From Marinobacter alexandrii (GTDB lineage Bacteria > Bacteroidota > Bacteroidia > Cytophagales > Cyclobacteriaceae): a stretch of 64,000 nt of DNA. Under the pieces are notes generated by a model. It saw only the letters and a program-made list of their open reading frames with translations. It was not told the origin of the DNA and did no database searches. Positions 1-64,000 of this stretch are shown here, piece by piece; position 1 is the first letter of the stretch, and every line of letters starts with the position of its first letter. Made by a program: the position numbers and the translations under genes. Where the stretch lies: positions 2,426,501 through 2,490,500 of the forward strand of contig JBDWTN010000007.1 of assembly GCA_039984955.1 (NCBI GenBank). The letters run 5' to 3'.

Positions 1-405
1 ACTCACTCCAAAAACCTCATTGCCAAAAACAAACGCATACTTTGCTTCCTTATCAATCGAAAAATCTAGGAGAGAAGTGCTTTTATCTGCCTGCTCAACA
101 GCTATTACAGCATAACCATTTTTCTTCAAGTCAGCAATGCAATCAACAATAGTTTCTTTATGTTCCCATTCTACAGAATCTTGAGCTCCCAAAGCGGTCT
201 TATTGATTTCACGATGAGGAGGCTGAGCAGTTATGCCACACAAGTAAATTTTTTCTAAGCAAAAAGCATCTGAAGTGCGAAAAGCCGAACCCACGTTCAT
301 AGCACTGCGGACATCATCCAGTACCAAAACAGCAGGTATTTTTTCTGTGTCTTTAAATTCCTCCGGTGATAGCCGGTTTAGCTCTTCGTTTTTTAGTTTC
401 TTCAT
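1..405 (-). CDS. TrmH/SpoU-family RNA methyltransferase (3' part outside window)
   Basis: The N-terminal 135 codons are visible, starting at the ATG complementary to 403-405 and running off the left edge. The protein begins MKKLKNEEL, and it contains VLVLDDVRSAMNVGSAFRT, the SpoU-type motif 1 with N and R that contact substrate and SAM, followed by CGITAQPPHREI. This start is typical of the short SpoU methyltransferases of Bacteroidota, which 2'-O-methylate a ribose in tRNA or rRNA. The C-terminal SAM-knot motifs are cut off, so the target nucleotide cannot be judged. The family call is firm. Confidence 0.9.
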   Translation of the reverse strand, partial: MKKLKNEELNRLSPEEFKDTEKIPAVLVLDDVRSAMNVGSAFRTSDAFCLEKIYLCGITAQPPHREINKTALGAQDSVEWEHKETIVDCIADLKKNGYAVIAVEQADKSTSLLDFSIDKEAKYAFVFGNEVFGVS

Positions 406-410
406 ATTAG

Positions 411-483
411 GTCACCCTGAACTTGTTTCAGGATCTTTTCCGTCACTATTTATTATAGATTCTAAAATAAATTCAGAATGATG
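411..483. repeat. Intergenic hairpin repeat, copy A
   Basis: Imperfect inverted repeat. The left arm TCACCCTGAA (412-421) faces TTCAGAATGA (472-481), with inner parts AGGATCT and AGATTCT also pairing. A related element with similar arms lies at 49916-50024. It sits between the divergent methyltransferase and mutS genes. It looks like a dispersed palindromic repeat, not a gene. Confidence 0.65.
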
Positions 484-573
484 TAAGCAAAAGACTTTAA
501 TAAAGTAATTATTGTCACTTTGCGAACTATTAACATTGCAATCTAATTGCCAAAATTAAACTGAACCAACTGC

Positions 574-3180
574 ATGGCAGGCACCAAGACCAAAGCAAAA
601 GAAACACCTCTCATGAAGCAGTACAATGCAATCAAAAGCAGGTACCCTGGTGCATTGCTTTTGTTCAGAGTGGGGGACTTTTATGAGACATTTGGTGAGG
701 ATGCAGTCAAGGCTAGTAAAGCACTAGATATTGTATTGACCAAGCGAGCAAATGGTTCTGCATCAGAAATGGAGCTGGCAGGATTTCCACATCACGCGAT
801 GGATACTTATTTACCAAAATTGGTAAGAGCTGGTTATCGTGTTGCAATCTGCGATCAGTTGGAAGATCCCAAATCCGTAAAAGGAATAGTCAAGCGTGGA
901 GTTACAGAGCTGGTTACTCCAGGGTTGTCCCTAAACGATAACGTGCTGGATCAGCGCAAAAATAATTTCCTTGCTTCCGTGTATTTCCATAAGGATACAT
1001 GTGGAGTGGCGTTTCTCGACCTGTCAACCGGGGAGTTTATGGTTTCTTCAGGAACAGAAGATTATGTAGACAAGCTGATTCGTGGCTTTCAGCCCTCGGA
1101 GATCATTTATCCCAAGCCTAATCGTGAATGGTACAGCAATAGGTACGGAGAGCATTTCTCTTCTTTCCCTTTGGAAGAGTGGATCTTTAGTAAAGACTAT
1201 AGTTACGAAAAGCTCACAGGTCATTTTAATGTGCCAAACTTAAAAGGATACGGTATTGAGGAACTGAATGAAGGCATTTTAGCAGCTGGAGCGATACTCT
1301 ACTATCTAGATGAAACTGAACATAAGGAAACCAACCACATCAAGTCGATTTCAAGGATCGATGAGAATAAATATGTGTGGCTTGATCGCTTTACCATACG
1401 GAATTTGGAGCTAATCCAATCGGGACAACCAGATGGCATTTCGCTTATAGATACAATCAATCATACACTCACTCCAATGGGCGGGAGATTGCTAAGAAAA
1501 TGGATGGTGCTTCCTTTGAAAAGTAAGCCTGAGATAGATCAACGTCTGAATATAGTTGAGGCACTGACAGAAGAAGACGAGTTGCAGTCAAGTATCCGAG
1601 AGCATTTAGAAAAAATTGGCGATTTGGAAAGATTAGTAGGGAAGGTAGCCACCAGTCGAGTCAATCCAAGGGAGCTGCTCCAACTTAAAAAAAGCTTGTT
1701 GCAGATACAGCCCATTCGTGAATTACTTGAAGGTCAAAAGTCTTTCAATGCATTTCATGATCTATTGAATCCATGTGAGAAGCTTATCGAAAAACTTACG
1801 AATGAGTTGAAAGAAGATGCACCACTTCAGCTTCATCAAGGGAATGTCATCGAAACAGGAGTGAATGAAGAGCTAGATGAATTGCGAGCTATTTCCACCT
1901 CAGGAAAGGATTTCCTTTCTGGCATTAGAGACCGTGAGGTAGAACGAACAGGGATTACTTCATTGAAGATTGCTTATAACAAAGTATTTGGCTACTATCT
2001 GGAAGTGTCAAATGCGCATAAAGATAAAGTGCCTGAAGAATGGATTCGAAAGCAGACATTGGTAAATGCAGAACGATATATCACAGAGGAATTAAAGAAA
2101 TATGAAGAAAAAATCCTTGGTGCTGAGTCTAAAATCCAAGTCTTAGAGCAAAAGCTATATTCAGAATTGGTAGCCTTCGCTCACACCTATATAGATGCCA
2201 TTCAGCAAAATGCCAAGGTAATTGCTCAGCTAGATTGCCTATCATGCTTTGCCCAACAAGCTCAAGCGTATCGCTACTGTAGACCAAATATTTCTGAAGA
2301 GAAAATCCTTGACATCAAAGAAGGACGTCATCCGGTGATTGAGCGGAACCTACCACAAGGAGAGGAATACATTTCCAACGACCTCTATCTGGATAATGAA
2401 TCCCAACAGGTAATGATCATTACTGGTCCAAATATGGCGGGTAAATCAGCTTTGCTCCGCCAAACTGCACTAATTACCCTTATGGCCCAGATGGGATCAT
2501 TTGTACCGGCCGGCTATGCGAAGATTGGATTGGTAGATAAGGTCTTCACGCGAGTAGGTGCTTCTGACAATCTCTCGAGAGGTGAATCCACGTTTATGGT
2601 GGAGATGACTGAAACAGCCAGTATTTTGAATAATCTGAGCGATCGTTCATTAGTATTGATGGATGAGATTGGACGAGGGACAAGCACCTACGATGGAATA
2701 TCTATTGCCTGGTCCATTGTAGAGCATTTGCATAATCACCCTAAAGCAAAGGCGAAAACACTTTTCGCCACTCACTATCATGAGTTGAATGAGTTGGCAA
2801 AGGATTTACCACGTGTCAAGAATTTCAATGTTTCTGTGAAAGAGCTTGAGAATAAGATAATCTTTATGCGGAAGCTAGTAGAGGGAGGCAGTGAGCACAG
2901 TTTTGGTATTCATGTTGCACAGATGGCAGGAATGCCAAACGAAATAGTCATTCGATCGAATGAAATATTGAAGCATCTGGAGAAAGAAAAATTAACGGAT
3001 TCAGATCGGCAGAAACTAGAAGAACTGCCTACCCAGCAGTTTCAGATGAATTTGTTTGAAGCGGACCCCCGAATGGAGCGTATGTTGGATATTCTTAGAA
3101 ATATTGATGTGAATACAACATCACCAGTAGAGGCGCTACTGAAGTTGAATGAACTTAAAGAAGTATTAAAGGGGTCCTAA
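574..3180 (+). CDS. mutS: DNA mismatch repair protein MutS
   Basis: MutS recognises base mismatches and small loops and recruits MutL. The 868-aa length is normal for the family. The N-terminal mismatch-reading motif is present with F36, Y37 and E38 in GDFYET. The core and clamp domains fill the middle. The ATPase domain has Walker A GPNMAGKS at about residues 618-625, Walker B with D697/E698 in LMDEIGRGTS, and the FATHYHEL segment. The C-terminal region contains FQMNLFE. The ATG at 574 gives the expected N-terminus. The gene is alone on this strand and meets a small ORF tail-to-tail at its stop codon. Confidence 0.98.
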   Translation: MAGTKTKAKETPLMKQYNAIKSRYPGALLLFRVGDFYETFGEDAVKASKALDIVLTKRANGSASEMELAGFPHHAMDTYLPKLVRAGYRVAICDQLEDPKSVKGIVKRGVTELVTPGLSLNDNVLDQRKNNFLASVYFHKDTCGVAFLDLSTGEFMVSSGTEDYVDKLIRGFQPSEIIYPKPNREWYSNRYGEHFSSFPLEEWIFSKDYSYEKLTGHFNVPNLKGYGIEELNEGILAAGAILYYLDETEHKETNHIKSISRIDENKYVWLDRFTIRNLELIQSGQPDGISLIDTINHTLTPMGGRLLRKWMVLPLKSKPEIDQRLNIVEALTEEDELQSSIREHLEKIGDLERLVGKVATSRVNPRELLQLKKSLLQIQPIRELLEGQKSFNAFHDLLNPCEKLIEKLTNELKEDAPLQLHQGNVIETGVNEELDELRAISTSGKDFLSGIRDREVERTGITSLKIAYNKVFGYYLEVSNAHKDKVPEEWIRKQTLVNAERYITEELKKYEEKILGAESKIQVLEQKLYSELVAFAHTYIDAIQQNAKVIAQLDCLSCFAQQAQAYRYCRPNISEEKILDIKEGRHPVIERNLPQGEEYISNDLYLDNESQQVMIITGPNMAGKSALLRQTALITLMAQMGSFVPAGYAKIGLVDKVFTRVGASDNLSRGESTFMVEMTETASILNNLSDRSLVLMDEIGRGTSTYDGISIAWSIVEHLHNHPKAKAKTLFATHYHELNELAKDLPRVKNFNVSVKELENKIIFMRKLVEGGSEHSFGIHVAQMAGMPNEIVIRSNEILKHLEKEKLTDSDRQKLEELPTQQFQMNLFEADPRMERMLDILRNIDVNTTSPVEALLKLNELKEVLKGS

Positions 3181-3350
3181 GCTACTGCTAGCGATTTATC
3201 TTGCATGGAGTCTGCTTCCATGATTAATCTGTTTACATATTGGAGTTGAGATTCCAATCCAACATCACTTCTACTCTCCAGAATTCTCACTAGGTGCTTT
3301 CTTACTTTTACTGCACATTCTAAAGTCATTTCAATCTCCGCGTTAAACAT
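3177..3350 (-). CDS. Small hypothetical protein (57 aa)
   Basis: Open frame from the ATG complementary to 3348-3350 to a stop overlapping the last bases of mutS (convergent, 3-4 nt overlap). The product starts MFNAEIEMTLECAVKVRKHL and looks helical and charged, with no signal peptide or known motif. Overlapping stops are common for real convergent genes, which mildly supports it. I do not recognise it and it could be a chance ORF. Confidence 0.4.
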   Translation of the reverse strand: MFNAEIEMTLECAVKVRKHLVRILESRSDVGLESQLQYVNRLIMEADSMQDKSLAVA

Positions 3351-3480
3351 TTTCTTCTTTTGTATTGAGTTATAAAATCTTTCCTAATAGCTACAATACA
3401 AAACTGTAAAGAATAGATACGCATCGCTTTCTGTGAAAATCTGGATATTGAACTACGCAAAATAACTAGCCGATTTCAAC

Positions 3481-3681
3481 CTAATTTGACACCTCGATGA
3501 TATCGTATATTTCGTCGGTTTGTAAATGATGGTTAATCGAAAACTGTTCAGCATTTTCTTTTTTTCGGATTTCAATAATTTTTAGCCGAAAGGCATTGAT
3601 TTTCGACATAAGGTAGATATTGACGACATCCAGCACTTCTTGTATTGAGCAAATCAAGTACTTATCATTTTTGTCATTCAT
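3481..3681 (-). CDS. Small hypothetical protein (66 aa)
   Basis: Begins MNDKNDKYLICSIQEVL and ends DEIYDIIEVSN. It has mixed helical composition, no cysteine motif, no membrane span and no family that I recognise. Its start lies just upstream of, and divergent from, the promoter of the tRNA genes. Coding status is uncertain: the amino-acid composition is protein-like, but there is no supporting neighbour. Confidence 0.4.
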   Translation of the reverse strand: MNDKNDKYLICSIQEVLDVVNIYLMSKINAFRLKIIEIRKKENAEQFSINHHLQTDEIYDIIEVSN

Positions 3682-3685
3682 ATAG

Positions 3686-3715
3686 TTGTAATTATTGGAG
3701 CTTAATATAAATTTG
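3686..3715 (+). promoter_or_regulatory. Bacteroidota-type promoter for tRNA-Gly
   Basis: TTG at 3686-3688, a 19-bp spacer, then TAAATTTG at 3708-3715, which matches the known Bacteroidota -7 consensus TAnnTTTG with a -33 TTG. It lies 39 nt upstream of the tRNA-Gly 5' end. Seen by eye only. Confidence 0.55.
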
Positions 3716-3754
3716 CAGTCCTTTTCAAAGGAGAAGCAAGCATAGCTTGATTAA

Positions 3755-3827
3755 GCGAGAGTAGCTCAGCTGGTAGAGCACAACCTTGCCAAGGTTGGGG
3801 TCGCGGGTTCGAATCCCGTCTCCCGCT
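3755..3827 (+). tRNA. tRNA-Gly (GCC)
   Basis: A complete 73-nt cloverleaf. The anticodon stem CAACC/GGTTG encloses loop TTGCCAA (anticodon GCC), the T arm contains GGTTCGAATCC, and the discriminator base is U73, as expected for Gly. CCA is not encoded. The acceptor stem GCGAGAG/CTCCCGC contains an A4-C69 mismatch where G-C would be usual. Confidence 0.95.
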
Positions 3828-3832
3828 CAATG

Positions 3833-3860
3833 TCCCGACAGATCGTCGGGATTATTTTTT
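3833..3860 (+). terminator. Intrinsic terminator after tRNA-Gly
   Basis: TCCCGAC (3833-3839) pairs with GTCGGGA around the loop AGATC, and ATTATTTTTT follows. It separates tRNA-Gly from the tRNA-Leu region. The GC-rich palindrome may also be one of the dispersed short palindromes of this genome. Confidence 0.75.
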
Positions 3861-3872
3861 GGTATACACCAT

Positions 3873-3930
3873 GCCTCGGTGGAGGAACCTGCCTGCGGTA
3901 GGTAGGTTGGTTAACACGCAGGACTTAAAA
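3873..3930 (+). pseudogene. Duplicated 5' half of tRNA-Leu(UAA), decayed
   Basis: Apart from a 19-bp insertion (3888-3906), this segment matches the first 39 nt of the intact tRNA-Leu at 4169 with 3 differences: acceptor 5' strand, D arm, anticodon 5' stem and the whole anticodon loop. Similarity stops exactly after TTAAAA, which is the last base of the anticodon loop. Next come CTAT and the start codon of the GIY-YIG ORF. The differences and the insertion in the D region show that it is no longer a functional tRNA part. Confidence 0.85.
3888..3906. repeat. 19-bp GC-rich palindrome inserted in the tRNA half
   Basis: CCTGCCTGCGGTAGGTAGG can fold as a 7-bp stem (CCTGCCT/AGGTAGG, one G-U) with a 5-nt loop. 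It interrupts the D region of the duplicated tRNA-Leu half and is absent from the intact copy, so the two boundaries of the insertion are visible. Confidence 0.75.
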
Positions 3931-3934
3931 CTAT

Positions 3935-4167
3935 ATGTTTTACGTTTATGCTATTAAAGTGAAGAGAGAAACTACATTTACGTAGGTCTTTCAAATAATC
4001 TCAAAAGGAGATTAGAGGGACATAATGGAGGAAAGAATAAAACAACAAGACCATACAGGCCTTTTGTTTTAATTCATTCAGAATCCTTTGAAACTAGAAC
4101 TGAAGCTAGAGAAAGAGAAAAATATCTTAAATCTGGCATTGGTAAAGACTTTTTAAGAAGTCTATAA
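3935..4167 (+). pseudogene. GIY-YIG nuclease domain protein, frameshifted
   Basis: Translation from the ATG at 3935 gives MFYVYAIK and then runs into TAG after 16 codons. A one-base shift near 3957 restores the rest: NYIYVGLSNNLKRRLEGHN, then KTTRPYRPFVLIHSESFETR and EAREREKYLKSGIGKDFL, ending at TAA 4165-4167. These are the hallmarks of short single-domain GIY-YIG proteins (about 80 aa): YVY and YVG strands, catalytic Arg, and the Glu-containing helix. The length of 233 nt is not divisible by 3, consistent with one missing A in the AAA run, so this is either a real frameshift or a sequencing error. The stop lies one base before tRNA-Leu, and a duplicated half of that tRNA precedes the ORF. 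The catalytic chemistry of the family is metal-dependent phosphodiester cleavage; activity here is doubtful. Confidence 0.85.
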
Positions 4168-4168
4168 T

Positions 4169-4253
4169 GCCTCGGTGGTGGAATTGGTAGACACGCAGGA
4201 CTTAAAATCCTGTGACCATTGCGGTCGTGCGGGTTCAAGTCCCGCCCGAGGTA
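4169..4253 (+). tRNA. tRNA-Leu (UAA)
   Basis: An 85-nt class II tRNA. The anticodon stem CAGGA/TCCTG encloses loop CTTAAAA (anticodon TAA). It has a long variable arm (TGACC/GGTCG-like), a T arm with GGTTCAAGTCCC, and the acceptor pairing CCTCGG/CCGAGG with a G1-U72 wobble and A73. The gene starts one base after the stop codon of the GIY-YIG ORF, so 5' maturation by RNase P would cut directly behind that ORF. Confidence 0.96.
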
Positions 4254-4261
4254 CTCTTAAG

Positions 4262-4293
4262 GCCCTGATAACGTAAGTTTTCAGGGCTTTTTT
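4262..4293 (+). terminator. Intrinsic terminator after tRNA-Leu
   Basis: GCCCTGA (4262-4268) pairs with TCAGGGC (4281-4287), followed by six T. It ends the tRNA transcription unit. Confidence 0.85.
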
Positions 4294-4299
4294 GTGCCT

Positions 4300-4781
4300 T
4301 AAATAATACGAGGATAAATAGTTAAGTTTTAATAAGAGCCCCCACTTCTCATAAAATCTTAGTTCAATTGACTTATTGACGGAAATGTGAATTCAAACTT
4401 TATTAATATATTTGATATGTTGTATACAAGGTATACCAAAGTCAATGCATGCTAAGATGCATATTTATAGACTGATCAGTATACCACCACTTTCAAGTAA
4501 ATTTTAGGAACCACTTCCATATCAGGTAGTGACGAAAGCTATCGCTCTTCGACTTAAGGCTTAGTGTTACTGACTATTAGATAATACGCTAGGAAAAAGG
4601 CAACTAGTTAGCTCTCAAAACAACCACCTGTAATAGCAATAATTACTTAGACTTATTTAGAAATCCACTCAATAAGCCTGTATAACTTCTAAAGAGCATA
4701 TTCTAATTTTTTTAGCATATGCATGGATGAGTCTTTCGAGACTACAGGAAATATGAATTAAAATCAATCAACTGGAACAAT
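4300..4781. promoter_or_regulatory. Non-coding leader region of the GH5 gene with tandem GTATAC palindromes
   Basis: No convincing ORF in about 480 bp. Two perfect palindromes abut: TTGTATACAA (4420-4429) and GGTATACC (4430-4437). A TGTATACA palindrome also sits at the start of the GH3 gene at 30643. Sites of this type are used by GntR/LacI-type repressors, but I cannot assign one. A short palindrome AGTCTTTCGAGACT lies at 4730-4743, just before the GH5 start. Confidence 0.35.
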
Positions 4782-5897
4782 ATGAAAATTCAAGCTATGA
4801 AAACGAAGATTATGATACTCTTTTTAGGAGTATTGCTTATTTCTTGTAATCAAGCTGAGGACCAGCAAACCTCCGCGAAATTTGAAGTAAGAAAGGGGAC
4901 AAACATTGCGCACTGGCTTTCTCAGAGTGACAGAAGAGGGAAAGATCGGGAAAATTTTTTCACTCAACTGGATGTACAAAAAATAGCTAATCTTGGATTT
5001 GATCACATAAGACTGCCAATTGATGAAGAGCAGATGTGGGATCTAGAAGGTAATAGGCAAGAAGAAGCTTTTAAGCTCATGCAGAACTGCGTGGATTGGT
5101 GTGAAGCTAATAACCTCAGAGTTATTGTAGACCTTCATATTCTCAGGTCTCATCATTTTAACGCCGAAGTAAAGCCTTTATGGACTGATGTTGCTGAGCA
5201 AGAAAAATTCTTCGATTTATGGCGTGACTTATCTAAAGCACTTAAAAAATATCCGAACGGTTTAGTAGCATATGAATTGATGAATGAGGCAGTAGCAGAT
5301 GATCATGAATCTTGGAATCTGTTGGTAGATCGAGCGCATGACGCTATTAGGGAACTAGAGCCTGAGCGCACCATTGTAATTGGGTCTAACAGATGGCAGT
5401 CTACAGAGACTTTCGACGCGTTGCGGGTGCCAAATGATTCCAATATTCTTTTGAGTTTTCATTTCTACGAACCTTTTTTACTTACTCACTATAATGCAGA
5501 ATGGACTTATTTGAAAAACTATGCGGGACCGGTTCATTATCCTGGAGTTATTCTAACAGAACCTGAATTCGAAAACATACCTGATACCATAAAGCCAAGT
5601 GTCGAGAAGTGGGTTAATGTGAAATTCAATAAACAGCTACTCTTGGAAAGGTGGGCTAAGCCCATTCAAAAGGCAAAAGAATTGGGGCTGCCTCTATACT
5701 GTGGAGAGTTTGGTATTATTTCCAATGCACCCGATGAAGATACATTTTTATGGTATAAAGATATGATTGAGCTTTTTGATGAAACCGGCATTGGTTTCGC
5801 TAATTGGAATTACAAGAGTGACAATTTCGGTCTCTTCAGTACTGATAATGTCGAAAAGGAGAACCTGGTATCCATTGTCACCGGTAAACAAGATTAA
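4782..5897 (+). CDS. Glycoside hydrolase family 5 lipoprotein (cellulase-like)
   Basis: A secreted beta-glycanase. The N-terminus has a lipoprotein signal (FLGVLLISC), so it is probably anchored in the outer membrane or periplasm. The (beta/alpha)8 fold is recognisable from GTNIAHWLSQ, IRLPIDEEQM, the acid/base Glu in ELMNEAV (E169) and the nucleophile Glu in LYCGEFGI (E309), spaced as in GH5. Specificity within GH5 (endoglucanase, mannanase or other) cannot be read by eye. The second ATG (4797) gives a more ordinary signal peptide and may be the true start. The kelch/DUF5060 gene follows after 4 nt, so the two are probably co-transcribed. Confidence 0.88.
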   Translation: MKIQAMKTKIMILFLGVLLISCNQAEDQQTSAKFEVRKGTNIAHWLSQSDRRGKDRENFFTQLDVQKIANLGFDHIRLPIDEEQMWDLEGNRQEEAFKLMQNCVDWCEANNLRVIVDLHILRSHHFNAEVKPLWTDVAEQEKFFDLWRDLSKALKKYPNGLVAYELMNEAVADDHESWNLLVDRAHDAIRELEPERTIVIGSNRWQSTETFDALRVPNDSNILLSFHFYEPFLLTHYNAEWTYLKNYAGPVHYPGVILTEPEFENIPDTIKPSVEKWVNVKFNKQLLLERWAKPIQKAKELGLPLYCGEFGIISNAPDEDTFLWYKDMIELFDETGIGFANWNYKSDNFGLFSTDNVEKENLVSIVTGKQD

Positions 5898-5901
5898 GAG
5901 C

Positions 5902-8718
5902 ATGGTAATCAGATCAAAAGAATTTATAGACATCCTTCCAATTCATTTGATTGTATTGATATACCTTCTATTGTCTGGTTGTGCGTCAAAGGAAAATCAA
6001 AACTGGAAATGGGAGACTATTGAGGCGAATGGCGAGCCTACAGCTCGTCATGAAGCAGGACTTGTGGCGTACAAGGATCAAATTATATTGATAGGTGGAA
6101 GGAGAATTAATCCTACAGATATTTTTGATACGAAAACCAATACTTGGACTTCTAAATCCGCTCCTCCAATTGAAGTACATCATTTTCAACCCGTGTCGGT
6201 CAATGATGCCATTTATCTTATTGGAGCAATGACAGGCCAATGGCCAAATGAAAAACCGCTAGATCGTATACTTATTTATTATCCAGAACAAGACAAATAT
6301 GAGTATGGTCATGAAATTCCAAAGGCCAGAAGAAGAGGAGGTGCCGGAGCGGTCTACTTTAATGATAAAATATATCTGGTTGGAGGCATCATAAACGGTC
6401 ACATGAACGGCTACAAACCATGGTTTGACGAGTATGATCCCAAAACTGGCGATTGGCGAGTGTTGCCAGACGCACCAGATGCCAGAGATCATTTTCAAGC
6501 TGTAGTTAGCAACAATCAGCTTTTTGCCTTTGCCGGCAGAAGGAGCTCTCACAAAACGGGAGAAGATATGGACTTGACCAACAGTTATGGGAATGTTTAT
6601 GACTTTACGACAAGAGAGTGGAAGAAAGTAACACAAAATTTAGCGATCCCAACAGAGAGAGCGGGTAATTCAGCGATAGCCTGGAAGGATGAAATTATCT
6701 TAGGCGGGGGTGAGAGTGCCGTCCAAAAGGAAGCGCACAGAGAGTTAGAGGCTTATAATAGCGAAACCAAAACTTGGCGTAGTTGGCCTTCTTTAAATAG
6801 GGGAAGACATGGGTCTGGATTTGCAGTTATAGATGATTATCTCTACACCGCCTCCGGAAGTGAAAATAGTGGAGGAGGGCCTGAGCTTACCTCTGTAGAG
6901 CGGCTAAAGCTGCGATCACCTGTAAAGACTGATCATACAGAAAATGTAGATCAAACGTCTGTTTATAAGCAATTCCACACCGTAACGCTAACTTTTGAAG
7001 GACCTGAAACATCAGAGTCAGATGAAGACAACCCTTTTTTGAACTATCGCTTGCGAGTCCAGTTTAAGAATGACGGAAATGTGTATAACATTCACGGCTT
7101 TTATTCAGCAGATGGAGATGCCGCTGAAACTGGAGCAGCTAATGGGAATGTTTGGGAAGTCCGGTTCACGCCGGAACTTCTGGGGCAATGGAGTTATACA
7201 GCTACTCTCCATCATGGTGATAGTATTGCATTGAGTGATGATACTGATTTAGGTACATCCATTGAAATTTCACCGGCGATTGGTGAGTTCATTGTTATCA
7301 AGTCAGACAAAGAGGGACCTGATTTTCGAGCTAACGGTCATTTAGATTCCTACCAAGGATATTATCGATTTCGGAGTACTGAAAAATACTGGCTAAAAGG
7401 AGGAACGAATAGCCCGGAGAACCTACTTGGATACGAAGACTTTGATGGAACCTATCGCATTCAAGCATCAGCAAGAGAGGGGGAAGCCAGCACGAATAAT
7501 GAAATCCACTCATTTCCCAAACACCTTCAGGATTGGAATCAGGGCGATCCAACATGGAAAGGTGGGAAAGGTAAATCACTGATTGGAGCTATGAATTATC
7601 TGGCTTCCAAAGGGATGAATTCCTCGTACTTTTTGACCTTGAATATACTAGGTGATGGTAAGGATGTCTGGCCCTTCGTCACGCCTAATGATTTCACTAG
7701 GTTCGATGTGAGCAAATTGGAGCAGTGGGAGGTGTTATTTCAGCACATGCAGCGTCAGGGTATCATGCTACACATGGTGCTTCAGGAAACAGAAAATGAA
7801 ACTATGCTGGACAATGGAGATACTGGCCCACTCAGACAATTATACTTTAGGGAGCTCATAGCACGTTTTGGACATCACCTGGCGCTTACATGGAACTTGG
7901 GCGAAGAGAACGGCCCGGCATCCTGGTCACCCATCGGTCAAAACGATGCACAACGAAAGAATATGGCCAAATTCCTAAAAGAGACTGACCCATATGACCA
8001 TCCAGTATTATTACACACCCACTCACACGATCCACTTAGAAGCGACATATTGGATTCTATAGCCGGGTATCCATATTTAGATGGATTGTCCTTGCAGCAG
8101 GACAAAAGAAAAATGGCTCCCAATGTTGTGGAGACCTGGAGAAAAAAATCCAGAGTAGCTGGTCGAGACTGGTTGATAACCATGGACGAAATAGGAATGT
8201 GGCACACTGCGGCTCTACCGGATTCAATAGATCCAACCCATAATACATTAAGAAGATATGCACTATGGGGAACACTACTGTCAGGGGGTGCAGGAGTGGA
8301 ATGGTACTTTGGAGCGAAGTATCCGCACAACGATCTTACCTCAGAGGACTGGCGCCAGCGAGATCGTTTGTGGGATCTGACTCATCATGCGATGAACTTC
8401 TTTGATCAGTACATTCCATATTGGGAGATGGAGCCCAAGCATCATCTGGTAAACTCATTAGAAGCATACTGTCTACAAAAAGCAGATGAGTTCTATGCTA
8501 TTTATTTACCTGATTCGAAACCATACACATTGGATTTGCCTGATTCAGATAGCGAGTTTGATGTGCTTTGGTACAACCCATTGCTAGGTGGTGAACTACA
8601 AAAGGGTTCACTAGGAAATGTCAAAGGAGGGGAAATAAAAAGTCTAGGAAATCCACCATCAGGTGGTGACAATTCTACTACCCAAGATTGGGTCTGTCTT
8701 GTACGCAAGAAGCTATGA
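5902..8718 (+). CDS. Kelch-propeller / DUF5060 / putative glycosidase lipoprotein
   Basis: 938 aa from the ATG at 5902, chosen because it yields a lipoprotein signal ending LLLSGC and lies 4 nt after the GH5 stop; the frame is open further upstream but would overlap GH5. Residues about 35-330 hold kelch-type repeats (IILIGGRR, IYLIGAM, KIYLVGGI, LFAFAGRR, YTASGS). A DUF5060-like beta-sandwich follows (HTVTLTFEGPETSE to ELLGQWSYTATL). The remainder resembles the TIM-barrel part of DUF5060/DUF4038-type glycosidases (YWLKGGTNSPENLLGYEDF, LTWNLGEENG, MDEIGMW). Candidate acidic catalytic residues are the Glu in GEENG and in MDEIG. The fusion to a kelch propeller is unusual in my experience. The substrate is unknown, but the context suggests a plant or algal glycan. 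Confidence 0.75.
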   Translation: MVIRSKEFIDILPIHLIVLIYLLLSGCASKENQNWKWETIEANGEPTARHEAGLVAYKDQIILIGGRRINPTDIFDTKTNTWTSKSAPPIEVHHFQPVSVNDAIYLIGAMTGQWPNEKPLDRILIYYPEQDKYEYGHEIPKARRRGGAGAVYFNDKIYLVGGIINGHMNGYKPWFDEYDPKTGDWRVLPDAPDARDHFQAVVSNNQLFAFAGRRSSHKTGEDMDLTNSYGNVYDFTTREWKKVTQNLAIPTERAGNSAIAWKDEIILGGGESAVQKEAHRELEAYNSETKTWRSWPSLNRGRHGSGFAVIDDYLYTASGSENSGGGPELTSVERLKLRSPVKTDHTENVDQTSVYKQFHTVTLTFEGPETSESDEDNPFLNYRLRVQFKNDGNVYNIHGFYSADGDAAETGAANGNVWEVRFTPELLGQWSYTATLHHGDSIALSDDTDLGTSIEISPAIGEFIVIKSDKEGPDFRANGHLDSYQGYYRFRSTEKYWLKGGTNSPENLLGYEDFDGTYRIQASAREGEASTNNEIHSFPKHLQDWNQGDPTWKGGKGKSLIGAMNYLASKGMNSSYFLTLNILGDGKDVWPFVTPNDFTRFDVSKLEQWEVLFQHMQRQGIMLHMVLQETENETMLDNGDTGPLRQLYFRELIARFGHHLALTWNLGEENGPASWSPIGQNDAQRKNMAKFLKETDPYDHPVLLHTHSHDPLRSDILDSIAGYPYLDGLSLQQDKRKMAPNVVETWRKKSRVAGRDWLITMDEIGMWHTAALPDSIDPTHNTLRRYALWGTLLSGGAGVEWYFGAKYPHNDLTSEDWRQRDRLWDLTHHAMNFFDQYIPYWEMEPKHHLVNSLEAYCLQKADEFYAIYLPDSKPYTLDLPDSDSEFDVLWYNPLLGGELQKGSLGNVKGGEIKSLGNPPSGGDNSTTQDWVCLVRKKL

Positions 8719-9144
8719 ATCTTCGGAATTCATAGGTTTTGATAGTTGAATAGAGGGAGTTATTCAGTTGGAAAATTCCAATGTGATGATTTATTACATC
8801 GTTTTAAGTGTCAAAAAAGCCTGTTTTAAACGCCAAATAGACACGATTAAGCACAATGAATCATTCACCAGTCTAATACGAAACATATCTCGTTGTTGCA
8901 TTTTTTAAAAAAAGTGATGTTTGAGGTTGTAAAATTTTAAATAATTACCCCAGTACACTTGATCTTTTTAGAATTCTCATTACTCAGCAAAAGATATCAT
9001 CGAATTGATCAGGATAAAAAATATGCCTATGAAGAAAAAATAATACAACAAATGAAAGTGGAGATAAAAAACGAAAAGTGCTTTGGCACTTCCTTACTTA
9101 GATAATCAACTTAAGCTTAGCTAATGATCTAACTATTTAAAAAT
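8719..9144 (+). promoter_or_regulatory. susC promoter region and long leader
   Basis: No ORF in this 426-bp gap. Positions 8867-8941 carry a block also found before gntK: ACCAGTCTA, CGAAAC, TATCTC, a T/A tract and GTGATGTTTGAG. GATGTTTG resembles the Bacteroidota -7 box, with TTG elements about 17-20 bp upstream. The transcript would then have a leader of about 200 nt, containing a small hairpin AAGTGC-TTTG-GCACTT at 9076-9091. Such long leaders are common for susC genes. Confidence 0.6.
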
Positions 9145-12100
9145 ATGAAAAACTACAATGGTTTTGGGTTCATAGCCCATCGACTAAAAACAAAACTAAA
9201 AATGAGACTTACATTACTCTTGTTCGTCTCATATATTTCAGTACAGGCGAGTACTGAAATAAATAATTTGCCTACTGACATAGCATCTTTACAGCAAAGA
9301 GTTTCAGGTACAGTGACAGACTCAAATGGAGAATCCGTTCCTGGAACAACCATTCAGGAAAAAGGAACTAACAATGGAGCAGTTACTGATATTGATGGAA
9401 ATTTCTCACTGAATGTATCTGGACCAGAATCTATCCTCTTGATAAGCTCTGTTGGTTTCATTACACAGGAGGTTACAGTAGGAAATCAAACTTCGTTCAA
9501 TATTCAACTAGATGAGGATTTGACAGCTCTGGAAGAAGTGGTTGTAGTAGCTTACGGTACAGCAAGAAAGAAAGACTTAACAGGGGCCGTAGCTGTTATT
9601 GGAGCTGAAGAACTAAATGCGTTTCCAGCAACTACTGTAGACGAAGCTCTACAAGGCAAAACTGCCGGAGTGCAGGTTACGTCCAACTCTGGAGCACCAG
9701 GTGCTTCTGTTAGTGTAAACATTCGAGGAGTGGGAACCTTTGGAAATACAACACCACTATACATTGTGGACGGCTTTCCAACACAAGATATCTCATTCAT
9801 CAACCCTACGACCATACAATCTCTAACTGTTTTGAAAGATGCTTCAGCCACAGCACTTTATGGTGTGCGTGCAAGTAATGGAGTGGTTATCATCCAAACA
9901 AAACAAGGATCTAAAGGTATGGTGGAAGTAGAATTAAATTCCTTTATTGGTTTCCGCACCTCACCAAGAGAGATCGATGTACTTGGAGTGGAAGATTTTA
10001 CAAGCTTTGCAACAGAGTTAAGCAGTAGTGATAATGCACAAGTAAGAGGTAACGCAGTGCCATATACAGGATGGAGTGATCCTTCACAACTTCGAACTAT
10101 CAATTGGCAAGATGAAATTTTTGATCAAGCGTTGAGAAAAAGTACCACATTGAACGTAAGAGGGGGCGGTGAAAAGTCCAGAGTGGCTTTTACTGCAGGG
10201 GTTTATGATGAAGAAGGTACACTGCTTGGCTCGGAATATACACGATACGATTTAGGTCTTAACACAAGCTTTGACATTAACGATAAGTTACGACTGAACG
10301 CAAATGCAAAATACATTAGCTCTCAAGGATTTCAGCCACTAGGTACTGGACGTGATGCGTTGCTAAATTTGTTTTCTACCATCCCTCATTTGGCTCCTGC
10401 TGGAGAAGCAAATAATAACCCAAATGATCCCAATGATGTGAATCCAACAAATCTTCCTGTTGACGAAAATGGTAATTTCGGAGCATTTCCAGATGTAGGA
10501 GGTGAGTCATTCAGAGATGGAAGAAACTGGGTAGCTCGCGCATTGGAAAATGATCAGGATAACTTGAGTACCACGATCCTTGCGAATGCAGATATCGAAT
10601 GGGATATCATTGGAGGTCTATCCACACAGGTAAAAGTAGGTGCACGAGTAGACAACAATACAGGATCTTTCTTCCAGCCAGAATATTATCGAAGTAATGG
10701 AAACCTGGATGTGAGACCTAATGCATCATTTTCGAATGATCAAAGTACCTCCAATGAGTGGTTGGGGGAGTATATCTTGAAATATTCTGAAACATTTGCT
10801 GGTCGTCATAAATTTGGCGTTTTGGCTGGTACTTCTGCACAAAGAATCACTTTCAGATCTTCAGGAGGTACTGGTGTAGGATTTTTGAATAACAACGTTC
10901 GCAGTGTTGCGGCAGCAGATCAAATTACTCGAGCTCAGGGATTTCAAAGTACGCGAACACTAGCAAGTACCTTTGCAAGAGTCAATTACGACTATAGCAG
11001 CAAGTACTATGTAACTGCGACTGTTAGAAGAGATGGTGTAGGGGATGTATTCGGTGTTTCAAACCTATATGGCACATTTCCATCCGTGGCTGTGGGTTGG
11101 AATGTTGATGAAGAAAGCTTTTTTCAAAGCACACCATTTGACTTCTTAAAAGTTAGAGGAAGCTGGGGTGTGACTGGAAATTTCTCAGGTATTCCTTCCT
11201 TTGGATTTACGTCTTTCTACGTAAGTGATGCAGGGGTTCTGAACAGCAACTATAGCTTTGATGGATCTAATTCTACTTTAGGATTAGTACCACGTGGATC
11301 GGCAAACCCAGACTTACAATGGGAAGAACAAACCCAATTCAATGTAGGGATAGAAGGTGCAGTTCTGGATAATAGTCTGTATTTCACTATAGATTATTTT
11401 AACAAAGAGTCCGAAGGTCTTCTCTTTAATGCTACAGTGCCTTCGCAAAGTGGCTTTACCTCACAAGCCCAAAATGGCGCGACAGCTGTCAATAAAGGAT
11501 TTGAGTTTTTAGTTGGTCACCGAAAGAACGTAGGAGATTTTAGCTGGGATATAAATGCTAACCTCACGACGATTTCTAACGAGATCACACAGATCAATTC
11601 GCAATCTGGACTAGCGGTATTTCCTAATGAATTTTTGGATGATTTTTTCACAGGTGGTTTCTGGTTCGATGTTACCCAATCACGACTTGGAGGAGAAGTT
11701 GGCACTTTCTATGGTTTTGTAGCAGATGGAATTTTCCAAAATCAAGGGGAAATAGATGCACTCAATGCAGATGCTCCTAGTGGAAACTACCAAGATAGTG
11801 ATACAGCCCCAGGTGACCGTAGATTTAGAGACTTGAATGGTGATGGTGAAATTACAGGAGATGATAGGACCACAATAGGAAGTCCTATCCCAGATTTCTA
11901 TGGAAGCGTCAATCTGAATTTTTCTTATAAAGGGTTTGATCTAGGGCTTAATTTTTACGGAACGTATGGGAACGAAATACTGAATCTGGTAAAACGTGAA
12001 CTCGAGAGCGCCTCAGGTTATGGAAATAATGCCTCTTTCTCTAATGTGAGTACAGAATATTTTGAGAATCGTTGGAATGGAGAGGGATCTACTAACTCGT

Positions 12101-12429
12101 TTGCAAGGGCATTAATTGATGATAATGCGGTTCAAAATAATCGTGCCTCCAGCTATTTTGTGGAAGATGGTTCTTATCTTAGATTGAGGAATGTTACGTT
12201 AGGATATAACTTACCTTCCTCCTTAGTTGGTAAGGTTGGCTTAGGTTCTGTTCGCTTTTATGCCAGTCTTCAAAATTTATTTACGATCACGAATTACTCG
12301 GGCACAGACCCTGAAATTGGTCAAAACACGGATATTAATGGCAATAACAGTGTGACAACACGAGGAATTGATGCAGGGGCATATCCACTTTCCAAGTCAT
12401 ACACTTTTGGCCTCAATCTTAAATTTTAA
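9145..12429 (+). CDS. SusC/RagA-type TonB-dependent outer-membrane receptor
   Basis: Imports oligosaccharides across the outer membrane with the SusD-like lid encoded next. The 1094 aa start with a signal peptide (LTLLLFVSYISVQAS), then the carboxypeptidase-regulatory domain (VSGTVTDSNGESVPGTT). The TonB box region follows (LEEVVVVAYGTARKKDLTGAV), then the plug with IRGVGTFGNTTPLYIVDGFP and VLKDASATALYGVRASNG, both SusC signatures. The rest is the beta-barrel ending FGLNLKF with a terminal aromatic. An EF-hand-like DLNGDGEITGDD lies in an extracellular loop. The susD start codon follows the stop codon without a gap. Regulation is probably by the hybrid two-component protein at 20846. Confidence 0.96.
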   Translation: MKNYNGFGFIAHRLKTKLKMRLTLLLFVSYISVQASTEINNLPTDIASLQQRVSGTVTDSNGESVPGTTIQEKGTNNGAVTDIDGNFSLNVSGPESILLISSVGFITQEVTVGNQTSFNIQLDEDLTALEEVVVVAYGTARKKDLTGAVAVIGAEELNAFPATTVDEALQGKTAGVQVTSNSGAPGASVSVNIRGVGTFGNTTPLYIVDGFPTQDISFINPTTIQSLTVLKDASATALYGVRASNGVVIIQTKQGSKGMVEVELNSFIGFRTSPREIDVLGVEDFTSFATELSSSDNAQVRGNAVPYTGWSDPSQLRTINWQDEIFDQALRKSTTLNVRGGGEKSRVAFTAGVYDEEGTLLGSEYTRYDLGLNTSFDINDKLRLNANAKYISSQGFQPLGTGRDALLNLFSTIPHLAPAGEANNNPNDPNDVNPTNLPVDENGNFGAFPDVGGESFRDGRNWVARALENDQDNLSTTILANADIEWDIIGGLSTQVKVGARVDNNTGSFFQPEYYRSNGNLDVRPNASFSNDQSTSNEWLGEYILKYSETFAGRHKFGVLAGTSAQRITFRSSGGTGVGFLNNNVRSVAAADQITRAQGFQSTRTLASTFARVNYDYSSKYYVTATVRRDGVGDVFGVSNLYGTFPSVAVGWNVDEESFFQSTPFDFLKVRGSWGVTGNFSGIPSFGFTSFYVSDAGVLNSNYSFDGSNSTLGLVPRGSANPDLQWEEQTQFNVGIEGAVLDNSLYFTIDYFNKESEGLLFNATVPSQSGFTSQAQNGATAVNKGFEFLVGHRKNVGDFSWDINANLTTISNEITQINSQSGLAVFPNEFLDDFFTGGFWFDVTQSRLGGEVGTFYGFVADGIFQNQGEIDALNADAPSGNYQDSDTAPGDRRFRDLNGDGEITGDDRTTIGSPIPDFYGSVNLNFSYKGFDLGLNFYGTYGNEILNLVKRELESASGYGNNASFSNVSTEYFENRWNGEGSTNSFARALIDDNAVQNNRASSYFVEDGSYLRLRNVTLGYNLPSSLVGKVGLGSVRFYASLQNLFTITNYSGTDPEIGQNTDINGNNSVTTRGIDAGAYPLSKSYTFGLNLKF

Positions 12430-14013
12430 ATGAGAACTGTTATGAAATTTAAAGCAAAAAATACAAGTTTATCCTTAATTGGATGTGTACTCTTAGGTAC
12501 AATGTGGGCGTGTTCGGATGATTTTCTAATCGATGCGAATGAAACAGATCTAACAACAGATGTGGTTTTTAGTGCCGATCGAACTGCTGTTGCCGCTGTG
12601 ACGGGAGTGTATGATGGATTTCAAAATGACTCAGAAGGAGATCCGGGGGTACCCAATGAATACAATGTAAAAGGAGTTTTTGGTTGGGCTAATTATATGT
12701 CTTTGGATTGGCAGACGCCAACAGAGAGAGATGATAACAATTTTTTCAATTTTGAAGTGAATGCTGATGGTGAGGTAGCTACCAAGATTTGGCCAAATCA
12801 CTACAGGCAGATCGGAAGAGCAAATGCGGCTATTGAAGGCCTGCGGGGTGGACTTGATGCGGGGAATCTTACCGGAGAGACAGGGCAAAGGCTGTTAGGA
12901 GAAACGTTAGTGCTTAGATCCATCTCTTACCAGTATTTAGCAGCTGCATATGGCGATGTACCACTCATGTTAAATTTGTCGGATGACCCATTGAAAGCAA
13001 GAGATCCTCAGGATATGGTTTTCGAGCAGATCGTCACAGATATGGAAGAGGCTATTCCTTATCTTCCATGGTCGTATGATTCTGAGAGAGGGCGAGTTAG
13101 CAAAGGAACGGCCTATGCTGTACTTGGGAATGCCCTTATGTGGTTAGGAAGATACCCGGAGGCAGTAACTGCTTTTGAGGAGATAGAGGCTGGAGGGGTA
13201 ACTTCTTTGGAACCCAATTTCTTAGATGTGCATGCATTAGCAAATGCCAACGGAGTAGAATCATTGTTTGAATTACAGTGGGCAGCTGATGGTGACCTTT
13301 CGTGGGGAAGAAATGACGAGGTGTCCATTTTGCAACTTTTCACTATGCCGGCTGATATAAGAAATGGTGATGGTGCTTTTGCAGGAATACCTACCCAAGA
13401 GTTGTGGGCATCATTCGAAGCAGGAGATTTGAGACGACAAGCCACCGTCATCGGACCAGATGAGGAACATCCAGATCCATTGATTGACATCAATATGTAT
13501 GATGGAATAGATATAAATACGGCTGGTACAGCAGCTGATCCATGGACAGGAAACCCACCAGCTGGTATGGCAGAAAATCCTCAAAGAACAGGGTATTGGG
13601 GCATCAAGGGTTGGAGAGATCCTGCAATTCTTGGTTGGGGATCTGCGGTTATGTTTGGTGGACAGAATCATATTTGGATTCGCTATGGAGAGGTGTTGCT
13701 AAGTCTTTCAGAGGCAGCATTAAAAGCCGGAGATATGGGCACAGCACAAGCAGCATTTGATCGAGTAAGGAACAGAGGTTGGGGTGGAACTGCTCCCGCA
13801 TTAACTGTATCGATGGATAATATACTGCAAGAGTATAGACACGAGCTCGCTGGAGAGTTTTCTTTGTGGGCAGTCATCAGAAGGTCAGGTGAGGCAGCTG
13901 CGTATCTTTCTAACAACTATGGGGTATCTATGCCTGCTGGTTTTGACGTAATACCCATACCGAATTCTGTGATGACGATAAATCCTAACTTAGAACCAAA
14001 TCCTTCGAATTAA
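12430..14013 (+). CDS. SusD/RagB-family surface glycan-binding lipoprotein
   Basis: Partner of the SusC receptor. The 527 aa carry a lipoprotein signal ending MWACSDDFL, the SusD N-terminal TPR-like region (LRSISYQYLAAAYGDVPLML) and the C-terminal region (WIRYGEVLLSLSEAALKAGD, LQEYRHELAGEF). The annotated ATG directly follows the susC stop; an ATG four codons later (12442) is an equally plausible start. A strong terminator follows, ending the susCD unit. The bound glycan cannot be predicted from sequence alone. Confidence 0.95.
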   Translation: MRTVMKFKAKNTSLSLIGCVLLGTMWACSDDFLIDANETDLTTDVVFSADRTAVAAVTGVYDGFQNDSEGDPGVPNEYNVKGVFGWANYMSLDWQTPTERDDNNFFNFEVNADGEVATKIWPNHYRQIGRANAAIEGLRGGLDAGNLTGETGQRLLGETLVLRSISYQYLAAAYGDVPLMLNLSDDPLKARDPQDMVFEQIVTDMEEAIPYLPWSYDSERGRVSKGTAYAVLGNALMWLGRYPEAVTAFEEIEAGGVTSLEPNFLDVHALANANGVESLFELQWAADGDLSWGRNDEVSILQLFTMPADIRNGDGAFAGIPTQELWASFEAGDLRRQATVIGPDEEHPDPLIDINMYDGIDINTAGTAADPWTGNPPAGMAENPQRTGYWGIKGWRDPAILGWGSAVMFGGQNHIWIRYGEVLLSLSEAALKAGDMGTAQAAFDRVRNRGWGGTAPALTVSMDNILQEYRHELAGEFSLWAVIRRSGEAAAYLSNNYGVSMPAGFDVIPIPNSVMTINPNLEPNPSN

Positions 14014-14035
14014 TTGAAAGTTTGCTGTTCTATAT

Positions 14036-14070
14036 AAAGGGCTTTGGATAATTTTATTCAAAGCCCTTTT
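14036..14070 (+). terminator. Intrinsic terminator after susD
   Basis: GGGCTTTG (14039-14046) and CAAAGCCC (14059-14066) form a perfect 8-bp stem, followed by TTTT and flanked by A residues. It separates susCD from the FG-GAP/ASPIC lipoprotein gene, which starts 25 nt later. Confidence 0.85.
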
Positions 14071-14094
14071 CATGACTAAATAGTTTTGCGAAGA

Positions 14095-17000
14095 ATGAAT
14101 AAGATATCTTTCACCCTCCTTCTTTTGTTATTTGTTTTCTCTTGCCAAGAGAAAAAAGGGAAGCAGTTTACATTACTGAATGCCAATGCAACTGGTATTT
14201 CATTTTCTAATGACATTGTTGAAACTGATACCCTAAACTACTTTACTTACCCTTATATGTATATGGGGGGAGGTGTGGCTACCGGAGACATCAACAATGA
14301 TGGCCTGGCTGATTTGTTCTTTACAGCAAACATGAAGTCTAATTCACTTTATCTCAATAAAGGGGATTTCAAATTTGAAGACATAACCAATAAGGCAAAA
14401 GTAGCAGGTGATGATCGGTGGTTTACGGGTGCTACGATGGTAGACATCAATAACGATGGTTATTTAGATATCTATGTAAGTGTATCAGGTAAAGGAGACA
14501 ACAGGAATAATTTACTGTATGTGAATAAAGGTAATTTGACCTTTACTGAACAGGGTGATCTTTATGGTATAGATCACAATGGTCATACAACTCAAAGTAC
14601 CTTTTTTGATTATGACAATGATGGCGATTTGGATCTGTATCTGGCCAATTATCCCCCTACTCCTTTCAAAAGTCCGGTTGAACTTTATCGCTATAAAATG
14701 AATAACCCGAAACCAGAGGAATCTGATATTTTATTCGAAAATAAGGGTGATGGAACTTTTCAGGATGTTACTACCCAAGCGGGGATCTTAAATTTTGGAC
14801 TTTCACTAAGTGCTACGGCCTCCGATTTTAACCACGATGGATGGGTAGACATCTATGTGTCTAATGATTTTGATTCTCCGGATTACTTATACATCAATAA
14901 TCAAGATGGTACGTTCAGTGAGATTTCTAAGACTTCATTGAAGCATACTGCGCAGTACGGAATGGGTGCAGACATTGCTGATTACAACAATGATCAGTTA
15001 CTCGATATCGCTCAAGTAGACATGACACCTGAAGATAACAGACGATCAAAAGCCAATATGGCAAGTATGAACCCATTGGGTTTTGATAAAATGGTCAAGG
15101 CTGGTCTGAATTATCAATACATGCAAAACTGTCTTCAATTAAACAGAGGGTTAGATGAAAACGGGAATCCTGTTTTTAGTGAAGTTTCAAGATTGTCAGG
15201 GATTTCAACTACGGATTGGAGTTGGTCTATACTATTTTCTGATCTGGATAATGATGGATGGAAAGACATCACGGTATCTAACGGAACCAGAAGAGATATC
15301 AATAATAGGGATTATTTCAACGCGTTAAAGTCAAGAAATCATTTTGGAGGTGTGAATTTATCTGCAGAAGAAATTGAACAAATCCCCTCCGAAAAAATTT
15401 CTAATTACGTTTTCCGAAACAACGGAGATTTTACTTTCGAAAACATGGTTGATCAATGGGGCTGGGGCGAAAAGACTTTCTCCAATGGTTCCACTTACGC
15501 AGATCTTGATAATGATGGGGACCTTGACTTTGTTATTAATAATATTGATCAGCAAGCTTCCGTCTACGAGAATAACAACCCGGATAAAAACAATTACTTA
15601 ACCATTACCTTCAATGGTTCTGAGAATAATAGAAATGGATTGGGTACTAAAGCGTACATTCATACACGCACATTAACTCAATACAGTGAGCTTACACTTA
15701 CTAGGGGTTTCCAGTCTTCGGTAGCTCCACAATTGCATTTTGGGTTAGGTAAGGCAGAAAAGATTGATTCAATCAAGATAGTATGGCCAGACGGATCTGT
15801 TTCAAAAAGGACGAACGTTAAAGTAAATCAGAATTTAGTAGTTGACTTTGCGAATGAGAGTAAATCAGCAGATATACGTGCAAAAGAAAATAGCGTGTTT
15901 GAAACGTTATCATCTAGCACGATGGGAGTTGATTTTAAGCACACTGAAAACAAATACGATGACTATTACTTTGAACCTCTTTTGCCGCACCAGACATCAA
16001 GACTAGGGTCTGGAGTGGCTGTTGCTGACGTGAATGGTGACGGCCTGGAAGACATTTATATGTGTGGGGCCTCCGGTCAGGCGGGGGCTCTTTATGTGCA
16101 GAATAGTGAAGCATCTTTTGAAAAAACGAATATAGAGTTGTGGAAAGGTGATGAAGCCTTTGAGGATATGAGTGCGCTTTTTTTCGACTATGATGGTGAC
16201 GGAGATAAAGACTTATATGTAGTAAGTGGGGGTAACGAAAAAAACAAAAAAGAATCAGCATTTCAGGATCGTCTGTATGTAAACGATGGTGCCGGTGCAT
16301 TTACAAGAGGCAATAATATTTTGCCTTCAATAACAGCAAGTGGCTCTCGCGTAAAAGCAGGAGATTATGACAATGATGGGGACTTAGACTTATTCGTGGG
16401 GGGGAGATTGATCGTTGGGAAGTATCCTTGGCCAGCAAAGAGTTACATACTCCGAAATGATGAAGGAACCTTCTCTGATGTAACAATGGAAATAGCGCCT
16501 GATTTCGAAGAGTTGGGAATGATTACTGATGCAAGCTGGACGGACTTTGATGGAAATGGTACACTTGATCTTATCATAGTAGGCGAGTGGACGCCTCTAT
16601 TGTTTTACAGTAACGAAGAAGGAAGATTTAGCGATGTGACTAATACAACAGGTTTAACGCACACAAACGGGTGGTGGTCAAGTATTTCTCAAGACGATTT
16701 TGATGGTGATGGCGATATGGATTATGTGGTTGGCAACCTTGGACTCAACTATAAATATCAGGCTACACCGGAAGAACCTTTTGAGGTATATGCAGATGAT
16801 TTTGATGAGAATAATAGAAAAGATATTGTCCTGAGCTATTATAATTTCGGGAAATTATTTCCTGTTCGTGGGAAATCATGTTCCGCACAGCAGATGCCTT
16901 CGCTGAAGGAAAAATTTAAAGATTACAATTCCTTTTCAGTTGCTGATGTTTCAGAGATATATGGGCAGGAAGCATTGGCTAATGCTGAAATACATCATAT

Positions 17001-17379
17001 CTCAGAGACTTTTGCGAGTACTTACATTGAAAACATGGGAGGTGGAAAATTCAAAATGACTCAGTTGCCGAATGAAGCGCAGTTTTCTTCAATAAATAAA
17101 TCAATAGTGGTAGATATCGATAAAGATGGCTTTAAAGATATTATAGCCGGAGGAAACTTATACTCAGCTGAAATTGAAACACCTCGAAATGACTCGGGTA
17201 TAGGGACCTATCTGAGGGGAGATGGGAAAGGAAATTTTTCTGCGGTCCGAAACAACCAATGTGGCCTATTTATGGAGGGTGATGTAAAAGATTTTTCGCT
17301 AGTTATAATTGATGGAAAACAGTTTATTGTAGTAGCCAAAAATGATGATCGCCCTCAATTCATCAAAATAAATAATTGA
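14095..17379 (+). CDS. FG-GAP/VCBS-repeat and ASPIC-domain lipoprotein (CRTAC1-like)
   Basis: About 1094 aa. I chose the ATG at 14095 over an in-frame TTG at 14086. The lipoprotein signal LLLLLFVFSC is followed by many Ca-binding FG-GAP repeats of the D-x-N-x-D-G type (GDINNDGLADLFF, DINNDGYLDIYV, DYDNDGDLDLYL and so on), which form beta-propellers. An UnbV/ASPIC domain lies near residues 510-590 (GLGTKAYI, LTRGFQSSVAPQLHFGLG, IVWPDGS), and then a second set of FG-GAP repeats. Members are often found beside SusC/SusD in marine Bacteroidota and are presumed surface binding proteins; function is inferred. It lies 25 nt beyond the susD terminator and may depend on read-through. Confidence 0.85.
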   Translation: MNKISFTLLLLLFVFSCQEKKGKQFTLLNANATGISFSNDIVETDTLNYFTYPYMYMGGGVATGDINNDGLADLFFTANMKSNSLYLNKGDFKFEDITNKAKVAGDDRWFTGATMVDINNDGYLDIYVSVSGKGDNRNNLLYVNKGNLTFTEQGDLYGIDHNGHTTQSTFFDYDNDGDLDLYLANYPPTPFKSPVELYRYKMNNPKPEESDILFENKGDGTFQDVTTQAGILNFGLSLSATASDFNHDGWVDIYVSNDFDSPDYLYINNQDGTFSEISKTSLKHTAQYGMGADIADYNNDQLLDIAQVDMTPEDNRRSKANMASMNPLGFDKMVKAGLNYQYMQNCLQLNRGLDENGNPVFSEVSRLSGISTTDWSWSILFSDLDNDGWKDITVSNGTRRDINNRDYFNALKSRNHFGGVNLSAEEIEQIPSEKISNYVFRNNGDFTFENMVDQWGWGEKTFSNGSTYADLDNDGDLDFVINNIDQQASVYENNNPDKNNYLTITFNGSENNRNGLGTKAYIHTRTLTQYSELTLTRGFQSSVAPQLHFGLGKAEKIDSIKIVWPDGSVSKRTNVKVNQNLVVDFANESKSADIRAKENSVFETLSSSTMGVDFKHTENKYDDYYFEPLLPHQTSRLGSGVAVADVNGDGLEDIYMCGASGQAGALYVQNSEASFEKTNIELWKGDEAFEDMSALFFDYDGDGDKDLYVVSGGNEKNKKESAFQDRLYVNDGAGAFTRGNNILPSITASGSRVKAGDYDNDGDLDLFVGGRLIVGKYPWPAKSYILRNDEGTFSDVTMEIAPDFEELGMITDASWTDFDGNGTLDLIIVGEWTPLLFYSNEEGRFSDVTNTTGLTHTNGWWSSISQDDFDGDGDMDYVVGNLGLNYKYQATPEEPFEVYADDFDENNRKDIVLSYYNFGKLFPVRGKSCSAQQMPSLKEKFKDYNSFSVADVSEIYGQEALANAEIHHISETFASTYIENMGGGKFKMTQLPNEAQFSSINKSIVVDIDKDGFKDIIAGGNLYSAEIETPRNDSGIGTYLRGDGKGNFSAVRNNQCGLFMEGDVKDFSLVIIDGKQFIVVAKNDDRPQFIKINN

Positions 17380-17399
17380 CTTTAAGAAGCTATTAAACT

Positions 17400-18431
17400 T
17401 TACTGTAAGCGGATCCTTGTGAGATACTTATGTGTTGTCATATATAAAACAGTCTCGTTTTCATTGAAAGCGCAATTTGCAGTTGCAAATTCTGTCAAAA
17501 TTATTCCGATTTGTGTTCCGTCTGGCTTAAAAATGTAAACCCCTCCAGGGCCAGTCGCAAATACGATTCCCTCTTTATTGACTTTCAGGCCATCAGGAAG
17601 GCCATTCAGAGATGACACCTTTTCAGTGGCATCAAAAAAGAGCCTTCCATTGTCAATGCCTGATGGAGTCACACCATAAGCCACCCATATAGCTTTTTCA
17701 GGATCCGAATTAGCCACATAAAGAGTTCTTTCATCGGGTGAGAGTGCTATTCCATTTGGACGCGTAAGACTGTCAATCAACAGCGTCAAAGTACCATCGG
17801 AGGCTAGTTTGTACACACCATTGTAATCAAGTTCTTTTAATGAATCTGCATCCTGATCTTTGAGCCCATAAGGAGGGTCGGTGAAATAAATGTCACCACT
17901 AGATGAAATTATCAGATCATTTGGGCTGTTAAATCTTTTATCTTCAAACCTATTAACTACACTGGCAAATTCCGGACTATCATCATTTAATTGACTGGAA
18001 GATATCCTTGCTATTCTCCGATCCCCATGTTGACAAAGCAACAGGTCTCCATTATGATCTAAAATGAGGCCATTGGACCCTCCAGAGGAAGATGCAGGCT
18101 CGATACCAGTATGTCCAGATGGTTTGAGGTATACAGAGTTGCCTTCAGATTCATTCCATTTGTATATCGTGTTTTCTGGTACGTCAGAATAGAGTAAACT
18201 ATTTATTGACGGAACCCATACTGGTCCCTCAGACCATGTAAATCCTTCAGCCAGTATTTCTATTTTGGCATCTTTTTTTAAAACCTCATCAAGTGATGAA
18301 TCTATTCTTTCAATTGATCCTATGGTTTGATATTCTTCATTAGCGTTTTCTTCTGAGTCCTTTTTTCCTGGACTACACTGTGAAAAAACCAGAATGATCA
18401 TGAAGTAATTACAAATGCTGGAATATCTCAT
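17400..18431 (-). CDS. SMP-30/gluconolactonase-family lipoprotein
   Basis: Predicted lactonase of the six-bladed SMP-30 propeller fold, hydrolysing an aldonolactone such as glucono-1,5-lactone outside the cytoplasm. It has a lipoprotein signal (ILVFSQC), the metal-site Glu in TWSEGPVW, and the conserved NGLILD, FNSPNDLIIS, FTDPPYGL, RPNGIALSPDE and DGLKVN segments holding the Asn/Asp metal ligands. The start overlaps the GH3 stop as TGATG (ATG 18431-18429; a GTG one codon earlier is possible), indicating translational coupling to the beta-glucosidase. Together with the gluconate operon at 25119 it suggests that gluconate is a pathway intermediate. Confidence 0.88.
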   Translation of the reverse strand: MRYSSICNYFMIILVFSQCSPGKKDSEENANEEYQTIGSIERIDSSLDEVLKKDAKIEILAEGFTWSEGPVWVPSINSLLYSDVPENTIYKWNESEGNSVYLKPSGHTGIEPASSSGGSNGLILDHNGDLLLCQHGDRRIARISSSQLNDDSPEFASVVNRFEDKRFNSPNDLIISSSGDIYFTDPPYGLKDQDADSLKELDYNGVYKLASDGTLTLLIDSLTRPNGIALSPDERTLYVANSDPEKAIWVAYGVTPSGIDNGRLFFDATEKVSSLNGLPDGLKVNKEGIVFATGPGGVYIFKPDGTQIGIILTEFATANCAFNENETVLYMTTHKYLTRIRLQ

Positions 18432-20713
18432 CACTGATAGTTAAAAGTTACATTAAGGTCACCAACCATCGCTTTGAACTGGCCAGGCTCGGTGATCCAA
18501 TTGTTGTCAATGCCTACGAAAGAAAGATCCTTTTCTGAAAGAGTAAAACTTACAGTTTCACTTTCTCCCGGTGAGAGTTGTACTTTTTGAAAACTCTTTA
18601 GTTTTTTGTTGCTTGGAGTAACCGAAGCATACAGGTCACTTAGATACAATTCTACGATATGTTTCCCTTCTCTCTTACCGGCATTAGTAACCTGTACTGT
18701 CAACTGAAGAGATTCATTTTCGGAGATTGTTTCTTTATTTACTCTAAGCTTTGAATATTCAAATTCTGAATAACCCAGTCCATGACCAAAAGGCCATTGA
18801 GGTCTGTAGGCGCCACCTGCGTAGGTGTTCGGTAGATCCTCCCTGATAGTTTCGGAAAATTTGTGATCGTAGAGTACGATATCGCCGGTTCGTTTTGGGT
18901 AGGTGAATGGAAGCCTTCCAGAAGGGTTATACTCTCCTGCAATTACATCCGAAATAGCAGATGCTCCTTCACTGCCAGGTCGATACGCGTTAATGATAGC
19001 GTCCATATCAGCTTCGATACTGGATATTACCCTAGGTCTTCCCTGAACAAGAACTAAAATCACAGGCTTACCAGTTTTTTTGGCTGCTCTAGCCAGTTCG
19101 ATTTGGCGAGCATCAAGGGTAAGGTCATCAATTACACCAGGCCCTTCAGCATAAGAGTTTTCTCCCAAGCATAAGATAATTACGTCAGCTAATCGTGCAT
19201 CAGCTATCAATTTTTTTGCATCATAATTATCAGTATGATCGAAATCCGCATTAGCCCTTGAAATAATTTGATCTCCAGCGATTTCACCATCACTGAATGA
19301 CTCCTTAAAGGCCTCTAGAATAGTCTTAGTTGATTCAGGATAGTGTGCTGCATCATTTCCTTGCCAGGTAAATGACCAACTTCCGTGAAGTGCAGGAATA
19401 TTATTGGCACAAGGTCCTGCTATGAGTAACTTTTTCTTTTTATCAAGCGGTAGAATATTTGATCTATTTTCCAACAAGGTGATCGATTCCAGTGCCGCCT
19501 GCTTAGCAATTTCTTTAAACTCTGGCTTTCCAAAGTTTTGAATAGCGGATTCTTCTGGGAAAGCATTATCAAACAAACCCAGATCAACTTTTAATTTTAA
19601 AATTCTGGAAACGGCCTCATCTATCCTTTCCATACTTACTTCCCCTTCATTTACTAGCTCAACGAGGTAATCATAAAAAGAGTAATCCATTGGAATCATA
19701 CTCATATCTATGCCAGCATTTACAGCAATTTTCACAGCTTCTTTAGGGTTAGCAGCTATTTTGTGTCTTGAATGCAACCTTATTATATCCTCCCAGTCCG
19801 AAACCGCAAGACCTTCAAAGCCTAATTCTTCCCTCAAAACAGTCTTGAGAAAATAAGGGTTGGCGTGTACAGGTATCCCGTTTACTTCTCCTGAATTGAT
19901 CATCACAGTAGAAGTTCCGGCATTTACTGCTTCCTGAAACGGAGGAAGAAAAATTTCTCTTAGCTGTCGCTCTGGTATATATGAGGGTGTTCGATCCTTA
20001 CCGCTTGCTGGAACAGAATAACCTATGAAGTGCTTCATACAAGAAGCAACGGCATCTTTCTTACTTATGTCTCCTTTTTCATAAGCCTCTATAACGCCTT
20101 TTCCCATTGCGCTGGTTAAGAAAACGTCTTCTCCAAAAGTTTCTTCGAACCTAGACCATAGCGGCTGTCTTCCCATACCTACTACAGGGTCAAAGTTCCA
20201 TCTGATACCGGCTGCTCGGGTCTCTAGAGCGGTTACATGCGCGGTTTTTCCGGCTAATTCAGGATTCCTGGTAGCAGCCATACCAATGTTATGCGGGAAA
20301 AGAGTTCCGCCTTGAATATAATTGGCTCCATGAATAGCATCTATTCCATACAGAACAGGTATTGCATTTGGAGTTTCTTTTACAGCCAACTCCTGAATCT
20401 GTCCAATGATTTCATGCCACTCATCAAGGGTATATGCATTGCCCTTTACATTCAGAATGGAACCCACTTTTTTCTCAATGATAGCTTTTCTCAGCTTGTC
20501 CGGATCCACTTCCGTGGAAGACTCATCTTTTAAAACTAGATCAATCGTTACTTGTGTCATTTGACCCACCTTCTCTTCCAACGACATGTTGGATAATAAG
20601 CTGGAGACTTTGCTATCCGCTACCTTCCTTTCAGGGCTTTTGAAGTTACAAGAATAGGTTAATGAAATAAGCACCAGACAGAGGTAAACTGTAGATAATT
20701 GAAATCTTGACAT
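18431..20713 (-). CDS. Glycoside hydrolase family 3 beta-glucosidase (BglX-like)
   Basis: Cleaves terminal beta-glucosyl residues from oligosaccharides. The start at 20713 gives a lipoprotein signal (YLCLVLISLTYSC); an open frame extends 17 codons upstream, but without one. It contains KVGQMTQ, IPVLYGIDAIHGANY, NFDPVVGMGR, MKHFIGYS and the nucleophile Asp in LAVSDWEDI, then the (alpha/beta)6 sandwich (GENSYAEGPGVIDDL, LVQGRPRVI) and a fibronectin III-like C-terminus (FGHGLGYSEFEYS). It forms a coupled two-gene operon with the gluconolactonase and diverges from the hybrid regulator 82 nt from the GH3 frame. Confidence 0.93.
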   Translation of the reverse strand: MSRFQLSTVYLCLVLISLTYSCNFKSPERKVADSKVSSLLSNMSLEEKVGQMTQVTIDLVLKDESSTEVDPDKLRKAIIEKKVGSILNVKGNAYTLDEWHEIIGQIQELAVKETPNAIPVLYGIDAIHGANYIQGGTLFPHNIGMAATRNPELAGKTAHVTALETRAAGIRWNFDPVVGMGRQPLWSRFEETFGEDVFLTSAMGKGVIEAYEKGDISKKDAVASCMKHFIGYSVPASGKDRTPSYIPERQLREIFLPPFQEAVNAGTSTVMINSGEVNGIPVHANPYFLKTVLREELGFEGLAVSDWEDIIRLHSRHKIAANPKEAVKIAVNAGIDMSMIPMDYSFYDYLVELVNEGEVSMERIDEAVSRILKLKVDLGLFDNAFPEESAIQNFGKPEFKEIAKQAALESITLLENRSNILPLDKKKKLLIAGPCANNIPALHGSWSFTWQGNDAAHYPESTKTILEAFKESFSDGEIAGDQIISRANADFDHTDNYDAKKLIADARLADVIILCLGENSYAEGPGVIDDLTLDARQIELARAAKKTGKPVILVLVQGRPRVISSIEADMDAIINAYRPGSEGASAISDVIAGEYNPSGRLPFTYPKRTGDIVLYDHKFSETIREDLPNTYAGGAYRPQWPFGHGLGYSEFEYSKLRVNKETISENESLQLTVQVTNAGKREGKHIVELYLSDLYASVTPSNKKLKSFQKVQLSPGESETVSFTLSEKDLSFVGIDNNWITEPGQFKAMVGDLNVTFNYQ

Positions 20714-20845
20714 GTTGTTATTCTTTCTAAAAAATTCAGAATGGGTTATGATGTCAAAATTCAACAGGGAGGACTTTTAGTAACGGTGAACTCTAATCCA
20801 AAAGTAATGGGTATTTATTCCATTATACTTTGTTAGATTTGAAAA

Positions 20846-23800
20846 ATGCGCTTTTTATTGTTTTTGGCTCTTTTTTCTAGTTTGAGTCTTGTTGCGAATG
20901 CTCAGGATAGTTACCAGTTTGAGCCTTTACCAAAAGGCATATCTCAAGGCTCTGTGACCAAAATAATTAAAGATAAGTATGGGTTCATGTGGTTTGGCAC
21001 GCGCTATGGACTCAATAAATTTGATGGCATCAGCTATCAGCATTTTCCAAGAAAGAAAGACGGGGATGTTTTTAAGGAAGGAAGCTATGTGCGCGACATG
21101 GTATTGGATGATGCTGGTGATATTTGGATTGCAACTGAAGGTTCAGGAGTATTAAAATATGACTATTCGGCAGATACCTTTCTTATCTATAAAAATGATC
21201 CACTTAATGATCATACAATTTCGTCCAATGCTGCTGGCAGTTTACTACTTGATGACGATGATCTTTGGATTGGGATAAAATCCAGAGGAGTAAATAAAAT
21301 AGACCTGAAAGAAAATTTGGTGAGCCGTTTCTGGTCAAATGCGGATAACGAGAAAAGTATATCTAGCAATCAAGTTACTTCCCTTCAGAAAGATGATCAA
21401 AATAACGTCTGGATAGGAACGTGGAATGGCTTAAGTCTCCATACTCCAGGAACTCCAGGCTTCACTAGATACAACCTGGATGAAAATAACGAGTTTCTTA
21501 CGAATAAGGTCGTGTGTATGTACAAAGGAAGAAACTTTTGGTTGGGTCTTCAAAAAGGGGTGTGTCAAATCATATATAGGGATAATAAATATCATTTTGA
21601 ACCAATACAATCAGATGAAAATACTTTGTCCATCCTGAACGAATTAACTGTTTTATCAATGACCGAAGACAAATCTGGTAATCTGTGGATTGGAACGGAG
21701 AATGGTGGCCTTTTCTTCTATGATATAATTTCAGGAAAGCTGAGCCAATATCTAATCAAGGATGCGTTTGGAATGATCATTAGTAATTCTGTTTGGTCAT
21801 TATATGTAGATGATTTGGGAATTCTCTGGATAGGAACATTCAATGGCGGAGTTGTTAAGCTGGACCCTCGTCACCAGAGAATGAAGCATATCTATAACAA
21901 AGCAAATTTAGAAACTGAAATCAGTCAAAACATGGTTTCATCTTTTGCAACCATAGATGAGAAATTTGTTTGGGTGGGCACGGACGGAGGAGGCCTCAAC
22001 AAGTTTGATCTCCAAAATGGAAGAGTCGTAAAAAAATATGATCTGGAAAGGTCGGGAGGGAGTAATGCTGTTCTTGATTTATTACTTGACAGGCAAGGTG
22101 ATTTATGGTTGGCTACATGGAATGGGATGATGAAAAAAGAGGGTGAAGTATTTAGGACGTATAGGTATCAGCCAGGCCGATTAGAAGACGGACCATGTGG
22201 TAACCAGTTATTTGATCTCATGGAGGATAATCATGGAAATATTTGGATTGCCTCATTTAGAGGGGGGATAAGTGTCTATCTAAAAGACAAAAAGAAATTC
22301 CGTAAGCTATTTCAGAAAAATGCTGAGTCAAATCGTATTTCCAGTGAACGTCCCACCGTAATTTTTCAAGATTCTCAGGAAAATATTTGGATCGGAACGG
22401 AAGGAGATGGGCTGTATAGGGTACGAATGGATGAACAATACAACATTTTAGACAGGACATTTTTTGAATATGAGAAGAGCGATGAATCCAGCTTATCACA
22501 TAATATCATAAATATCATTTTTGAAGATCAAAAAGGAAATATCTGGATAGGTACAGAAGGAGGTGGGTTGAATCGCTTTAACGAAGAAAAAGAATCTTTC
22601 AAGCGGTTTACAACAGAAGATGGCCTTTCCAGTAATCTGATATATGCTATTGCTGAAGATCACGAAAACAACCTTTGGTTAAGCACAAATAATGGGTTAA
22701 GCCAATTTAATCCAAACTCGGAAAGAATAAGAATTTTTGATGAAACAGATGGAGCACAATCATCAGAATTTATAAAGGGAGCTGCTTGTACCTTACCTAA
22801 CGGAGATCTCCTTTTTGGGGGTATCAGAGGGTTCAACTATTTCACGCCTGGATCTTTCGTAACCAACGAACATACTCCGGAGGTATATATCACATCAATG
22901 ACTTTCGAGATGCAGCCTGAGAAATCAATCCATTTCGGGTCGATACAGATGAATGAAGATTCCAGATTCATAGAATTGGATTATGAGGTAAATGATTTTG
23001 TCATAGACTATGCTGTACTTAACTACTCTAAATCGTCCAAAAATGAGTACGCATATATGCTGGAAGGATATGATGATCAGTGGATATACCCTTCTTCTTA
23101 TCGTCCGGCCAGGTACACGAATGTAAGCCCGGGCAGTTATGTGTTCAAGGTAAGAGGCTCTAACAATGATGGAGTATGGAACCCTGAATCAGCAAATCTA
23201 AGTATCGTAATCAGCACGCCATGGTGGAATACAACGACTGCTTACATAGTTTACACATTTATTATTGGATCAGTTCTTTTTGGTTTAGGGTGGCTTTTTA
23301 TCAAGCGTGAAAGGCTCAGGCGAAACCTAACTATCGAGCATCTGGAACTTGAGAAAATGAAAGAACTTGACACGATGAAGTCTCGTTTTTTTGCCAATAT
23401 ATCTCACGAATTTCGTACACCATTAACCTTGATTATCAGCCCACTAAAATCAATGATTGAGGGTTTTTATAAAGGAGATCCAAAGAATCAATATATAATG
23501 ATGGCGAGAAACGCTGATCGTCTCTTGAGCCTGATCAATCAACTACTAGACCTCTCCAAACTTGAAACTGGTCATATGCAACTTCAGGCGTCAAGACAAG
23601 ATCTTGTGAAATTCTTAAAGCCTGTGGTCCATTCTTTCACTACTTATGCTGAAAAGCAGTACATAGATTTTAAATGCACATTTCCAGATCAGGATATTCA
23701 TCTCTTTTTTGAAAAAGACAAAATAGAAAAAATTGTTGGTAATCTTCTTTCAAATGCGTTCAAGTATACGCAGGAGTTTGGAAAAATAGACTTTACTGTC

Positions 23801-24940
23801 ATCGATAAGAAAGAGAAGGTTCAAATAATAATTGAAGATACTGGTATAGGGATGTCTAAAGATCAATTGGACCTTATATTTAACAGATTCTATCAAATAG
23901 ATAATAGCCATAAAAAAGGTACAGGAATAGGCTTGGCTCTCACCAAAGAGCTGGTTGAATTACATAAAGGTAATATTGAGGTATTTAGTACAGAAAGTAA
24001 AGGCACAAAGTTTATCGTTGAATTAAAGAAGGGAGAAGCCCATTTAACGGACGAAGAAAAAACCTATATAACTGATGACTTCCATTCAAAAGAACAAGAG
24101 TCTTTTGTAGGTAGCCAAACGATGGAAGCTTTGCCTATTGATGGTGTGACAGGAGAGCCTGAAGATGAAAATCTCCCCATCGTATTAATTGTAGATGACA
24201 ATGAAGATATCCGACTTTTTATAAGCGAACATTTTATATCCGATTATAAGATTTTAGAGGCAGAAGATGGCGAAAAGGCATTAAAAATTGCAAAACAAGA
24301 AATACCGGATATCATTATCTCAGATGTGATGATGCCCAAAATGGATGGTTATGAGTTGTGTAAGGAATTAAAACTAGATGCAAAAACGTGCCATATACCA
24401 TTTATAATTTTGACTGCCAAGGCTTCCGGCGATAGCGCACTTAAAGGGTTTGAGCTAGGAGCAGATAATTATGTAACCAAACCATTCAATCCGAAACTAC
24501 TAGAACTTAGGGTAAGAAACATTTTGCAATCGAGGGAGAATTTAAAATCACAGCTTTTGGATGTGGATAATAAGATCCAGTTAGAACCTAGTGAAGTAAA
24601 AGTAGTCTCGAGAGACAAGGAATTTCTGAACCAATTGATTGTATTTATTGAAGCTAATATGTCTAACTCAGATCTGAATATAGATGATGTATGCAAAGAA
24701 ATGGGACTTAGTAGGACCCAGTTGTATAGAAAGTTGAAAGCTTTGGTAGGGCAATCTGCTAATGAACTTATTCGATCGATCCGACTCAAACGTGCTGCCC
24801 AACTGATAAAATCAAATGAAATGACTATTTCTGAAATTACTTATGAAGTTGGATTCAACGACCTTCAATATTTCAGATTTTGCTTTAAAAAGCAGTTTGG
24901 TGTAAATCCTTCAGAATATAATACACAGGTGGAGGTATGA
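20846..24940 (+). CDS. Hybrid two-component sensor/regulator (HTCS)
   Basis: A one-protein signalling system that senses glycan fragments in the periplasm and activates the local genes. The 1364 aa have a signal peptide (MRFLLFLALFSSLSLVANA), about 14 regulator-propeller repeats (GFMWFGTRYGLNKFDG, NLWIGTENGGL and similar), a Y_Y_Y domain (YAYMLEGYDDQWIY), and one membrane span near residues 805-828. They are followed by a histidine kinase core with H854 in FFANISHEFRTPLTLI, HATPase boxes (NLLSNAFKY, EDTGIGM, GTGIGLAL), a receiver with D1160 in ISDVMMPKMDG, and a C-terminal AraC-type HTH (MGLSRTQLYRKL, VGFNDLQYFRFCFKKQFG). Likely targets are the shared promoter blocks at 8867 and 25029. Confidence 0.96.
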   Translation: MRFLLFLALFSSLSLVANAQDSYQFEPLPKGISQGSVTKIIKDKYGFMWFGTRYGLNKFDGISYQHFPRKKDGDVFKEGSYVRDMVLDDAGDIWIATEGSGVLKYDYSADTFLIYKNDPLNDHTISSNAAGSLLLDDDDLWIGIKSRGVNKIDLKENLVSRFWSNADNEKSISSNQVTSLQKDDQNNVWIGTWNGLSLHTPGTPGFTRYNLDENNEFLTNKVVCMYKGRNFWLGLQKGVCQIIYRDNKYHFEPIQSDENTLSILNELTVLSMTEDKSGNLWIGTENGGLFFYDIISGKLSQYLIKDAFGMIISNSVWSLYVDDLGILWIGTFNGGVVKLDPRHQRMKHIYNKANLETEISQNMVSSFATIDEKFVWVGTDGGGLNKFDLQNGRVVKKYDLERSGGSNAVLDLLLDRQGDLWLATWNGMMKKEGEVFRTYRYQPGRLEDGPCGNQLFDLMEDNHGNIWIASFRGGISVYLKDKKKFRKLFQKNAESNRISSERPTVIFQDSQENIWIGTEGDGLYRVRMDEQYNILDRTFFEYEKSDESSLSHNIINIIFEDQKGNIWIGTEGGGLNRFNEEKESFKRFTTEDGLSSNLIYAIAEDHENNLWLSTNNGLSQFNPNSERIRIFDETDGAQSSEFIKGAACTLPNGDLLFGGIRGFNYFTPGSFVTNEHTPEVYITSMTFEMQPEKSIHFGSIQMNEDSRFIELDYEVNDFVIDYAVLNYSKSSKNEYAYMLEGYDDQWIYPSSYRPARYTNVSPGSYVFKVRGSNNDGVWNPESANLSIVISTPWWNTTTAYIVYTFIIGSVLFGLGWLFIKRERLRRNLTIEHLELEKMKELDTMKSRFFANISHEFRTPLTLIISPLKSMIEGFYKGDPKNQYIMMARNADRLLSLINQLLDLSKLETGHMQLQASRQDLVKFLKPVVHSFTTYAEKQYIDFKCTFPDQDIHLFFEKDKIEKIVGNLLSNAFKYTQEFGKIDFTVIDKKEKVQIIIEDTGIGMSKDQLDLIFNRFYQIDNSHKKGTGIGLALTKELVELHKGNIEVFSTESKGTKFIVELKKGEAHLTDEEKTYITDDFHSKEQESFVGSQTMEALPIDGVTGEPEDENLPIVLIVDDNEDIRLFISEHFISDYKILEAEDGEKALKIAKQEIPDIIISDVMMPKMDGYELCKELKLDAKTCHIPFIILTAKASGDSALKGFELGADNYVTKPFNPKLLELRVRNILQSRENLKSQLLDVDNKIQLEPSEVKVVSRDKEFLNQLIVFIEANMSNSDLNIDDVCKEMGLSRTQLYRKLKALVGQSANELIRSIRLKRAAQLIKSNEMTISEITYEVGFNDLQYFRFCFKKQFGVNPSEYNTQVEV

Positions 24941-25028
24941 TATTTTTGGAGTAATTTTTTAGTCTTTGAGACTATAATGAAAATCAATTCATAGTCGGAT
25001 AAAAAAATATCAGGACTTTGAAACATAC

Positions 25029-25103
25029 ACCAGTCTATTCCGAAACGTATCTCTGTGTCACCATTTTTTTAAAAATGTGATGTTTGAGTTTGCAAGTTTT
25101 TAA
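25029..25103 (+). promoter_or_regulatory. gntK operon promoter block shared with susC
   Basis: Aligned by eye with 8867-8941: identical ACCAGTCTA, CGAAAC, TATCTC and GTGATGTTTGAG in the same order and nearly the same spacing, around a conserved T/A tract. GATGTTTG is a likely -7 box. The block ends about 15 nt before the gntK ATG. Probable control site for the adjacent HTCS; the regulator assignment is inferred. Confidence 0.65.
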
Positions 25104-25118
25104 TAAATCAATAGTTCA

Positions 25119-25604
25119 ATGCTCATCGTTGTAATGGGAGTCAGTGGAAGTGGTAAGTCTACCATTGGTAGAGGAATCGCAGAAAGGCTTAATCTGCCTT
25201 TTTTCGAAGGAGATGATTATCACCCTAGGAATAACGTAGAAAAAATGTCTAAAGGCATTCCACTCAATGATCGAGATAGAAAACCATGGTTAGAAACTCT
25301 AAGCGGTCTCTTATTGGATTGTCAAGAGGGATATGGAGCTGTTTTTACCTGTTCAGCGTTGAAAGAATCGTATCGTACTTTACTTTCTTCATCAGTAGAA
25401 AAGGTGCATTGGATTTTTTTACATGGCCCTAAAAAAATAATCATGAAGAGAATGCAGGAACGAAAAGGGCACTTCATGAAAGCTGAGTTACTTGATTCAC
25501 AATTCAGTATCTTGGAAGAGCCCGAAGATGCGATACGTGTGGATTTGAAAAAGGATCCTAACAAAATGATTAATAATATAATAAGTCAGTTGCTTAATGA
25601 GTAA
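25119..25604 (+). CDS. gntK: Gluconokinase
   Basis: Phosphorylates D-gluconate to 6-phosphogluconate with ATP. At 161 aa it has the usual size. Walker A is GVSGSGKST near the N-terminus, followed by FFEGDDYHPRNNVEKMSKG and PLNDRDRKPWL, both gluconokinase signatures, and CSALKESYR. First gene of the operon gntK-gnd-gntP: it overlaps gnd by 8 nt. The promoter in front carries the block also seen before susC. Confidence 0.96.
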   Translation: MLIVVMGVSGSGKSTIGRGIAERLNLPFFEGDDYHPRNNVEKMSKGIPLNDRDRKPWLETLSGLLLDCQEGYGAVFTCSALKESYRTLLSSSVEKVHWIFLHGPKKIIMKRMQERKGHFMKAELLDSQFSILEEPEDAIRVDLKKDPNKMINNIISQLLNE

Positions 25605-26985
25605 GTCATCATTTGGGTTAATAGGTTTGGGAGTAATGGGCAGAAGCCTAGCTCAGAACATCCTGAGAAATAAGTTTTCTCTTTCGGTGTATAATCGAGA
25701 TACTCCAGAAGAAGCCCATGTGCTAACCAGTTTCTTAGAACATAATGCAAGTGAGATACTTCATGGCTTTACCAGTCTTAAAGAGTTTGTTGAATCACTG
25801 GATTCACCAAGAAAGATTCTCTTGATGGTGAGTGCTGGTGCGCCTGTAGATGATGTGATTGGAAAATTATTGCCTCTTCTGGAAGAGAAAGATATTGTTA
25901 TTGATGGAGGAAATTCCCACTATCAGGATACTGAGAAAAGAAATGAGCGATTGGGAGAAAAACAGATTCAATACCTCGGATGCGGAATATCTGGTGGAGA
26001 AGAAGGTGCATTGAAAGGGCCTTCAATTATGCCAGGCGGAGTAGAGGAGGCTTACAAAGAAGTATCAGGAGTTCTTGAAGCTATTGCTGCAAAAGATAAA
26101 GACGGCAAGGCATGTTGTAGCTACGTTGGATCTGGAGGATCTGGTAATTTTGTGAAAACAATTCATAATGGAATTGAATATGCTGAGATGCAACTGATAG
26201 CAGAATGCTATCATTCTTTGAGTTTACATAAATCCAATGAAGAAATTGCTGAGATCTTTGAAAGGTGGAATAGAACAGACTTGTCTAGCTATTTGCTAGA
26301 GATCACGATTGAGATCTTAAGGAAGAAAGAAGGAGATAAATATCTGCTTGATCTTATTTTGGACAAAGCAGCCAACAAAGGGACAGGATCATGGTCTAGT
26401 CAAATTTCACTTGGCAATGGCATGCCCACTACCATGATGACGGATGCTGTATTTGCGAGGTATATATCTACACTTAAAGAAAAAAGAGTAGTCCTTTTCA
26501 AGATTGTTAATAGAAAAACGAGCAGTAAGGATATTGATGAGGTAATTGTGGAGGACGCTTACAGATTTGCTCGTTTGGTAAACCATCAGCAAGGGTTTTC
26601 ACTGGTTAAGAAGATATCAGATACAAATGAATGGCATGTCGATTTATCTGAGATTGCAAGAGTCTGGACCAATGGGTGTATCATTCGATCTCAATTAATG
26701 GAAGAGCTTGTATCTCTTTTTAGAGATATTGAAAATATTTTCGATTCAAAAGACATGATCGCAAGGCTTTCAAAACTAGAGAACGGAGTTGCTTCTTATC
26801 TGGAAACCTCTGTGAGGGCCAAGATTTCAACACCAGTAATCTCATCAGCATACCAATACTGGTTGGGTATGATTACAGATCGCTTGCCCGCCAACTTGAT
26901 CCAAGCGCAAAGAGACTTTTTTGGTGCTCATACCTATGAGCGGATTGATTCTGAGTCTGGAAAATTCTTTCATACTAATTGGTAG
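25597..26985 (+). CDS. gnd: 6-phosphogluconate dehydrogenase, decarboxylating
   Basis: Oxidises 6-phosphogluconate to ribulose 5-phosphate and CO2 with NAD(P)+. The 462-aa length is normal. GLGVMGRSLAQN is the nucleotide-binding loop. DGGNSHYQDTEKRNERL, GCGISGGEEGALKGPSIMPGG, VKTIHNGIEYAEMQ (catalytic Lys and Asn) and the C-terminal FGAHTYERID are family blocks. The active-site stretch reads NKGTGSWSSQ, with Ser where the enterobacterial enzyme has Lys. It overlaps gntK and lies 3 nt before gntP, so the three are translated from one message. Confidence 0.95.
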   Translation: MSKSSFGLIGLGVMGRSLAQNILRNKFSLSVYNRDTPEEAHVLTSFLEHNASEILHGFTSLKEFVESLDSPRKILLMVSAGAPVDDVIGKLLPLLEEKDIVIDGGNSHYQDTEKRNERLGEKQIQYLGCGISGGEEGALKGPSIMPGGVEEAYKEVSGVLEAIAAKDKDGKACCSYVGSGGSGNFVKTIHNGIEYAEMQLIAECYHSLSLHKSNEEIAEIFERWNRTDLSSYLLEITIEILRKKEGDKYLLDLILDKAANKGTGSWSSQISLGNGMPTTMMTDAVFARYISTLKEKRVVLFKIVNRKTSSKDIDEVIVEDAYRFARLVNHQQGFSLVKKISDTNEWHVDLSEIARVWTNGCIIRSQLMEELVSLFRDIENIFDSKDMIARLSKLENGVASYLETSVRAKISTPVISSAYQYWLGMITDRLPANLIQAQRDFFGAHTYERIDSESGKFFHTNW

Positions 26986-26988
26986 CGC

Positions 26989-28338
26989 ATGATTGATTAT
27001 TGGATGCTCACATCGGTATTTATCGGAGTAGCTGTGCTATTACTGCTAATTCTTGTTGTGCGATTGCAAGCATTTATTGCCATGCTTATCGCCAGTATTC
27101 TCGTTGGAATATTGGCGGGAATGCCACCTGAGGACATCATTAAAACGGTTCAAACAGGCATGGGTGGCACGCTCGGCTATGTAGCGATAGTCGTAGGTTT
27201 GGGTGCTATTTTCGGTGCTATTTTGGAACAATCTGGAGGAGCTCAAGCGGTTGCTCAATCGCTGATACGCAGATTTGGTGAAAAGAGAGCTTCCTGGGCG
27301 ATGGTATTTACAGGATTCTTTGTTGCGATACCAGTATTCTTTGATGTTGCATTCATCATTTTGATACCATTAGTATATGCACTCCAAAGACGTACAGGAA
27401 AGTCGATTTTACTCTATGCGATTCCATTACTAGCCGGACTTGCAGTGACTCATTCTTTTATTCCACCTACTCCAGGACCGATAGCCATTGCGGAAATCTT
27501 GGATGTTGATCTGGGCTCAGTGATACTCTTCGGGTTCATTGTAGGTATACCAACAGCGATCATTAGCGGGCCAGTTTTTGGAAAATTCATCGCATCTAAA
27601 ATATTTATTGAAGCACCGAATCAAATCGAATCATCGGATGAGGTGTTAGATACTTCACTGCTTAGAAGTACGATTGCCATTGTTGGACTGCCTATTTTAT
27701 TGATTGTGGGAAATACAGTAGTAAATAGCTCTCTTTTTCCTAGTGGATCGGTCTCAGAAGTATTTAAGTCCACGATGCAAATGGTTGGCCATCCGTTTGT
27801 TGCACTGATCTTGGCCAACTTGATTGCATTGTACGTGCTTGGGACCCGGAGAGGGGTTTCTCGTGCTGAGTTGCAAAAGATGAGCACAAAGTCACTTGCT
27901 CCGGCTGGTACGATCATTCTTTTGACAGGAGCGGGAGGCGTATTTAAGCAAGTCTTGATAGATACTGGTACAGGTGCGATGTTGGCTTCATGGTTTGCTG
28001 ATAAAGGACTATCCATCTTTCTTTTTGCATTTATAGTTGCTGCAATAGTTAGAGTATTGCAAGGGTCAAGTACCGTGGCTATGATTACAGCCGCAGGTCT
28101 GGTTTCGCCATTGATGGATCCAGAGAGCTCAACACTCCTCAAAGCGCTAACTGTTATTACTATCGCATCAGGAGCGTCCATCATGTCTCATGTAAATGAT
28201 AGTGGCTTCTGGTTGGTAAAGCAGTATCTAGGGTTAACCGAAAAGGAATCATTTGCGAGTTGGACAGTTATGACAACTATCTTGGCCTTAACTAGCTTTA
28301 TCTGCGTCCTTTTGTTGGCCTGGTTGTTATCTGTTTAG
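26989..28338 (+). CDS. gntP: Gluconate:H+ symporter, GntP family
   Basis: An inner-membrane permease importing gluconate or a related aldonate. At 449 aa with about 12 hydrophobic spans it fits the family. GMGGTLGYVAIVVGLGAIFG, FFDVAFIILIPLVYAL, HSFIPPTPGPIAIAE and SHVNDSGFWLVKQY are characteristic GntP segments. It is the third gene of the gntK-gnd-gntP operon, which completes uptake, phosphorylation and oxidative decarboxylation of gluconate. Confidence 0.94.
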   Translation: MIDYWMLTSVFIGVAVLLLLILVVRLQAFIAMLIASILVGILAGMPPEDIIKTVQTGMGGTLGYVAIVVGLGAIFGAILEQSGGAQAVAQSLIRRFGEKRASWAMVFTGFFVAIPVFFDVAFIILIPLVYALQRRTGKSILLYAIPLLAGLAVTHSFIPPTPGPIAIAEILDVDLGSVILFGFIVGIPTAIISGPVFGKFIASKIFIEAPNQIESSDEVLDTSLLRSTIAIVGLPILLIVGNTVVNSSLFPSGSVSEVFKSTMQMVGHPFVALILANLIALYVLGTRRGVSRAELQKMSTKSLAPAGTIILLTGAGGVFKQVLIDTGTGAMLASWFADKGLSIFLFAFIVAAIVRVLQGSSTVAMITAAGLVSPLMDPESSTLLKALTVITIASGASIMSHVNDSGFWLVKQYLGLTEKESFASWTVMTTILALTSFICVLLLAWLLSV

Positions 28339-28355
28339 GGCAACCTTAATTAGGA

Positions 28356-28385
28356 CGGGAAGCTAGAAGAGGAAAGAGCTTCCCG
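28356..28385. terminator. Hairpin between convergent gntP and GH3 genes
   Basis: CGGGAAGCT (28356-28364) pairs perfectly with AGCTTCCCG (28377-28385) around a 12-nt loop. There is no long T tract on either side, so it may act as a weak bidirectional terminator or 3' stabiliser. Confidence 0.5.
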
Positions 28386-28392
28386 CCAATGT

Positions 28393-30639
28393 TTACCTGA
28401 CATTAAATGAGGTCTTAATTCCTTCTTGTGCATTTGGAGCTACCCACAAATTAAACTCGCCAGCCTCAAGAACCGGTTCTCCATTTTTATTGTAAAAGCT
28501 TAGTTCTTCAATGGGAAGTAAGAAAGTTATCTCTTTCTCTTCTCCACTTTTAAGTGCGATTTTATCAAAACCGACCAGCTCTCTTATAGGTCTGGTGATA
28601 CTTGCTGAAACATCCTGAAAATAATATTGAACTACTTCAGTAGCGTTTTTACTACCGGTATTAGTTAGGTTGAATTTCACCTCAACGGCATCCCCTATCT
28701 CAAAAGTCTTTTTATTTAGTCTTAGCTCAGAGTATTCAAAATCACTGTATGTAAGACCAAAACCAAAGGGGAACAACGGAGTAAAGCCATCGTCGAGGTA
28801 ATGTGAATTATTCCCGAGCGAACTTTGCCAGGCCCCAATTGGGATATCATCAATACCCACAAATGATTCTTTGGATGCTGGTCTTCCCGTGTTTTTGTGA
28901 TTGTAGAAAATGGGAATTTGCCCCACACTTTTTGGCCATGTTACAGGGAGTCTTCCGGATGGGGATATTTTCCCACTCAGGAGATCCACTAATGCTGGCC
29001 CACCCATCGTTCCAGGGTGCCAGGCCATGATTACCGCATCCACATCAGATAAAATATTTCCTAACGTAATCGGTCTCCCTGCCATAATTACAAGTACAAT
29101 GGGTTTGTTTAGTTTGGATAGTTCTTTGATGAGCTCTTCCTGGGAACCTGGCAAGTCAATATTCGCACGGCTATGAGCTTCTCCTGAAAGGATTGCTTCT
29201 TCTCCACCAATAAACAGGATGACGTCTGAATTCTTTGCTGCTTCAATTGCTTTGGAGAATCCTTTCTTTGACTTATCTCGACTGTGGGTCAATCCAGAAA
29301 CAAAGTTTACCTGACTTCCATACTGTTTTTTCAGTGTCATCAATGGGGTTATCGTGTGCTTTTGTTCGCCATCAAATGTCCAAGTGCCCAATTGTTCGTG
29401 CGGCGCATCAGCAAGGGGCCCAATCACTGCTACTTTAGTTTTAGAAAAATTGATTGGCAAGAAGTTTTTAGAATTCTTTAATAAGACCATGCTCTCCATA
29501 GCTGACTGCTTGGCAGCTTCCAAGTGGTCAGGATGATAGTCGATGTTCTCGCTTTCGAAATCAGCATTTTCAAAGAGGCCCATGTTGAATTTAATTCTCA
29601 AAATATTTTTTATCATCTCATCCAAAGTGCTTTCATCAAGTAGACCTTCCGTTATCAAATCCTTAAGGTGATCTGCATAGGCGTCACTTGTCATTTCCAT
29701 GTCCATACCTGCTTTACCTGCCTTTAAAGCTGCCTCTCTTTCGTCCGCTGCATATCCATGTGGAATCATCTCTATCACGGAATTCCAGTCACTCACAACA
29801 AAACCATCAAACCCCCACTGATCCCGTAGCACATTCTGAAGGAGAAACTGATTACCTGTAGCTGGAACACCATTGAGCTCATTGAAACTGGTCATAAATG
29901 TGCCTACTCCTGCTTCCACTGCTGCTTTGAATGGTGGGAGATAGGTGTTGTAAAGTAGTTCTTCATGAATAATGGCAGTATTATAATCTCGCCCACCAAT
30001 GGCGGCACCATAGCCCGCAAAATGCTTGACACAAGCAACCATAGATTCTGAGTTAGCAAGATCATCTCCCTGATACCCTCTCACAGATGCTAGTGATACT
30101 ACTTCTGCTAAATAAGGATCTTCACCTGGAGATTCAGCGATACGTCCCCAGCGTGGGTCTCTGGCAATGTCAACCATCGGAGCGAAGGTCCATCGAATGC
30201 CTCGTGTTGTAGCCTCTTTTGCGGCAATCCGTGCTCCATCCTCTATCAGATCAGGGTTCCAAGAAGCTGCTTGTCCAAGTGGAATAGGAAAAATGGTCTT
30301 GAAACCATGGATAACATCTCGAGCAAAAATGAGAGGAACTCTTCGTGGGCTTTCTTCCATAGCTATTCGTTGAAGTTCTTTCACATGCTCCACATTCATC
30401 ACATTGAGCATAGCACCTACTTCTCCGTTACGAACTTGTTCTTTAAGTTTTTCAGGGAGACCCTTTTCTCTGGATGATGTACCCCTTAGAGCAGTTTGAC
30501 CAATCTTTTCTTCCAGCGTCATCAAACTCAAAAGACTATCTATTTTCTGTTCAGCGCCCGATTGACTTTTATTGCTAGTCAAATCATTGCATGAAAGGAT
30601 AGATATGCTGACAAATGTTAGGGTGAAAAAGCACTTCAT
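28393..30639 (-). CDS. bglX: Glycoside hydrolase family 3 beta-glucosidase (BglX-like), second copy
   Basis: The ATG at 30639 gives a lipoprotein signal (LTFVSISILSC); an ATG four codons earlier is possible. Motifs: EEKIGQTAL, VPLIFARDVIHGFKTIFP, WTFAPMVDIARDPRWGRI, ACVKHFAGYG, nucleophile Asp in FVVSDWNSV, IGGEEAILSGEAHSRA, and a fibronectin III-like tail (FGFGLTYSDFEYS). The match to periplasmic BglX is closer than for the GH3 at 18431, so the two copies are probably not redundant. Expected action: removal of terminal beta-glucose from oligosaccharides. A GTATAC palindrome lies within the start region. Confidence 0.94.
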   Translation of the reverse strand: MKCFFTLTFVSISILSCNDLTSNKSQSGAEQKIDSLLSLMTLEEKIGQTALRGTSSREKGLPEKLKEQVRNGEVGAMLNVMNVEHVKELQRIAMEESPRRVPLIFARDVIHGFKTIFPIPLGQAASWNPDLIEDGARIAAKEATTRGIRWTFAPMVDIARDPRWGRIAESPGEDPYLAEVVSLASVRGYQGDDLANSESMVACVKHFAGYGAAIGGRDYNTAIIHEELLYNTYLPPFKAAVEAGVGTFMTSFNELNGVPATGNQFLLQNVLRDQWGFDGFVVSDWNSVIEMIPHGYAADEREAALKAGKAGMDMEMTSDAYADHLKDLITEGLLDESTLDEMIKNILRIKFNMGLFENADFESENIDYHPDHLEAAKQSAMESMVLLKNSKNFLPINFSKTKVAVIGPLADAPHEQLGTWTFDGEQKHTITPLMTLKKQYGSQVNFVSGLTHSRDKSKKGFSKAIEAAKNSDVILFIGGEEAILSGEAHSRANIDLPGSQEELIKELSKLNKPIVLVIMAGRPITLGNILSDVDAVIMAWHPGTMGGPALVDLLSGKISPSGRLPVTWPKSVGQIPIFYNHKNTGRPASKESFVGIDDIPIGAWQSSLGNNSHYLDDGFTPLFPFGFGLTYSDFEYSELRLNKKTFEIGDAVEVKFNLTNTGSKNATEVVQYYFQDVSASITRPIRELVGFDKIALKSGEEKEITFLLPIEELSFYNKNGEPVLEAGEFNLWVAPNAQEGIKTSFNVR

Positions 30640-30642
30640 AGT

Positions 30643-30765
30643 TGTATACATGTATTGAAAGCAATAGTATGAAAAGCTCTTTCTACATGGCTGGACAATA
30701 GTTTCAAAATAGCGGGGTATTTGGTCTAAAGGATTACCTCAAAGGTCATCTTAGCTTTAAGATGA
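30643..30765. promoter_or_regulatory. Divergent regulatory region between GH3 and sugar porter
   Basis: Contains the palindrome TGTATACA at 30643-30650, which overlaps the GH3 upstream start, and a perfect inverted repeat TCATCTTA-GCTT-TAAGATGA at 30746-30765 before the MFS gene. Both look like operator-type sites. No regulator is encoded beside them, so assignment is open. Confidence 0.4.
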
Positions 30766-30828
30766 TTATTCTTGACACCTAGTTTTCTAAAGCAGATACA
30801 GAATGATTGCCCCAACTAACCCAACTAA

Positions 30829-32208
30829 ATGATGAAAAAAAATAATCTACTCCTCATAACTATTATAGCATCACTAGGAGGTCTTCTCTTTGGCTATGAT
30901 ACTGGTGTAATCAATGGCACACAATTCTATTTTAGCAAGTACTTTGAGCTAACGGATGGTATGAAGGGTGATATTGTCAGCAGTGCTTTATATGGATGTG
31001 TTCTTGGAGCTGTCTTTTCTGGTGTTCTAAGTGATTGGATAGGCAGAAAAAAGTCGCTTGTTATATCAGCAATTTTATTTACCATTTCCGCTTGGGGCTC
31101 TGGATTACCATCATTTCTACCCGAAAGTCTGAACCTACTCATATTCTTTCGACTGATTGGAGGAGTCGGAATTGGCATAGCATCTATGAATGCTCCTATG
31201 TATATAGCTGAAATTTCTCCTAGTCGGAAAAGAGGTCAAATGGTGACCTTTTATCAGATGGCTATTGTAACTGGATTCTTTGTTGTGTTCTTGGCGACCT
31301 ATTTTATTGGTAATTCGGGAGATTTAGAATATCGTATTGCAAATGGATGGAGAGACATGTTTTGGTCTGAGTTAATTCCATGCGGCCTTTTTCTTATTCT
31401 CTTATTTTTTGTTCCGAAAAGCCCGAGATGGCTCTTAATCAAGGGGCGAAAGGATGAGGCAAGAGTTATTCTTGAGAAAATTCACGGTGCTGATGAAGCA
31501 AAGGTAGAGTTCAATCAAATCATTGAATCAATTGAGAAAAGTGACAAGACGTCAATAAAAAGCATTATAAAAAAACCTCTGTTGCAAATAGTTCTTATTG
31601 GTACTGCTCTTTCAGTATTGCAACAATTCACTGGGATAAATGCTGTGCTATATTATGGTGCAGATATCTTTGAGAAGGCATTAGGCTTTGGTGAAGAGGA
31701 TGTATTATCTCAGCAAATTTTATTGGCAGGAGTAAATTTTGGATTCACGTTTTTAGCCATGTTTACGGTAGATAAATGGGGTCGGAAGCCTTTAATTATT
31801 ACAGGATCACTTGGAATGATTTTGGGTTTTGGTTTACTGAGTCTAACACTAATGACTGAATCTGTGGGTCTACTGTCTTTATTAGGTATACTGATCTTTA
31901 TTGCCTCTTTTGCAATGTCAATGGGTCCTGTCGTTTGGGTCCTTCTTTCAGAGATGTTTCCAAATAAAATTAGAGGTTTAGCTATGTCAATAGCAGTAGC
32001 AGCCCAGTGGCTATTTAATGGAGTGGTAGCGCAAACATTTCCAAGAGTGATGGGTAGTGAAATAAACTCCGCTTCTCCATGGAATGGATCTCTTCCCTAT
32101 TTCATTTTCATTGTATTTATCGCGTTAACGATCATTCTAACTAAGAAATTCATACCTGAAACCAAAGGAAAATCATTGGAAGAATTAGAGAATGTGTGGG
32201 AAAATTGA
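30829..32208 (+). CDS. Sugar porter, major facilitator superfamily (XylE/GLUT-like)
   Basis: An inner-membrane proton-linked monosaccharide importer. At 459 aa with 12 predicted spans it has the sugar-porter signatures GYDTGVINGTQ, DWIGRKKSL, RLIGGVGIGIASMNAPMYIAE, PKSPRWLLIKGR, QQFTGINAVLYYG, DKWGRKPL and the terminal PETKGKSLEEL. Divergent from the GH3 gene, it probably takes up the glucose released in the periplasm. The exact substrate (glucose, xylose or other) cannot be fixed by eye. Confidence 0.93.
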   Translation: MMKKNNLLLITIIASLGGLLFGYDTGVINGTQFYFSKYFELTDGMKGDIVSSALYGCVLGAVFSGVLSDWIGRKKSLVISAILFTISAWGSGLPSFLPESLNLLIFFRLIGGVGIGIASMNAPMYIAEISPSRKRGQMVTFYQMAIVTGFFVVFLATYFIGNSGDLEYRIANGWRDMFWSELIPCGLFLILLFFVPKSPRWLLIKGRKDEARVILEKIHGADEAKVEFNQIIESIEKSDKTSIKSIIKKPLLQIVLIGTALSVLQQFTGINAVLYYGADIFEKALGFGEEDVLSQQILLAGVNFGFTFLAMFTVDKWGRKPLIITGSLGMILGFGLLSLTLMTESVGLLSLLGILIFIASFAMSMGPVVWVLLSEMFPNKIRGLAMSIAVAAQWLFNGVVAQTFPRVMGSEINSASPWNGSLPYFIFIVFIALTIILTKKFIPETKGKSLEELENVWEN

Positions 32209-32398
32209 TATAGCAGAATGTATGATTGTTTGCAGTATGACAAACTTGCTAAAATTTTTGTAACATAATAAATTCGTTCGTTTTGGTCTAGGGCATCTTC
32301 AATTAGATTTTGAAATGCTCTTGAGAATTCCGTTTTACGGATAATAAAATCTCATTTTTGTTAAAAAGCATTTATTTTGAGGTTCTCATTTGGTATTT

Positions 32399-32520
32399 GA
32401 ATAAATTCCGTTGAAAATTCAGGCTGATGAATATCGAAAAATAAATCCATTGTTTGACCCGCTATTAGCGGGGAGTTTGGATTTATAACAACTAACAACC
32501 TGAATTTTAGGAATTTATTC
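32399..32520. repeat. 122-nt nested hairpin with four perfect stems
   Basis: Four stems nest concentrically: GAATAAATTCC (32399) with GGAATTTATTC (to 32520); AAAATTCAGG (32414) with CCTGAATTTT (to 32508); ATAAATCCA (32441) with TGGATTTAT (to 32486); CCCGCTA (32458) with TAGCGGG (to 32472) around one base. That is 37 perfect base pairs. Could be a MITE-like element, a structured RNA, or a 3' end element of the MFS gene. Confidence 0.8.
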
Positions 32521-32524
32521 ATAG

Positions 32525-32586
32525 CCTTGGGCTTTTTGCTTCGTTTTTGGGCTAAGCCAAAAATGAAGAACCCGTCCGGTTCAAGG
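32525..32586. repeat. Hairpin repeat of the TTCGTTTTTGG family, copy 1
   Basis: CTTCGTTTTTGG (32539-32550) pairs with CCAAAAATGAAG (32557-32568) with one G-T, around GCTAAG. Outer CCTTG (32525) pairs with CAAGG (to 32586). The same arms recur at 46891-46934 with a different loop. Confidence 0.7.
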
Positions 32587-32649
32587 ACATACATTGAATA
32601 AACAAGGACTCCTTAATTTTGTATCTTATCAAGTATTAACGGAATCTTT

Positions 32650-33978
32650 ATGCGATATCTACATCTTTTTTTCATCTCTTTTCTTACTATTTCATCATCT
32701 TTTTCACAGCTAAAGGCATTGGTTGGAGGAACACTCATTGATGGTTTTGGGTCAACGCCCATTAAAAATAGCATCATCATCATTGAAGGAGATCGAATCA
32801 AGGCTATTGGACAAGTTGGAACATTAGAAATACCAAAAGGATCTGAAATTATTTCAACGGAAGGGATGAGTGTGATGCCTGGACTGTGGGATATGCATGT
32901 CCATCTCATGATCAACGGGCATGCTGATTATGCTTATTGGGATAAAACCTATCCACCATTGTTTGAAGAGGTCATTATGCCCGCCTCCGCCCACCAACTT
33001 TTGATGGCTGGGGTAACAAGCGCCCGAGATTTAGGTGGGCCTTTGAAGGAAAGTCTGAGCGTAAGAGATCGAATCGCAAAAGGAGAAATTCCAGGGCCAA
33101 CTTTATACGTGTCTGGGCCATTTATTCAAAAAAAGCCATATCCTGGAACCGAAGCATTTAGGTGGGGAGTAGCTAATGAAAAGGAAGCTAGAGAAAAAGT
33201 TAGTCGCTTAGCGAAAGCTGGTGTTGACTGCATTAAGCTAATCGACCAAGATCAAATGTCGCAAAATGTTGTAAATGCAATAGTAGATGAAGCACATAAA
33301 AATGATTTGACAGTCGTGGCTCATGGGCATAGGCCTGAAGAAATAAGGAAAGGTTTGTTGGCAGGTGTTGATTGTTTTGAGCACACCGGACTATCCAGTT
33401 CTCCAGAATACCCTGTAGATGTGATGGAAATGATCAAAGAACGTACTGCTCAAATGAACCTTGGTCCACTATACTGGACACCAACTGTAGAAGGGCTTTA
33501 TAATTATGAATACGTAAGAGACAATCAAGAAAAATTGGATAACCCTGAGTGGCATTTGGGTTTGCCTGATACAGTTGTTTCAGATATCAAAAATTCATTT
33601 CAACACCCAGATCGACTTCCCTACTTTCAGCTAACACCCATTAGAAAACCTACTTTAGAGCGAAAGGTAAACCAACTAAAAGACGCGGGAGTTGTGCTGC
33701 TCATTGGCACAGATAGTGGAATACCAATGAAATTCCATATACAATCCACTTGGAATGAATTAGATGTCTGGGTAAACGAATTTGGTTTTGATCCAATGTA
33801 TACGATAAGAGCTGCTACATATTGGCCAGCTAAAATTATGGGTGTAGAGAAAGAATATGGAACCATTTCTGAAGGCAAATACGCTGATATTATTGCCATA
33901 AAAGGTGATGTGCTCAGATATATATCACTACTTCAAGAAGTTGATATGGTAATAAAGCATGGAGAAAGGGTTAAGTAG
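32650..33978 (+). CDS. Exported amidohydrolase (imidazolonepropionase/prolidase-like)
   Basis: A metal-dependent hydrolase of the amidohydrolase superfamily with a signal peptide (LFFISFLTISSSFSQ), so it acts in the periplasm. The 442 aa contain the first metal pair DMHVHL, GVTSARDLGG, a Lys in CIKLID that may be the bridging ligand, VVAHGH and the distal Asp in LIGTDSG. The subfamily is that of secreted dipeptidase or imidazolonepropionase-like proteins; the substrate is unknown. The next operon starts 78 nt downstream, so a functional link is possible but not shown. Confidence 0.85.
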   Translation: MRYLHLFFISFLTISSSFSQLKALVGGTLIDGFGSTPIKNSIIIIEGDRIKAIGQVGTLEIPKGSEIISTEGMSVMPGLWDMHVHLMINGHADYAYWDKTYPPLFEEVIMPASAHQLLMAGVTSARDLGGPLKESLSVRDRIAKGEIPGPTLYVSGPFIQKKPYPGTEAFRWGVANEKEAREKVSRLAKAGVDCIKLIDQDQMSQNVVNAIVDEAHKNDLTVVAHGHRPEEIRKGLLAGVDCFEHTGLSSSPEYPVDVMEMIKERTAQMNLGPLYWTPTVEGLYNYEYVRDNQEKLDNPEWHLGLPDTVVSDIKNSFQHPDRLPYFQLTPIRKPTLERKVNQLKDAGVVLLIGTDSGIPMKFHIQSTWNELDVWVNEFGFDPMYTIRAATYWPAKIMGVEKEYGTISEGKYADIIAIKGDVLRYISLLQEVDMVIKHGERVK

Positions 33979-34056
33979 CCAGTTGATAATCTTACTAATC
34001 ATCTTTTAAATCTATGAAGTACAATGTAACTTGAAGTTTTATTATATAAACGGCAT

Positions 34057-36414
34057 TTGGACACATTTAACCCAATTTTTAAGCAAAGATTTCGTTCTTT
34101 TATTAACCTTATTTCATGGGCCATTTTTGGGGGAGCGATTATTTATTCATGTAGTACTTCTCGAAATGAGGAAGCTTCTTTTGAAATAGAAGAGGCAATC
34201 CCACAGGTCATTGATTTCAACTTTCACATAAAGCCAATCATTTCTGATCGATGTTTCAAGTGCCATGGGCCTGATCCTAAAACCAGAGAAGCTGGACTTT
34301 CCTTGCATACCAAAAAGTTGGCTTTTGGGGCACTTGGAGAGAAAACTAAACATTTTGCGCTCGTTGCTGGAGATACGGGAAATAGTACGCTGATTCAGCG
34401 GATACTATCATCAGATCCAGGCGAGGTTATGCCACCACCAGAGTCTAATCTCACATTGTCAGAACGGGAAAAGCAATTACTTATTAAGTGGGTAGAACAA
34501 GGCGCAGAATGGAAACCTCACTGGGCATTCATCCCACCAAAGAACTCAGAAGTTCCAGAGGTAGGGAATAGTGACTGGGCGAAAAATGAAATTGATTATT
34601 TCATTCTCAAAAAATTGGAAGAGAAGTCGTTTAAACCTTCTAAAATAGCACCCAAAGAAAAACTCCTAAGAAGAGTTTCGTTTGACCTAACCGGGTTGCC
34701 TCCGACCATTTCAGAGTTAGAGTCATTTCTCAATAATGCCTCTTCGGATGCTTTTGAGAAACAAGTAGATCGCTTACTTGCATCACCCGCATATGGAGAA
34801 AGAATGGCAATCGATTGGATGGAGCTAGCACGATATGCTGATACGCATGGCTATCAAGATGACTTTGAACGAATAATGTGGCCATGGCGTGATTGGGTGA
34901 TACACTCTTTCAATAAAAACCAAGCATACAATGAATTTGTAAAATGGCAATTGGCCGGAGACCTTATGCCTGCGGCTTCTTTAGAAATGATTGTTGCTAC
35001 GGCCTTCAATAGAAATCATAAAATCACTGCAGAGGGAGGAGTGATACCAGAAGAATACCGAACAGAATATGTTGCGGACAGAGGCCAAACAGTGAGTACT
35101 GCTTTCATGGGATTGACCATGGAATGCTCCAGATGTCATGATCATAAATATGATCCAATCACACAGAAGGACTATTTTTCAATGTTTGCCTTCTTCAATA
35201 ATATTCCGGAAGTAGGATTGATTGAAATGCAGGATGTTGCGGCAGATCCACATATAAAAATTTCCAAAAAGGACATTGATGGTATTCTGTCTTTTATCAA
35301 CAATAGGAATGATGAAGAAGAGATTCCATTAATGGTGATGCGTGAGATGAAGAAACCTCGAAAAACATTCATTCTTAATCGCGGTATATATGACCAACCA
35401 TTAGAACAAGTTGATCCAGCAACTCCGGAATTTATTTTTGACTTTGACGAAGGCTTTAGTAGAGACCGATTGGGATTAGCTAATTGGCTGTTTGATGAAA
35501 GAAACCCTCTTACTGCACGTGTAGCTGTAAACCGACTTTGGCAACAGCTATTTGGCCAGGGTATTGTCTCTACCCCTTATGATTTTGGAAATCAAGGAGC
35601 CCTGCCTTCCCACCCTGAGTTATTAGACTTTCTTGCAGTCAAATATGAGAAAGAAGGTTGGAATACAAAGAAAATGTTGAAGTATATGGTGATGTCCGCA
35701 ACCTATCAGCAATCGAGTAATGCAACTCCGGAGATGGTCAGAAAGGACCCGGAAAATCAATACTTGGCGAGGGCTTCCAGACTAAGGTTAAGTGCCGAGA
35801 TGTTGCGAGATCAAGCCCTGCAATTAAGCGGTCTTTTGAATGAAGAAATTGGAGGTCCTAGTGTAAAACCGTATCAACCAGAAGGGCTTTGGAAAGAGAC
35901 CACAGGGGGAGGTGGTGGAAGCACTGCTCAATATGAGATAGACTCGGGAAATCTGGTTTATCGCAAAAGCCTGTATACCTTCTGGAAACGGACTGTGCCC
36001 CCACCAAATATGATCACATTTGATGCCGCATCCAGAGATTTATGTACTGTTAAGCGACAGCAAACAAGTACACCATTGCAAGCACTAGTTTTACTGAATG
36101 ATCCACAGTTTATTGAGGCAAGTCGATCGCTTGCTGAAGAAGCATTATCCAATAAAAGCGACCCTGCTGAGATAATGAAGTTTATGTTTAGAAGAGCGAC
36201 ATCCAGAATGCCGTCGGAAGAAGAATTGTTAGTATTGAATGAATATTTCGAAGAGGAGAGAGTAGCATTTTCTAATGAACCAAGTCGTGCTAAAGCATAC
36301 CTGGCAATTGGAAGAAGCGAAGTGAAATCTTCTCTAGATACTGTGGAGTTGGCTGCATATGCAATTGTAGCACACGCGATTCTCAATTTGGATGAAGCAA
36401 TTACACGAGGTTAA
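34057..36414 (+). CDS. PSCyt1 / DUF1549 / DUF1553 haem-containing lipoprotein
   Basis: First gene of a tightly packed five-gene operon. The frame starts at TTG 34057 with no ATG nearby; a hydrophobic segment ending GGAIIYSC gives a lipoprotein signal. A planctomycete-type cytochrome c domain has CFKCH (haem) near residue 65, followed by GPDPKTREAGLSL and VMPPPES. DUF1549 follows (FDLTGLPPTISELE, YADTHGYQDDFER, a second CxxCH in CSRCHDHKYDP), then DUF1553 (NPLTARVAVNRLWQQLFGQGIV, LRDQALQLSGLL). These families are abundant in Planctomycetes and Verrucomicrobia with no assigned reaction. 785 aa is a normal size. Confidence 0.88.
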   Translation: MDTFNPIFKQRFRSFINLISWAIFGGAIIYSCSTSRNEEASFEIEEAIPQVIDFNFHIKPIISDRCFKCHGPDPKTREAGLSLHTKKLAFGALGEKTKHFALVAGDTGNSTLIQRILSSDPGEVMPPPESNLTLSEREKQLLIKWVEQGAEWKPHWAFIPPKNSEVPEVGNSDWAKNEIDYFILKKLEEKSFKPSKIAPKEKLLRRVSFDLTGLPPTISELESFLNNASSDAFEKQVDRLLASPAYGERMAIDWMELARYADTHGYQDDFERIMWPWRDWVIHSFNKNQAYNEFVKWQLAGDLMPAASLEMIVATAFNRNHKITAEGGVIPEEYRTEYVADRGQTVSTAFMGLTMECSRCHDHKYDPITQKDYFSMFAFFNNIPEVGLIEMQDVAADPHIKISKKDIDGILSFINNRNDEEEIPLMVMREMKKPRKTFILNRGIYDQPLEQVDPATPEFIFDFDEGFSRDRLGLANWLFDERNPLTARVAVNRLWQQLFGQGIVSTPYDFGNQGALPSHPELLDFLAVKYEKEGWNTKKMLKYMVMSATYQQSSNATPEMVRKDPENQYLARASRLRLSAEMLRDQALQLSGLLNEEIGGPSVKPYQPEGLWKETTGGGGGSTAQYEIDSGNLVYRKSLYTFWKRTVPPPNMITFDAASRDLCTVKRQQTSTPLQALVLLNDPQFIEASRSLAEEALSNKSDPAEIMKFMFRRATSRMPSEEELLVLNEYFEEERVAFSNEPSRAKAYLAIGRSEVKSSLDTVELAAYAIVAHAILNLDEAITRG

Positions 36415-36425
36415 ATGACCCTGTT

Positions 36426-37910
36426 ATGAAGAAAATTCTAGAGGAATATGCATTGAATGAAAATAGGCGAGCCTTCTTGGGGAAAATGGCTTTAGGTGCT
36501 GGTTCCGTAGCTTTGGGAGGACTCATGGGAATGAATTTTCTGAGAGAAGAAAAAGGCATAATCTCTACCGATACGGGAACCTCTGGTGTACGAGGGGCAT
36601 TAAATGCATTACACCATCCCGCCAAAGCGAAAAGAGTAATCTACTTATTTCAAAGTGGGGGGCCTTCACAGCTGGAATTATTTGACCATAAGCCACTCTT
36701 AAATCAAAGAAGAGGAGAGGATCTGCCAGAATCTATCAGAGATGGTCAACGACTGACAGGGATGACTTCCGATCAAAATTCGTTCCCTCTTGTTGGTTCT
36801 CAGTTTGGTTTCAAAAAACATGGGCAAAACGGAACTGAGATTGGCAACATATTACCATACACCTCAAAAATTGTTGACGAGCTTTGCATTATTCGATCTA
36901 TGCATACCGAAGCGATCAATCACGATCCAGCGATCACCTTTTTTCAGACAGGATCACAGCAGCCGGGTCGTCCGAGTATTGGCTCCTGGATGAGCTACGG
37001 GCTGGGAAGTGAAAATGAAAACCTACCTACTTTTTCGGTACTTCTTTCAAGAGGAACAGGTAGACCCAATGGACAGCCCTTGTACTCCAGACTATGGGGA
37101 AATGGATTCTTACATTCACTACATCAAGGGGTACAATTCAGAGCAGCGAAAGATCCAGTTCTTTATTTAAATGATCCCGATGGAATGACACGTCAAAGTC
37201 GAAGACAAATGTTGGATAAGCTATTTCAACTAAATAGCATGCAGTTTGAAGAGACTGGAGATCCAGAAATTAACAGTAGGATTTCGCAGTATGAAATGGC
37301 CTATCGAATGCAGACTTCAGTTCCTGAAGTCATGGATATCCAAAATGAGCCAGATCATATTTACAAAATGTATGGCCCTGATTCATTGAAGCCTGGAACG
37401 TTCGCCGCAAATTGTATTCTTGCCAGGCGGTTGGCTGAGAAGGGTGTACGCTTCATTCAACTGTATCATATGGGTTGGGATCAACACGATAATCTCCCAG
37501 GAGCTATTCAAAAGCAAGCGATGGATGTAGATCAAGCCTCGGCTGCCCTGGTAATGGATTTGAAGCAACGTGGAATGCTAGAAGATACGCTGGTGATATG
37601 GGGAGGAGAATTTGGACGCACTAACTACTCTCAAGGAACACTTACGGATGCCAATTATGGAAGAGATCATCACCCTCGCTGCTTTTCTATGTGGATGGCA
37701 GGAGGAGGTATCAAACCTGGAATTGTATATGGAGAGACCGATGAGTTTGGTTACAACATTGTGAAAGACCCAGTTCATGTACATGACTTTCAAGCTACGC
37801 TTTTACATCAGCTAGGAGTTGATCATGAACGTTTAGTTTACAAATATCAAGGCCGACGTTTCCGATTGACAGACGTAGAGGGCCATGTAGTAAAAGACAT
37901 TTTGAGTTAG
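36426..37910 (+). CDS. DUF1501 family protein (sulfatase-like fold)
   Basis: 494 aa; starts 11 nt after the DUF1553 gene. The N-terminus has NRRAFLGKMALGAGSVALGG, a Tat-like signal. The body shows YLFQSGGPSQLELFDHKP, RSMHTEAINHDPA, LLSRGTGRPNGQPLYSRLWG, YHMGWDQHDNLPG, WGGEFGRTNYS and GRDHHPRCFSMWMAGGG. These are DUF1501 hallmarks, related to the alkaline-phosphatase/sulfatase fold with His/Asp metal ligands. DUF1501 and DUF1549/1553 proteins are regularly neighbours and are thought to act together; the reaction is unknown. Confidence 0.9.
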   Translation: MKKILEEYALNENRRAFLGKMALGAGSVALGGLMGMNFLREEKGIISTDTGTSGVRGALNALHHPAKAKRVIYLFQSGGPSQLELFDHKPLLNQRRGEDLPESIRDGQRLTGMTSDQNSFPLVGSQFGFKKHGQNGTEIGNILPYTSKIVDELCIIRSMHTEAINHDPAITFFQTGSQQPGRPSIGSWMSYGLGSENENLPTFSVLLSRGTGRPNGQPLYSRLWGNGFLHSLHQGVQFRAAKDPVLYLNDPDGMTRQSRRQMLDKLFQLNSMQFEETGDPEINSRISQYEMAYRMQTSVPEVMDIQNEPDHIYKMYGPDSLKPGTFAANCILARRLAEKGVRFIQLYHMGWDQHDNLPGAIQKQAMDVDQASAALVMDLKQRGMLEDTLVIWGGEFGRTNYSQGTLTDANYGRDHHPRCFSMWMAGGGIKPGIVYGETDEFGYNIVKDPVHVHDFQATLLHQLGVDHERLVYKYQGRRFRLTDVEGHVVKDILS

Positions 37911-38939
37911 ATGAAAAGAAGAAAATTCATCAAAAAAAGCTCATTGGGTGTCATAGGTGTTGGGATAGGGCTAACAAATTTTGCTAGCAAAGAGGCTAAA
38001 GATCAAATCATCGGACATGGAGACTTTCGCTACAAAATTGATCTCAATTGGGGCGTATTAAATTCCCAACATTATCCTGTCAGAGATTGCCATGAAATGG
38101 TACAGGATAGTCAAGGAAGAATCATCCTGCTGACTAACCATACAGATAATAATGTCATCATCTATGACAAGTCTGGAAAGCTTATTAAAACATGGGGGAA
38201 TGAATTTCCTGGCGCACATGGCTTGACTATTTCAGATGAAGGAGGGGAAGATTTTTTGTACATCACAGATACAGAATTGCATCAAGTGATGAAAACGACG
38301 CTAGATGGGCAAATTGTTATGAAACTAGCATACCCTATCGAAGCAGAAGAGTATGGCAATGCCAACACTTACCTTCCCACTGAAACTGCTGTTGCTGCCA
38401 ATGGAGATATTTACGTTGCTGATGGATATGGTGAACAGTACATCATGCAGTATGATTCGAATGGTACATTGAAGAATGTATTTGGAGGTAAAGGGACTGA
38501 GGAATTCAATTTTGGGAATGCTCACGGCATTTGCATAGATAGTCGGAAGGAAGAACCCACCCTTTTAGTTACTGATCGAATGGTGAATAAACTAAAACGA
38601 TTCACTCTGGATGGAGAATATTTAGAGAGCATTCACCTCCCAGGAGCATTCATCTGCAGACCTGTAATAAAAAATAAAGAAGTATATCTAGCTACCATTT
38701 GGTCAGGGGATGGCTCTGGTGGAACTGGATTCGTGTCTATCCTCGACAAGAATAATAAATTAGTTTCCGCACCAGGAGGAACGAATCCAATCTATGAAAA
38801 GGGTGAGCTAAAGGAAATGAGACAGGCATTTCAAATCTTTCAACATCCTCATGATGTATGTATTGACGAAGATGATAGTTTATATATTCCACAGTGGAAT
38901 GCCTCAGGTTCATATCCAATAAAACTAGTGCGAGTATGA
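37911..38939 (+). CDS. Tat-exported NHL-type beta-propeller protein
   Basis: 342 aa; the ATG follows the DUF1501 stop with no gap. The N-terminus MKRRKFIKKSSLGVIGVGIG carries a twin-arginine motif, pointing to export in folded form. The repeats IIYDKSGKLIKTWGNEF, YVADGYGEQYIMQYDSNGTL, NAHGICIDSRKEEPT and HPHDVCIDEDDSLYIPQWN are NHL-like six-bladed propeller units. Role unknown; as the third gene of the operon it probably binds or modifies the same substrate as the haem proteins. Confidence 0.82.
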   Translation: MKRRKFIKKSSLGVIGVGIGLTNFASKEAKDQIIGHGDFRYKIDLNWGVLNSQHYPVRDCHEMVQDSQGRIILLTNHTDNNVIIYDKSGKLIKTWGNEFPGAHGLTISDEGGEDFLYITDTELHQVMKTTLDGQIVMKLAYPIEAEEYGNANTYLPTETAVAANGDIYVADGYGEQYIMQYDSNGTLKNVFGGKGTEEFNFGNAHGICIDSRKEEPTLLVTDRMVNKLKRFTLDGEYLESIHLPGAFICRPVIKNKEVYLATIWSGDGSGGTGFVSILDKNNKLVSAPGGTNPIYEKGELKEMRQAFQIFQHPHDVCIDEDDSLYIPQWNASGSYPIKLVRV

Positions 38940-39733
38940 GATACATATTGGTGAAATATGGGATTATGGCATCTTTGATTTTTCTGGCTTCTAAAGCAGA
39001 AGGCCAGAGGTATGCACAAACCAGCGAATTCCAGCTTTCCTCACCAAAAATTAGTTCAAGCACTATCTATTTCATTAATCAAACTGATATTGAAATAGAC
39101 TTAGATATTGATGGCGTAGTAATTCACTATACTACAGACGGCTCAATACCCACCAAAGAAAGCGATATCTATAAATCGAAAATTAGTATAGATCAGAGTG
39201 TTCAAATTAAGGCCAAAGCTTGGCATGAGGATTTCCAACCAAGTATAGTTGTAGAATTATCCGTATTCAAATTAAACCCCAACAGTACGATCAAGCTTGA
39301 AGTGTCACCTGACCCTTCAGAGTCATATCCTGGAAAAGGGATTAGTGGACTGACGAACCAAATAAAAGGAAGTGCTGATTTCCGAGATGGACATTGGTTA
39401 GGTTTTTCGGCAGATACCATTGAGATGAAAGTTGAGCTAGAAAAGAGGATGGATATTCCGAAGGTGTACCTAAGTCTTCTTGAAGATCAGAGATCTTGGA
39501 TTTTTGTGCCTGTTTCTGTTGAAGCTTGGTTAGGAAATGAACAAGTAACCTTGTGGGAAAAGGATCGGCTACAAAATGAACTGAAGTCTTTTCAATACAT
39601 CCAATTGACGATTCCTAGAAAAAATGTGAAGGAAGTGACGATTAAAATCATGATGAATAGAATTCCTGATTGGCATCTGGGTACAGGGTCAATACCTTGG
39701 TTTTTCGTTGACGAAGTATTTATTCAGAAATAA
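38936..39733 (+). CDS. Exported protein with chitobiase-C-like domain
   Basis: 265 aa from the ATG at 38936, which overlaps the previous stop as ATGA. Signal peptide IMASLIFLASKAEGQ. Residues about 40-90 contain VVIHYTTDGSIPT, typical of the chitobiase/beta-hexosaminidase C-terminal Ig-like domain. The C-terminal 140 residues (SYPGKGISGL, DFRDGHWLGF, SWIFVPVSVEAW, IPDWHLGTG, WFFVDEVFI) resemble the C-terminus of the next protein and may be a discoidin-like carbohydrate-binding fold. Likely an accessory binding protein. Confidence 0.75.
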   Translation: MRYILVKYGIMASLIFLASKAEGQRYAQTSEFQLSSPKISSSTIYFINQTDIEIDLDIDGVVIHYTTDGSIPTKESDIYKSKISIDQSVQIKAKAWHEDFQPSIVVELSVFKLNPNSTIKLEVSPDPSESYPGKGISGLTNQIKGSADFRDGHWLGFSADTIEMKVELEKRMDIPKVYLSLLEDQRSWIFVPVSVEAWLGNEQVTLWEKDRLQNELKSFQYIQLTIPRKNVKEVTIKIMMNRIPDWHLGTGSIPWFFVDEVFIQK

Positions 39734-39734
39734 G

Positions 39735-41792
39735 ATGCAGGAAGAGGCTCAATTTTATCTTAACGTAGCTCGTTTTCACCCACTGATTGTGCATATGCCT
39801 ATTGGCATTCTTTTTTTTGCATTGATATTGGAATTGTTAAAACACTGGAAAAAAAGAACCGATTTAGACTTTTCTATCAGTGCAGCCCTATTACTGGGTG
39901 CAGCCTCTTCAATTTTTGCGGCAATCACAGGGTGGTTATTATCTGAAGAAGGAGGTTATCAGCCTGAAGCACTCTTTTGGCATAAGTGGATGGGTATTTC
40001 CCTTACAATAGGATCATTAATAGCATTGCTTTTTCATCTCACTAAATCGGAAAAACTCCAGCGATTCTCATTCCCAACACTACTCATTACATCTATCCTT
40101 TTGATTATCACGGGGCACCTTGGTGGCAATATCACGCATGGTGAAGATTATCTGTTCACCAAACCTCCAGAGGAGGTGACACTTTCAGGAGATATTAATC
40201 AGGTTCAAGTTTATGAAGGACTAATAGCACCCATTTTGACCAGAAAATGCAACAGTTGCCATAATCAATCGAAGACAAAAGGAGACTTGATTATGACGAC
40301 CTACGCAGGCCTCTTTGCAGGAGGAAAATCTGGAGGCATTTTTGATTTTGCAGATGTTGAGAATAGTGAGCTATTGAAACGAATTCATCTTCCGAATACG
40401 GATGATAAACATATGCCTCCCGAAGGGAAGCTACAACTAACAGAAGATGAGATGACATTACTAGCCTGGTGGATAAAAAATAAGGCTTGCGAACGCTGCA
40501 TTGTATCAGAGATAACTGAAAAAGAAGAAGTACAAGCAATTTTGGATGCACTTGAGAATAGTGAGCCAAAGTATGATGTAGATCCCTTGAATGAAAAGGA
40601 TTTTGAAGAATTAAGAGCTTTGAATATTTCCGTTTATCCTGTCGCGGAAGACCATCCAATGGTGTTGATCAATTTAGCTTACCGAACAGATCTAGATAAA
40701 GCTGATTTTAAGAAGTTGAGATCTATAGCAGAAAATGTATTAGAGTTCAATTTGGCTGGATCGAATTTGAACGATGAGCTGGCTGAAAACCTATCATATT
40801 TTAAGAACCTGAGGAAATTGCAACTTCAGAACACTTCAATTTCAAATGATGCATTGAAGTATGTGTCTGAGTTGGAAAATTTGGAGTCTTTGAATCTGTA
40901 TCAGACAGAAATTTCAGACTATGGGATTGAGGAATTGATGAAGCTTTCAAAACTGGAGCAGCTATATTTATGGCAAACTAAGGCCTCTGCCGAGTTTGTA
41001 GAGAAGCTCCAGAAAAATACAGCCGAGCTAACGATTCAGTACGAAATCCCTGATGATATCTTTGGAAATAACGCGCTAATTTCTCCAGAAATTAAAGTGT
41101 CAAATCCTATTTTTTCAGACCGAACGACTGTTGAACTCTCTTCAGGGTTGAATGGTGTAAGCATTTATTACACAACTGATGGATCGAATCCTGATACCAC
41201 CAGTCTTCGGTATACAGAGCCTTTCCAGATTAGTGAATCACTTGTTTTACAGTCCGTGAGTTATAAGCAGGGTTGGAGAATAAGTGAGCCATCGACAAAG
41301 AAGTTGATTAAGGTAGGAACTGTACCTAAAAAAGTAAGACTGCAGAGACCACCAAATGAAGCCTATGCTGGAAATGGAGCACAATCACTCATTGATCGGA
41401 AAAAAGGAACGCAGGATTTTAGGGATGGACTCTGGCTAGGTTATCAGGGAGAAAGTCTACTTGCAATACTTGAACTGGATGGCACAAAAAAGGTAACAGA
41501 AGTAGTCGTAAGTGCATTATCAGATCAGGGAAGCTGGATCTTTTACCCAAAAAGTATTGAAGTGTATGTTTCCCTTGATGGAGAAAACTATGAACTAGCC
41601 GGACAGTTGGATATTCCGCTACTAAAACCTGAGTTATTTGTATCCGGTATGGAATATTTTGAAGTGCCTGTCGACTTGGATAAGGCAGTCTCAGCTAAAA
41701 TCACTGTAAAAAGTCATATCACGAATCCAGATTGGCATTCCAACCCTGGAGAGAAGTGCTGGCTTTTTGTTGACGAAATTCTATTGCTTTAG
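39735..41792 (+). CDS. DUF2231 membrane / cytochrome c / LRR / chitobiase-C-like fusion protein
   Basis: 685 aa from the ATG at 39735, one base after the previous stop. Residues 1-150 form about four membrane spans of DUF2231 type (FHPLIVHMPIGILFFALILEL, HKWMGISLTIGSLIALLFH). A planctomycete-type cytochrome domain follows with CNSCH and KHMPPEGKLQLTEDEM. Leucine-rich repeats come next (LRKLQLQNTSISNDALKYV, LESLNLYQTEISDYGIEEL, LEQLYLWQT). Then a chitobiase-C-like domain (SIYYTTDGSNPDT) and a C-terminal module shared with the preceding protein. The layout suggests an inner-membrane electron acceptor tied to periplasmic binding domains. Last gene of the operon. Confidence 0.85.
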   Translation: MQEEAQFYLNVARFHPLIVHMPIGILFFALILELLKHWKKRTDLDFSISAALLLGAASSIFAAITGWLLSEEGGYQPEALFWHKWMGISLTIGSLIALLFHLTKSEKLQRFSFPTLLITSILLIITGHLGGNITHGEDYLFTKPPEEVTLSGDINQVQVYEGLIAPILTRKCNSCHNQSKTKGDLIMTTYAGLFAGGKSGGIFDFADVENSELLKRIHLPNTDDKHMPPEGKLQLTEDEMTLLAWWIKNKACERCIVSEITEKEEVQAILDALENSEPKYDVDPLNEKDFEELRALNISVYPVAEDHPMVLINLAYRTDLDKADFKKLRSIAENVLEFNLAGSNLNDELAENLSYFKNLRKLQLQNTSISNDALKYVSELENLESLNLYQTEISDYGIEELMKLSKLEQLYLWQTKASAEFVEKLQKNTAELTIQYEIPDDIFGNNALISPEIKVSNPIFSDRTTVELSSGLNGVSIYYTTDGSNPDTTSLRYTEPFQISESLVLQSVSYKQGWRISEPSTKKLIKVGTVPKKVRLQRPPNEAYAGNGAQSLIDRKKGTQDFRDGLWLGYQGESLLAILELDGTKKVTEVVVSALSDQGSWIFYPKSIEVYVSLDGENYELAGQLDIPLLKPELFVSGMEYFEVPVDLDKAVSAKITVKSHITNPDWHSNPGEKCWLFVDEILLL

Positions 41793-41807
41793 AGGAGGAT
41801 TCGCTTC

Positions 41808-42737
41808 TCAATAATTTACGTGCCGATCAATCACTTCTTGGTGAATGTCAGCAATAGTTACAAGAATAGCAGTCTCTTCTACATCTCCGAAATCCGGATT
41901 TTGAGCTGTACCGAATGTCATCATGGTCGATGACAGACTCATGTAGATGTTAATGAGCGGAGGAATGAATTCACCTCGCTCTTTTAAAAGTTTATGAAGA
42001 AGTTTAAACCCCTCTTGATAGTCCATTTCTGAAGTGAAATGTTCCTTAAAAAGCGTGTCATCAAAGCCTGCCAACAATTCGGATTTTGGGTGACACAATT
42101 CAAGCGTATTAGGAAAATAATGAGCCATGAAAGAAAGCAAAATGTCACGAGCCTCAGTATTGTAGCTGGTATACATGGTCACCTTGCCAAAGAAGTACTT
42201 GATATCCGGATACTGCTTGGTCAAGCAGCCCAGTCCATCCCAAATATTCATGAGAGCAAATAGTCCTTTTCGCGGATTGATAGAAGGCTGATAGTTGGGT
42301 TGCACCCATGATCTCCCCAGCTCAATCGAATTAGGGAGAAATTCTTTTTTCATCTGATCAGAAAAATCAAAATAATGGGCAGTAGACAGATCAAATTCAT
42401 TTGTCTCTGGATTTAATGCTTGTGTGCCAGTAATGAAGCGATAACCGCCAATGATCTCACGATCTTCAGGACTGTAAACAACCAGCTGCTCATAGCATCT
42501 TTCTTTGGTATCTGCATCATCTATATCGACCTCTCCTCCTGTACCACCACCAGCATATCTAAAAGAAACTTCTCGCAAGCGTCCTACTTCTTGCATGGTG
42601 TTTGGCGAGTTGTGATGATTGATGATGTAGATTTTATTATTTCCTTTGTTCGTATCACGCACATAGCGATCATCATTCAGCTCTTGCTCTAAAAGATCTC
42701 GATCTATTGGTGATATGATTTCTTGGTGGTTTTGCAT
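41808..42737 (-). CDS. GNAT-type N-acyltransferase (GlsB/OlsB-like)
   Basis: 309 aa, with VGRLREVSFRYAGGGTGGEVDIDD, EQLVVYSPEDREIIGGYRF, NSIELGRSWVQPNYQP and FFGKVTMYTSYN. These match the acetyltransferase family containing OlsB/GlsB, which transfers a 3-hydroxyacyl chain to the amino group of ornithine or glycine in aminolipid synthesis. The gene is preceded by, and co-directional with, a lysophospholipid-acyltransferase-like gene 8 nt away, the pair arrangement of glsB-glsA in Bacteroides. Symbol withheld because substrate choice (glycine or ornithine) cannot be read from sequence. Confidence 0.75.
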   Translation of the reverse strand: MQNHQEIISPIDRDLLEQELNDDRYVRDTNKGNNKIYIINHHNSPNTMQEVGRLREVSFRYAGGGTGGEVDIDDADTKERCYEQLVVYSPEDREIIGGYRFITGTQALNPETNEFDLSTAHYFDFSDQMKKEFLPNSIELGRSWVQPNYQPSINPRKGLFALMNIWDGLGCLTKQYPDIKYFFGKVTMYTSYNTEARDILLSFMAHYFPNTLELCHPKSELLAGFDDTLFKEHFTSEMDYQEGFKLLHKLLKERGEFIPPLINIYMSLSSTMMTFGTAQNPDFGDVEETAILVTIADIHQEVIDRHVNY

Positions 42738-42745
42738 GCTTTGCT

Positions 42746-43561
42746 TTAAGCTTCCTTTAATTTATAAACTTCTCCCTTCATCCACTGCGCCCACTCAAAA
42801 TCAGACTTATCACGAGAGAAGGTATCAGGCAAAACAGGTTTCCCGATCACAATGTTTACTTCTTTGTTTTCCTGCTTAAAAAGCTCATCCACAAGAAAGA
42901 ACATTTCAATATTCAATTTAATGCCTAAAAATTTTCTAATTCTGGCCAACCGATAGAACCGTTTGGTCAATCGCCCATCAATATGAACAGGAATTACGGG
43001 TTTGTTATACTTTTTAGCTTTCGTGACAAAGGTTTTCTTCCATTCCAAATCCATGATTTCCCCATTGATTTTTCGGCTTACCAATCCAGCAGGAAACAAA
43101 AAAGTGGCTGTTCCAGAAGCAAACTGTTCTTCTACACGTTGCAGTGATTGAGCGGCACTTCTCCCTACTTTATTCACGCCAACAAACTTTTCTTTCAAGT
43201 TAGTTAAGGCCATAAGCAGGTCGTTAACAATGAACTTGATATCGGGCCGCTTGTCTTTAAGCAAATGAATAATGGTGAGTGCGTCCATCCCACCAAAGGG
43301 ATGGTTGGATACAAAAATGCAGTTGTCTGGTTGTGGAGGTATGTTTTCAATTCCCTTGATGCTAAGCTTCTGATTCAATAAGTTGACTGCCGCTTCACTA
43401 AATTCAAATGCATCGGCATCTTTATTAGCAGCCATAAATTTATTCACTTGCTTTTGGTGGATGATTCGCTCAACCCAACGAATCAGAAACCCAGGTAACC
43501 ATTTAAGTAAGGTTGGGTTTTTGTTGGCAATGAGTTTTCTGACTTCTACAAATTTTTCCAT
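42746..43561 (-). CDS. 1-acylglycerol-3-phosphate-type acyltransferase (GlsA/PlsC-like)
   Basis: 271 aa. The acyltransferase block CIFVSNHPFGGMDAL holds the catalytic His/Asp. GVNKVGRSAAQSLQRVEEQF, TFLFPAGLVSRK (glycerolipid-binding type motif) and YNKPVIPVHIDGRL follow. Family members transfer a second acyl chain to a lipid hydroxyl. Next to the GNAT acyltransferase (8 nt apart, same strand) this is best read as the O-acyltransferase of aminolipid synthesis; a role in phosphatidic acid formation is the alternative. The ATG at 43561 begins MEKFVEVRKL. Confidence 0.78.
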   Translation of the reverse strand: MEKFVEVRKLIANKNPTLLKWLPGFLIRWVERIIHQKQVNKFMAANKDADAFEFSEAAVNLLNQKLSIKGIENIPPQPDNCIFVSNHPFGGMDALTIIHLLKDKRPDIKFIVNDLLMALTNLKEKFVGVNKVGRSAAQSLQRVEEQFASGTATFLFPAGLVSRKINGEIMDLEWKKTFVTKAKKYNKPVIPVHIDGRLTKRFYRLARIRKFLGIKLNIEMFFLVDELFKQENKEVNIVIGKPVLPDTFSRDKSDFEWAQWMKGEVYKLKEA

Positions 43562-43621
43562 CTACGGTTCTTGAGCAAAAGCAATGATAAAATGGTTTGG
43601 GTGTTTGGGCAAGTTTGAGTG

Positions 43622-44269
43622 TTATTCAACTTGAATAATTGTTGTTTCCAGATCAAAATTTAAAATAACAACTCGACCGGTAATAGTTTCTAGGATAGGT
43701 AGTAGAACGACTTGCGCATTTTCTCTTGTTTGCTCTAAAATTCCAGATTCAATTGAAGCGCTCTTGATTTGTTGCTCGGCTACCTGATATAATTCTTGCA
43801 CAAAGCTTTTTCGGTCATCTTGACGCATATAATCAATTTGAAGATCGTAGAGCCTAGATTTTTCAAGGTCTATCTTGAAGTAACAGATTTCCGGAGATGG
43901 GAGCTTAATGAAAAGCGTATCCCCTGAAGATTGAATATTTTGAGAAGTTATTTTAGTGAAATCTATACACCCAGCAGCATTTCCCTGACTGATTAAGACT
44001 CCTTTGGAGTCGGGGACAGGTTTATATTTAAAAAACTTCAAATCAATTTCTGCAGCTATTTTTTTTACTTCAGTAACCTCCTGAAAGTTGTATTTTACCA
44101 GTTCCATTTTCCCCATTTGCTCAACTCGGGTAAGAATGGTGTTCGTTTCGATTTCAGTAATTCGTTCCTTTGAAAAACTTAGTTTTTCTTGAATAAGCAT
44201 CCAACTAAGCAGTCCGACTACCATCAGCCATGGAAGAATCTTTAAAATCAGTTTCAGCAGATTGATCAT
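43622..44269 (-). CDS. DUF4230 family membrane-anchored protein
   Basis: 215 aa from the ATG at 44269; the frame continues upstream to a TTG at 44308 that touches an ArsR-type operator, so I prefer the ATG. One N-terminal membrane span (LLKLILKILPWLMVVGLLSWM). It is followed by a domain with KMELVKYNFQEVTEV and ILETITGRVVILNFDLET, which I assign to DUF4230. The function of the family is unknown. It is divergent from the arsenic cassette, with only about 55 nt between starts, so the operator at 44308 could affect both directions. Confidence 0.7.
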   Translation of the reverse strand: MINLLKLILKILPWLMVVGLLSWMLIQEKLSFSKERITEIETNTILTRVEQMGKMELVKYNFQEVTEVKKIAAEIDLKFFKYKPVPDSKGVLISQGNAAGCIDFTKITSQNIQSSGDTLFIKLPSPEICYFKIDLEKSRLYDLQIDYMRQDDRKSFVQELYQVAEQQIKSASIESGILEQTRENAQVVLLPILETITGRVVILNFDLETTIIQVE

Positions 44270-44307
44270 GCGATGAAGATAAGAAATTTTCGTCCTTTCA
44301 ATATTCA

Positions 44308-44323
44308 ATCGTAATATTGCGAT
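44308..44323. promoter_or_regulatory. ArsR-type operator 1 (before aqpS)
   Basis: ATCGTAATATTGCGAT, one base off a perfect 16-bp palindrome. It ends one base before the aqpS ATG and has two sister copies downstream (44953, 45317). The repressor is presumably the ArsR encoded between them. Confidence 0.85.
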
Positions 44324-44324
44324 A

Positions 44325-44945
44325 ATGAAGGCTTATATCTCAGAAATGATAGGAACGTTTGGGTTGGTGCTAGTTGGTGCCGGATCAATCGCATTGAATA
44401 TGCCACATTTCTGGATTTCGGTATGCTTTGGAGTTATTGTTACATTAATGATCCTCAGCTTCGGTAAGATTTCTGGGGCACACATCAATCCCGCTGTGAG
44501 CATCGCTTTTTATTTCTACAGAAATGAAAAAAAGGCACTGTGGTATATTCCATTTCAATTAATTGGGGGCTTGTTGGCCGGCTTGTTTCTGCTATACTTT
44601 TTGCCAGAAAATCCAACATACGGCGAGACGCTACCATCTGGTAGTTTAGTACAAACATTCCTCATTGAGGTCTTCATCACTTTCCTATTGATGCTTTCTA
44701 TATTGATTATTATTCAGACGGACCATCTTCCAAAAATTGCCATAGTCGTAGGATTCGTCGTTTTTCTCGCTGCTTTTTTTGCGGGACCATTCACCGGAGC
44801 TTCCATGAATCCAGCGAGATCTTTTGGTCCTGCTATCGTTTCAAATCAACTTGAGGTGCTTTGGCTTTATTTCCTAGCACCAATTATTGGAGCAGTTTTA
44901 GCAGTGCCAATTTTCAATTTTTTGAGAAAAATAAGAACTAAATAA
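44325..44945 (+). CDS. aqpS: Aquaglyceroporin, arsenite channel (AqpS-like)
   Basis: A MIP-family channel of 206 aa with six spans and both NPA boxes: GAHINPAVSIAFYF and GASMNPARSFGPA. It opens the arsenic cassette, where no ArsB or Acr3 pump is present. In Sinorhizobium meliloti an AqpS of this kind lets arsenite made by ArsC leave the cell down its gradient; I infer the same here from the ArsR, ArsI and ArsC neighbours. The ATG follows operator 1 by one base, leaving no room for a ribosome binding site outside the operator. Confidence 0.88.
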   Translation: MKAYISEMIGTFGLVLVGAGSIALNMPHFWISVCFGVIVTLMILSFGKISGAHINPAVSIAFYFYRNEKKALWYIPFQLIGGLLAGLFLLYFLPENPTYGETLPSGSLVQTFLIEVFITFLLMLSILIIIQTDHLPKIAIVVGFVVFLAAFFAGPFTGASMNPARSFGPAIVSNQLEVLWLYFLAPIIGAVLAVPIFNFLRKIRTK

Positions 44946-44952
44946 TTTATTC

Positions 44953-44968
44953 ATCGTAATATTACGAT
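44953..44968. promoter_or_regulatory. ArsR-type operator 2 (abuts arsR start)
   Basis: ATCGTAATATTACGAT, a perfect 16-bp palindrome. Its last base is immediately followed by the arsR ATG. It lies 7 nt after the aqpS stop codon. Confidence 0.88.
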
Positions 44969-45298
44969 ATGGGAATTAGCAAAACCAACTTATTCACTTC
45001 GGAGCAAAACGAATTAGCATTGATTGCAAAGGCCTTTGCTCACCCTGCAAGGGTAGCAATTATTGAATACCTGATTAAGGCAAATCAGTGTATCAATAGT
45101 GATTTAGTGGAGGAATTAGGATTGGCCCAAGCCACAATCTCTCAACATTTAAAAGAATTGAAGTCCGTTGGATTGATAGCAGGCACTGTAGAAGGCACCT
45201 CCATGTGTTATTGCATCAATGCTGAGATATGGGATAAAGTAAAAGAGCGGTTAAAGGGCCTACTAGATCGTTACGATCCTGCTTCTGACTGTTGCTAA
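44969..45298 (+). CDS. arsR: Arsenic-responsive repressor ArsR
   Basis: 109 aa; winged-helix ArsR/SmtB fold with AKAFAHPARVAIIEYL and recognition helix LGLAQATISQHLKELKSVGLI. Several cysteines could form the arsenite site (NQC, SMCYC, and the C-terminal DCC). It probably binds the three ATCGTAAT-type palindromes, including the one touching its own start codon, giving autorepression released by As(III). It is flanked by the aquaglyceroporin and the VOC genes on the same strand. Confidence 0.93.
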   Translation: MGISKTNLFTSEQNELALIAKAFAHPARVAIIEYLIKANQCINSDLVEELGLAQATISQHLKELKSVGLIAGTVEGTSMCYCINAEIWDKVKERLKGLLDRYDPASDCC

Positions 45299-45316
45299 AA
45301 AAATTTAATTTATTTA

Positions 45317-45332
45317 ATCGTAATAATACGAT
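45317..45332. promoter_or_regulatory. ArsR-type operator 3 (before VOC gene)
   Basis: ATCGTAATAATACGAT, one pair off a perfect palindrome and matching operators 1 and 2. It ends 6 nt before the ATG at 45339. Confidence 0.85.
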
Positions 45333-45338
45333 ATAACG

Positions 45339-45737
45339 ATGAAAAAATATCTTGTAAATAGTAAAAACCTAAACAATAGCCTGGTCTTTTACCGTGAGCT
45401 GTTTGAGAAAATGCCTCATTTACTAAGTCCTTCAAATATTCTTTTTGAAACTACTCAGTTTCAACTGCAGATTACTGAGTCACTAAAATCAAACGAAAAC
45501 GAACCTTACTTTTTAAAGGCCAATCAAATACAGCTTCAAGACATCAATCATCGCATGAGTCGATTTCAATCCATCGAACGGCTAAAAAATGAGTGTGAAA
45601 AACTAGATAAAGCGATAGGATTGATTGATCCTGATGGGCAGAAGTGGATCGTAGGGGAGTTTGACTCTAACATCCATTTCGAAAAATGCTACACAAACGA
45701 AACAACAATTAAACACAATAATTATGGAACAATTTAA
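45339..45737 (+). CDS. VOC-fold protein, ArsI-like but without metal ligands
   Basis: 132 aa. The pieces NLNNSLVFYRELFEKMP and LIDPDGQKWIVGEF align with NVERTTEFYQRLFGQEP and VKDPDGYEWEVYHF of the ArsI-type protein encoded next. The residues that align with the ArsI metal ligands are changed: the first His is lost, no counterpart of the second His is visible, and Ile replaces the Glu. The vicinal cysteine pair is also absent. It is therefore probably a non-catalytic paralogue (binding or regulatory) or a diverging duplicate. Its 3' end overlaps arsI by 14 nt, and operator 3 lies in front. Confidence 0.65.
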   Translation: MKKYLVNSKNLNNSLVFYRELFEKMPHLLSPSNILFETTQFQLQITESLKSNENEPYFLKANQIQLQDINHRMSRFQSIERLKNECEKLDKAIGLIDPDGQKWIVGEFDSNIHFEKCYTNETTIKHNNYGTI

Positions 45738-46155
45738 ATTTCATGTAGGTCTCAATGTATCCAATGTTGAGCGTACCACAGAATTCTATCAGCGACTTTT
45801 TGGACAAGAACCCGTAAAGGTTGAGAAGGGATATAGCAAATTCGAACTTGAGAATCCTGGATTGGTTATTTCATTCATTGAGTCAAATAATGCCAGCCCA
45901 AGTTTTGGTCATATGGGCGTTCGGGTGAATAGCTCTGAAGAACTTTCTCAAAAGAAAAAGGAATTAGAATCTTTGATGAAAATAGAACTGGAAGAAAAGA
46001 ATACTTCTTGTTGTTTTGCAGTTCAGGATAAGTTCTGGGTCAAAGATCCTGATGGGTATGAGTGGGAAGTATATCATTTCCTAAAAGACGATGACCAAAT
46101 GGGTAGTCGTCAGGATGCTTCAGAAAAGAAGAACGAACTCGTTGGATGTTGCTAA
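45724..46155 (+). CDS. arsI: ArsI/CadI-family dioxygenase (C-As bond lyase)
   Basis: 143 aa from the ATG at 45724, preferred over an upstream in-frame ATG because it starts EQFKFHVGLNV as in the family. A vicinal-oxygen-chelate enzyme that demethylates trivalent organoarsenicals. Metal ligand candidates are H7, H63 (FGHMGVRV) and E115 (YEWEVY); the vicinal pair C96-C97 in NTSCCFAVQDKFWVKDP would bind arsenic. The C-terminus VGCC adds two more cysteines. It overlaps the previous gene; an intrinsic terminator follows its stop directly. Confidence 0.85.
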   Translation: MEQFKFHVGLNVSNVERTTEFYQRLFGQEPVKVEKGYSKFELENPGLVISFIESNNASPSFGHMGVRVNSSEELSQKKKELESLMKIELEEKNTSCCFAVQDKFWVKDPDGYEWEVYHFLKDDDQMGSRQDASEKKNELVGCC

Positions 46156-46160
46156 TTTCA

Positions 46161-46179
46161 GGGCCGAAAGGCCCTTTTT
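46161..46179 (+). terminator. Intrinsic terminator between arsI and arsC
   Basis: GGGCC (46161-46165), GAAA tetraloop, GGCCC (46170-46174), then TTTTT. A compact stable hairpin that ends 4 nt before the arsC ATG at 46184, leaving no separate promoter space for arsC. Confidence 0.85.
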
Positions 46180-46183
46180 AAAT

Positions 46184-46771
46184 ATGTATCAAAATATAAA
46201 AAACTATATCTCATCACTGGATTTTTCTTTAGAAGGTTCACGCAAGCACATTCTCAATGAATTGGCTTCATACATCCTACAAAATGAAAACCCTAAGCTC
46301 AATTTCATTTGTACACACAACTCCAGAAGGAGTCATTTGAGTCAGGTTTGGGCTCAGGTATTTGCACATTATTTTGGGATTGAAGCTGCTACCTATTCAG
46401 GAGGAACAGAAGCAACCGCTTTTCATCCCAATGCGGTAGCGGCACTTCGCAGAGCAGGATTAGAAATCACAGATGGTGAGGGCATCAATCCAAAGTATAC
46501 CGTTGAATTTGCAGAGGGTGTAAAGCCAATGATTTGTTTCTCCAAAACCTTTGATGATGCAATCAATCCGCAGAAAGACTTTGCAGCTGTAATGACCTGC
46601 TCGGAAGCTGATTCAGATTGTCCATTCGTTCACGGAGCAAGCAAGCGAATCAAGCTTTTTTATGAAGATCCGAAGGTTTCGGATGGTACATCTGACGAGT
46701 TGAAAACGTACGATAAACGATGCGCGCAAATCGCCAGTGAAATGAAGTATGTTTTTTCGTTAATTAAATAA
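46184..46771 (+). CDS. arsC: Arsenate reductase, low-molecular-weight phosphatase type
   Basis: Reduces As(V) to As(III) in the cytosol. 195 aa from ATG 46184. The P-loop FICTHNSRRSHLSQ gives C43 and R49 (CX5R). The redox pair C139 and C146 in MTCSEADSDCPF has the seven-residue spacing of the thioredoxin-coupled ArsC of Staphylococcus. The product As(III) would leave through AqpS. The start codon lies directly behind a terminator hairpin. A duplicated copy of its 3' third lies downstream (47000-47222). Confidence 0.9.
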   Translation: MYQNIKNYISSLDFSLEGSRKHILNELASYILQNENPKLNFICTHNSRRSHLSQVWAQVFAHYFGIEAATYSGGTEATAFHPNAVAALRRAGLEITDGEGINPKYTVEFAEGVKPMICFSKTFDDAINPQKDFAAVMTCSEADSDCPFVHGASKRIKLFYEDPKVSDGTSDELKTYDKRCAQIASEMKYVFSLIK

Positions 46772-46999
46772 AATGTGATACTGAAAATTTCTTCAAGGAG
46801 GGTGGGGGTGAAGATTTGGAGCGGTGGAGATGGCCAAGTGGGCAAAGGCTTTGAAATCTTCTTGACTTTTTTGACGGTTCGCCGTTGCGATTCGTTTTTG
46901 GACGGTCCGCCGCTGCGGTTAAGCCAAAAATGAAGGCTTAAAGATGAGGTGAAATATATATTATATAATTACCAGAGACTTTCTACTCGGAGTATTATA
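46772..46999. repeat. Spacer with hairpin repeat of the TTCGTTTTTGG family, copy 2
   Basis: Between arsC and its duplicated 3' end. TTCGTTTTTGG (46891-46901) pairs with CCAAAAATGAA (46924-46934), as at 32539. Two 16-bp direct repeats with 2 differences lie at 46874-46889 and 46902-46917 (ACGGTTCGCCGTTGCG and ACGGTCCGCCGCTGCG), one of them inside the hairpin loop. No gene is visible. Confidence 0.65.
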
Positions 47000-47233
47000 A
47001 ACCTTTGATGATGCATCAATCCTCAGGCAGACTTTGCAGCTGTAATGACTTGCTCAGAAGCTGATGCCGATTGTCCATTCGTCTCAGGAGCAAGCAAGCG
47101 AATCAAGCTTTTTTATGAAGATCCGAAGGTTTCGGATGGTACATCTGACGAGTCGAAAACGTACGATAAACGATGCGCGCAAATCGCCAGTGAAATGAGG
47201 TATGTTTTTTCATTAATTAATAGCAAAGAATAG
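47000..47233 (+). pseudogene. Duplicated 3' fragment of arsC
   Basis: About 220 bp nearly identical to 46553-46771, including the MTCSEAD and CPFV codons and the stretch encoding RIKLFYEDPKVSDGTSDE. One base is missing relative to arsC near 47014 and about 15 substitutions exist. It lacks the P-loop and the N-terminal two thirds. An open frame of 62 codons remains (47045-47233) but cannot encode a working reductase. Confidence 0.85.
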
Positions 47234-47277
47234 AATTATTTCAGGTCGAAGGTGTTATGTAGTAAAACAATACAATC

Positions 47278-48603
47278 ATGCCAATTCCAGCTCACCTTTC
47301 CCTCGCTATTCCAGATGTTGACTTACCCCGAATTATTATTGTAGGAGGAGGTTTTGGCGGACTCAATTTGGCTAAGGAGTTGAGGAAGACTGAAGCTCAG
47401 GTAGTGCTTCTGGACAAAAACAACTTTCATACCTTTCAGCCACTACTTTATCAAGTAGCTACAGCCGGACTTGAACCTGATTCTATCGCAAGGCCTCTTA
47501 GAAAATCTTTGGAAGGAAGTCCAAATCACTTTTTTCGTATGGTGAAAGTGACTGGAATCTCTTCAGAGAGAAATGAAGTGGTGACAAGTATTGGTAATTT
47601 ATCCTATGATTACCTGATTCTTGCAAATGGCTCAGTGACCAATTACTTCAATAAGAAAGACTTTCGTCCGAAAGTGTTACCACTAAAACGCATTGTTCAC
47701 GCACTAGATGCCAGAAGTCATATTCTCCAAAATTTTGAGCAAGCTGTGATGACAAAAGATCAGAATGAGCTAGAAAAAATGATGAATATAGTAGTAGTAG
47801 GTGGAGGACCGACAGGGGTAGAAGTAAGTGGTGCGCTGGCTGAACTGAAGCGCTTTATACTTCCTAAAGACTATCCTGATCTGGATTTCTCACAAATGAA
47901 CATCCACCTGATTGAGGGGTCTGCTCGTTTGCTCAATGGAATGAGTGATTTTGCAGGAAAAGAGGCACTGAACTACATGAAGAAGATGGGGATTGATGTT
48001 CAATTGAGCACCTTCGTGGAAGACTATGACGGAGATACAGTCACACTCAATAGTGGAAAAATTGAAACTGCAACAGTGGTTTGGTCAGCAGGGGTAAGAG
48101 GGAATGTAGTTGAAGGCTTAGAAGAGTCATCCGTTGAGCGAAGTAGAATATTGGTGGATGAATTTAGTCGGGTGAAAGGAACCGAAAATGTATTCGCTAT
48201 TGGAGATGTAGCGATGATGCAAAGTGAAGAATTTCCAAATGGTCACCCGATGGTAGCGCCTGTGGCGATGCAGCAAGGGAGACATCTCGCGAAGAACTTG
48301 AAAAAAATTCTTAAAAAGGAAGAAACTGAGGGCTTCAAATATTTAGATAAAGGTTCAATGGCTACAATAGGTAAGAACAAAGCAGTAGTAGATATGCCCA
48401 ATGGCATGCACTTCAAAGGATTCTTTGCTTGGCTGATCTGGATGTTTGTTCACATCATGTACTTGATAGGATTCAGAAATAAACTCATCACATTAAACAA
48501 TTGGGTTTGGAGTTATATCACCTATGACAAAGGCTCTAGACTTATCATTCGAACGTTCAATAGGAAATTCATGCGGAGGTCTACGGCTATTAACAAGAAT
48601 TAA
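47278..48603 (+). CDS. ndh: Type II NADH:quinone oxidoreductase
   Basis: Single-subunit, non-proton-pumping NADH dehydrogenase. 441 aa. FAD-binding IIIVGGGFGGLNLAKEL near the N-terminus, NFHTFQPLLYQVATAGL, the NADH-binding VVVGGGPTGVEVSGALAEL, VFAIGDVAMM and VAPVAMQQGRHLAKNL. The C-terminal FFAWLIWMFVHIMYLIGFRNK is the membrane-binding segment. It starts 44 nt after the arsC fragment, with no sign of co-transcription. Confidence 0.93.
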   Translation: MPIPAHLSLAIPDVDLPRIIIVGGGFGGLNLAKELRKTEAQVVLLDKNNFHTFQPLLYQVATAGLEPDSIARPLRKSLEGSPNHFFRMVKVTGISSERNEVVTSIGNLSYDYLILANGSVTNYFNKKDFRPKVLPLKRIVHALDARSHILQNFEQAVMTKDQNELEKMMNIVVVGGGPTGVEVSGALAELKRFILPKDYPDLDFSQMNIHLIEGSARLLNGMSDFAGKEALNYMKKMGIDVQLSTFVEDYDGDTVTLNSGKIETATVVWSAGVRGNVVEGLEESSVERSRILVDEFSRVKGTENVFAIGDVAMMQSEEFPNGHPMVAPVAMQQGRHLAKNLKKILKKEETEGFKYLDKGSMATIGKNKAVVDMPNGMHFKGFFAWLIWMFVHIMYLIGFRNKLITLNNWVWSYITYDKGSRLIIRTFNRKFMRRSTAINKN

Positions 48604-48649
48604 CCCGGTTTGCTTATTAGAGTTTTGTAATGAAAGGCAAAAGCACAAG

Positions 48650-48724
48650 AAAATCAGCACTTAGGTTGAGGATGCATAGCACCGCTATGGTGACGAGCCA
48701 ATATCATGTTAAGTGCCTGATTTT
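48650..48724. repeat. 75-bp inverted-repeat element
   Basis: AAAATCAG-CACTTA (48650-48663) faces TAAGTG-C-CTGATTTT (48710-48724): 14 pairs with one bulged C. An inner hairpin CACC-GCTAT-GGTG lies near 48680. It sits between ndh and the moxR promoter and looks like a dispersed palindromic element. Confidence 0.7.
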
Positions 48725-48867
48725 GAAGTGAATTTGTCATGCAATAGAAAGTCTAATGAATAATCCGGGTTTAGCACCGAAAATCCTTCGTTTTTTCCTT
48801 ACTTCAAATGGTTCTTTAATATTTGAATTCAAAACCTATTTTTGCAAGCGCAACTCAAATAAAAAAC

Positions 48868-49860
48868 ATGGAAGAGCAAGTACTAGATAAGGACCATCAA
48901 AAAGAGCATCAGGATAAAATCCAAAAGGTCATTTCTGAAGTAGGCAAAGTGGTGATTGGCCAAGAGTACATGGTCAATAGACTATTAGTTGGACTTTTCA
49001 CTCAAGGACATATTCTGTTAGAAGGTGTGCCCGGTCTTGCAAAGACATTAACAGTGAACGCATTGGCAGATGTACTTCACTTGGATTTTCAGCGTATTCA
49101 ATTTACGCCCGATTTGCTTCCGGCAGATTTAGTAGGTACCATGATCTACAATCAGCAAAAGGCGGAGTTTGAAGTGAAGAAAGGACCGATCTTCGCTAAT
49201 CTAATCTTGGCGGATGAGATAAATAGATCCCCAGCCAAGGTACAGTCTGCTCTATTGGAAGCGATGCAAGAAAAAACGGTTTCCATTGGCGAAACAACGT
49301 ACAAGCTCGATCGACCTTTCCTGGTAATGGCCACCCAAAACCCGATTGATCAGGAAGGGACCTACCCACTTCCAGAAGCACAAGTAGATCGATTCATGCT
49401 CAAAGTACATATTGATTACTTAAGCAAGGAAGATGAAATGGAAGTGATGCGTCGAATCTCTAACATGAGCTTTAACCCACAGCTAGAGACAGTATTGTCA
49501 AAAGAAGATATTTTCTCCATTAGAAATGAAATCAATCAAGTGACCATTTCTGAATCAATAGAGAAATATATTATCGAGTTGGTGTTTGCTACTAGGAATC
49601 CTCTGGACTACAAGTTGAATGATGAAGCACAGTACATTCAATTCGGCGCTTCTCCAAGAGCATCTATCAATCTGAACCTTGCCGCAAAGGCCATTGCCTT
49701 TTTCAATCAGCGCGATTACGTGCTTCCAGAAGATGTGAAAGAAATTGCTGATGATGTGCTCAACCACAGAATCTTACTCAACTATGAAGCAGAGGCAGAT
49801 GAGGTAACTACACATGACATCATTAAATCTCTTCTATCAAAGGTGGACATCAATAAGTAG
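48868..49860 (+). CDS. MoxR-family AAA+ ATPase
   Basis: 330 aa from the ATG at 48868. The frame is open back to a TTG at 48823, but a likely -7 box (TATTTTTG, 48838-48845) lies in that stretch, which supports the ATG. Walker A is EGVPGLAKT, Walker B LILADEINRSPAKVQSALLEAMQE, sensor MATQNPIDQEGTYPLPEAQVDRF. MoxR ATPases act as chaperones, often with DUF58 and VWA proteins; those partners are not present downstream in this window, so the client is unknown. Confidence 0.93.
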   Translation: MEEQVLDKDHQKEHQDKIQKVISEVGKVVIGQEYMVNRLLVGLFTQGHILLEGVPGLAKTLTVNALADVLHLDFQRIQFTPDLLPADLVGTMIYNQQKAEFEVKKGPIFANLILADEINRSPAKVQSALLEAMQEKTVSIGETTYKLDRPFLVMATQNPIDQEGTYPLPEAQVDRFMLKVHIDYLSKEDEMEVMRRISNMSFNPQLETVLSKEDIFSIRNEINQVTISESIEKYIIELVFATRNPLDYKLNDEAQYIQFGASPRASINLNLAAKAIAFFNQRDYVLPEDVKEIADDVLNHRILLNYEAEADEVTTHDIIKSLLSKVDINK

Positions 49861-50206
49861 CACGCATTAAAATCATTTAAAGAGATTTTCTTAAAAAGCC
49901 TTTCTGTTGCTAGAATGTCATTCTGACCTGCCCGCCCGTTTAGGCGGGCGAAGGAAGAATCTCTCTCAACATTTAGTTAAACTCAAATTATCAAAGAGAG
50001 ATCCTTCATAAATTCAGGATGACAGACTTTTGAGACAGTTTTTTACTGTGATGTTAACACTGACTTAATATTCCTAATACGTTTTTAACAAAAGAGATCG
50101 TTCTTTAACCCTTTCATAACAGCCAAACCGACCTCAGGTAACATCTAAAATTCATTTTTGCGATACAAATTGATCTATCTAATAAAATTTAAATCGCAAA
50201 AAGGAA
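49861..50206. other. Intergenic region with large hairpin repeat
   Basis: 346 bp without a gene. It holds repeat copy B at 49916-50024 and the leader of the beta-helix lipoprotein gene. Confidence 0.6.
49916..50024. repeat. Intergenic hairpin repeat, copy B, with nested GC-rich palindrome
   Basis: TGTCATTCTGA (49916-49926) faces TCAGGATGACA (50014-50024), and GAATCTCTCT faces AGAGAGATCC inside. The left arm is interrupted by a GC-rich palindrome (CCCGCC-CGTTTA-GGCGGG, about 49931-49948) that has no counterpart in the right arm. Related to the element at 411-483. Confidence 0.7.
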
Positions 50207-51766
50207 ATGAAAAAAATATTTGCAATCGCAACGTTGATCACAGGAACACTAATGATGGTTTCTTGTGGAGATGATGATGGCGGTACTGTAGCGAGTGAAG
50301 TTTCAATCGCTGGAATTCCAGCTAGTGCTTCATTGGCTATTGATGGTACTTTAAGTGTTACAGCTGAGATTACAGCAGAAGCAGGAATTGCATCTTTTGT
50401 GGTAACTGTTAATGGAGGCACTGCTGCTGATATTCTTCCTGCAGCGGCAGCTGGTGAAACTTCGGCAAGTGTAGTGGTTTCTGGAACTGTTGCGGACCTT
50501 GGTCTGGTGATAGGAGCTAATACGCTAGTTTTTACATTAACAGACGTAGACGGAAATTCTGATGATTTCACTCATGTATTAACTGTTGCTGATTTTCCTG
50601 AAGTAGAAGTTTTTGCTTCTGAAGATGGAATTGGTGCTGATAACGTAACATGGACTGCAGACAATGTATATGTACTTAGAGGCTTTGTTTTCGTAAATGA
50701 AGGCCAGACATTAACGATTGATCCGGGTACGGTAATCAAAGGGCAAGCAGGTCAAGGATCAGGAGCTTCTGCTCTTATCGTTGCTAGAGGAGGTACTATC
50801 AATGCAGTGGGTACCGCAGCTCTTCCAATTGTTTTTACAAGTACTTCAGATGATCTTTCCCCTGCTAATATTGTTGCAGGAAGCTACGCAAGTCCAAATC
50901 TTGATCCAGATGTACAAGGCCTTTGGGGTGGTTTGATTGTTTTAGGTAATGCAACCATCTCTGCTTCAGCTACAGAAGTTCAAATCGAAGGAATTCCTAC
51001 TTCAGAAGAAAGAGGTCTTTACGGAGGGTCTACTGATGCTGATGATTCAGGAGATATCGCTTACGTATCTGTAAGACATGCAGGAACTAACATTGGATCG
51101 GGTAACGAAATTAACGGTATCACATTCGGAGCTGTTGGTTCTGGAACCACTGTTGCTCACATAGAAGTAGTTGCAAATGCTGATGACGGAATCGAATGGT
51201 TTGGTGGAGATGTTGACGTTTCCAATGTCCTTATTTGGAATGTTGGTGATGATGGGCTTGACACAGATCAAGACTGGATCGGAACATGCTCTGATTTCAT
51301 AATTGTAACTCCAAATGGAAGTGCATTCGAGCTGGACGGTCCAGAAGGAGCAGGTAATAGAGGAGTGCATACATTCACTGATGGTACAGTATATGCCGGA
51401 ACAGATATTGACCACTTGGTAGATTTTGATGGAAGCACGAATGCAGAACTACAAAACATGTACTTCTACGGTTGGGATGCTGACTATGGATTTATTCAGG
51501 ATGAAGATCCAGATGAAGCAGGTGATCAAAACTTTAACCCAATCGAATCTTTCGGCGGTGATGGAAACGGCACGAACAGCGCTTGGGAATACACACTAGC
51601 AACTGGAACAGGAGCTGCAGATGCTGCTGAAATTTTCGCTGGTGTAGATACAGGAGTTATAACTTCAGTTAATACAAATGCTAATACTGTAGGAGGTCCT
51701 GCAGCTAGCAATTTTGCTTGGACTTTCGCTGGAAGTGCAGGTGCATTGACTGATATTGGTTTGTAA
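50207..51766 (+). CDS. Surface lipoprotein with right-handed beta-helix
   Basis: 519 aa. Lipoprotein signal MMVSCGDDDGG, with acidic residues after the Cys that are typical of surface-exposed Bacteroidota lipoproteins. An Ig-like N-terminal part follows (VTAEITAEAGIASFVVTVNGG). A long beta-helix region comes next (LTIDPGTVIKGQ, LWGGLIVLGNATIS, DDGIEWFGGDVDVSNVLIWN), rich in Asp/Gly and with very few Lys/Arg. No catalytic motif recognised. It precedes a TonB receptor by 75 nt, and the two are probably one uptake module, although a terminator lies between. The ligand is unknown. Confidence 0.8.
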   Translation: MKKIFAIATLITGTLMMVSCGDDDGGTVASEVSIAGIPASASLAIDGTLSVTAEITAEAGIASFVVTVNGGTAADILPAAAAGETSASVVVSGTVADLGLVIGANTLVFTLTDVDGNSDDFTHVLTVADFPEVEVFASEDGIGADNVTWTADNVYVLRGFVFVNEGQTLTIDPGTVIKGQAGQGSGASALIVARGGTINAVGTAALPIVFTSTSDDLSPANIVAGSYASPNLDPDVQGLWGGLIVLGNATISASATEVQIEGIPTSEERGLYGGSTDADDSGDIAYVSVRHAGTNIGSGNEINGITFGAVGSGTTVAHIEVVANADDGIEWFGGDVDVSNVLIWNVGDDGLDTDQDWIGTCSDFIIVTPNGSAFELDGPEGAGNRGVHTFTDGTVYAGTDIDHLVDFDGSTNAELQNMYFYGWDADYGFIQDEDPDEAGDQNFNPIESFGGDGNGTNSAWEYTLATGTGAADAAEIFAGVDTGVITSVNTNANTVGGPAASNFAWTFAGSAGALTDIGL

Positions 51767-51793
51767 AGATTAATAACAAATATTCAATTTCAG

Positions 51794-51820
51794 CCCGTTG
51801 ACTTTTAGTCAACGGGTTTT
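51794..51820 (+). terminator. Intrinsic terminator after the beta-helix lipoprotein gene
   Basis: CCCGTTGAC (51794-51802) and GTCAACGGG (51808-51816) form a perfect 9-bp stem followed by TTTT. It lies 22 nt before the TonB receptor start, so it probably lowers rather than abolishes receptor expression. Confidence 0.85.
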
Positions 51821-51841
51821 GCTTTTTAAATTTTTATTTTG

Positions 51842-54745
51842 ATGAAACACATCTTTAGACATTATTTGGGCTATTTTCTTATCCTTATTAGTGCCTCTCT
51901 ATACGCACAGAAGGGAATTATTAGAGGGACAGTAATAGAAGATACAACTGGCGAACCTCTCATAGGGGTTACTGTTGTAATTAAAGGCACCACTAATGGT
52001 GCTGTGACAGACTTTGATGGGAAATTCCAAATTAATGCTGCTCCTGGCACTTATGACATTCAAGCTTCTTTTGTCTCGTTTTCTACCATTACGATAAATG
52101 GCGTATCTGTTGAAGATGGAGATGCAACTGTAATTGATCAGATCAGGCTTAAAGAGGACGTTGAGTTATTGGATGAAGTCGTGGTGACAGCAGAAGTGAT
52201 CAAAACCACAGAGGCAGCCCTTCTTACAGTAAAGAGAAAGTCAGCCAGTTTAGTGGATGGTATTTCATCTGCAAACTTCAAGAAAATTGGAGACTCAGAT
52301 GCCGCTTCGGCTGTTAAGAGAGTAACAGGTGTTTCAATTGAAGGAGGCAAATATGTATATGTCAGAGGTATTGGGGATAGGTATACCAAGACTATGCTTA
52401 ATAGCATGGACATACCAGGACTTGATCCAGATCGAAACAGTCTTCAGATTGATATATTTCCTACTAATTTGATAGACAACATGATTGTTTATAAGACAGC
52501 AACGGCTGATTTACCTGCTGATTTTACCGGTGGTGTTGTAAATATTGAAACAAAGGATTTTCCGGATGAGAAGATTTTGGAAGCATCTTTTGGAATGACC
52601 TTTAATCCAAGCATGCATTTACAAAGTGACTACTTGACGCACGAAGGAAGCAGTACTGATTGGCTTGGCTTTGACAATGGACTAAGAGATTTACCCGAGG
52701 GAGCTCGAAACGAAGAAATCCCTTCTCCTTTAAGTAGGCAATACACCGATGAGCAAATTTTAGATTTTAACAATTCATTTAACAAGCAATTGGGTGCTCA
52801 GCAAGAAAGAAGCTTTTTGGATTACAGCCTTGGTTTCAACCTTGGTGATCAAAAAGAACTTAACAATGGGCATAAATTGGGTTACATTTTATCCACAACC
52901 TATAAAAGCACTACAACCTTCTTCGACAATGTTGTCTATGGAGAATATCAAATACAAGAAGGTCGCGAAACAAGTACAGAATTGATACCAGCTACTATTC
53001 AGACAGGTACTGAATCTAGACTTAATACACTTATTGGAGGATTGGCAGGAATCGCCTACAAAACAAACAACTCTAAGTTTAGAGTGAATCTGATGCATCT
53101 CCAAAATGGAGAGCGACTTACAGCGAAGTTTGCCATTCTGGATGATCCAGAAGATCAAGCGATTGGTAAATCTGGTTTTTCAGGTAACGCAGATAACCTG
53201 GTATACGGTCAGCGTGGTTTGACGAATGTACTTGTAAATGGAGAGCATCATTTTAATGACAACAATTGGATACTTGATTGGAAGTTTTCTCCGACTTTTT
53301 CTAACATGACAGACCCTGATATTCGGAAAGCTGCTTTCACGAATGAAGGTGGGGACAAAACAATTAATGGTGGTGCTGCTGGTTTTCCTACTCGTATATG
53401 GAGGTATCTCGATGAAGTTAACTACAGCAGTCGTGTTGATTTAACACGTAACGCGACAGCTTTTGGAGGTGAGGCTACCTTCAAGTTTGGTATAAGCCAC
53501 ACATATAAAGAGAGAGATTATGAAATACTTCAATATCAATTTCAATTCTTTGGCGGACAGCCAGATTGGACTGGAGACCCAGATGAAATTTTATTGGAAG
53601 AGAATCTTTTCCCCAACGACGGGAATGGATATCTCCAATCTGGAAACAGAACTCCAAATCCAAATGCGTATAATTCCAATGTGAATTATTCAGCTGCTTA
53701 TCTTTCAGCTGAAGTGACTCCTCTTTCTAACTTGAAAGCAATCGTAGGTTTGAGAGTAGAAAAATTTGAACAAAGACATACAGGACGTGATATTAGCTTT
53801 GCTCAATCCAACGGTAACGCAGGTAACAACTTGGATAATGATGTAGTGCTTGACAATACCGATTTGTTTCCTTCAGCAAATCTGATTTATAATCTTACGG
53901 ATAGACAAAATCTAAGATTTTCAGTCTCACGGACGGTAGCAAGACCATCTTTTAAAGAACTTTCTTTTGCGCAAATATTAGATCCAGTAAGTAATAGGAC
54001 TTTCAACGGTGGGTTATTTGCTTATGAGGGAGAGTGGGATGGAAATTTACAAGCCACGAACATCAGCAACTTCGATTTGAGATGGGAAAAGTTTATGGAC
54101 AGAGGACAGCTACTATCTTTTAGTGCTTTCTATAAAACGTTTAGCAATCCTATCGAGCTTGTAAGAATTAGACAAGCACAAACCACAAATGAATTTCAAC
54201 CACGAAATGTAGGTGATGGAACGTTGATTGGAGCTGAGCTTGAATTGAGAAAAACACTTGACTTCATCACTCCTGGCTTGACCAACTTCAGTTGGATCAC
54301 CAATGTAACCTTGGTTAAAACGAAACTTGAAATGTCCAATGTAGAGTTTCAGGCACGTACTGATTTTGGAAAAGCGGGCCAGGAAATCACTAACGAAAGA
54401 GAAATGGCAGGTCAAGCTCCATATGTTATTAATGCTGGTATAGCCTATGAAAACTTTGAAACAAGAATTGATGCTGGACTGTATTACAATGTTCAGGGCA
54501 AAACCCTAACAGTAGTAGGTGGCGGACTCTTCCCAGATGTGTATTCTCAACCTTTCAATAGCCTTAATTTGAATATCAATAAGCGTTTTGGAGCTCAAGA
54601 CAATGTAGGTGTGAATTTTAGTGTAAACAATATACTGAATGATGATCGCGAGGAATTCTATAATGGACACAACGCAGAACCTCAGTTTTTCTCTAGAAGA
54701 TCTCCTGGTAGATCCTTTAGTGTAGGAGTGAATTATTCTTTTTAA
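51842..54745 (+). CDS. TonB-dependent receptor with carboxypeptidase-regulatory domain
   Basis: 967 aa from ATG 51842; an in-frame TTG precedes it. Signal peptide (FLILISASLYAQ), regulatory domain (IRGTVIEDTTGEPLIGVTV), TonB box region (LLDEVVVTAEVIKTTEAAL), and plug with ANFKKIGDSDAASAVKRVTG and YVYVRGIGDRYTKTMLNSM. The barrel ends FSVGVNYSF with terminal Phe. It lacks the SusC hallmark sequences, and no SusD follows. The lipoprotein gene upstream is the likely partner. Substrate unknown (metal chelate, peptide or glycan). Confidence 0.93.
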   Translation: MKHIFRHYLGYFLILISASLYAQKGIIRGTVIEDTTGEPLIGVTVVIKGTTNGAVTDFDGKFQINAAPGTYDIQASFVSFSTITINGVSVEDGDATVIDQIRLKEDVELLDEVVVTAEVIKTTEAALLTVKRKSASLVDGISSANFKKIGDSDAASAVKRVTGVSIEGGKYVYVRGIGDRYTKTMLNSMDIPGLDPDRNSLQIDIFPTNLIDNMIVYKTATADLPADFTGGVVNIETKDFPDEKILEASFGMTFNPSMHLQSDYLTHEGSSTDWLGFDNGLRDLPEGARNEEIPSPLSRQYTDEQILDFNNSFNKQLGAQQERSFLDYSLGFNLGDQKELNNGHKLGYILSTTYKSTTTFFDNVVYGEYQIQEGRETSTELIPATIQTGTESRLNTLIGGLAGIAYKTNNSKFRVNLMHLQNGERLTAKFAILDDPEDQAIGKSGFSGNADNLVYGQRGLTNVLVNGEHHFNDNNWILDWKFSPTFSNMTDPDIRKAAFTNEGGDKTINGGAAGFPTRIWRYLDEVNYSSRVDLTRNATAFGGEATFKFGISHTYKERDYEILQYQFQFFGGQPDWTGDPDEILLEENLFPNDGNGYLQSGNRTPNPNAYNSNVNYSAAYLSAEVTPLSNLKAIVGLRVEKFEQRHTGRDISFAQSNGNAGNNLDNDVVLDNTDLFPSANLIYNLTDRQNLRFSVSRTVARPSFKELSFAQILDPVSNRTFNGGLFAYEGEWDGNLQATNISNFDLRWEKFMDRGQLLSFSAFYKTFSNPIELVRIRQAQTTNEFQPRNVGDGTLIGAELELRKTLDFITPGLTNFSWITNVTLVKTKLEMSNVEFQARTDFGKAGQEITNEREMAGQAPYVINAGIAYENFETRIDAGLYYNVQGKTLTVVGGGLFPDVYSQPFNSLNLNINKRFGAQDNVGVNFSVNNILNDDREEFYNGHNAEPQFFSRRSPGRSFSVGVNYSF

Positions 54746-54766
54746 AAAATAAGGATCGATTTTTTG

Positions 54767-54797
54767 AAAGGTCTTCTAATTTTAGGAGGCCTTTTTT
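54767..54797 (+). terminator. Terminator between convergent genes
   Basis: AAAGGTCTTCT and AGGAGGCCTTT can pair over 11 positions (with G-U), followed by a T tract. It ends the TonB receptor transcript and touches the stop codon of the convergent lipoprotein gene. Confidence 0.75.
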
Positions 54798-55236
54798 ATT
54801 GATTCCAGATAGCAGGGCAGTCACCCTTTTCTTCACTTTCCTCCAAATAGAAAGCAAGTTCTTTGATCCTAATCAATGTCATGCGATTATTCTCTTTGCA
54901 TTTGCAATCATTGAAAACCTCCTTTGTATACTCCTTACGATAGTGCGTATTCCAATCTAGTGGATAGAGTGCTTTAACATGTCGGTCTCTGTATTGAATC
55001 CAATATACCTGAGACATTTCAAACCGTTTTTCAAATAACTCCTCGGAGCTGTATTTAGCTTTTATTTTTGCAATTAGTCGCTGCATTTCAGCATCTATGA
55101 CATCAAGCTTTTTGCATTCATCTGTAATACCACTCACTTGTGCAGTGATTTTAGATACGATAGGACTTTCATCACCTATCGATTGGCTGCAGCTCGCGAC
55201 TATTAAGAAAAGAAGTAGGCTTTTTATAATTCTCAT
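54796..55236 (-). CDS. LprI-like (DUF1311-type) lipoprotein
   Basis: 146 aa from ATG 55236, which gives a lipoprotein signal (SLLLFLIVASC). The segment DECKKLDVIDAEMQRLIAKI, then FEMSQVYWIQYRDRHVKAL and the paired cysteines (CKC, C near the end) resemble the LprI N-terminal family, whose members bind or inhibit lysozyme. Function here is inferred only from this likeness. It ends tail-to-tail with the TonB receptor. Confidence 0.65.
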   Translation of the reverse strand: MRIIKSLLLFLIVASCSQSIGDESPIVSKITAQVSGITDECKKLDVIDAEMQRLIAKIKAKYSSEELFEKRFEMSQVYWIQYRDRHVKALYPLDWNTHYRKEYTKEVFNDCKCKENNRMTLIRIKELAFYLEESEEKGDCPAIWNQ

Positions 55237-55684
55237 ATTTCGAATTTTGCGCAATTAATGCTTTTCGTAGAGTTTATGAGTGATAAATCCTATTATCAAA
55301 TTGTGATTTTAACTTTTCTCAATCTCCCTTATCAGATCCTTCAACCCCCACTGGCGCAAGCGTCCGCTTGGGCCTTTCATTCAATTAAACAAATATCCAA
55401 CAATCCTCACCTGGCTTAAGTCTGTGACTTAAGCTTTTAGAATAAGTTAAAGTTTGTAAGCTGTATTTATTCAATTCTTTCAGCCCTTGTTGGTATTTTC
55501 ACCGATAAGCACTTACTCCCTGATATTTTAGTTTTCCAGTCTAAGAAAAGGAAAAACCTTGCCCCTCCTCATCTTATATTTTATTGAAAAAGAGGTTAGG
55601 GTACATTGATACCATTCAAATGGAGTATGATTGCACTGTTCTAAAAGAATGATTGTTACCTTTATTGAATCTAAATACAATATT
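55237..55684. other. Gene-free region with gene remnant and palindromes
   Basis: About 450 bp. Positions 55309-55347 on the minus strand encode GLKDLIREIEKS and a stop, nearly the C-terminus of the protein at 56252 (GLKDLIRMIEKG), so this is the decayed end of a paralogue. A palindrome with stem CAAGCG/CGCTTG lies at 55353-55374 directly behind it. A perfect GCTTAAGTC-TGT-GACTTAAGC hairpin followed by TTTT lies at 55414-55438. Nothing else is recognised. Confidence 0.65.
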
Positions 55685-55918
55685 ATGGGGACAGCAAAAT
55701 TGAGAGAGGAGTTACATAAATACATTGATCAGGCAGATGATCGTATTTTAAGATTAGTTAGAGGTATGTTTCAGGCCGACCTTGATGATTACACATTGCC
55801 AGGTGAACCAATGAGTGAACCCACATTGCGGCAGAGAGTAAAAGCAGCTAAATCAAGAATAAATTCAGGTCAGTTTACTAGTCAGGAAGATCTTGAACAA
55901 GAGATGAAGGAATGGTAA
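55685..55918 (+). CDS. Antitoxin of a ParE-type toxin-antitoxin pair
   Basis: 77 aa from ATG 55685. It begins MGTAKLREELHKYIDQADDR and is helical and charged, with RQRVKAAKSRINSGQFTSQEDLEQEM at the end. That tail resembles the toxin-wrapping region of antitoxins paired with ParE/RelE in Bacteroidota. It overlaps the toxin gene by 7 nt. Antitoxin identity rests mainly on this position. Confidence 0.75.
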   Translation: MGTAKLREELHKYIDQADDRILRLVRGMFQADLDDYTLPGEPMSEPTLRQRVKAAKSRINSGQFTSQEDLEQEMKEW

Positions 55919-56229
55919 AGAAAAAGTTGAAAATAATTTGGGATAATGAAGCTAAATATTCATTACGCAGCATTTACAACTACATAAAAAAGCGGGAATC
56001 AATTGAAAGAGCAAGAAAGGTTAGAGATGAGATTGTTTCTGGAACTAAATCATTAAATAATTTCCCCGAAAAGTTTGAAGAAGAACCAGCCTTAAAAAGT
56101 GAACAAGAAAACTATCGATATAAAGTGATATGGAGTTACAAGATCATTTACGAAATATCAGAAGAGGCTATTTACATTGTAGATGTTTTTCACACTAGCA
56201 GAGATCCTTCTAACATAAAAGGTCATTGA
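55912..56229 (+). CDS. RelE/ParE-family toxin
   Basis: 105 aa, with IIWDNEAKYSLRSIYNYIKKRES and YRYKVIWSYKIIYEISEEAIYIVDVFHTSRDP, the typical ParE beta-sheet and the terminal Arg-containing strand. ParE toxins poison DNA gyrase, while RelE relatives cleave mRNA; which one applies is not decidable here. It starts inside the end of the antitoxin gene, the usual coupled order. Confidence 0.88.
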   Translation: MVKKKLKIIWDNEAKYSLRSIYNYIKKRESIERARKVRDEIVSGTKSLNNFPEKFEEEPALKSEQENYRYKVIWSYKIIYEISEEAIYIVDVFHTSRDPSNIKGH

Positions 56230-56251
56230 TGAGGAATACGTTAAAAGTTCA

Positions 56252-56827
56252 TCAACCCTTCTCAATCATCCGAATTAAGTCTTTCAACCCTTCAACTTCT
56301 TGCTCCAAAGAGGTAATCCTATCAAGCAATTCTTGCTTCTTATCTTCCAGTATTTCATCTCGGTACTGCTGGCTTAAGCTGTAGGATTGATCCAACTTAT
56401 GATCGATTTGTTTCACTAAGTCATTGATGTAGAATTTCTTTTTGAAATCCAGAACCATAGAAAGCCCCTGTTCTCTGTATTTTTCGTTTTCCAATCCTAG
56501 AAAAAAGTCAGTACCACCGTTACCATCAAGTGTTTGGGTAAAGATCACTAAGTCTACATTTCCATCCGTAGTTTCGGATGGAATCGTGACTTTGTAATAA
56601 GATTTCATATTAAGCGGACTCCCAAACTCTCGAGCATACTTCCACCAACCTTTTCGAACTTCTTCCCGGCCGAAATCAAAACTTGTTTTGTAGCCTTTTA
56701 ATGACTTACCTTCCAGAGTCAAATCTGAATTTTCCGTCTTTTGATCATACTTTTTTTGGCAAAATGAAGAGCCAAATACGAACAAAAGGATATAGGTGAG
56801 AGTATGTTTATAAACGAATTTTTCCAT
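56252..56827 (-). CDS. Exported hypothetical protein with C-terminal coiled coil
   Basis: 191 aa from ATG 56827. Signal peptide (YILLFVFGSSFCQ), then a domain with FDFGREEVRKGWWKYAREFG and YKVTIPSETTDGNVDLVIFT. The C-terminus is a coiled coil (LLDRITSLEQEVEGLKDLI). I do not recognise the family. Its start codon overlaps the start codon of the divergent epimerase gene by two bases (CATG, 56825-56828), so at least one of the two starts may lie elsewhere. A remnant of a similar C-terminus lies at 55309. Confidence 0.65.
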   Translation of the reverse strand: MEKFVYKHTLTYILLFVFGSSFCQKKYDQKTENSDLTLEGKSLKGYKTSFDFGREEVRKGWWKYAREFGSPLNMKSYYKVTIPSETTDGNVDLVIFTQTLDGNGGTDFFLGLENEKYREQGLSMVLDFKKKFYINDLVKQIDHKLDQSYSLSQQYRDEILEDKKQELLDRITSLEQEVEGLKDLIRMIEKG

Positions 56828-57752
56828 GTCTTCAACAAATCTAAACGACCAAATCAAAACAGTACTAATAACAGGAGGTACAGGACTGGTAGGAACACAA
56901 TTAAGTGAACTCCTAACATCTAAAGGATATACCGTAACACACCTGTCTAGGAACCCAACGCAAAAAGGCTACCAGACATTCTATTGGAATGTTAAAAAGA
57001 TGGAAATAGATGATGAGGCCATTACTTCTGCTGACGCAATTATACATTTGGCAGGTGCTGGAGTCTCTGATAAGCGCTGGTCTGCGGAATGGAAAAAAGA
57101 AATATATGATAGCCGGATTGACTCTACACGACTATTGAAAGAAAAAGTAGCTGAACTTAACCCTAAACTGAAACACTTTACTTCAGCGTCAGCTATTGGC
57201 TATTATGGATGGGACTCTGGGGATAAACTAGTTGATGAAGAAAGTGAAAAAGGAGATGGATTTTTGGCAGATGTGGTTGAAGATTGGGAAAAAGAAGTAG
57301 ATACATTCAAGGAGCTGGACATTAAGATCTCAAAGGTTCGAATAGGCATAGTCTTAAGTGAGCGCGGAGGAGCTTTAGTTGAGTTGATGAAACCAATAAA
57401 GTTTGGACTTGGAGCTCCATTGGCCCCAGGCGATCAGCACATGAGTTGGATTCATATTCAGGATTTGTGCGGAATCTTTGCCCATACACTGGAGAATTCG
57501 GTAGAAGGAATTTTTAATGGTGTAGCTCCATCACCACACACGAATAAAGAATTCACTAAATCTGTAGCAAATCAACTAAACAAATCACTTTGGCTGCCGA
57601 ATGTTCCTAAATTTGCGCTTCGATTGATCGTGGGAGAAATGGCTGATATATTAGTGGGAGGAAATCGTGTTTCTAGCAGGAAAATTGAGGAAGCAGGATT
57701 TAATTTTCAATTTGTATCGTTAAACAGTGCGTTGCAAGATTTACTTGAATAA
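56826..57752 (+). CDS. TIGR01777-family NAD-dependent epimerase/dehydratase-like protein
   Basis: 308 aa. Rossmann fold start VLITGGTGLVGTQLSELL, then IIHLAGAGVSDKRWS, STRLLKEKV, TSASAIGYYGWDSG and the C-terminal DUF1731-like part (LPNVPKFALRLIVGEMADILVGG). The E. coli homologue is YfcH; the reaction is unknown. About ten residues precede the usual start of the family, so the true start could be a non-ATG codon nearer the Rossmann loop. It lies 3 nt before the LOG-family gene, an operon. Confidence 0.88.
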   Translation: MSSTNLNDQIKTVLITGGTGLVGTQLSELLTSKGYTVTHLSRNPTQKGYQTFYWNVKKMEIDDEAITSADAIIHLAGAGVSDKRWSAEWKKEIYDSRIDSTRLLKEKVAELNPKLKHFTSASAIGYYGWDSGDKLVDEESEKGDGFLADVVEDWEKEVDTFKELDIKISKVRIGIVLSERGGALVELMKPIKFGLGAPLAPGDQHMSWIHIQDLCGIFAHTLENSVEGIFNGVAPSPHTNKEFTKSVANQLNKSLWLPNVPKFALRLIVGEMADILVGGNRVSSRKIEEAGFNFQFVSLNSALQDLLE

Positions 57753-57755
57753 ATA

Positions 57756-58487
57756 ATGGAAGAAAATAAGGATATAAGCAAGGAAGAAGAAGCGAGGATT
57801 CTGGAAGCTTTTAAAGAAAAGGACTGGAATGAAATAAAGAGCACTGATTCTTGGGCCATTTTTAAAGTGATGGGGGAATTTGTGCAAGGGTTTGAGAAGA
57901 TGTCTAAGATTGGCCCGTGTGTTTCCATTTTTGGATCAGCAAGAACAAAGCCTGACAATAAATATTACAAGATAGCAGAAGAGATAGCCGCTAAAGTTGT
58001 TCGTCATGGATATGGTGTAATTACAGGAGGAGGACCGGGGATTATGGAAGCGGGTAACAAAGGAGCCAATGCTCAGGGTGGAAAGTCGGTAGGGCTAAAT
58101 ATTGATCTCCCATTCGAACAGAACAACAATATCTACATAGATCGAGATAAGAGCATAGATTTTGACTATTTCTTTGTGCGAAAAGTGATGTTTGTAAAAT
58201 ACTCCCAAGGCTTCATTGTGCTTCCGGGTGGTTTTGGAACAATGGATGAATTATTTGAGGCTTTAACACTTATCCAGACAAAAAAAATCGGGCAATTCCC
58301 AATTGTGCTGGTAGGTAGAGAATACTGGATTGGATTGGTTGATTGGCTGAAAAGCACCATGCTAGACATGGAAGCTAACATTGGTCCGTCAGACTTGGAC
58401 CTATTTAACGTTGTAGATACTGCCACTGAAGCAGTAGAGGTTATTGATGAATTCTACAACAAATACAACTTGAGCCCTAACTTCTAA
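57756..58487 (+). CDS. LOG-family protein (TIGR00730)
   Basis: 243 aa. Motifs CVSIFGSARTKPDN, GVITGGGPGIMEAGNKGA and PGGFGTMDELFEALTLIQT match the LOG/lysine-decarboxylase-like family. Members hydrolyse cytokinin-type or other nucleoside 5'-monophosphates to base and ribose 5-phosphate. It lies between the TIGR01777 gene (3 nt) and uvrA (15 nt), all on one strand. The physiological nucleotide is not known. Confidence 0.92.
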   Translation: MEENKDISKEEEARILEAFKEKDWNEIKSTDSWAIFKVMGEFVQGFEKMSKIGPCVSIFGSARTKPDNKYYKIAEEIAAKVVRHGYGVITGGGPGIMEAGNKGANAQGGKSVGLNIDLPFEQNNNIYIDRDKSIDFDYFFVRKVMFVKYSQGFIVLPGGFGTMDELFEALTLIQTKKIGQFPIVLVGREYWIGLVDWLKSTMLDMEANIGPSDLDLFNVVDTATEAVEVIDEFYNKYNLSPNF

Positions 58488-58502
58488 TAGGTTCTAAGAA
58501 AA

Positions 58503-61319
58503 TTGAAAAAGCGAGAGGAAGTAATCGAGATAATTGGCGCCAGAGAGCACAATCTCAAAAATATTGATGTAACGCTACCGCGAAACAAACTGATCGTTAT
58601 TACGGGTATCAGTGGAAGTGGTAAATCATCCCTTGCATTTGATACGATCTATGCTGAAGGTCAACGTCGATATATGGAAAGCTTTAGTGCTTATGCTAGA
58701 GCGTTCATTGGAGACATGGAACGTCCGGATGTTGATAAAATAGACGGGCTTAGCCCTGTGATCTCTATTGAACAGAAGACCACTTCCAGAAACCCTCGAT
58801 CAACAGTAGGTACCGTTACGGAGATATATGACTTCTTTCGATTGCTATATGCAAGAGCGGGAGAAGCCTATTCTTACCTGTCGGGAAAAAAGATGACACG
58901 TCAGTCTGAAGATCAAATCATTGATATGATCCTAAAAAATCACGACGGCCAGAAACTAGTATTATTAGCTCCAGTAGTAAAGGGTAGAAAAGGACATTAC
59001 AGAGAGCTATTTGTGCAGATAAGAAAACTCGGCTTCACGAAAGTTAGAGTGAATGGCGAGGTGCAGGACTTAGTTCCTAAAATGCAAGTGGATCGATATA
59101 AAACACATGATATCGAAATTGTAACCGATAGAATAAAAGTTTCTGAAAAAGACAGTAAAAGAATCCGCGAGTCAGTCAATACGTCCCTCCGCCATGGAGA
59201 TGGAGTAATGATGATCCAAAAGGAAGATGGCGAGATAGCCCATTTTTCAAAAAATCTGATGGATCCTGAAACAGGACTTGCCTACGACGAGCCAGCTCCA
59301 AACACATTTTCATTCAATTCTCCTTACGGCGCTTGTCCTGAATGCAATGGGCTGGGAGTGATTGAAGAAATTTCTAAAGAGTCAGTCATTCCAGATGCAT
59401 CATTGAGCATTAGCAGGGGAGGCATTGCACCACTCGGCGAGTATCGAGACATTTGGATTTTTAAGAAGATCGAAGCAATTCTTAAAAGGAATAAAGTGAA
59501 TCTTTCTACACCCATTCAAAAGATTCCTAAAGAAATCATAGACATACTTTTGTATGGAGATAGTGTTCCTGTTGCCGTGAGTTCAGTAAAGTATCCTGGA
59601 ACGGATTGGAATACGAAGTTTGAAGGAATAATCAACTTCCTCGAGAAGCAAAAAGATGGAGGTTCAGAAAAAATTCAGGCTTGGGTAAAAGAATTTACGG
59701 ACATCAGAACGTGCCCAACGTGTAATGGATATCGACTGAAGAGAGAGGCACTTCATTACAGAATTTCAGATAAACACATAGGGGAATTAGCAGAGATGGA
59801 TATTCATTCATTAGGCAAATGGATGATTAACCTGGAAGAAAGGCTAAATGAGCGTCAGCTAATTATTGCAACAGAAATCCTTAAGGAGCTTAGAAAACGA
59901 ATTGGGTTTTTGCTAGATGTAGGTTTGGACTATTTGAGTTTGAATCGCTCATTAAGAACCTTATCAGGAGGAGAAGCACAGCGAATTAGGCTAGCCACAC
60001 AGATAGGTACTCAACTTGTGAATGTATTGTACATTCTTGATGAACCGAGTATTGGGTTACATCAGCGAGATAATGTGAAATTGATCCAGGCGCTCAAAGA
60101 CTTAAGAGATTTAGGCAACACTGTCATTGTGGTAGAGCACGATAAGGATATGATGCTTGAATCTGACGAAGTAGTAGATATTGGACCAGGAGCAGGAAGG
60201 CATGGAGGTCAGATAGTAGCAAAAGGCAGCCCGGATGAATTTCTGAAACAAGGAAGTTCCACAGCAGACTATCTCAATGGCAAGAGAAAAATTGAGGTTC
60301 CTGCCGAAAGAAGAAGTACAAATGGCAAATGGCTAGAACTCAAAGGAGCCTCAGGCCATAACCTAAAGAATGTAGATTTGAAATTACCTCTTGGAAATCT
60401 TATTCTGGTCACCGGAGTTTCAGGAAGCGGTAAATCCACACTTATCCATGAAACATTGTATCCTATTATTCGAAAGCATTTATACAAGAGCCGGCAAGAG
60501 CCATTACCCTTCAAAAAAATTGATGGTGTAGATGAATTTGATAAAATTATCGAAGTAGACCAATCACCAATTGGAAGAACACCAAGATCGAATCCTGCAA
60601 CGTACACTGGCGTATTCTCCGAAATAAGGAGTCTTTTTGCACAGCTTTCTGAAGCAAAAATAAGAGGATATAAGCCAGGAAGGTTTTCCTTTAATGTAAA
60701 AGGAGGAAGATGCGAAACCTGTGGAGGTGGAGGAATGCGTTTGATTGAAATGGACTTTTTGCCAGATGTTCATGTTCCGTGCGAGACATGCAAAGGAAAG
60801 CGCTATAACAGAGAAACATTAGAAGTTAGGTTCAAAGGAAAATCGATTTCGGATGTACTTGATATGACAGTATCACAATCTGTGGACTTCTTTGAAAATC
60901 AACCTCGAATCGTAAGAAAATTAAAGACTTTAGACGAAGTTGGATTAGGATATATATCACTAGGCCAGCATGCCACAACATTATCAGGAGGAGAAGCACA
61001 GCGAGTAAAGCTAGCGACAGAGCTTTCCAAAAAAGATACAGGAAAAACATTCTATATATTAGACGAGCCTACTACAGGCCTTCATTTTCAAGACATAGAG
61101 CACTTATTAGATGTTCTCCAGAAGTTGGTGGACAAAGGAAATACCGTCTTAATAATTGAGCACAATATGGATGTGATCAAAGTAGCAGATCATATTATTG
61201 ATCTCGGACCAGAGGGAGGTTCTGCCGGTGGAGAAATTATCGCTCAGGGCACTCCGGAAGAGATCATAAAAGTAAAAGACAGCTATACAGCTAAGTTCCT
61301 GAAAGAAGAGCTTAATTGA
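58503..61319 (+). CDS. uvrA: Excinuclease ABC subunit A
   Basis: DNA damage recognition in nucleotide excision repair. 938 aa, normal length. It starts at TTG 58503 (KKREEVIEIIGAREHNLKNI), since no suitable ATG exists and the alignment begins here. First Walker A GISGSGKSSLAF, second GVSGSGKSTLIHE. ABC signatures are LSGGEAQRIRLA and LSGGEAQRVKLA. Zinc-binding cysteine pairs lie in CPECNGLG, CPTCNGYR, CETCGGGG and CETCKGKR. The last 8 nt overlap the convergent hypothetical gene. Confidence 0.97.
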   Translation: MKKREEVIEIIGAREHNLKNIDVTLPRNKLIVITGISGSGKSSLAFDTIYAEGQRRYMESFSAYARAFIGDMERPDVDKIDGLSPVISIEQKTTSRNPRSTVGTVTEIYDFFRLLYARAGEAYSYLSGKKMTRQSEDQIIDMILKNHDGQKLVLLAPVVKGRKGHYRELFVQIRKLGFTKVRVNGEVQDLVPKMQVDRYKTHDIEIVTDRIKVSEKDSKRIRESVNTSLRHGDGVMMIQKEDGEIAHFSKNLMDPETGLAYDEPAPNTFSFNSPYGACPECNGLGVIEEISKESVIPDASLSISRGGIAPLGEYRDIWIFKKIEAILKRNKVNLSTPIQKIPKEIIDILLYGDSVPVAVSSVKYPGTDWNTKFEGIINFLEKQKDGGSEKIQAWVKEFTDIRTCPTCNGYRLKREALHYRISDKHIGELAEMDIHSLGKWMINLEERLNERQLIIATEILKELRKRIGFLLDVGLDYLSLNRSLRTLSGGEAQRIRLATQIGTQLVNVLYILDEPSIGLHQRDNVKLIQALKDLRDLGNTVIVVEHDKDMMLESDEVVDIGPGAGRHGGQIVAKGSPDEFLKQGSSTADYLNGKRKIEVPAERRSTNGKWLELKGASGHNLKNVDLKLPLGNLILVTGVSGSGKSTLIHETLYPIIRKHLYKSRQEPLPFKKIDGVDEFDKIIEVDQSPIGRTPRSNPATYTGVFSEIRSLFAQLSEAKIRGYKPGRFSFNVKGGRCETCGGGGMRLIEMDFLPDVHVPCETCKGKRYNRETLEVRFKGKSISDVLDMTVSQSVDFFENQPRIVRKLKTLDEVGLGYISLGQHATTLSGGEAQRVKLATELSKKDTGKTFYILDEPTTGLHFQDIEHLLDVLQKLVDKGNTVLIIEHNMDVIKVADHIIDLGPEGGSAGGEIIAQGTPEEIIKVKDSYTAKFLKEELN

Positions 61320-61617
61320 CGATGGCTCGGATATTGTCCGAATCTCCAAAGTAGTAGTAGTCACCCTGAAAGTCAAATGCATAATCGCTTTCTTCCAGAA
61401 TCATATGATCAACAAGGCTGATTTGATTATCGGTAACATCACTAAGAAGAAGCTCTCTTACAAGTCTGCCGTCATAGTCGTATACCTTCACCATTTTTTG
61501 AAAAATTAGATCTGCATCTAATTGCATATCTAAGTCTGGATTGTTTTGTAGTGGGGCTTCTGATGCTCCGATAGATAGAGCGCCAGTCAGTAGTAGAGAT
61601 AAGAGTAATGATTTCAT
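61312..61617 (-). CDS. Small exported hypothetical protein (101 aa)
   Basis: Starts MKSLLLSLLLTGALSIGAS, a clear signal peptide. The mature part includes MVKVYDYDGRLVRELLLSDV and ends in aromatic, acidic sequence (DYAFDFQGDYYYFGDSD). No family recognised; small acidic exported proteins like this are common in Cytophagales. It converges with and overlaps uvrA by 8 nt. Confidence 0.7.
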   Translation of the reverse strand: MKSLLLSLLLTGALSIGASEAPLQNNPDLDMQLDADLIFQKMVKVYDYDGRLVRELLLSDVTDNQISLVDHMILEESDYAFDFQGDYYYFGDSDNIRAIVN

Positions 61618-61801
61618 TTTAGTCTTTATTTAAAGTTTAGTCCTGCCTTTAGTACGACGGATAAACAGCTAGGTTTGTTAATTTTCATTAACGGAATAGG
61701 CAGTGTTGTTAATTATTAGGTAAAACCATCCATCAAATAAAACCGTCAATTGATTTTCTTCGACCCATTTTAAATAGGGCTTTTAGTAGCTTTAGTTTTC
61801 A

Positions 61802-62833
61802 ATGACCAAGAATAAAATATACTGGATTTGTCAACTGTTCGGCTGGGGACTTTACGGATTTGTTCAGGTATTTTTCTATACGATAGCTGAAAGATTTGAC
61901 TTCACCCAGGCCATTGGGCTTATCTATCAGGTATTTTATTTTATAGTTAGCACACACTTTTTCAGATATCTCATTATCCGTATTGGCTGGCTAAATCTCA
62001 GACTGAGTCACTTAATTCCGCGGCTACTCATTGTTACATTATTGTTGAGTGGGTTTAATTATACCTACCTCCTTGTTATAGATTTTTTTACGGATACGGT
62101 AGCAAAATCAGAGTTGATGCTTTTTACTGTATTGATAAATACGGTGGTTTATTGGGCTATTTATTTTATCTGGACGATTTTTTACTTTGCATTTCATTAC
62201 GTTCAGAGATACAATAAGTCACTAAAAGCAGAAACTGCAGCAAGAGAAGTAGAGCTAAATAACCTGAAAGCCCAGCTAAATCCTCACTTCATTTTTAATG
62301 CCTTGAATAGTATAAGAGCGTTAGTTGATGAAAACCCCAGAAAATCTAAAGAATCAATAACACAGCTTTCTCACATCTTAAGGAACTCGCTCATTAGCGA
62401 TAGAAAAAAGCTAATTCCTTTTATGGAAGAGCTAAAAACCGTGATGGACTATTTGGCACTGGAATCAATAAGATACGAAGAGCGGCTGACTACCAAGTTT
62501 GATATTGATCGAAATTCAGGAAAATACATGATCCCACCATTGATGCTTCAAACACTCGTGGAAAATGGGATAAAACATGGAATATCGAATTTGAAAAATG
62601 GTGGTGAAATAAGTATTTCAACGACAGTCCGAAGAAAACAACTTCACCTACAAATCCGTAATACCGGACAGTTATCGAGAGAAAAAGATGTTTCAAAAGG
62701 ATTTGGTCTTGCAAATACAAAGAAGAGACTGGAATTGATTTTTGGAGAAGGTGCTACTTTTGAAATAAAGAATGAATCAAAAAACACAGTTTTAACTTCT
62801 ATTTCGATACCTTCAAGCGACAGATTGATGTAG
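61802..62833 (+). CDS. LytS/YehU-type sensor histidine kinase
   Basis: 343 aa with about four membrane spans in the first 140 residues, then a His_kinase domain (LNNLKAQLNPHFIFNALNSI, with the phospho-acceptor His in NPHFIFN). A reduced ATPase domain follows (LQTLVENGIKHGI, GFGLANTKKRL). Such kinases pair with LytTR response regulators; the regulator gene follows after 41 nt. The signal is unknown. Confidence 0.93.
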   Translation: MTKNKIYWICQLFGWGLYGFVQVFFYTIAERFDFTQAIGLIYQVFYFIVSTHFFRYLIIRIGWLNLRLSHLIPRLLIVTLLLSGFNYTYLLVIDFFTDTVAKSELMLFTVLINTVVYWAIYFIWTIFYFAFHYVQRYNKSLKAETAAREVELNNLKAQLNPHFIFNALNSIRALVDENPRKSKESITQLSHILRNSLISDRKKLIPFMEELKTVMDYLALESIRYEERLTTKFDIDRNSGKYMIPPLMLQTLVENGIKHGISNLKNGGEISISTTVRRKQLHLQIRNTGQLSREKDVSKGFGLANTKKRLELIFGEGATFEIKNESKNTVLTSISIPSSDRLM

Positions 62834-62874
62834 TTAAAAGGATATTTTCCACTAAGAAACCTGATCTATAAAGT

Positions 62875-63585
62875 ATGAAAGCAATTATTGTTGATGACGA
62901 AAGGCTAGCTCGGAAGGAGTTAATGTCACTTTTGTCCAATCATCCTGAAATAGAAGTAATAGATGAAGCTGCGAATGCAGATGAGGCCATAGAAAAAATT
63001 GAAAAACAAGAACCGGATGTGGTTTTTCTTGATGTTCAAATGCCAGGTAAAACTGGGTTTGAAATGCTGGAAGGAATGGAAAGAGTTCCTCAAGTCATCT
63101 TTACGACAGCTTATGATGAATTTGCCTTAAAGGCGTTTGACTACAATGCCCTCGATTATTTGCTAAAACCTATTCAGCCAGAAAGATTGGCTGAGAGCCT
63201 AAATAAAGTTTCCACAAAGGCATCTAAAAAATCAGCCAAAGATCAAAAGTTGAGTAGTACCGATCAAGTGTTTGTAAAGGATGGAGATAAGTGTTGGTTC
63301 GTGAAATTAGAAGACGTAAGGCTATTTGAATCAGACGGAAATTATATCAAAGTCTACTTTGATAAATTCAAGCCAATGATTCACAAGTCATTAAATGCAC
63401 TAGATGAAAGACTAGACGATCGTCACTTTTTTAGAGCAAGCCGAAAACACATCATTAATTTAGGTTGGGTAGAGTCCATTGATACATGGTTTAACGGAGG
63501 GCTTTTGGTGCAATTAAAAGGAGGAGAAAAAATAGAAGTAAGCCGAAGACAATCTGCAAGATTTAGAGAAATGATGAGCCTTTAG
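62875..63585 (+). CDS. LytTR-type response regulator
   Basis: 236 aa. Receiver with acidic pocket VDDERLA, phospho-acceptor Asp in VVFLDVQMPGKTG, and FTTAYDEFALKAF and LLKPIQPERL. The C-terminal LytTR DNA-binding domain has FVKDGDKCWFVKLEDVRLFES, GNYIKVYF, FFRASRKHIINL and VSRRQSARF. Partner of the upstream kinase. Converges with the last gene over 4 nt. Confidence 0.95.
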   Translation: MKAIIVDDERLARKELMSLLSNHPEIEVIDEAANADEAIEKIEKQEPDVVFLDVQMPGKTGFEMLEGMERVPQVIFTTAYDEFALKAFDYNALDYLLKPIQPERLAESLNKVSTKASKKSAKDQKLSSTDQVFVKDGDKCWFVKLEDVRLFESDGNYIKVYFDKFKPMIHKSLNALDERLDDRHFFRASRKHIINLGWVESIDTWFNGGLLVQLKGGEKIEVSRRQSARFREMMSL

Positions 63586-63947
63586 TCCTTTACTACTTCG
63601 AGAAACTGTTTTTCGACTTGCCAGTCTTTTGAGAGAGTAAGGATGGCGGTGGTCTCCATCTCGGTGACATATCCTTTTTTATGTGTTTCTTCCCACACCT
63701 CCATCAAATGCTTGAGCCGATCTTGCTCACTCATTTTAACAAAAATTTTGGAGAGAAATTCACGAGATCTTTCAAAGGCGGATAAGTAATCTTCAGAAAT
63801 GAATCTATTAGCCCACTCCATTTCTTCCTTTGCTTGAAACTTCAAAGCAGTTTCTTCTAGCATAGCTTTTTCTTCCTCATCTAGTCCATGATAATGGAAA
63901 ATGAGAGATTTCAGCAGAAGCGTGGCTTTTTTTGTCGTAGCGTCCAT
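63582..63947 (-). CDS. Hypothetical protein (121 aa)
   Basis: All-helical, acidic protein starting MDATTKKATLLLKSLIFHYHG, with HLMEVWEETHKKGYVTEMETTAI near the C-terminus. No signal peptide or membrane span, so cytoplasmic. I do not recognise the family. It overlaps the response regulator gene by 4 nt at the 3' ends. The remaining 53 bases of the window upstream hold nothing I can name. Confidence 0.65.
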   Translation of the reverse strand: MDATTKKATLLLKSLIFHYHGLDEEEKAMLEETALKFQAKEEMEWANRFISEDYLSAFERSREFLSKIFVKMSEQDRLKHLMEVWEETHKKGYVTEMETTAILTLSKDWQVEKQFLEVVKD

Positions 63948-64000
63948 TGGAGCTGCAAAAGTAGGCGTTATTCGGGAAAAAACAGGCGCAAAGCTATTTC

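Follow-up and report, generated by a model that had tools for sequence, protein, structure and literature searches.

A small element pairing a GIY-YIG nuclease gene with a hairpin-interrupted tRNA copy recurs at bacterial tRNA genes

We describe an element of about 350 bp that is found repeatedly at tRNA genes in Bacteroidota and in several further bacterial phyla. It consists of a GIY-YIG reading frame with an intact tRNA gene on one side and a partial, hairpin-interrupted tRNA copy on the other, and it is found in two mirror forms. The 5′ form (copy–ORF–tRNA) begins with a partial 5′ region of the tRNA that carries a hairpin insert; the ORF comes next, and its stop codon touches or overlaps the intact tRNA. 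In the mirror arrangement, the 3′ form (tRNA–ORF–copy), the intact tRNA, usually with its terminator, is followed by the ORF, a partial tRNA 3′ region with a hairpin and a second terminator. This looks like a minimal selfish element specialised on tRNA genes, and apparently one that has not been described. Judging from genome comparison, our best model, which we hold to be probably correct but with considerable reserve, is a homing element of minimal size that resides at tRNA genes and encodes a free-standing nuclease.

Results

A GIY-YIG frame between two copies of tRNA-Leu(UAA)

The window, a stretch of 64,000 nucleotides from a genome of the genus Ekhidna, contains one such locus, with the following features:

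3755..3828, + strand: tRNA-Gly(GCC), the neighbouring gene, also beside the empty site in relatives (ARAGORN)
3873..3887, + strand: partial tRNA-Leu(UAA) copy, nt 1–15, with one mismatch (alignment to the intact tRNA)
3888..3906, + strand: palindromic hairpin insert P, CCTGCCTGCGGTAGGTAGG, in the D-loop of the copy, a degenerate CCTGCCTGCCGGCAGGCAGG
3907..3930, + strand: partial tRNA-Leu copy, nt 16–39, with two mismatches, ending on the 3′ side of the anticodon loop
3935..4167, + strand: GIY-YIG nuclease reading frame (PF01541), apparently a pseudogene by a 1-nt deletion near codon 9
4169..4254, + strand: intact tRNA-Leu(UAA), the sole full-length match in the genome (ARAGORN and genome comparison)

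The copy is separated from the GIY-YIG frame by 4 nt, and the frame from the intact tRNA by 1 nt. A sequence-only reading of this DNA had proposed the order half tRNA, GIY-YIG ORF, intact tRNA-Leu, and every part was found where it had been placed; the similarity between half and whole tRNA also ends after TTAAAA, as claimed. The half had been called decayed. It does carry mismatches, but it is in addition split between nt 15 and 16, in the D-loop, by the 19-nt palindrome, which had gone unmentioned. The ORF likewise has the expected domain (PF01541, E 4e-19 for the read-through protein), but it is 1 nt short compared with its 231-nt relatives, so that start and stop lie in different frames. 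The window copy would therefore be either a frameshifted pseudogene or one that contains a sequencing error. Intact orthologues of 77 codons are present in Ekhidna lutea DSM 19307 (genome G141, same genus as the window genome; locus L005, also named L136) and in a second species of the genus (L006/L137).

The GIY-YIG frame is the only ORF between the two tRNA copies, where we found no tyrosine or serine recombinase. Since the window genome holds no second full-length match to it, tRNA-Leu(UAA) is presumably essential. Outside the window, the same genome encodes a second, distant relative at tRNA-His(GUG) (L002/L106, G000:C7 near 2023215), where the intact tRNA is followed by the ORF, a hairpin-bearing copy of the tRNA 3′ part and then another ORF copy, which is truncated.

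The ORF family resides at tRNA genes of many isotypes

Homologues were detected in 78 of 196 genomes of the family (E ≤ 1e-12), and a search of 148 genomes of the phylum with the distant homologue at tRNA-His as query gave matches in 27. Flanks were available for 120 loci. A tRNA gene is found no more than 150 nt away in 95 of them, and in all 95 it is on the same strand as the ORF. As a control we used the relatives of L003, another small GIY-YIG protein of the window genome: 0 of 29 loci lie within 150 nt of a tRNA, and only one has any tRNA in the locus. The targeted tRNAs are Leu, Arg, Met, Ser, Pro, Lys, His, Asn, Asp, Ala, Gln, Glu, Val, Phe, Gly and Thr. Because the same layout is seen in dozens of genera, the window arrangement is not due to chance. 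The earlier proposal of a unit that targets tRNA genes was thus supported: the unit is recurrent, and its ORF family is strongly enriched at tRNA genes.

Several of the loci more than 150 nt from a tRNA contain repeated tRNA 3′ pieces and resemble arrays with the intact tRNA further off. A clade of related GIY-YIG proteins (L063, L069, L088 and L090) has no tRNA nearby, and two of its loci, L063 and L088, are flanked by CCCCGTAGGAT-type repeats. In L128, a relative in reverse orientation (ORF 1501–1761) abuts an RNase P RNA gene and overlaps its start. Here rnpB-like pieces precede the ORF, and this may be the same arrangement at a second kind of structured RNA gene.

Alignment detected a partial copy of the neighbouring tRNA on the far side of the ORF in 124 of 149 loci; a copy was counted when it exceeded the 99th percentile of 892 control windows taken from these loci. 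A test by contiguous alignment against permuted tRNA regions proved too stringent, since the copy is split by P and tRNA pieces are also present at other loci. The copy normally represents the local host tRNA, acceptor stem included, which suggests that it is regenerated at each target and speaks against the earlier idea that a unit with a fixed 5′ tRNA half had been imported. We noticed two exceptions in Patescibacteria: in L214 the copy differs from the intact tRNA, while in L190 a different, twice-interrupted tRNA-Leu(UAG) follows an intact tRNA-Leu. Since the dead copy differs from the intact tRNA-Leu in both, these sequences suggest that here the intact tRNA came with the element and displaced the host gene.

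Two further points of the sequence-only reading did not hold in general. It had described the element on the 5′ side of tRNA-Leu(UAA); mirror elements lie downstream of tRNAs, and many other tRNAs are targeted. It had also taken the anticodon loop as the general boundary of the copy. Insertion strictly at the anticodon loop was rejected, as the ORF-proximal copy end in Leu-type loci mostly varies between nt 23 and nt 45; the exact end in the window is therefore one case among many.

Empty and occupied sites at one locus suggest homing

The sequence-only reading had called for an empty tRNA-Leu locus in related genomes, and such a site was found in four genomes of the same genus (L097–L100), which have tRNA-Gly and tRNA-Leu(UAA) with no element. 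Compared with these, the window and the occupied loci L005 and L006 hold about 300 extra bases. In the empty locus L099, a terminator-like flank after tRNA-Gly leads directly into the intact tRNA-Leu. The nearly identical flank in L005 leads into the partial copy, the palindrome and the ORF before the intact tRNA is reached. Locus L101 has a decayed ORF. Occupied and empty alleles of one locus, as expected of a free-standing homing endonuclease, thus coexist within the genus Ekhidna.

We infer DNA cleavage of the tRNA gene, followed by homing. A single-domain GIY-YIG endonuclease specific for one isotype would cut an element-free tRNA gene at or near its loops, and repair from an element-bearing molecule would copy in the ORF and the hairpin, with recombination through the short stretches of tRNA that flank the ORF. 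As the tRNA is partial on one side and whole on the other, the product would always keep one intact tRNA and one disrupted copy. In the loop of the copy, the hairpin probably serves to mark the cleavage site or to block it, and repeated cutting followed by recombination between copies could generate tandem arrays. A recoded resident tRNA was ruled out, since the tRNA-Leu of the occupied locus L096 has the same sequence as that of the empty L099. For the same reason the resident intact tRNA should itself be cuttable, which counts against homing. This and the further misfits described below leave room for hairpin mobilisation, for a toxin with a decoy, and for domestication.

Clade-specific hairpins sit at stem–loop borders of the tRNA copies

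The Leu-type insert, CCTGCCTGCCGGCAGGCAGG or a close variant, is shared by elements of Patescibacteria, Ignavibacteria, Omnitrophota and Bacteroidota whose proteins are mostly only 62–75% identical to that of Ekhidna lutea. Strict mapping identified 76 insertions of P in the tRNA copies of 63 loci, a few Arg loci among them. The junctions fall after nt 14–15 (D-loop, 38 cases), 22–23, 26, 32 (anticodon-loop border) and 60–66 (T-loop border), with few elsewhere, and the preferred stem–loop borders are mostly D-loop 14/15 and T-loop 62–66. These sites are a more regular feature of the element than the anticodon-loop boundary. Other nuclease clades have other hairpins at comparable places, often two in tandem in the Ser and Glu clades and in place of the anticodon arm in Met, Asp and Gln. 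Where one genome holds two element types (G100, G078), two hairpin types are found, so hairpin type varies with the nuclease clade and not with the genome.

A second P-like hairpin, at the tRNA 5′ end, is polymorphic in Allomuricauda. In L188, L202, L203 and L208, this second hairpin, of TGTCATGCCTACGGCAGACA type, is found precisely at the 5′ end of the tRNA, the copy or both; L195, L205 and L209 lack it.

When P sites were sampled by sequence alone, several proved to be inside tRNA copies that neighbour an intact tRNA but have no detected ORF (L223, L229, L230, L232, L233, L234 and L235; Leu, Arg, Val and Gln), possible ORF-less derivatives of the element. Other sampled sites occupy repeat-like intergenic positions; in L217, L218, L221 and L228, P stands between short repeats (for example TCTAAAA on either side, or GGATGA repeats) with no tRNA nearby. 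A search of the literature for the P sequence found no match. We rejected the idea that P is an abundant dispersed REP, since a relaxed pattern finds only about four sites in the window genome and none of 118 family genomes has more than nine exact ones.

The recurrence of hairpins at stem–loop borders and the ORF-less hairpins are left unexplained by homing and count against it, and recurrent hairpins suggest a second activity. P could itself be the mobile unit and the GIY-YIG protein its mobilising enzyme, comparable to REP/RAYT, with structure-specific cuts at stem–loop borders and disrupted tRNA copies as by-products of repair. The 76 insertions at D-loop, anticodon-loop and T-loop borders would fit such an activity, as would a hairpin type set by the nuclease clade, the occurrence of P without the ORF both in tRNA copies and elsewhere, the polymorphic second hairpin in Allomuricauda, and Slx1, a branched-DNA nuclease, among the nearest folds. 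However, P is rare genome-wide, and P alone explains neither the tRNA duplication nor the ORF arrays. We regard this reading as unlikely but credible.

The nuclease tree follows the tRNA isotype, and the Leu clade spans several phyla

The tRNA isotype changes 23 times on a protein tree of 88 labelled loci, compared with a mean of 54.7 and a minimum of 49 after shuffling. Host genus gives almost no signal on the same tree (76 changes versus 80 shuffled), and the nuclease tree therefore follows the tRNA isotype and not the host genus. We scanned 84,980 species genomes for the Leu clade, which yielded 351 relatives, and fetched the best 80, of which 12 were earlier places again. Among these best 80 of 351, an intact tRNA lies nearby in 69, in every case tRNA-Leu, and nine of the other 11 keep tRNA-Leu pieces around P. 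The hosts of the best 80 belong to Bacteroidota, Ignavibacteriota, Balneolota, several groups of Patescibacteria, Omnitrophota and Verrucomicrobiota (at least six phyla), which are interleaved on a poorly resolved tree of the clade (15 changes versus a shuffled mean of 20). Misbinning could affect single metagenome records, but the tRNA-Leu genes of L158, L161 and L193 in Patescibacteria have an encoded CCA, unlike those of Bacteroidota. Carriage by phages or plasmids was rejected: annotated phages and plasmids gave matches of less than 46% identity, and 2.9 million viral contigs gave two.

Isotype specificity would also be expected of a toxin directed at tRNA. The protein would then cleave the tRNA of one isotype as RNA, and the loop-disrupted copy would serve as a decoy that binds the protein but resists cleavage. 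Such a role could account for the frequent replacement of the anticodon arm or of a loop by a hairpin in the copies, and for the strong purifying selection on the ORF. On the other hand, many copies are fragments of 23–45 nt that are unable to fold as a tRNA, the nearest folds are DNA nucleases, and an RNA toxin need not reside at its cognate gene or keep the empty-site structure. A toxin with its decoy is in our view unlikely.

The nuclease is conserved, under purifying selection and amplified in arrays

Residues Y5, G18, R26, E62 and K66 are invariant in 58 diverse members. AlphaFold predicts one domain (pLDDT 96.7), with every residue of the 77 aa within the GIY-YIG fold, and the nearest solved folds are UPF0213 (1zg2), Slx1 and the catalytic domain of I-TevI. 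With the PF01541 match, these data place the protein in the GIY-YIG superfamily. The separate DNA-recognition domain of homing endonucleases is missing from this single domain of 77 aa, and the lack of any obvious DNA-reading part in the predicted structure argues against homing.

Close pairs have dN/dS of 0.03–0.10, after frame-misaligned pairs with ratios near or above 1 (L175, L186, L209) were left out. Seven loci of Allomuricauda/Flagellimonas share both the tRNA-Leu(UAA) at which the element lies and the position of P; the species differ in whether they have the second hairpin at the 5′ end of the tRNA. The ORF is a pseudogene in the window, L101, L142 and L147. The longest array, L065 (G096:C1:3226018–3230740), comprises two tRNA-Asp genes followed by 14 tandem units of 346 nt. 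Neighbouring units are 94–99.7% identical, and in every unit inspected hairpin TCCCGATCCTCGGGA stands in place of the anticodon arm of the tRNA-Asp copy. A relative has the same two tRNAs and one degenerate ORF. Taken together, the empty sites, the arrays of up to 14 units, the invariant catalytic residues and the dN/dS ratios point to an element that is active and maintained.

Very low dN/dS and long vertical maintenance are unusual for a transient homing gene and count against homing; the strength of purifying selection suggests a lasting function or addiction. The protein could have been domesticated for a host function at tRNA genes, for instance control of tRNA supply or shielding of the tRNA gene from integrating elements. 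Its long maintenance at the same tRNA-Leu in Allomuricauda/Flagellimonas, with dN/dS of about 0.05, would agree with this, but its presence is patchy, as in the 78 of 196 family genomes, and pseudogenes, arrays and spread across phyla are at odds with it, making domestication quite improbable. Seen by itself, the window would look the same if it held what is left of an ordinary tandem array of tRNAs and an unrelated ORF lay in between, an outcome that the sequence-only reading had named as refuting its own proposal, but the same layout at many isotypes, the enrichment over the control subfamily and the empty sites reject this explanation, to which we give hardly any credence.

Discussion

Beyond the homing model, we tentatively consider a bolder possibility, that these elements are two-part mobile systems of a new class. 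In such a system, a GIY-YIG nuclease with isotype specificity and a clade-specific DNA hairpin, inserted at stem–loop borders of tRNA genes, would disable one copy, keep an intact one, and spread across phyla with no integrase, intron or transposase. If our interpretation is right, the element would be among the smallest autonomous selfish elements known in bacteria, at about 350 bp with a single 77-codon gene. Its sites, specific to the isotype, would be tRNA genes that are essential and present in one copy, in six or more phyla, among them Patescibacteria with their reduced genomes. It would also account for a large set of annotated small GIY-YIG genes and broken tRNA copies. It raises the questions of how a protein of one GIY-YIG domain singles out one tRNA family, how the resident tRNA avoids being cut, and what the conserved palindrome does in the dead copy.

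Comparison with known systems

The GIY-YIG fold, free-standing homing genes and their association with tRNAs in phages are already known. The small GIY-YIG proteins of UPF0213/YazA type (PDB 1zg2) have the same size and fold and are the best structural match (yazA is 43% identical over 83% of the query). To our knowledge they have no association with tRNA, and the control subfamily, which is related to them, is not found at tRNAs, unlike the 77-aa family.

Group I introns with GIY-YIG endonucleases occur in tRNA-Leu(UAA), and thus share the target gene and the nuclease fold with the window element, as the sequence-only reading had noted. Such an intron interrupts a functional gene and splices itself out, whereas here no intron is seen, the ORF lies outside an intact, uninterrupted tRNA and the interrupted copy is kept separately. 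Integrative elements at tRNA attachment sites also rebuild the tRNA with one end and leave a partial duplicate. The elements described here differ from these in their size of about 350 bp, in having both 5′ and 3′ versions and in having no integrase, and the window locus contains neither a tyrosine nor a serine recombinase. In REP/RAYT systems, short palindromic inserts are linked to an enzyme encoded alongside, as they are here. The RAYT enzyme is of the Y1 (HUH) type, whereas the only ORF here is GIY-YIG and the hairpins are few and concentrated in tRNA copies. In agreement with the sequence-only reading, which knew of no prior description, we found no chromosomal, isotype-specific element of about 350 bp, free of integrase and intron and with a hairpin-interrupted tRNA copy, in the open-access literature or in a 2006 survey of the GIY-YIG superfamily.

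From our analysis, the nearest precedent is SegB, a free-standing GIY-YIG homing endonuclease of T-even phages (PMC13096335; PMC2988022, table 1). SegB is encoded among tRNA genes, cuts within phage tRNA genes in vitro at the motif RAWTSGAAC, and it must be active for tRNA plus segB to be amplified in tandem (PMC13096335). By our own reading, the opposite strand of this motif would correspond to the tRNA T-loop, where some of the hairpins of our elements are located. SegB and the 77-aa family thus share the GIY-YIG catalytic domain, a location at tRNA genes (95 of 120 loci here) and tandem amplification of tRNA with nuclease. They differ in that SegB has a C-terminal region, whereas the 77-aa proteins have no residues beyond the catalytic domain and hence no similarity there; the PHROG endonuclease and homing endonuclease families gave weak matches, in the nuclease region only. 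Neither an isotype preference nor a hairpin-bearing partial tRNA copy has been reported for SegB, unlike the elements here, and SegB is a phage enzyme, while the 77-aa family is almost absent from phage and viral collections. If the homing model is right, the elements described here would be chromosomal counterparts of SegB.
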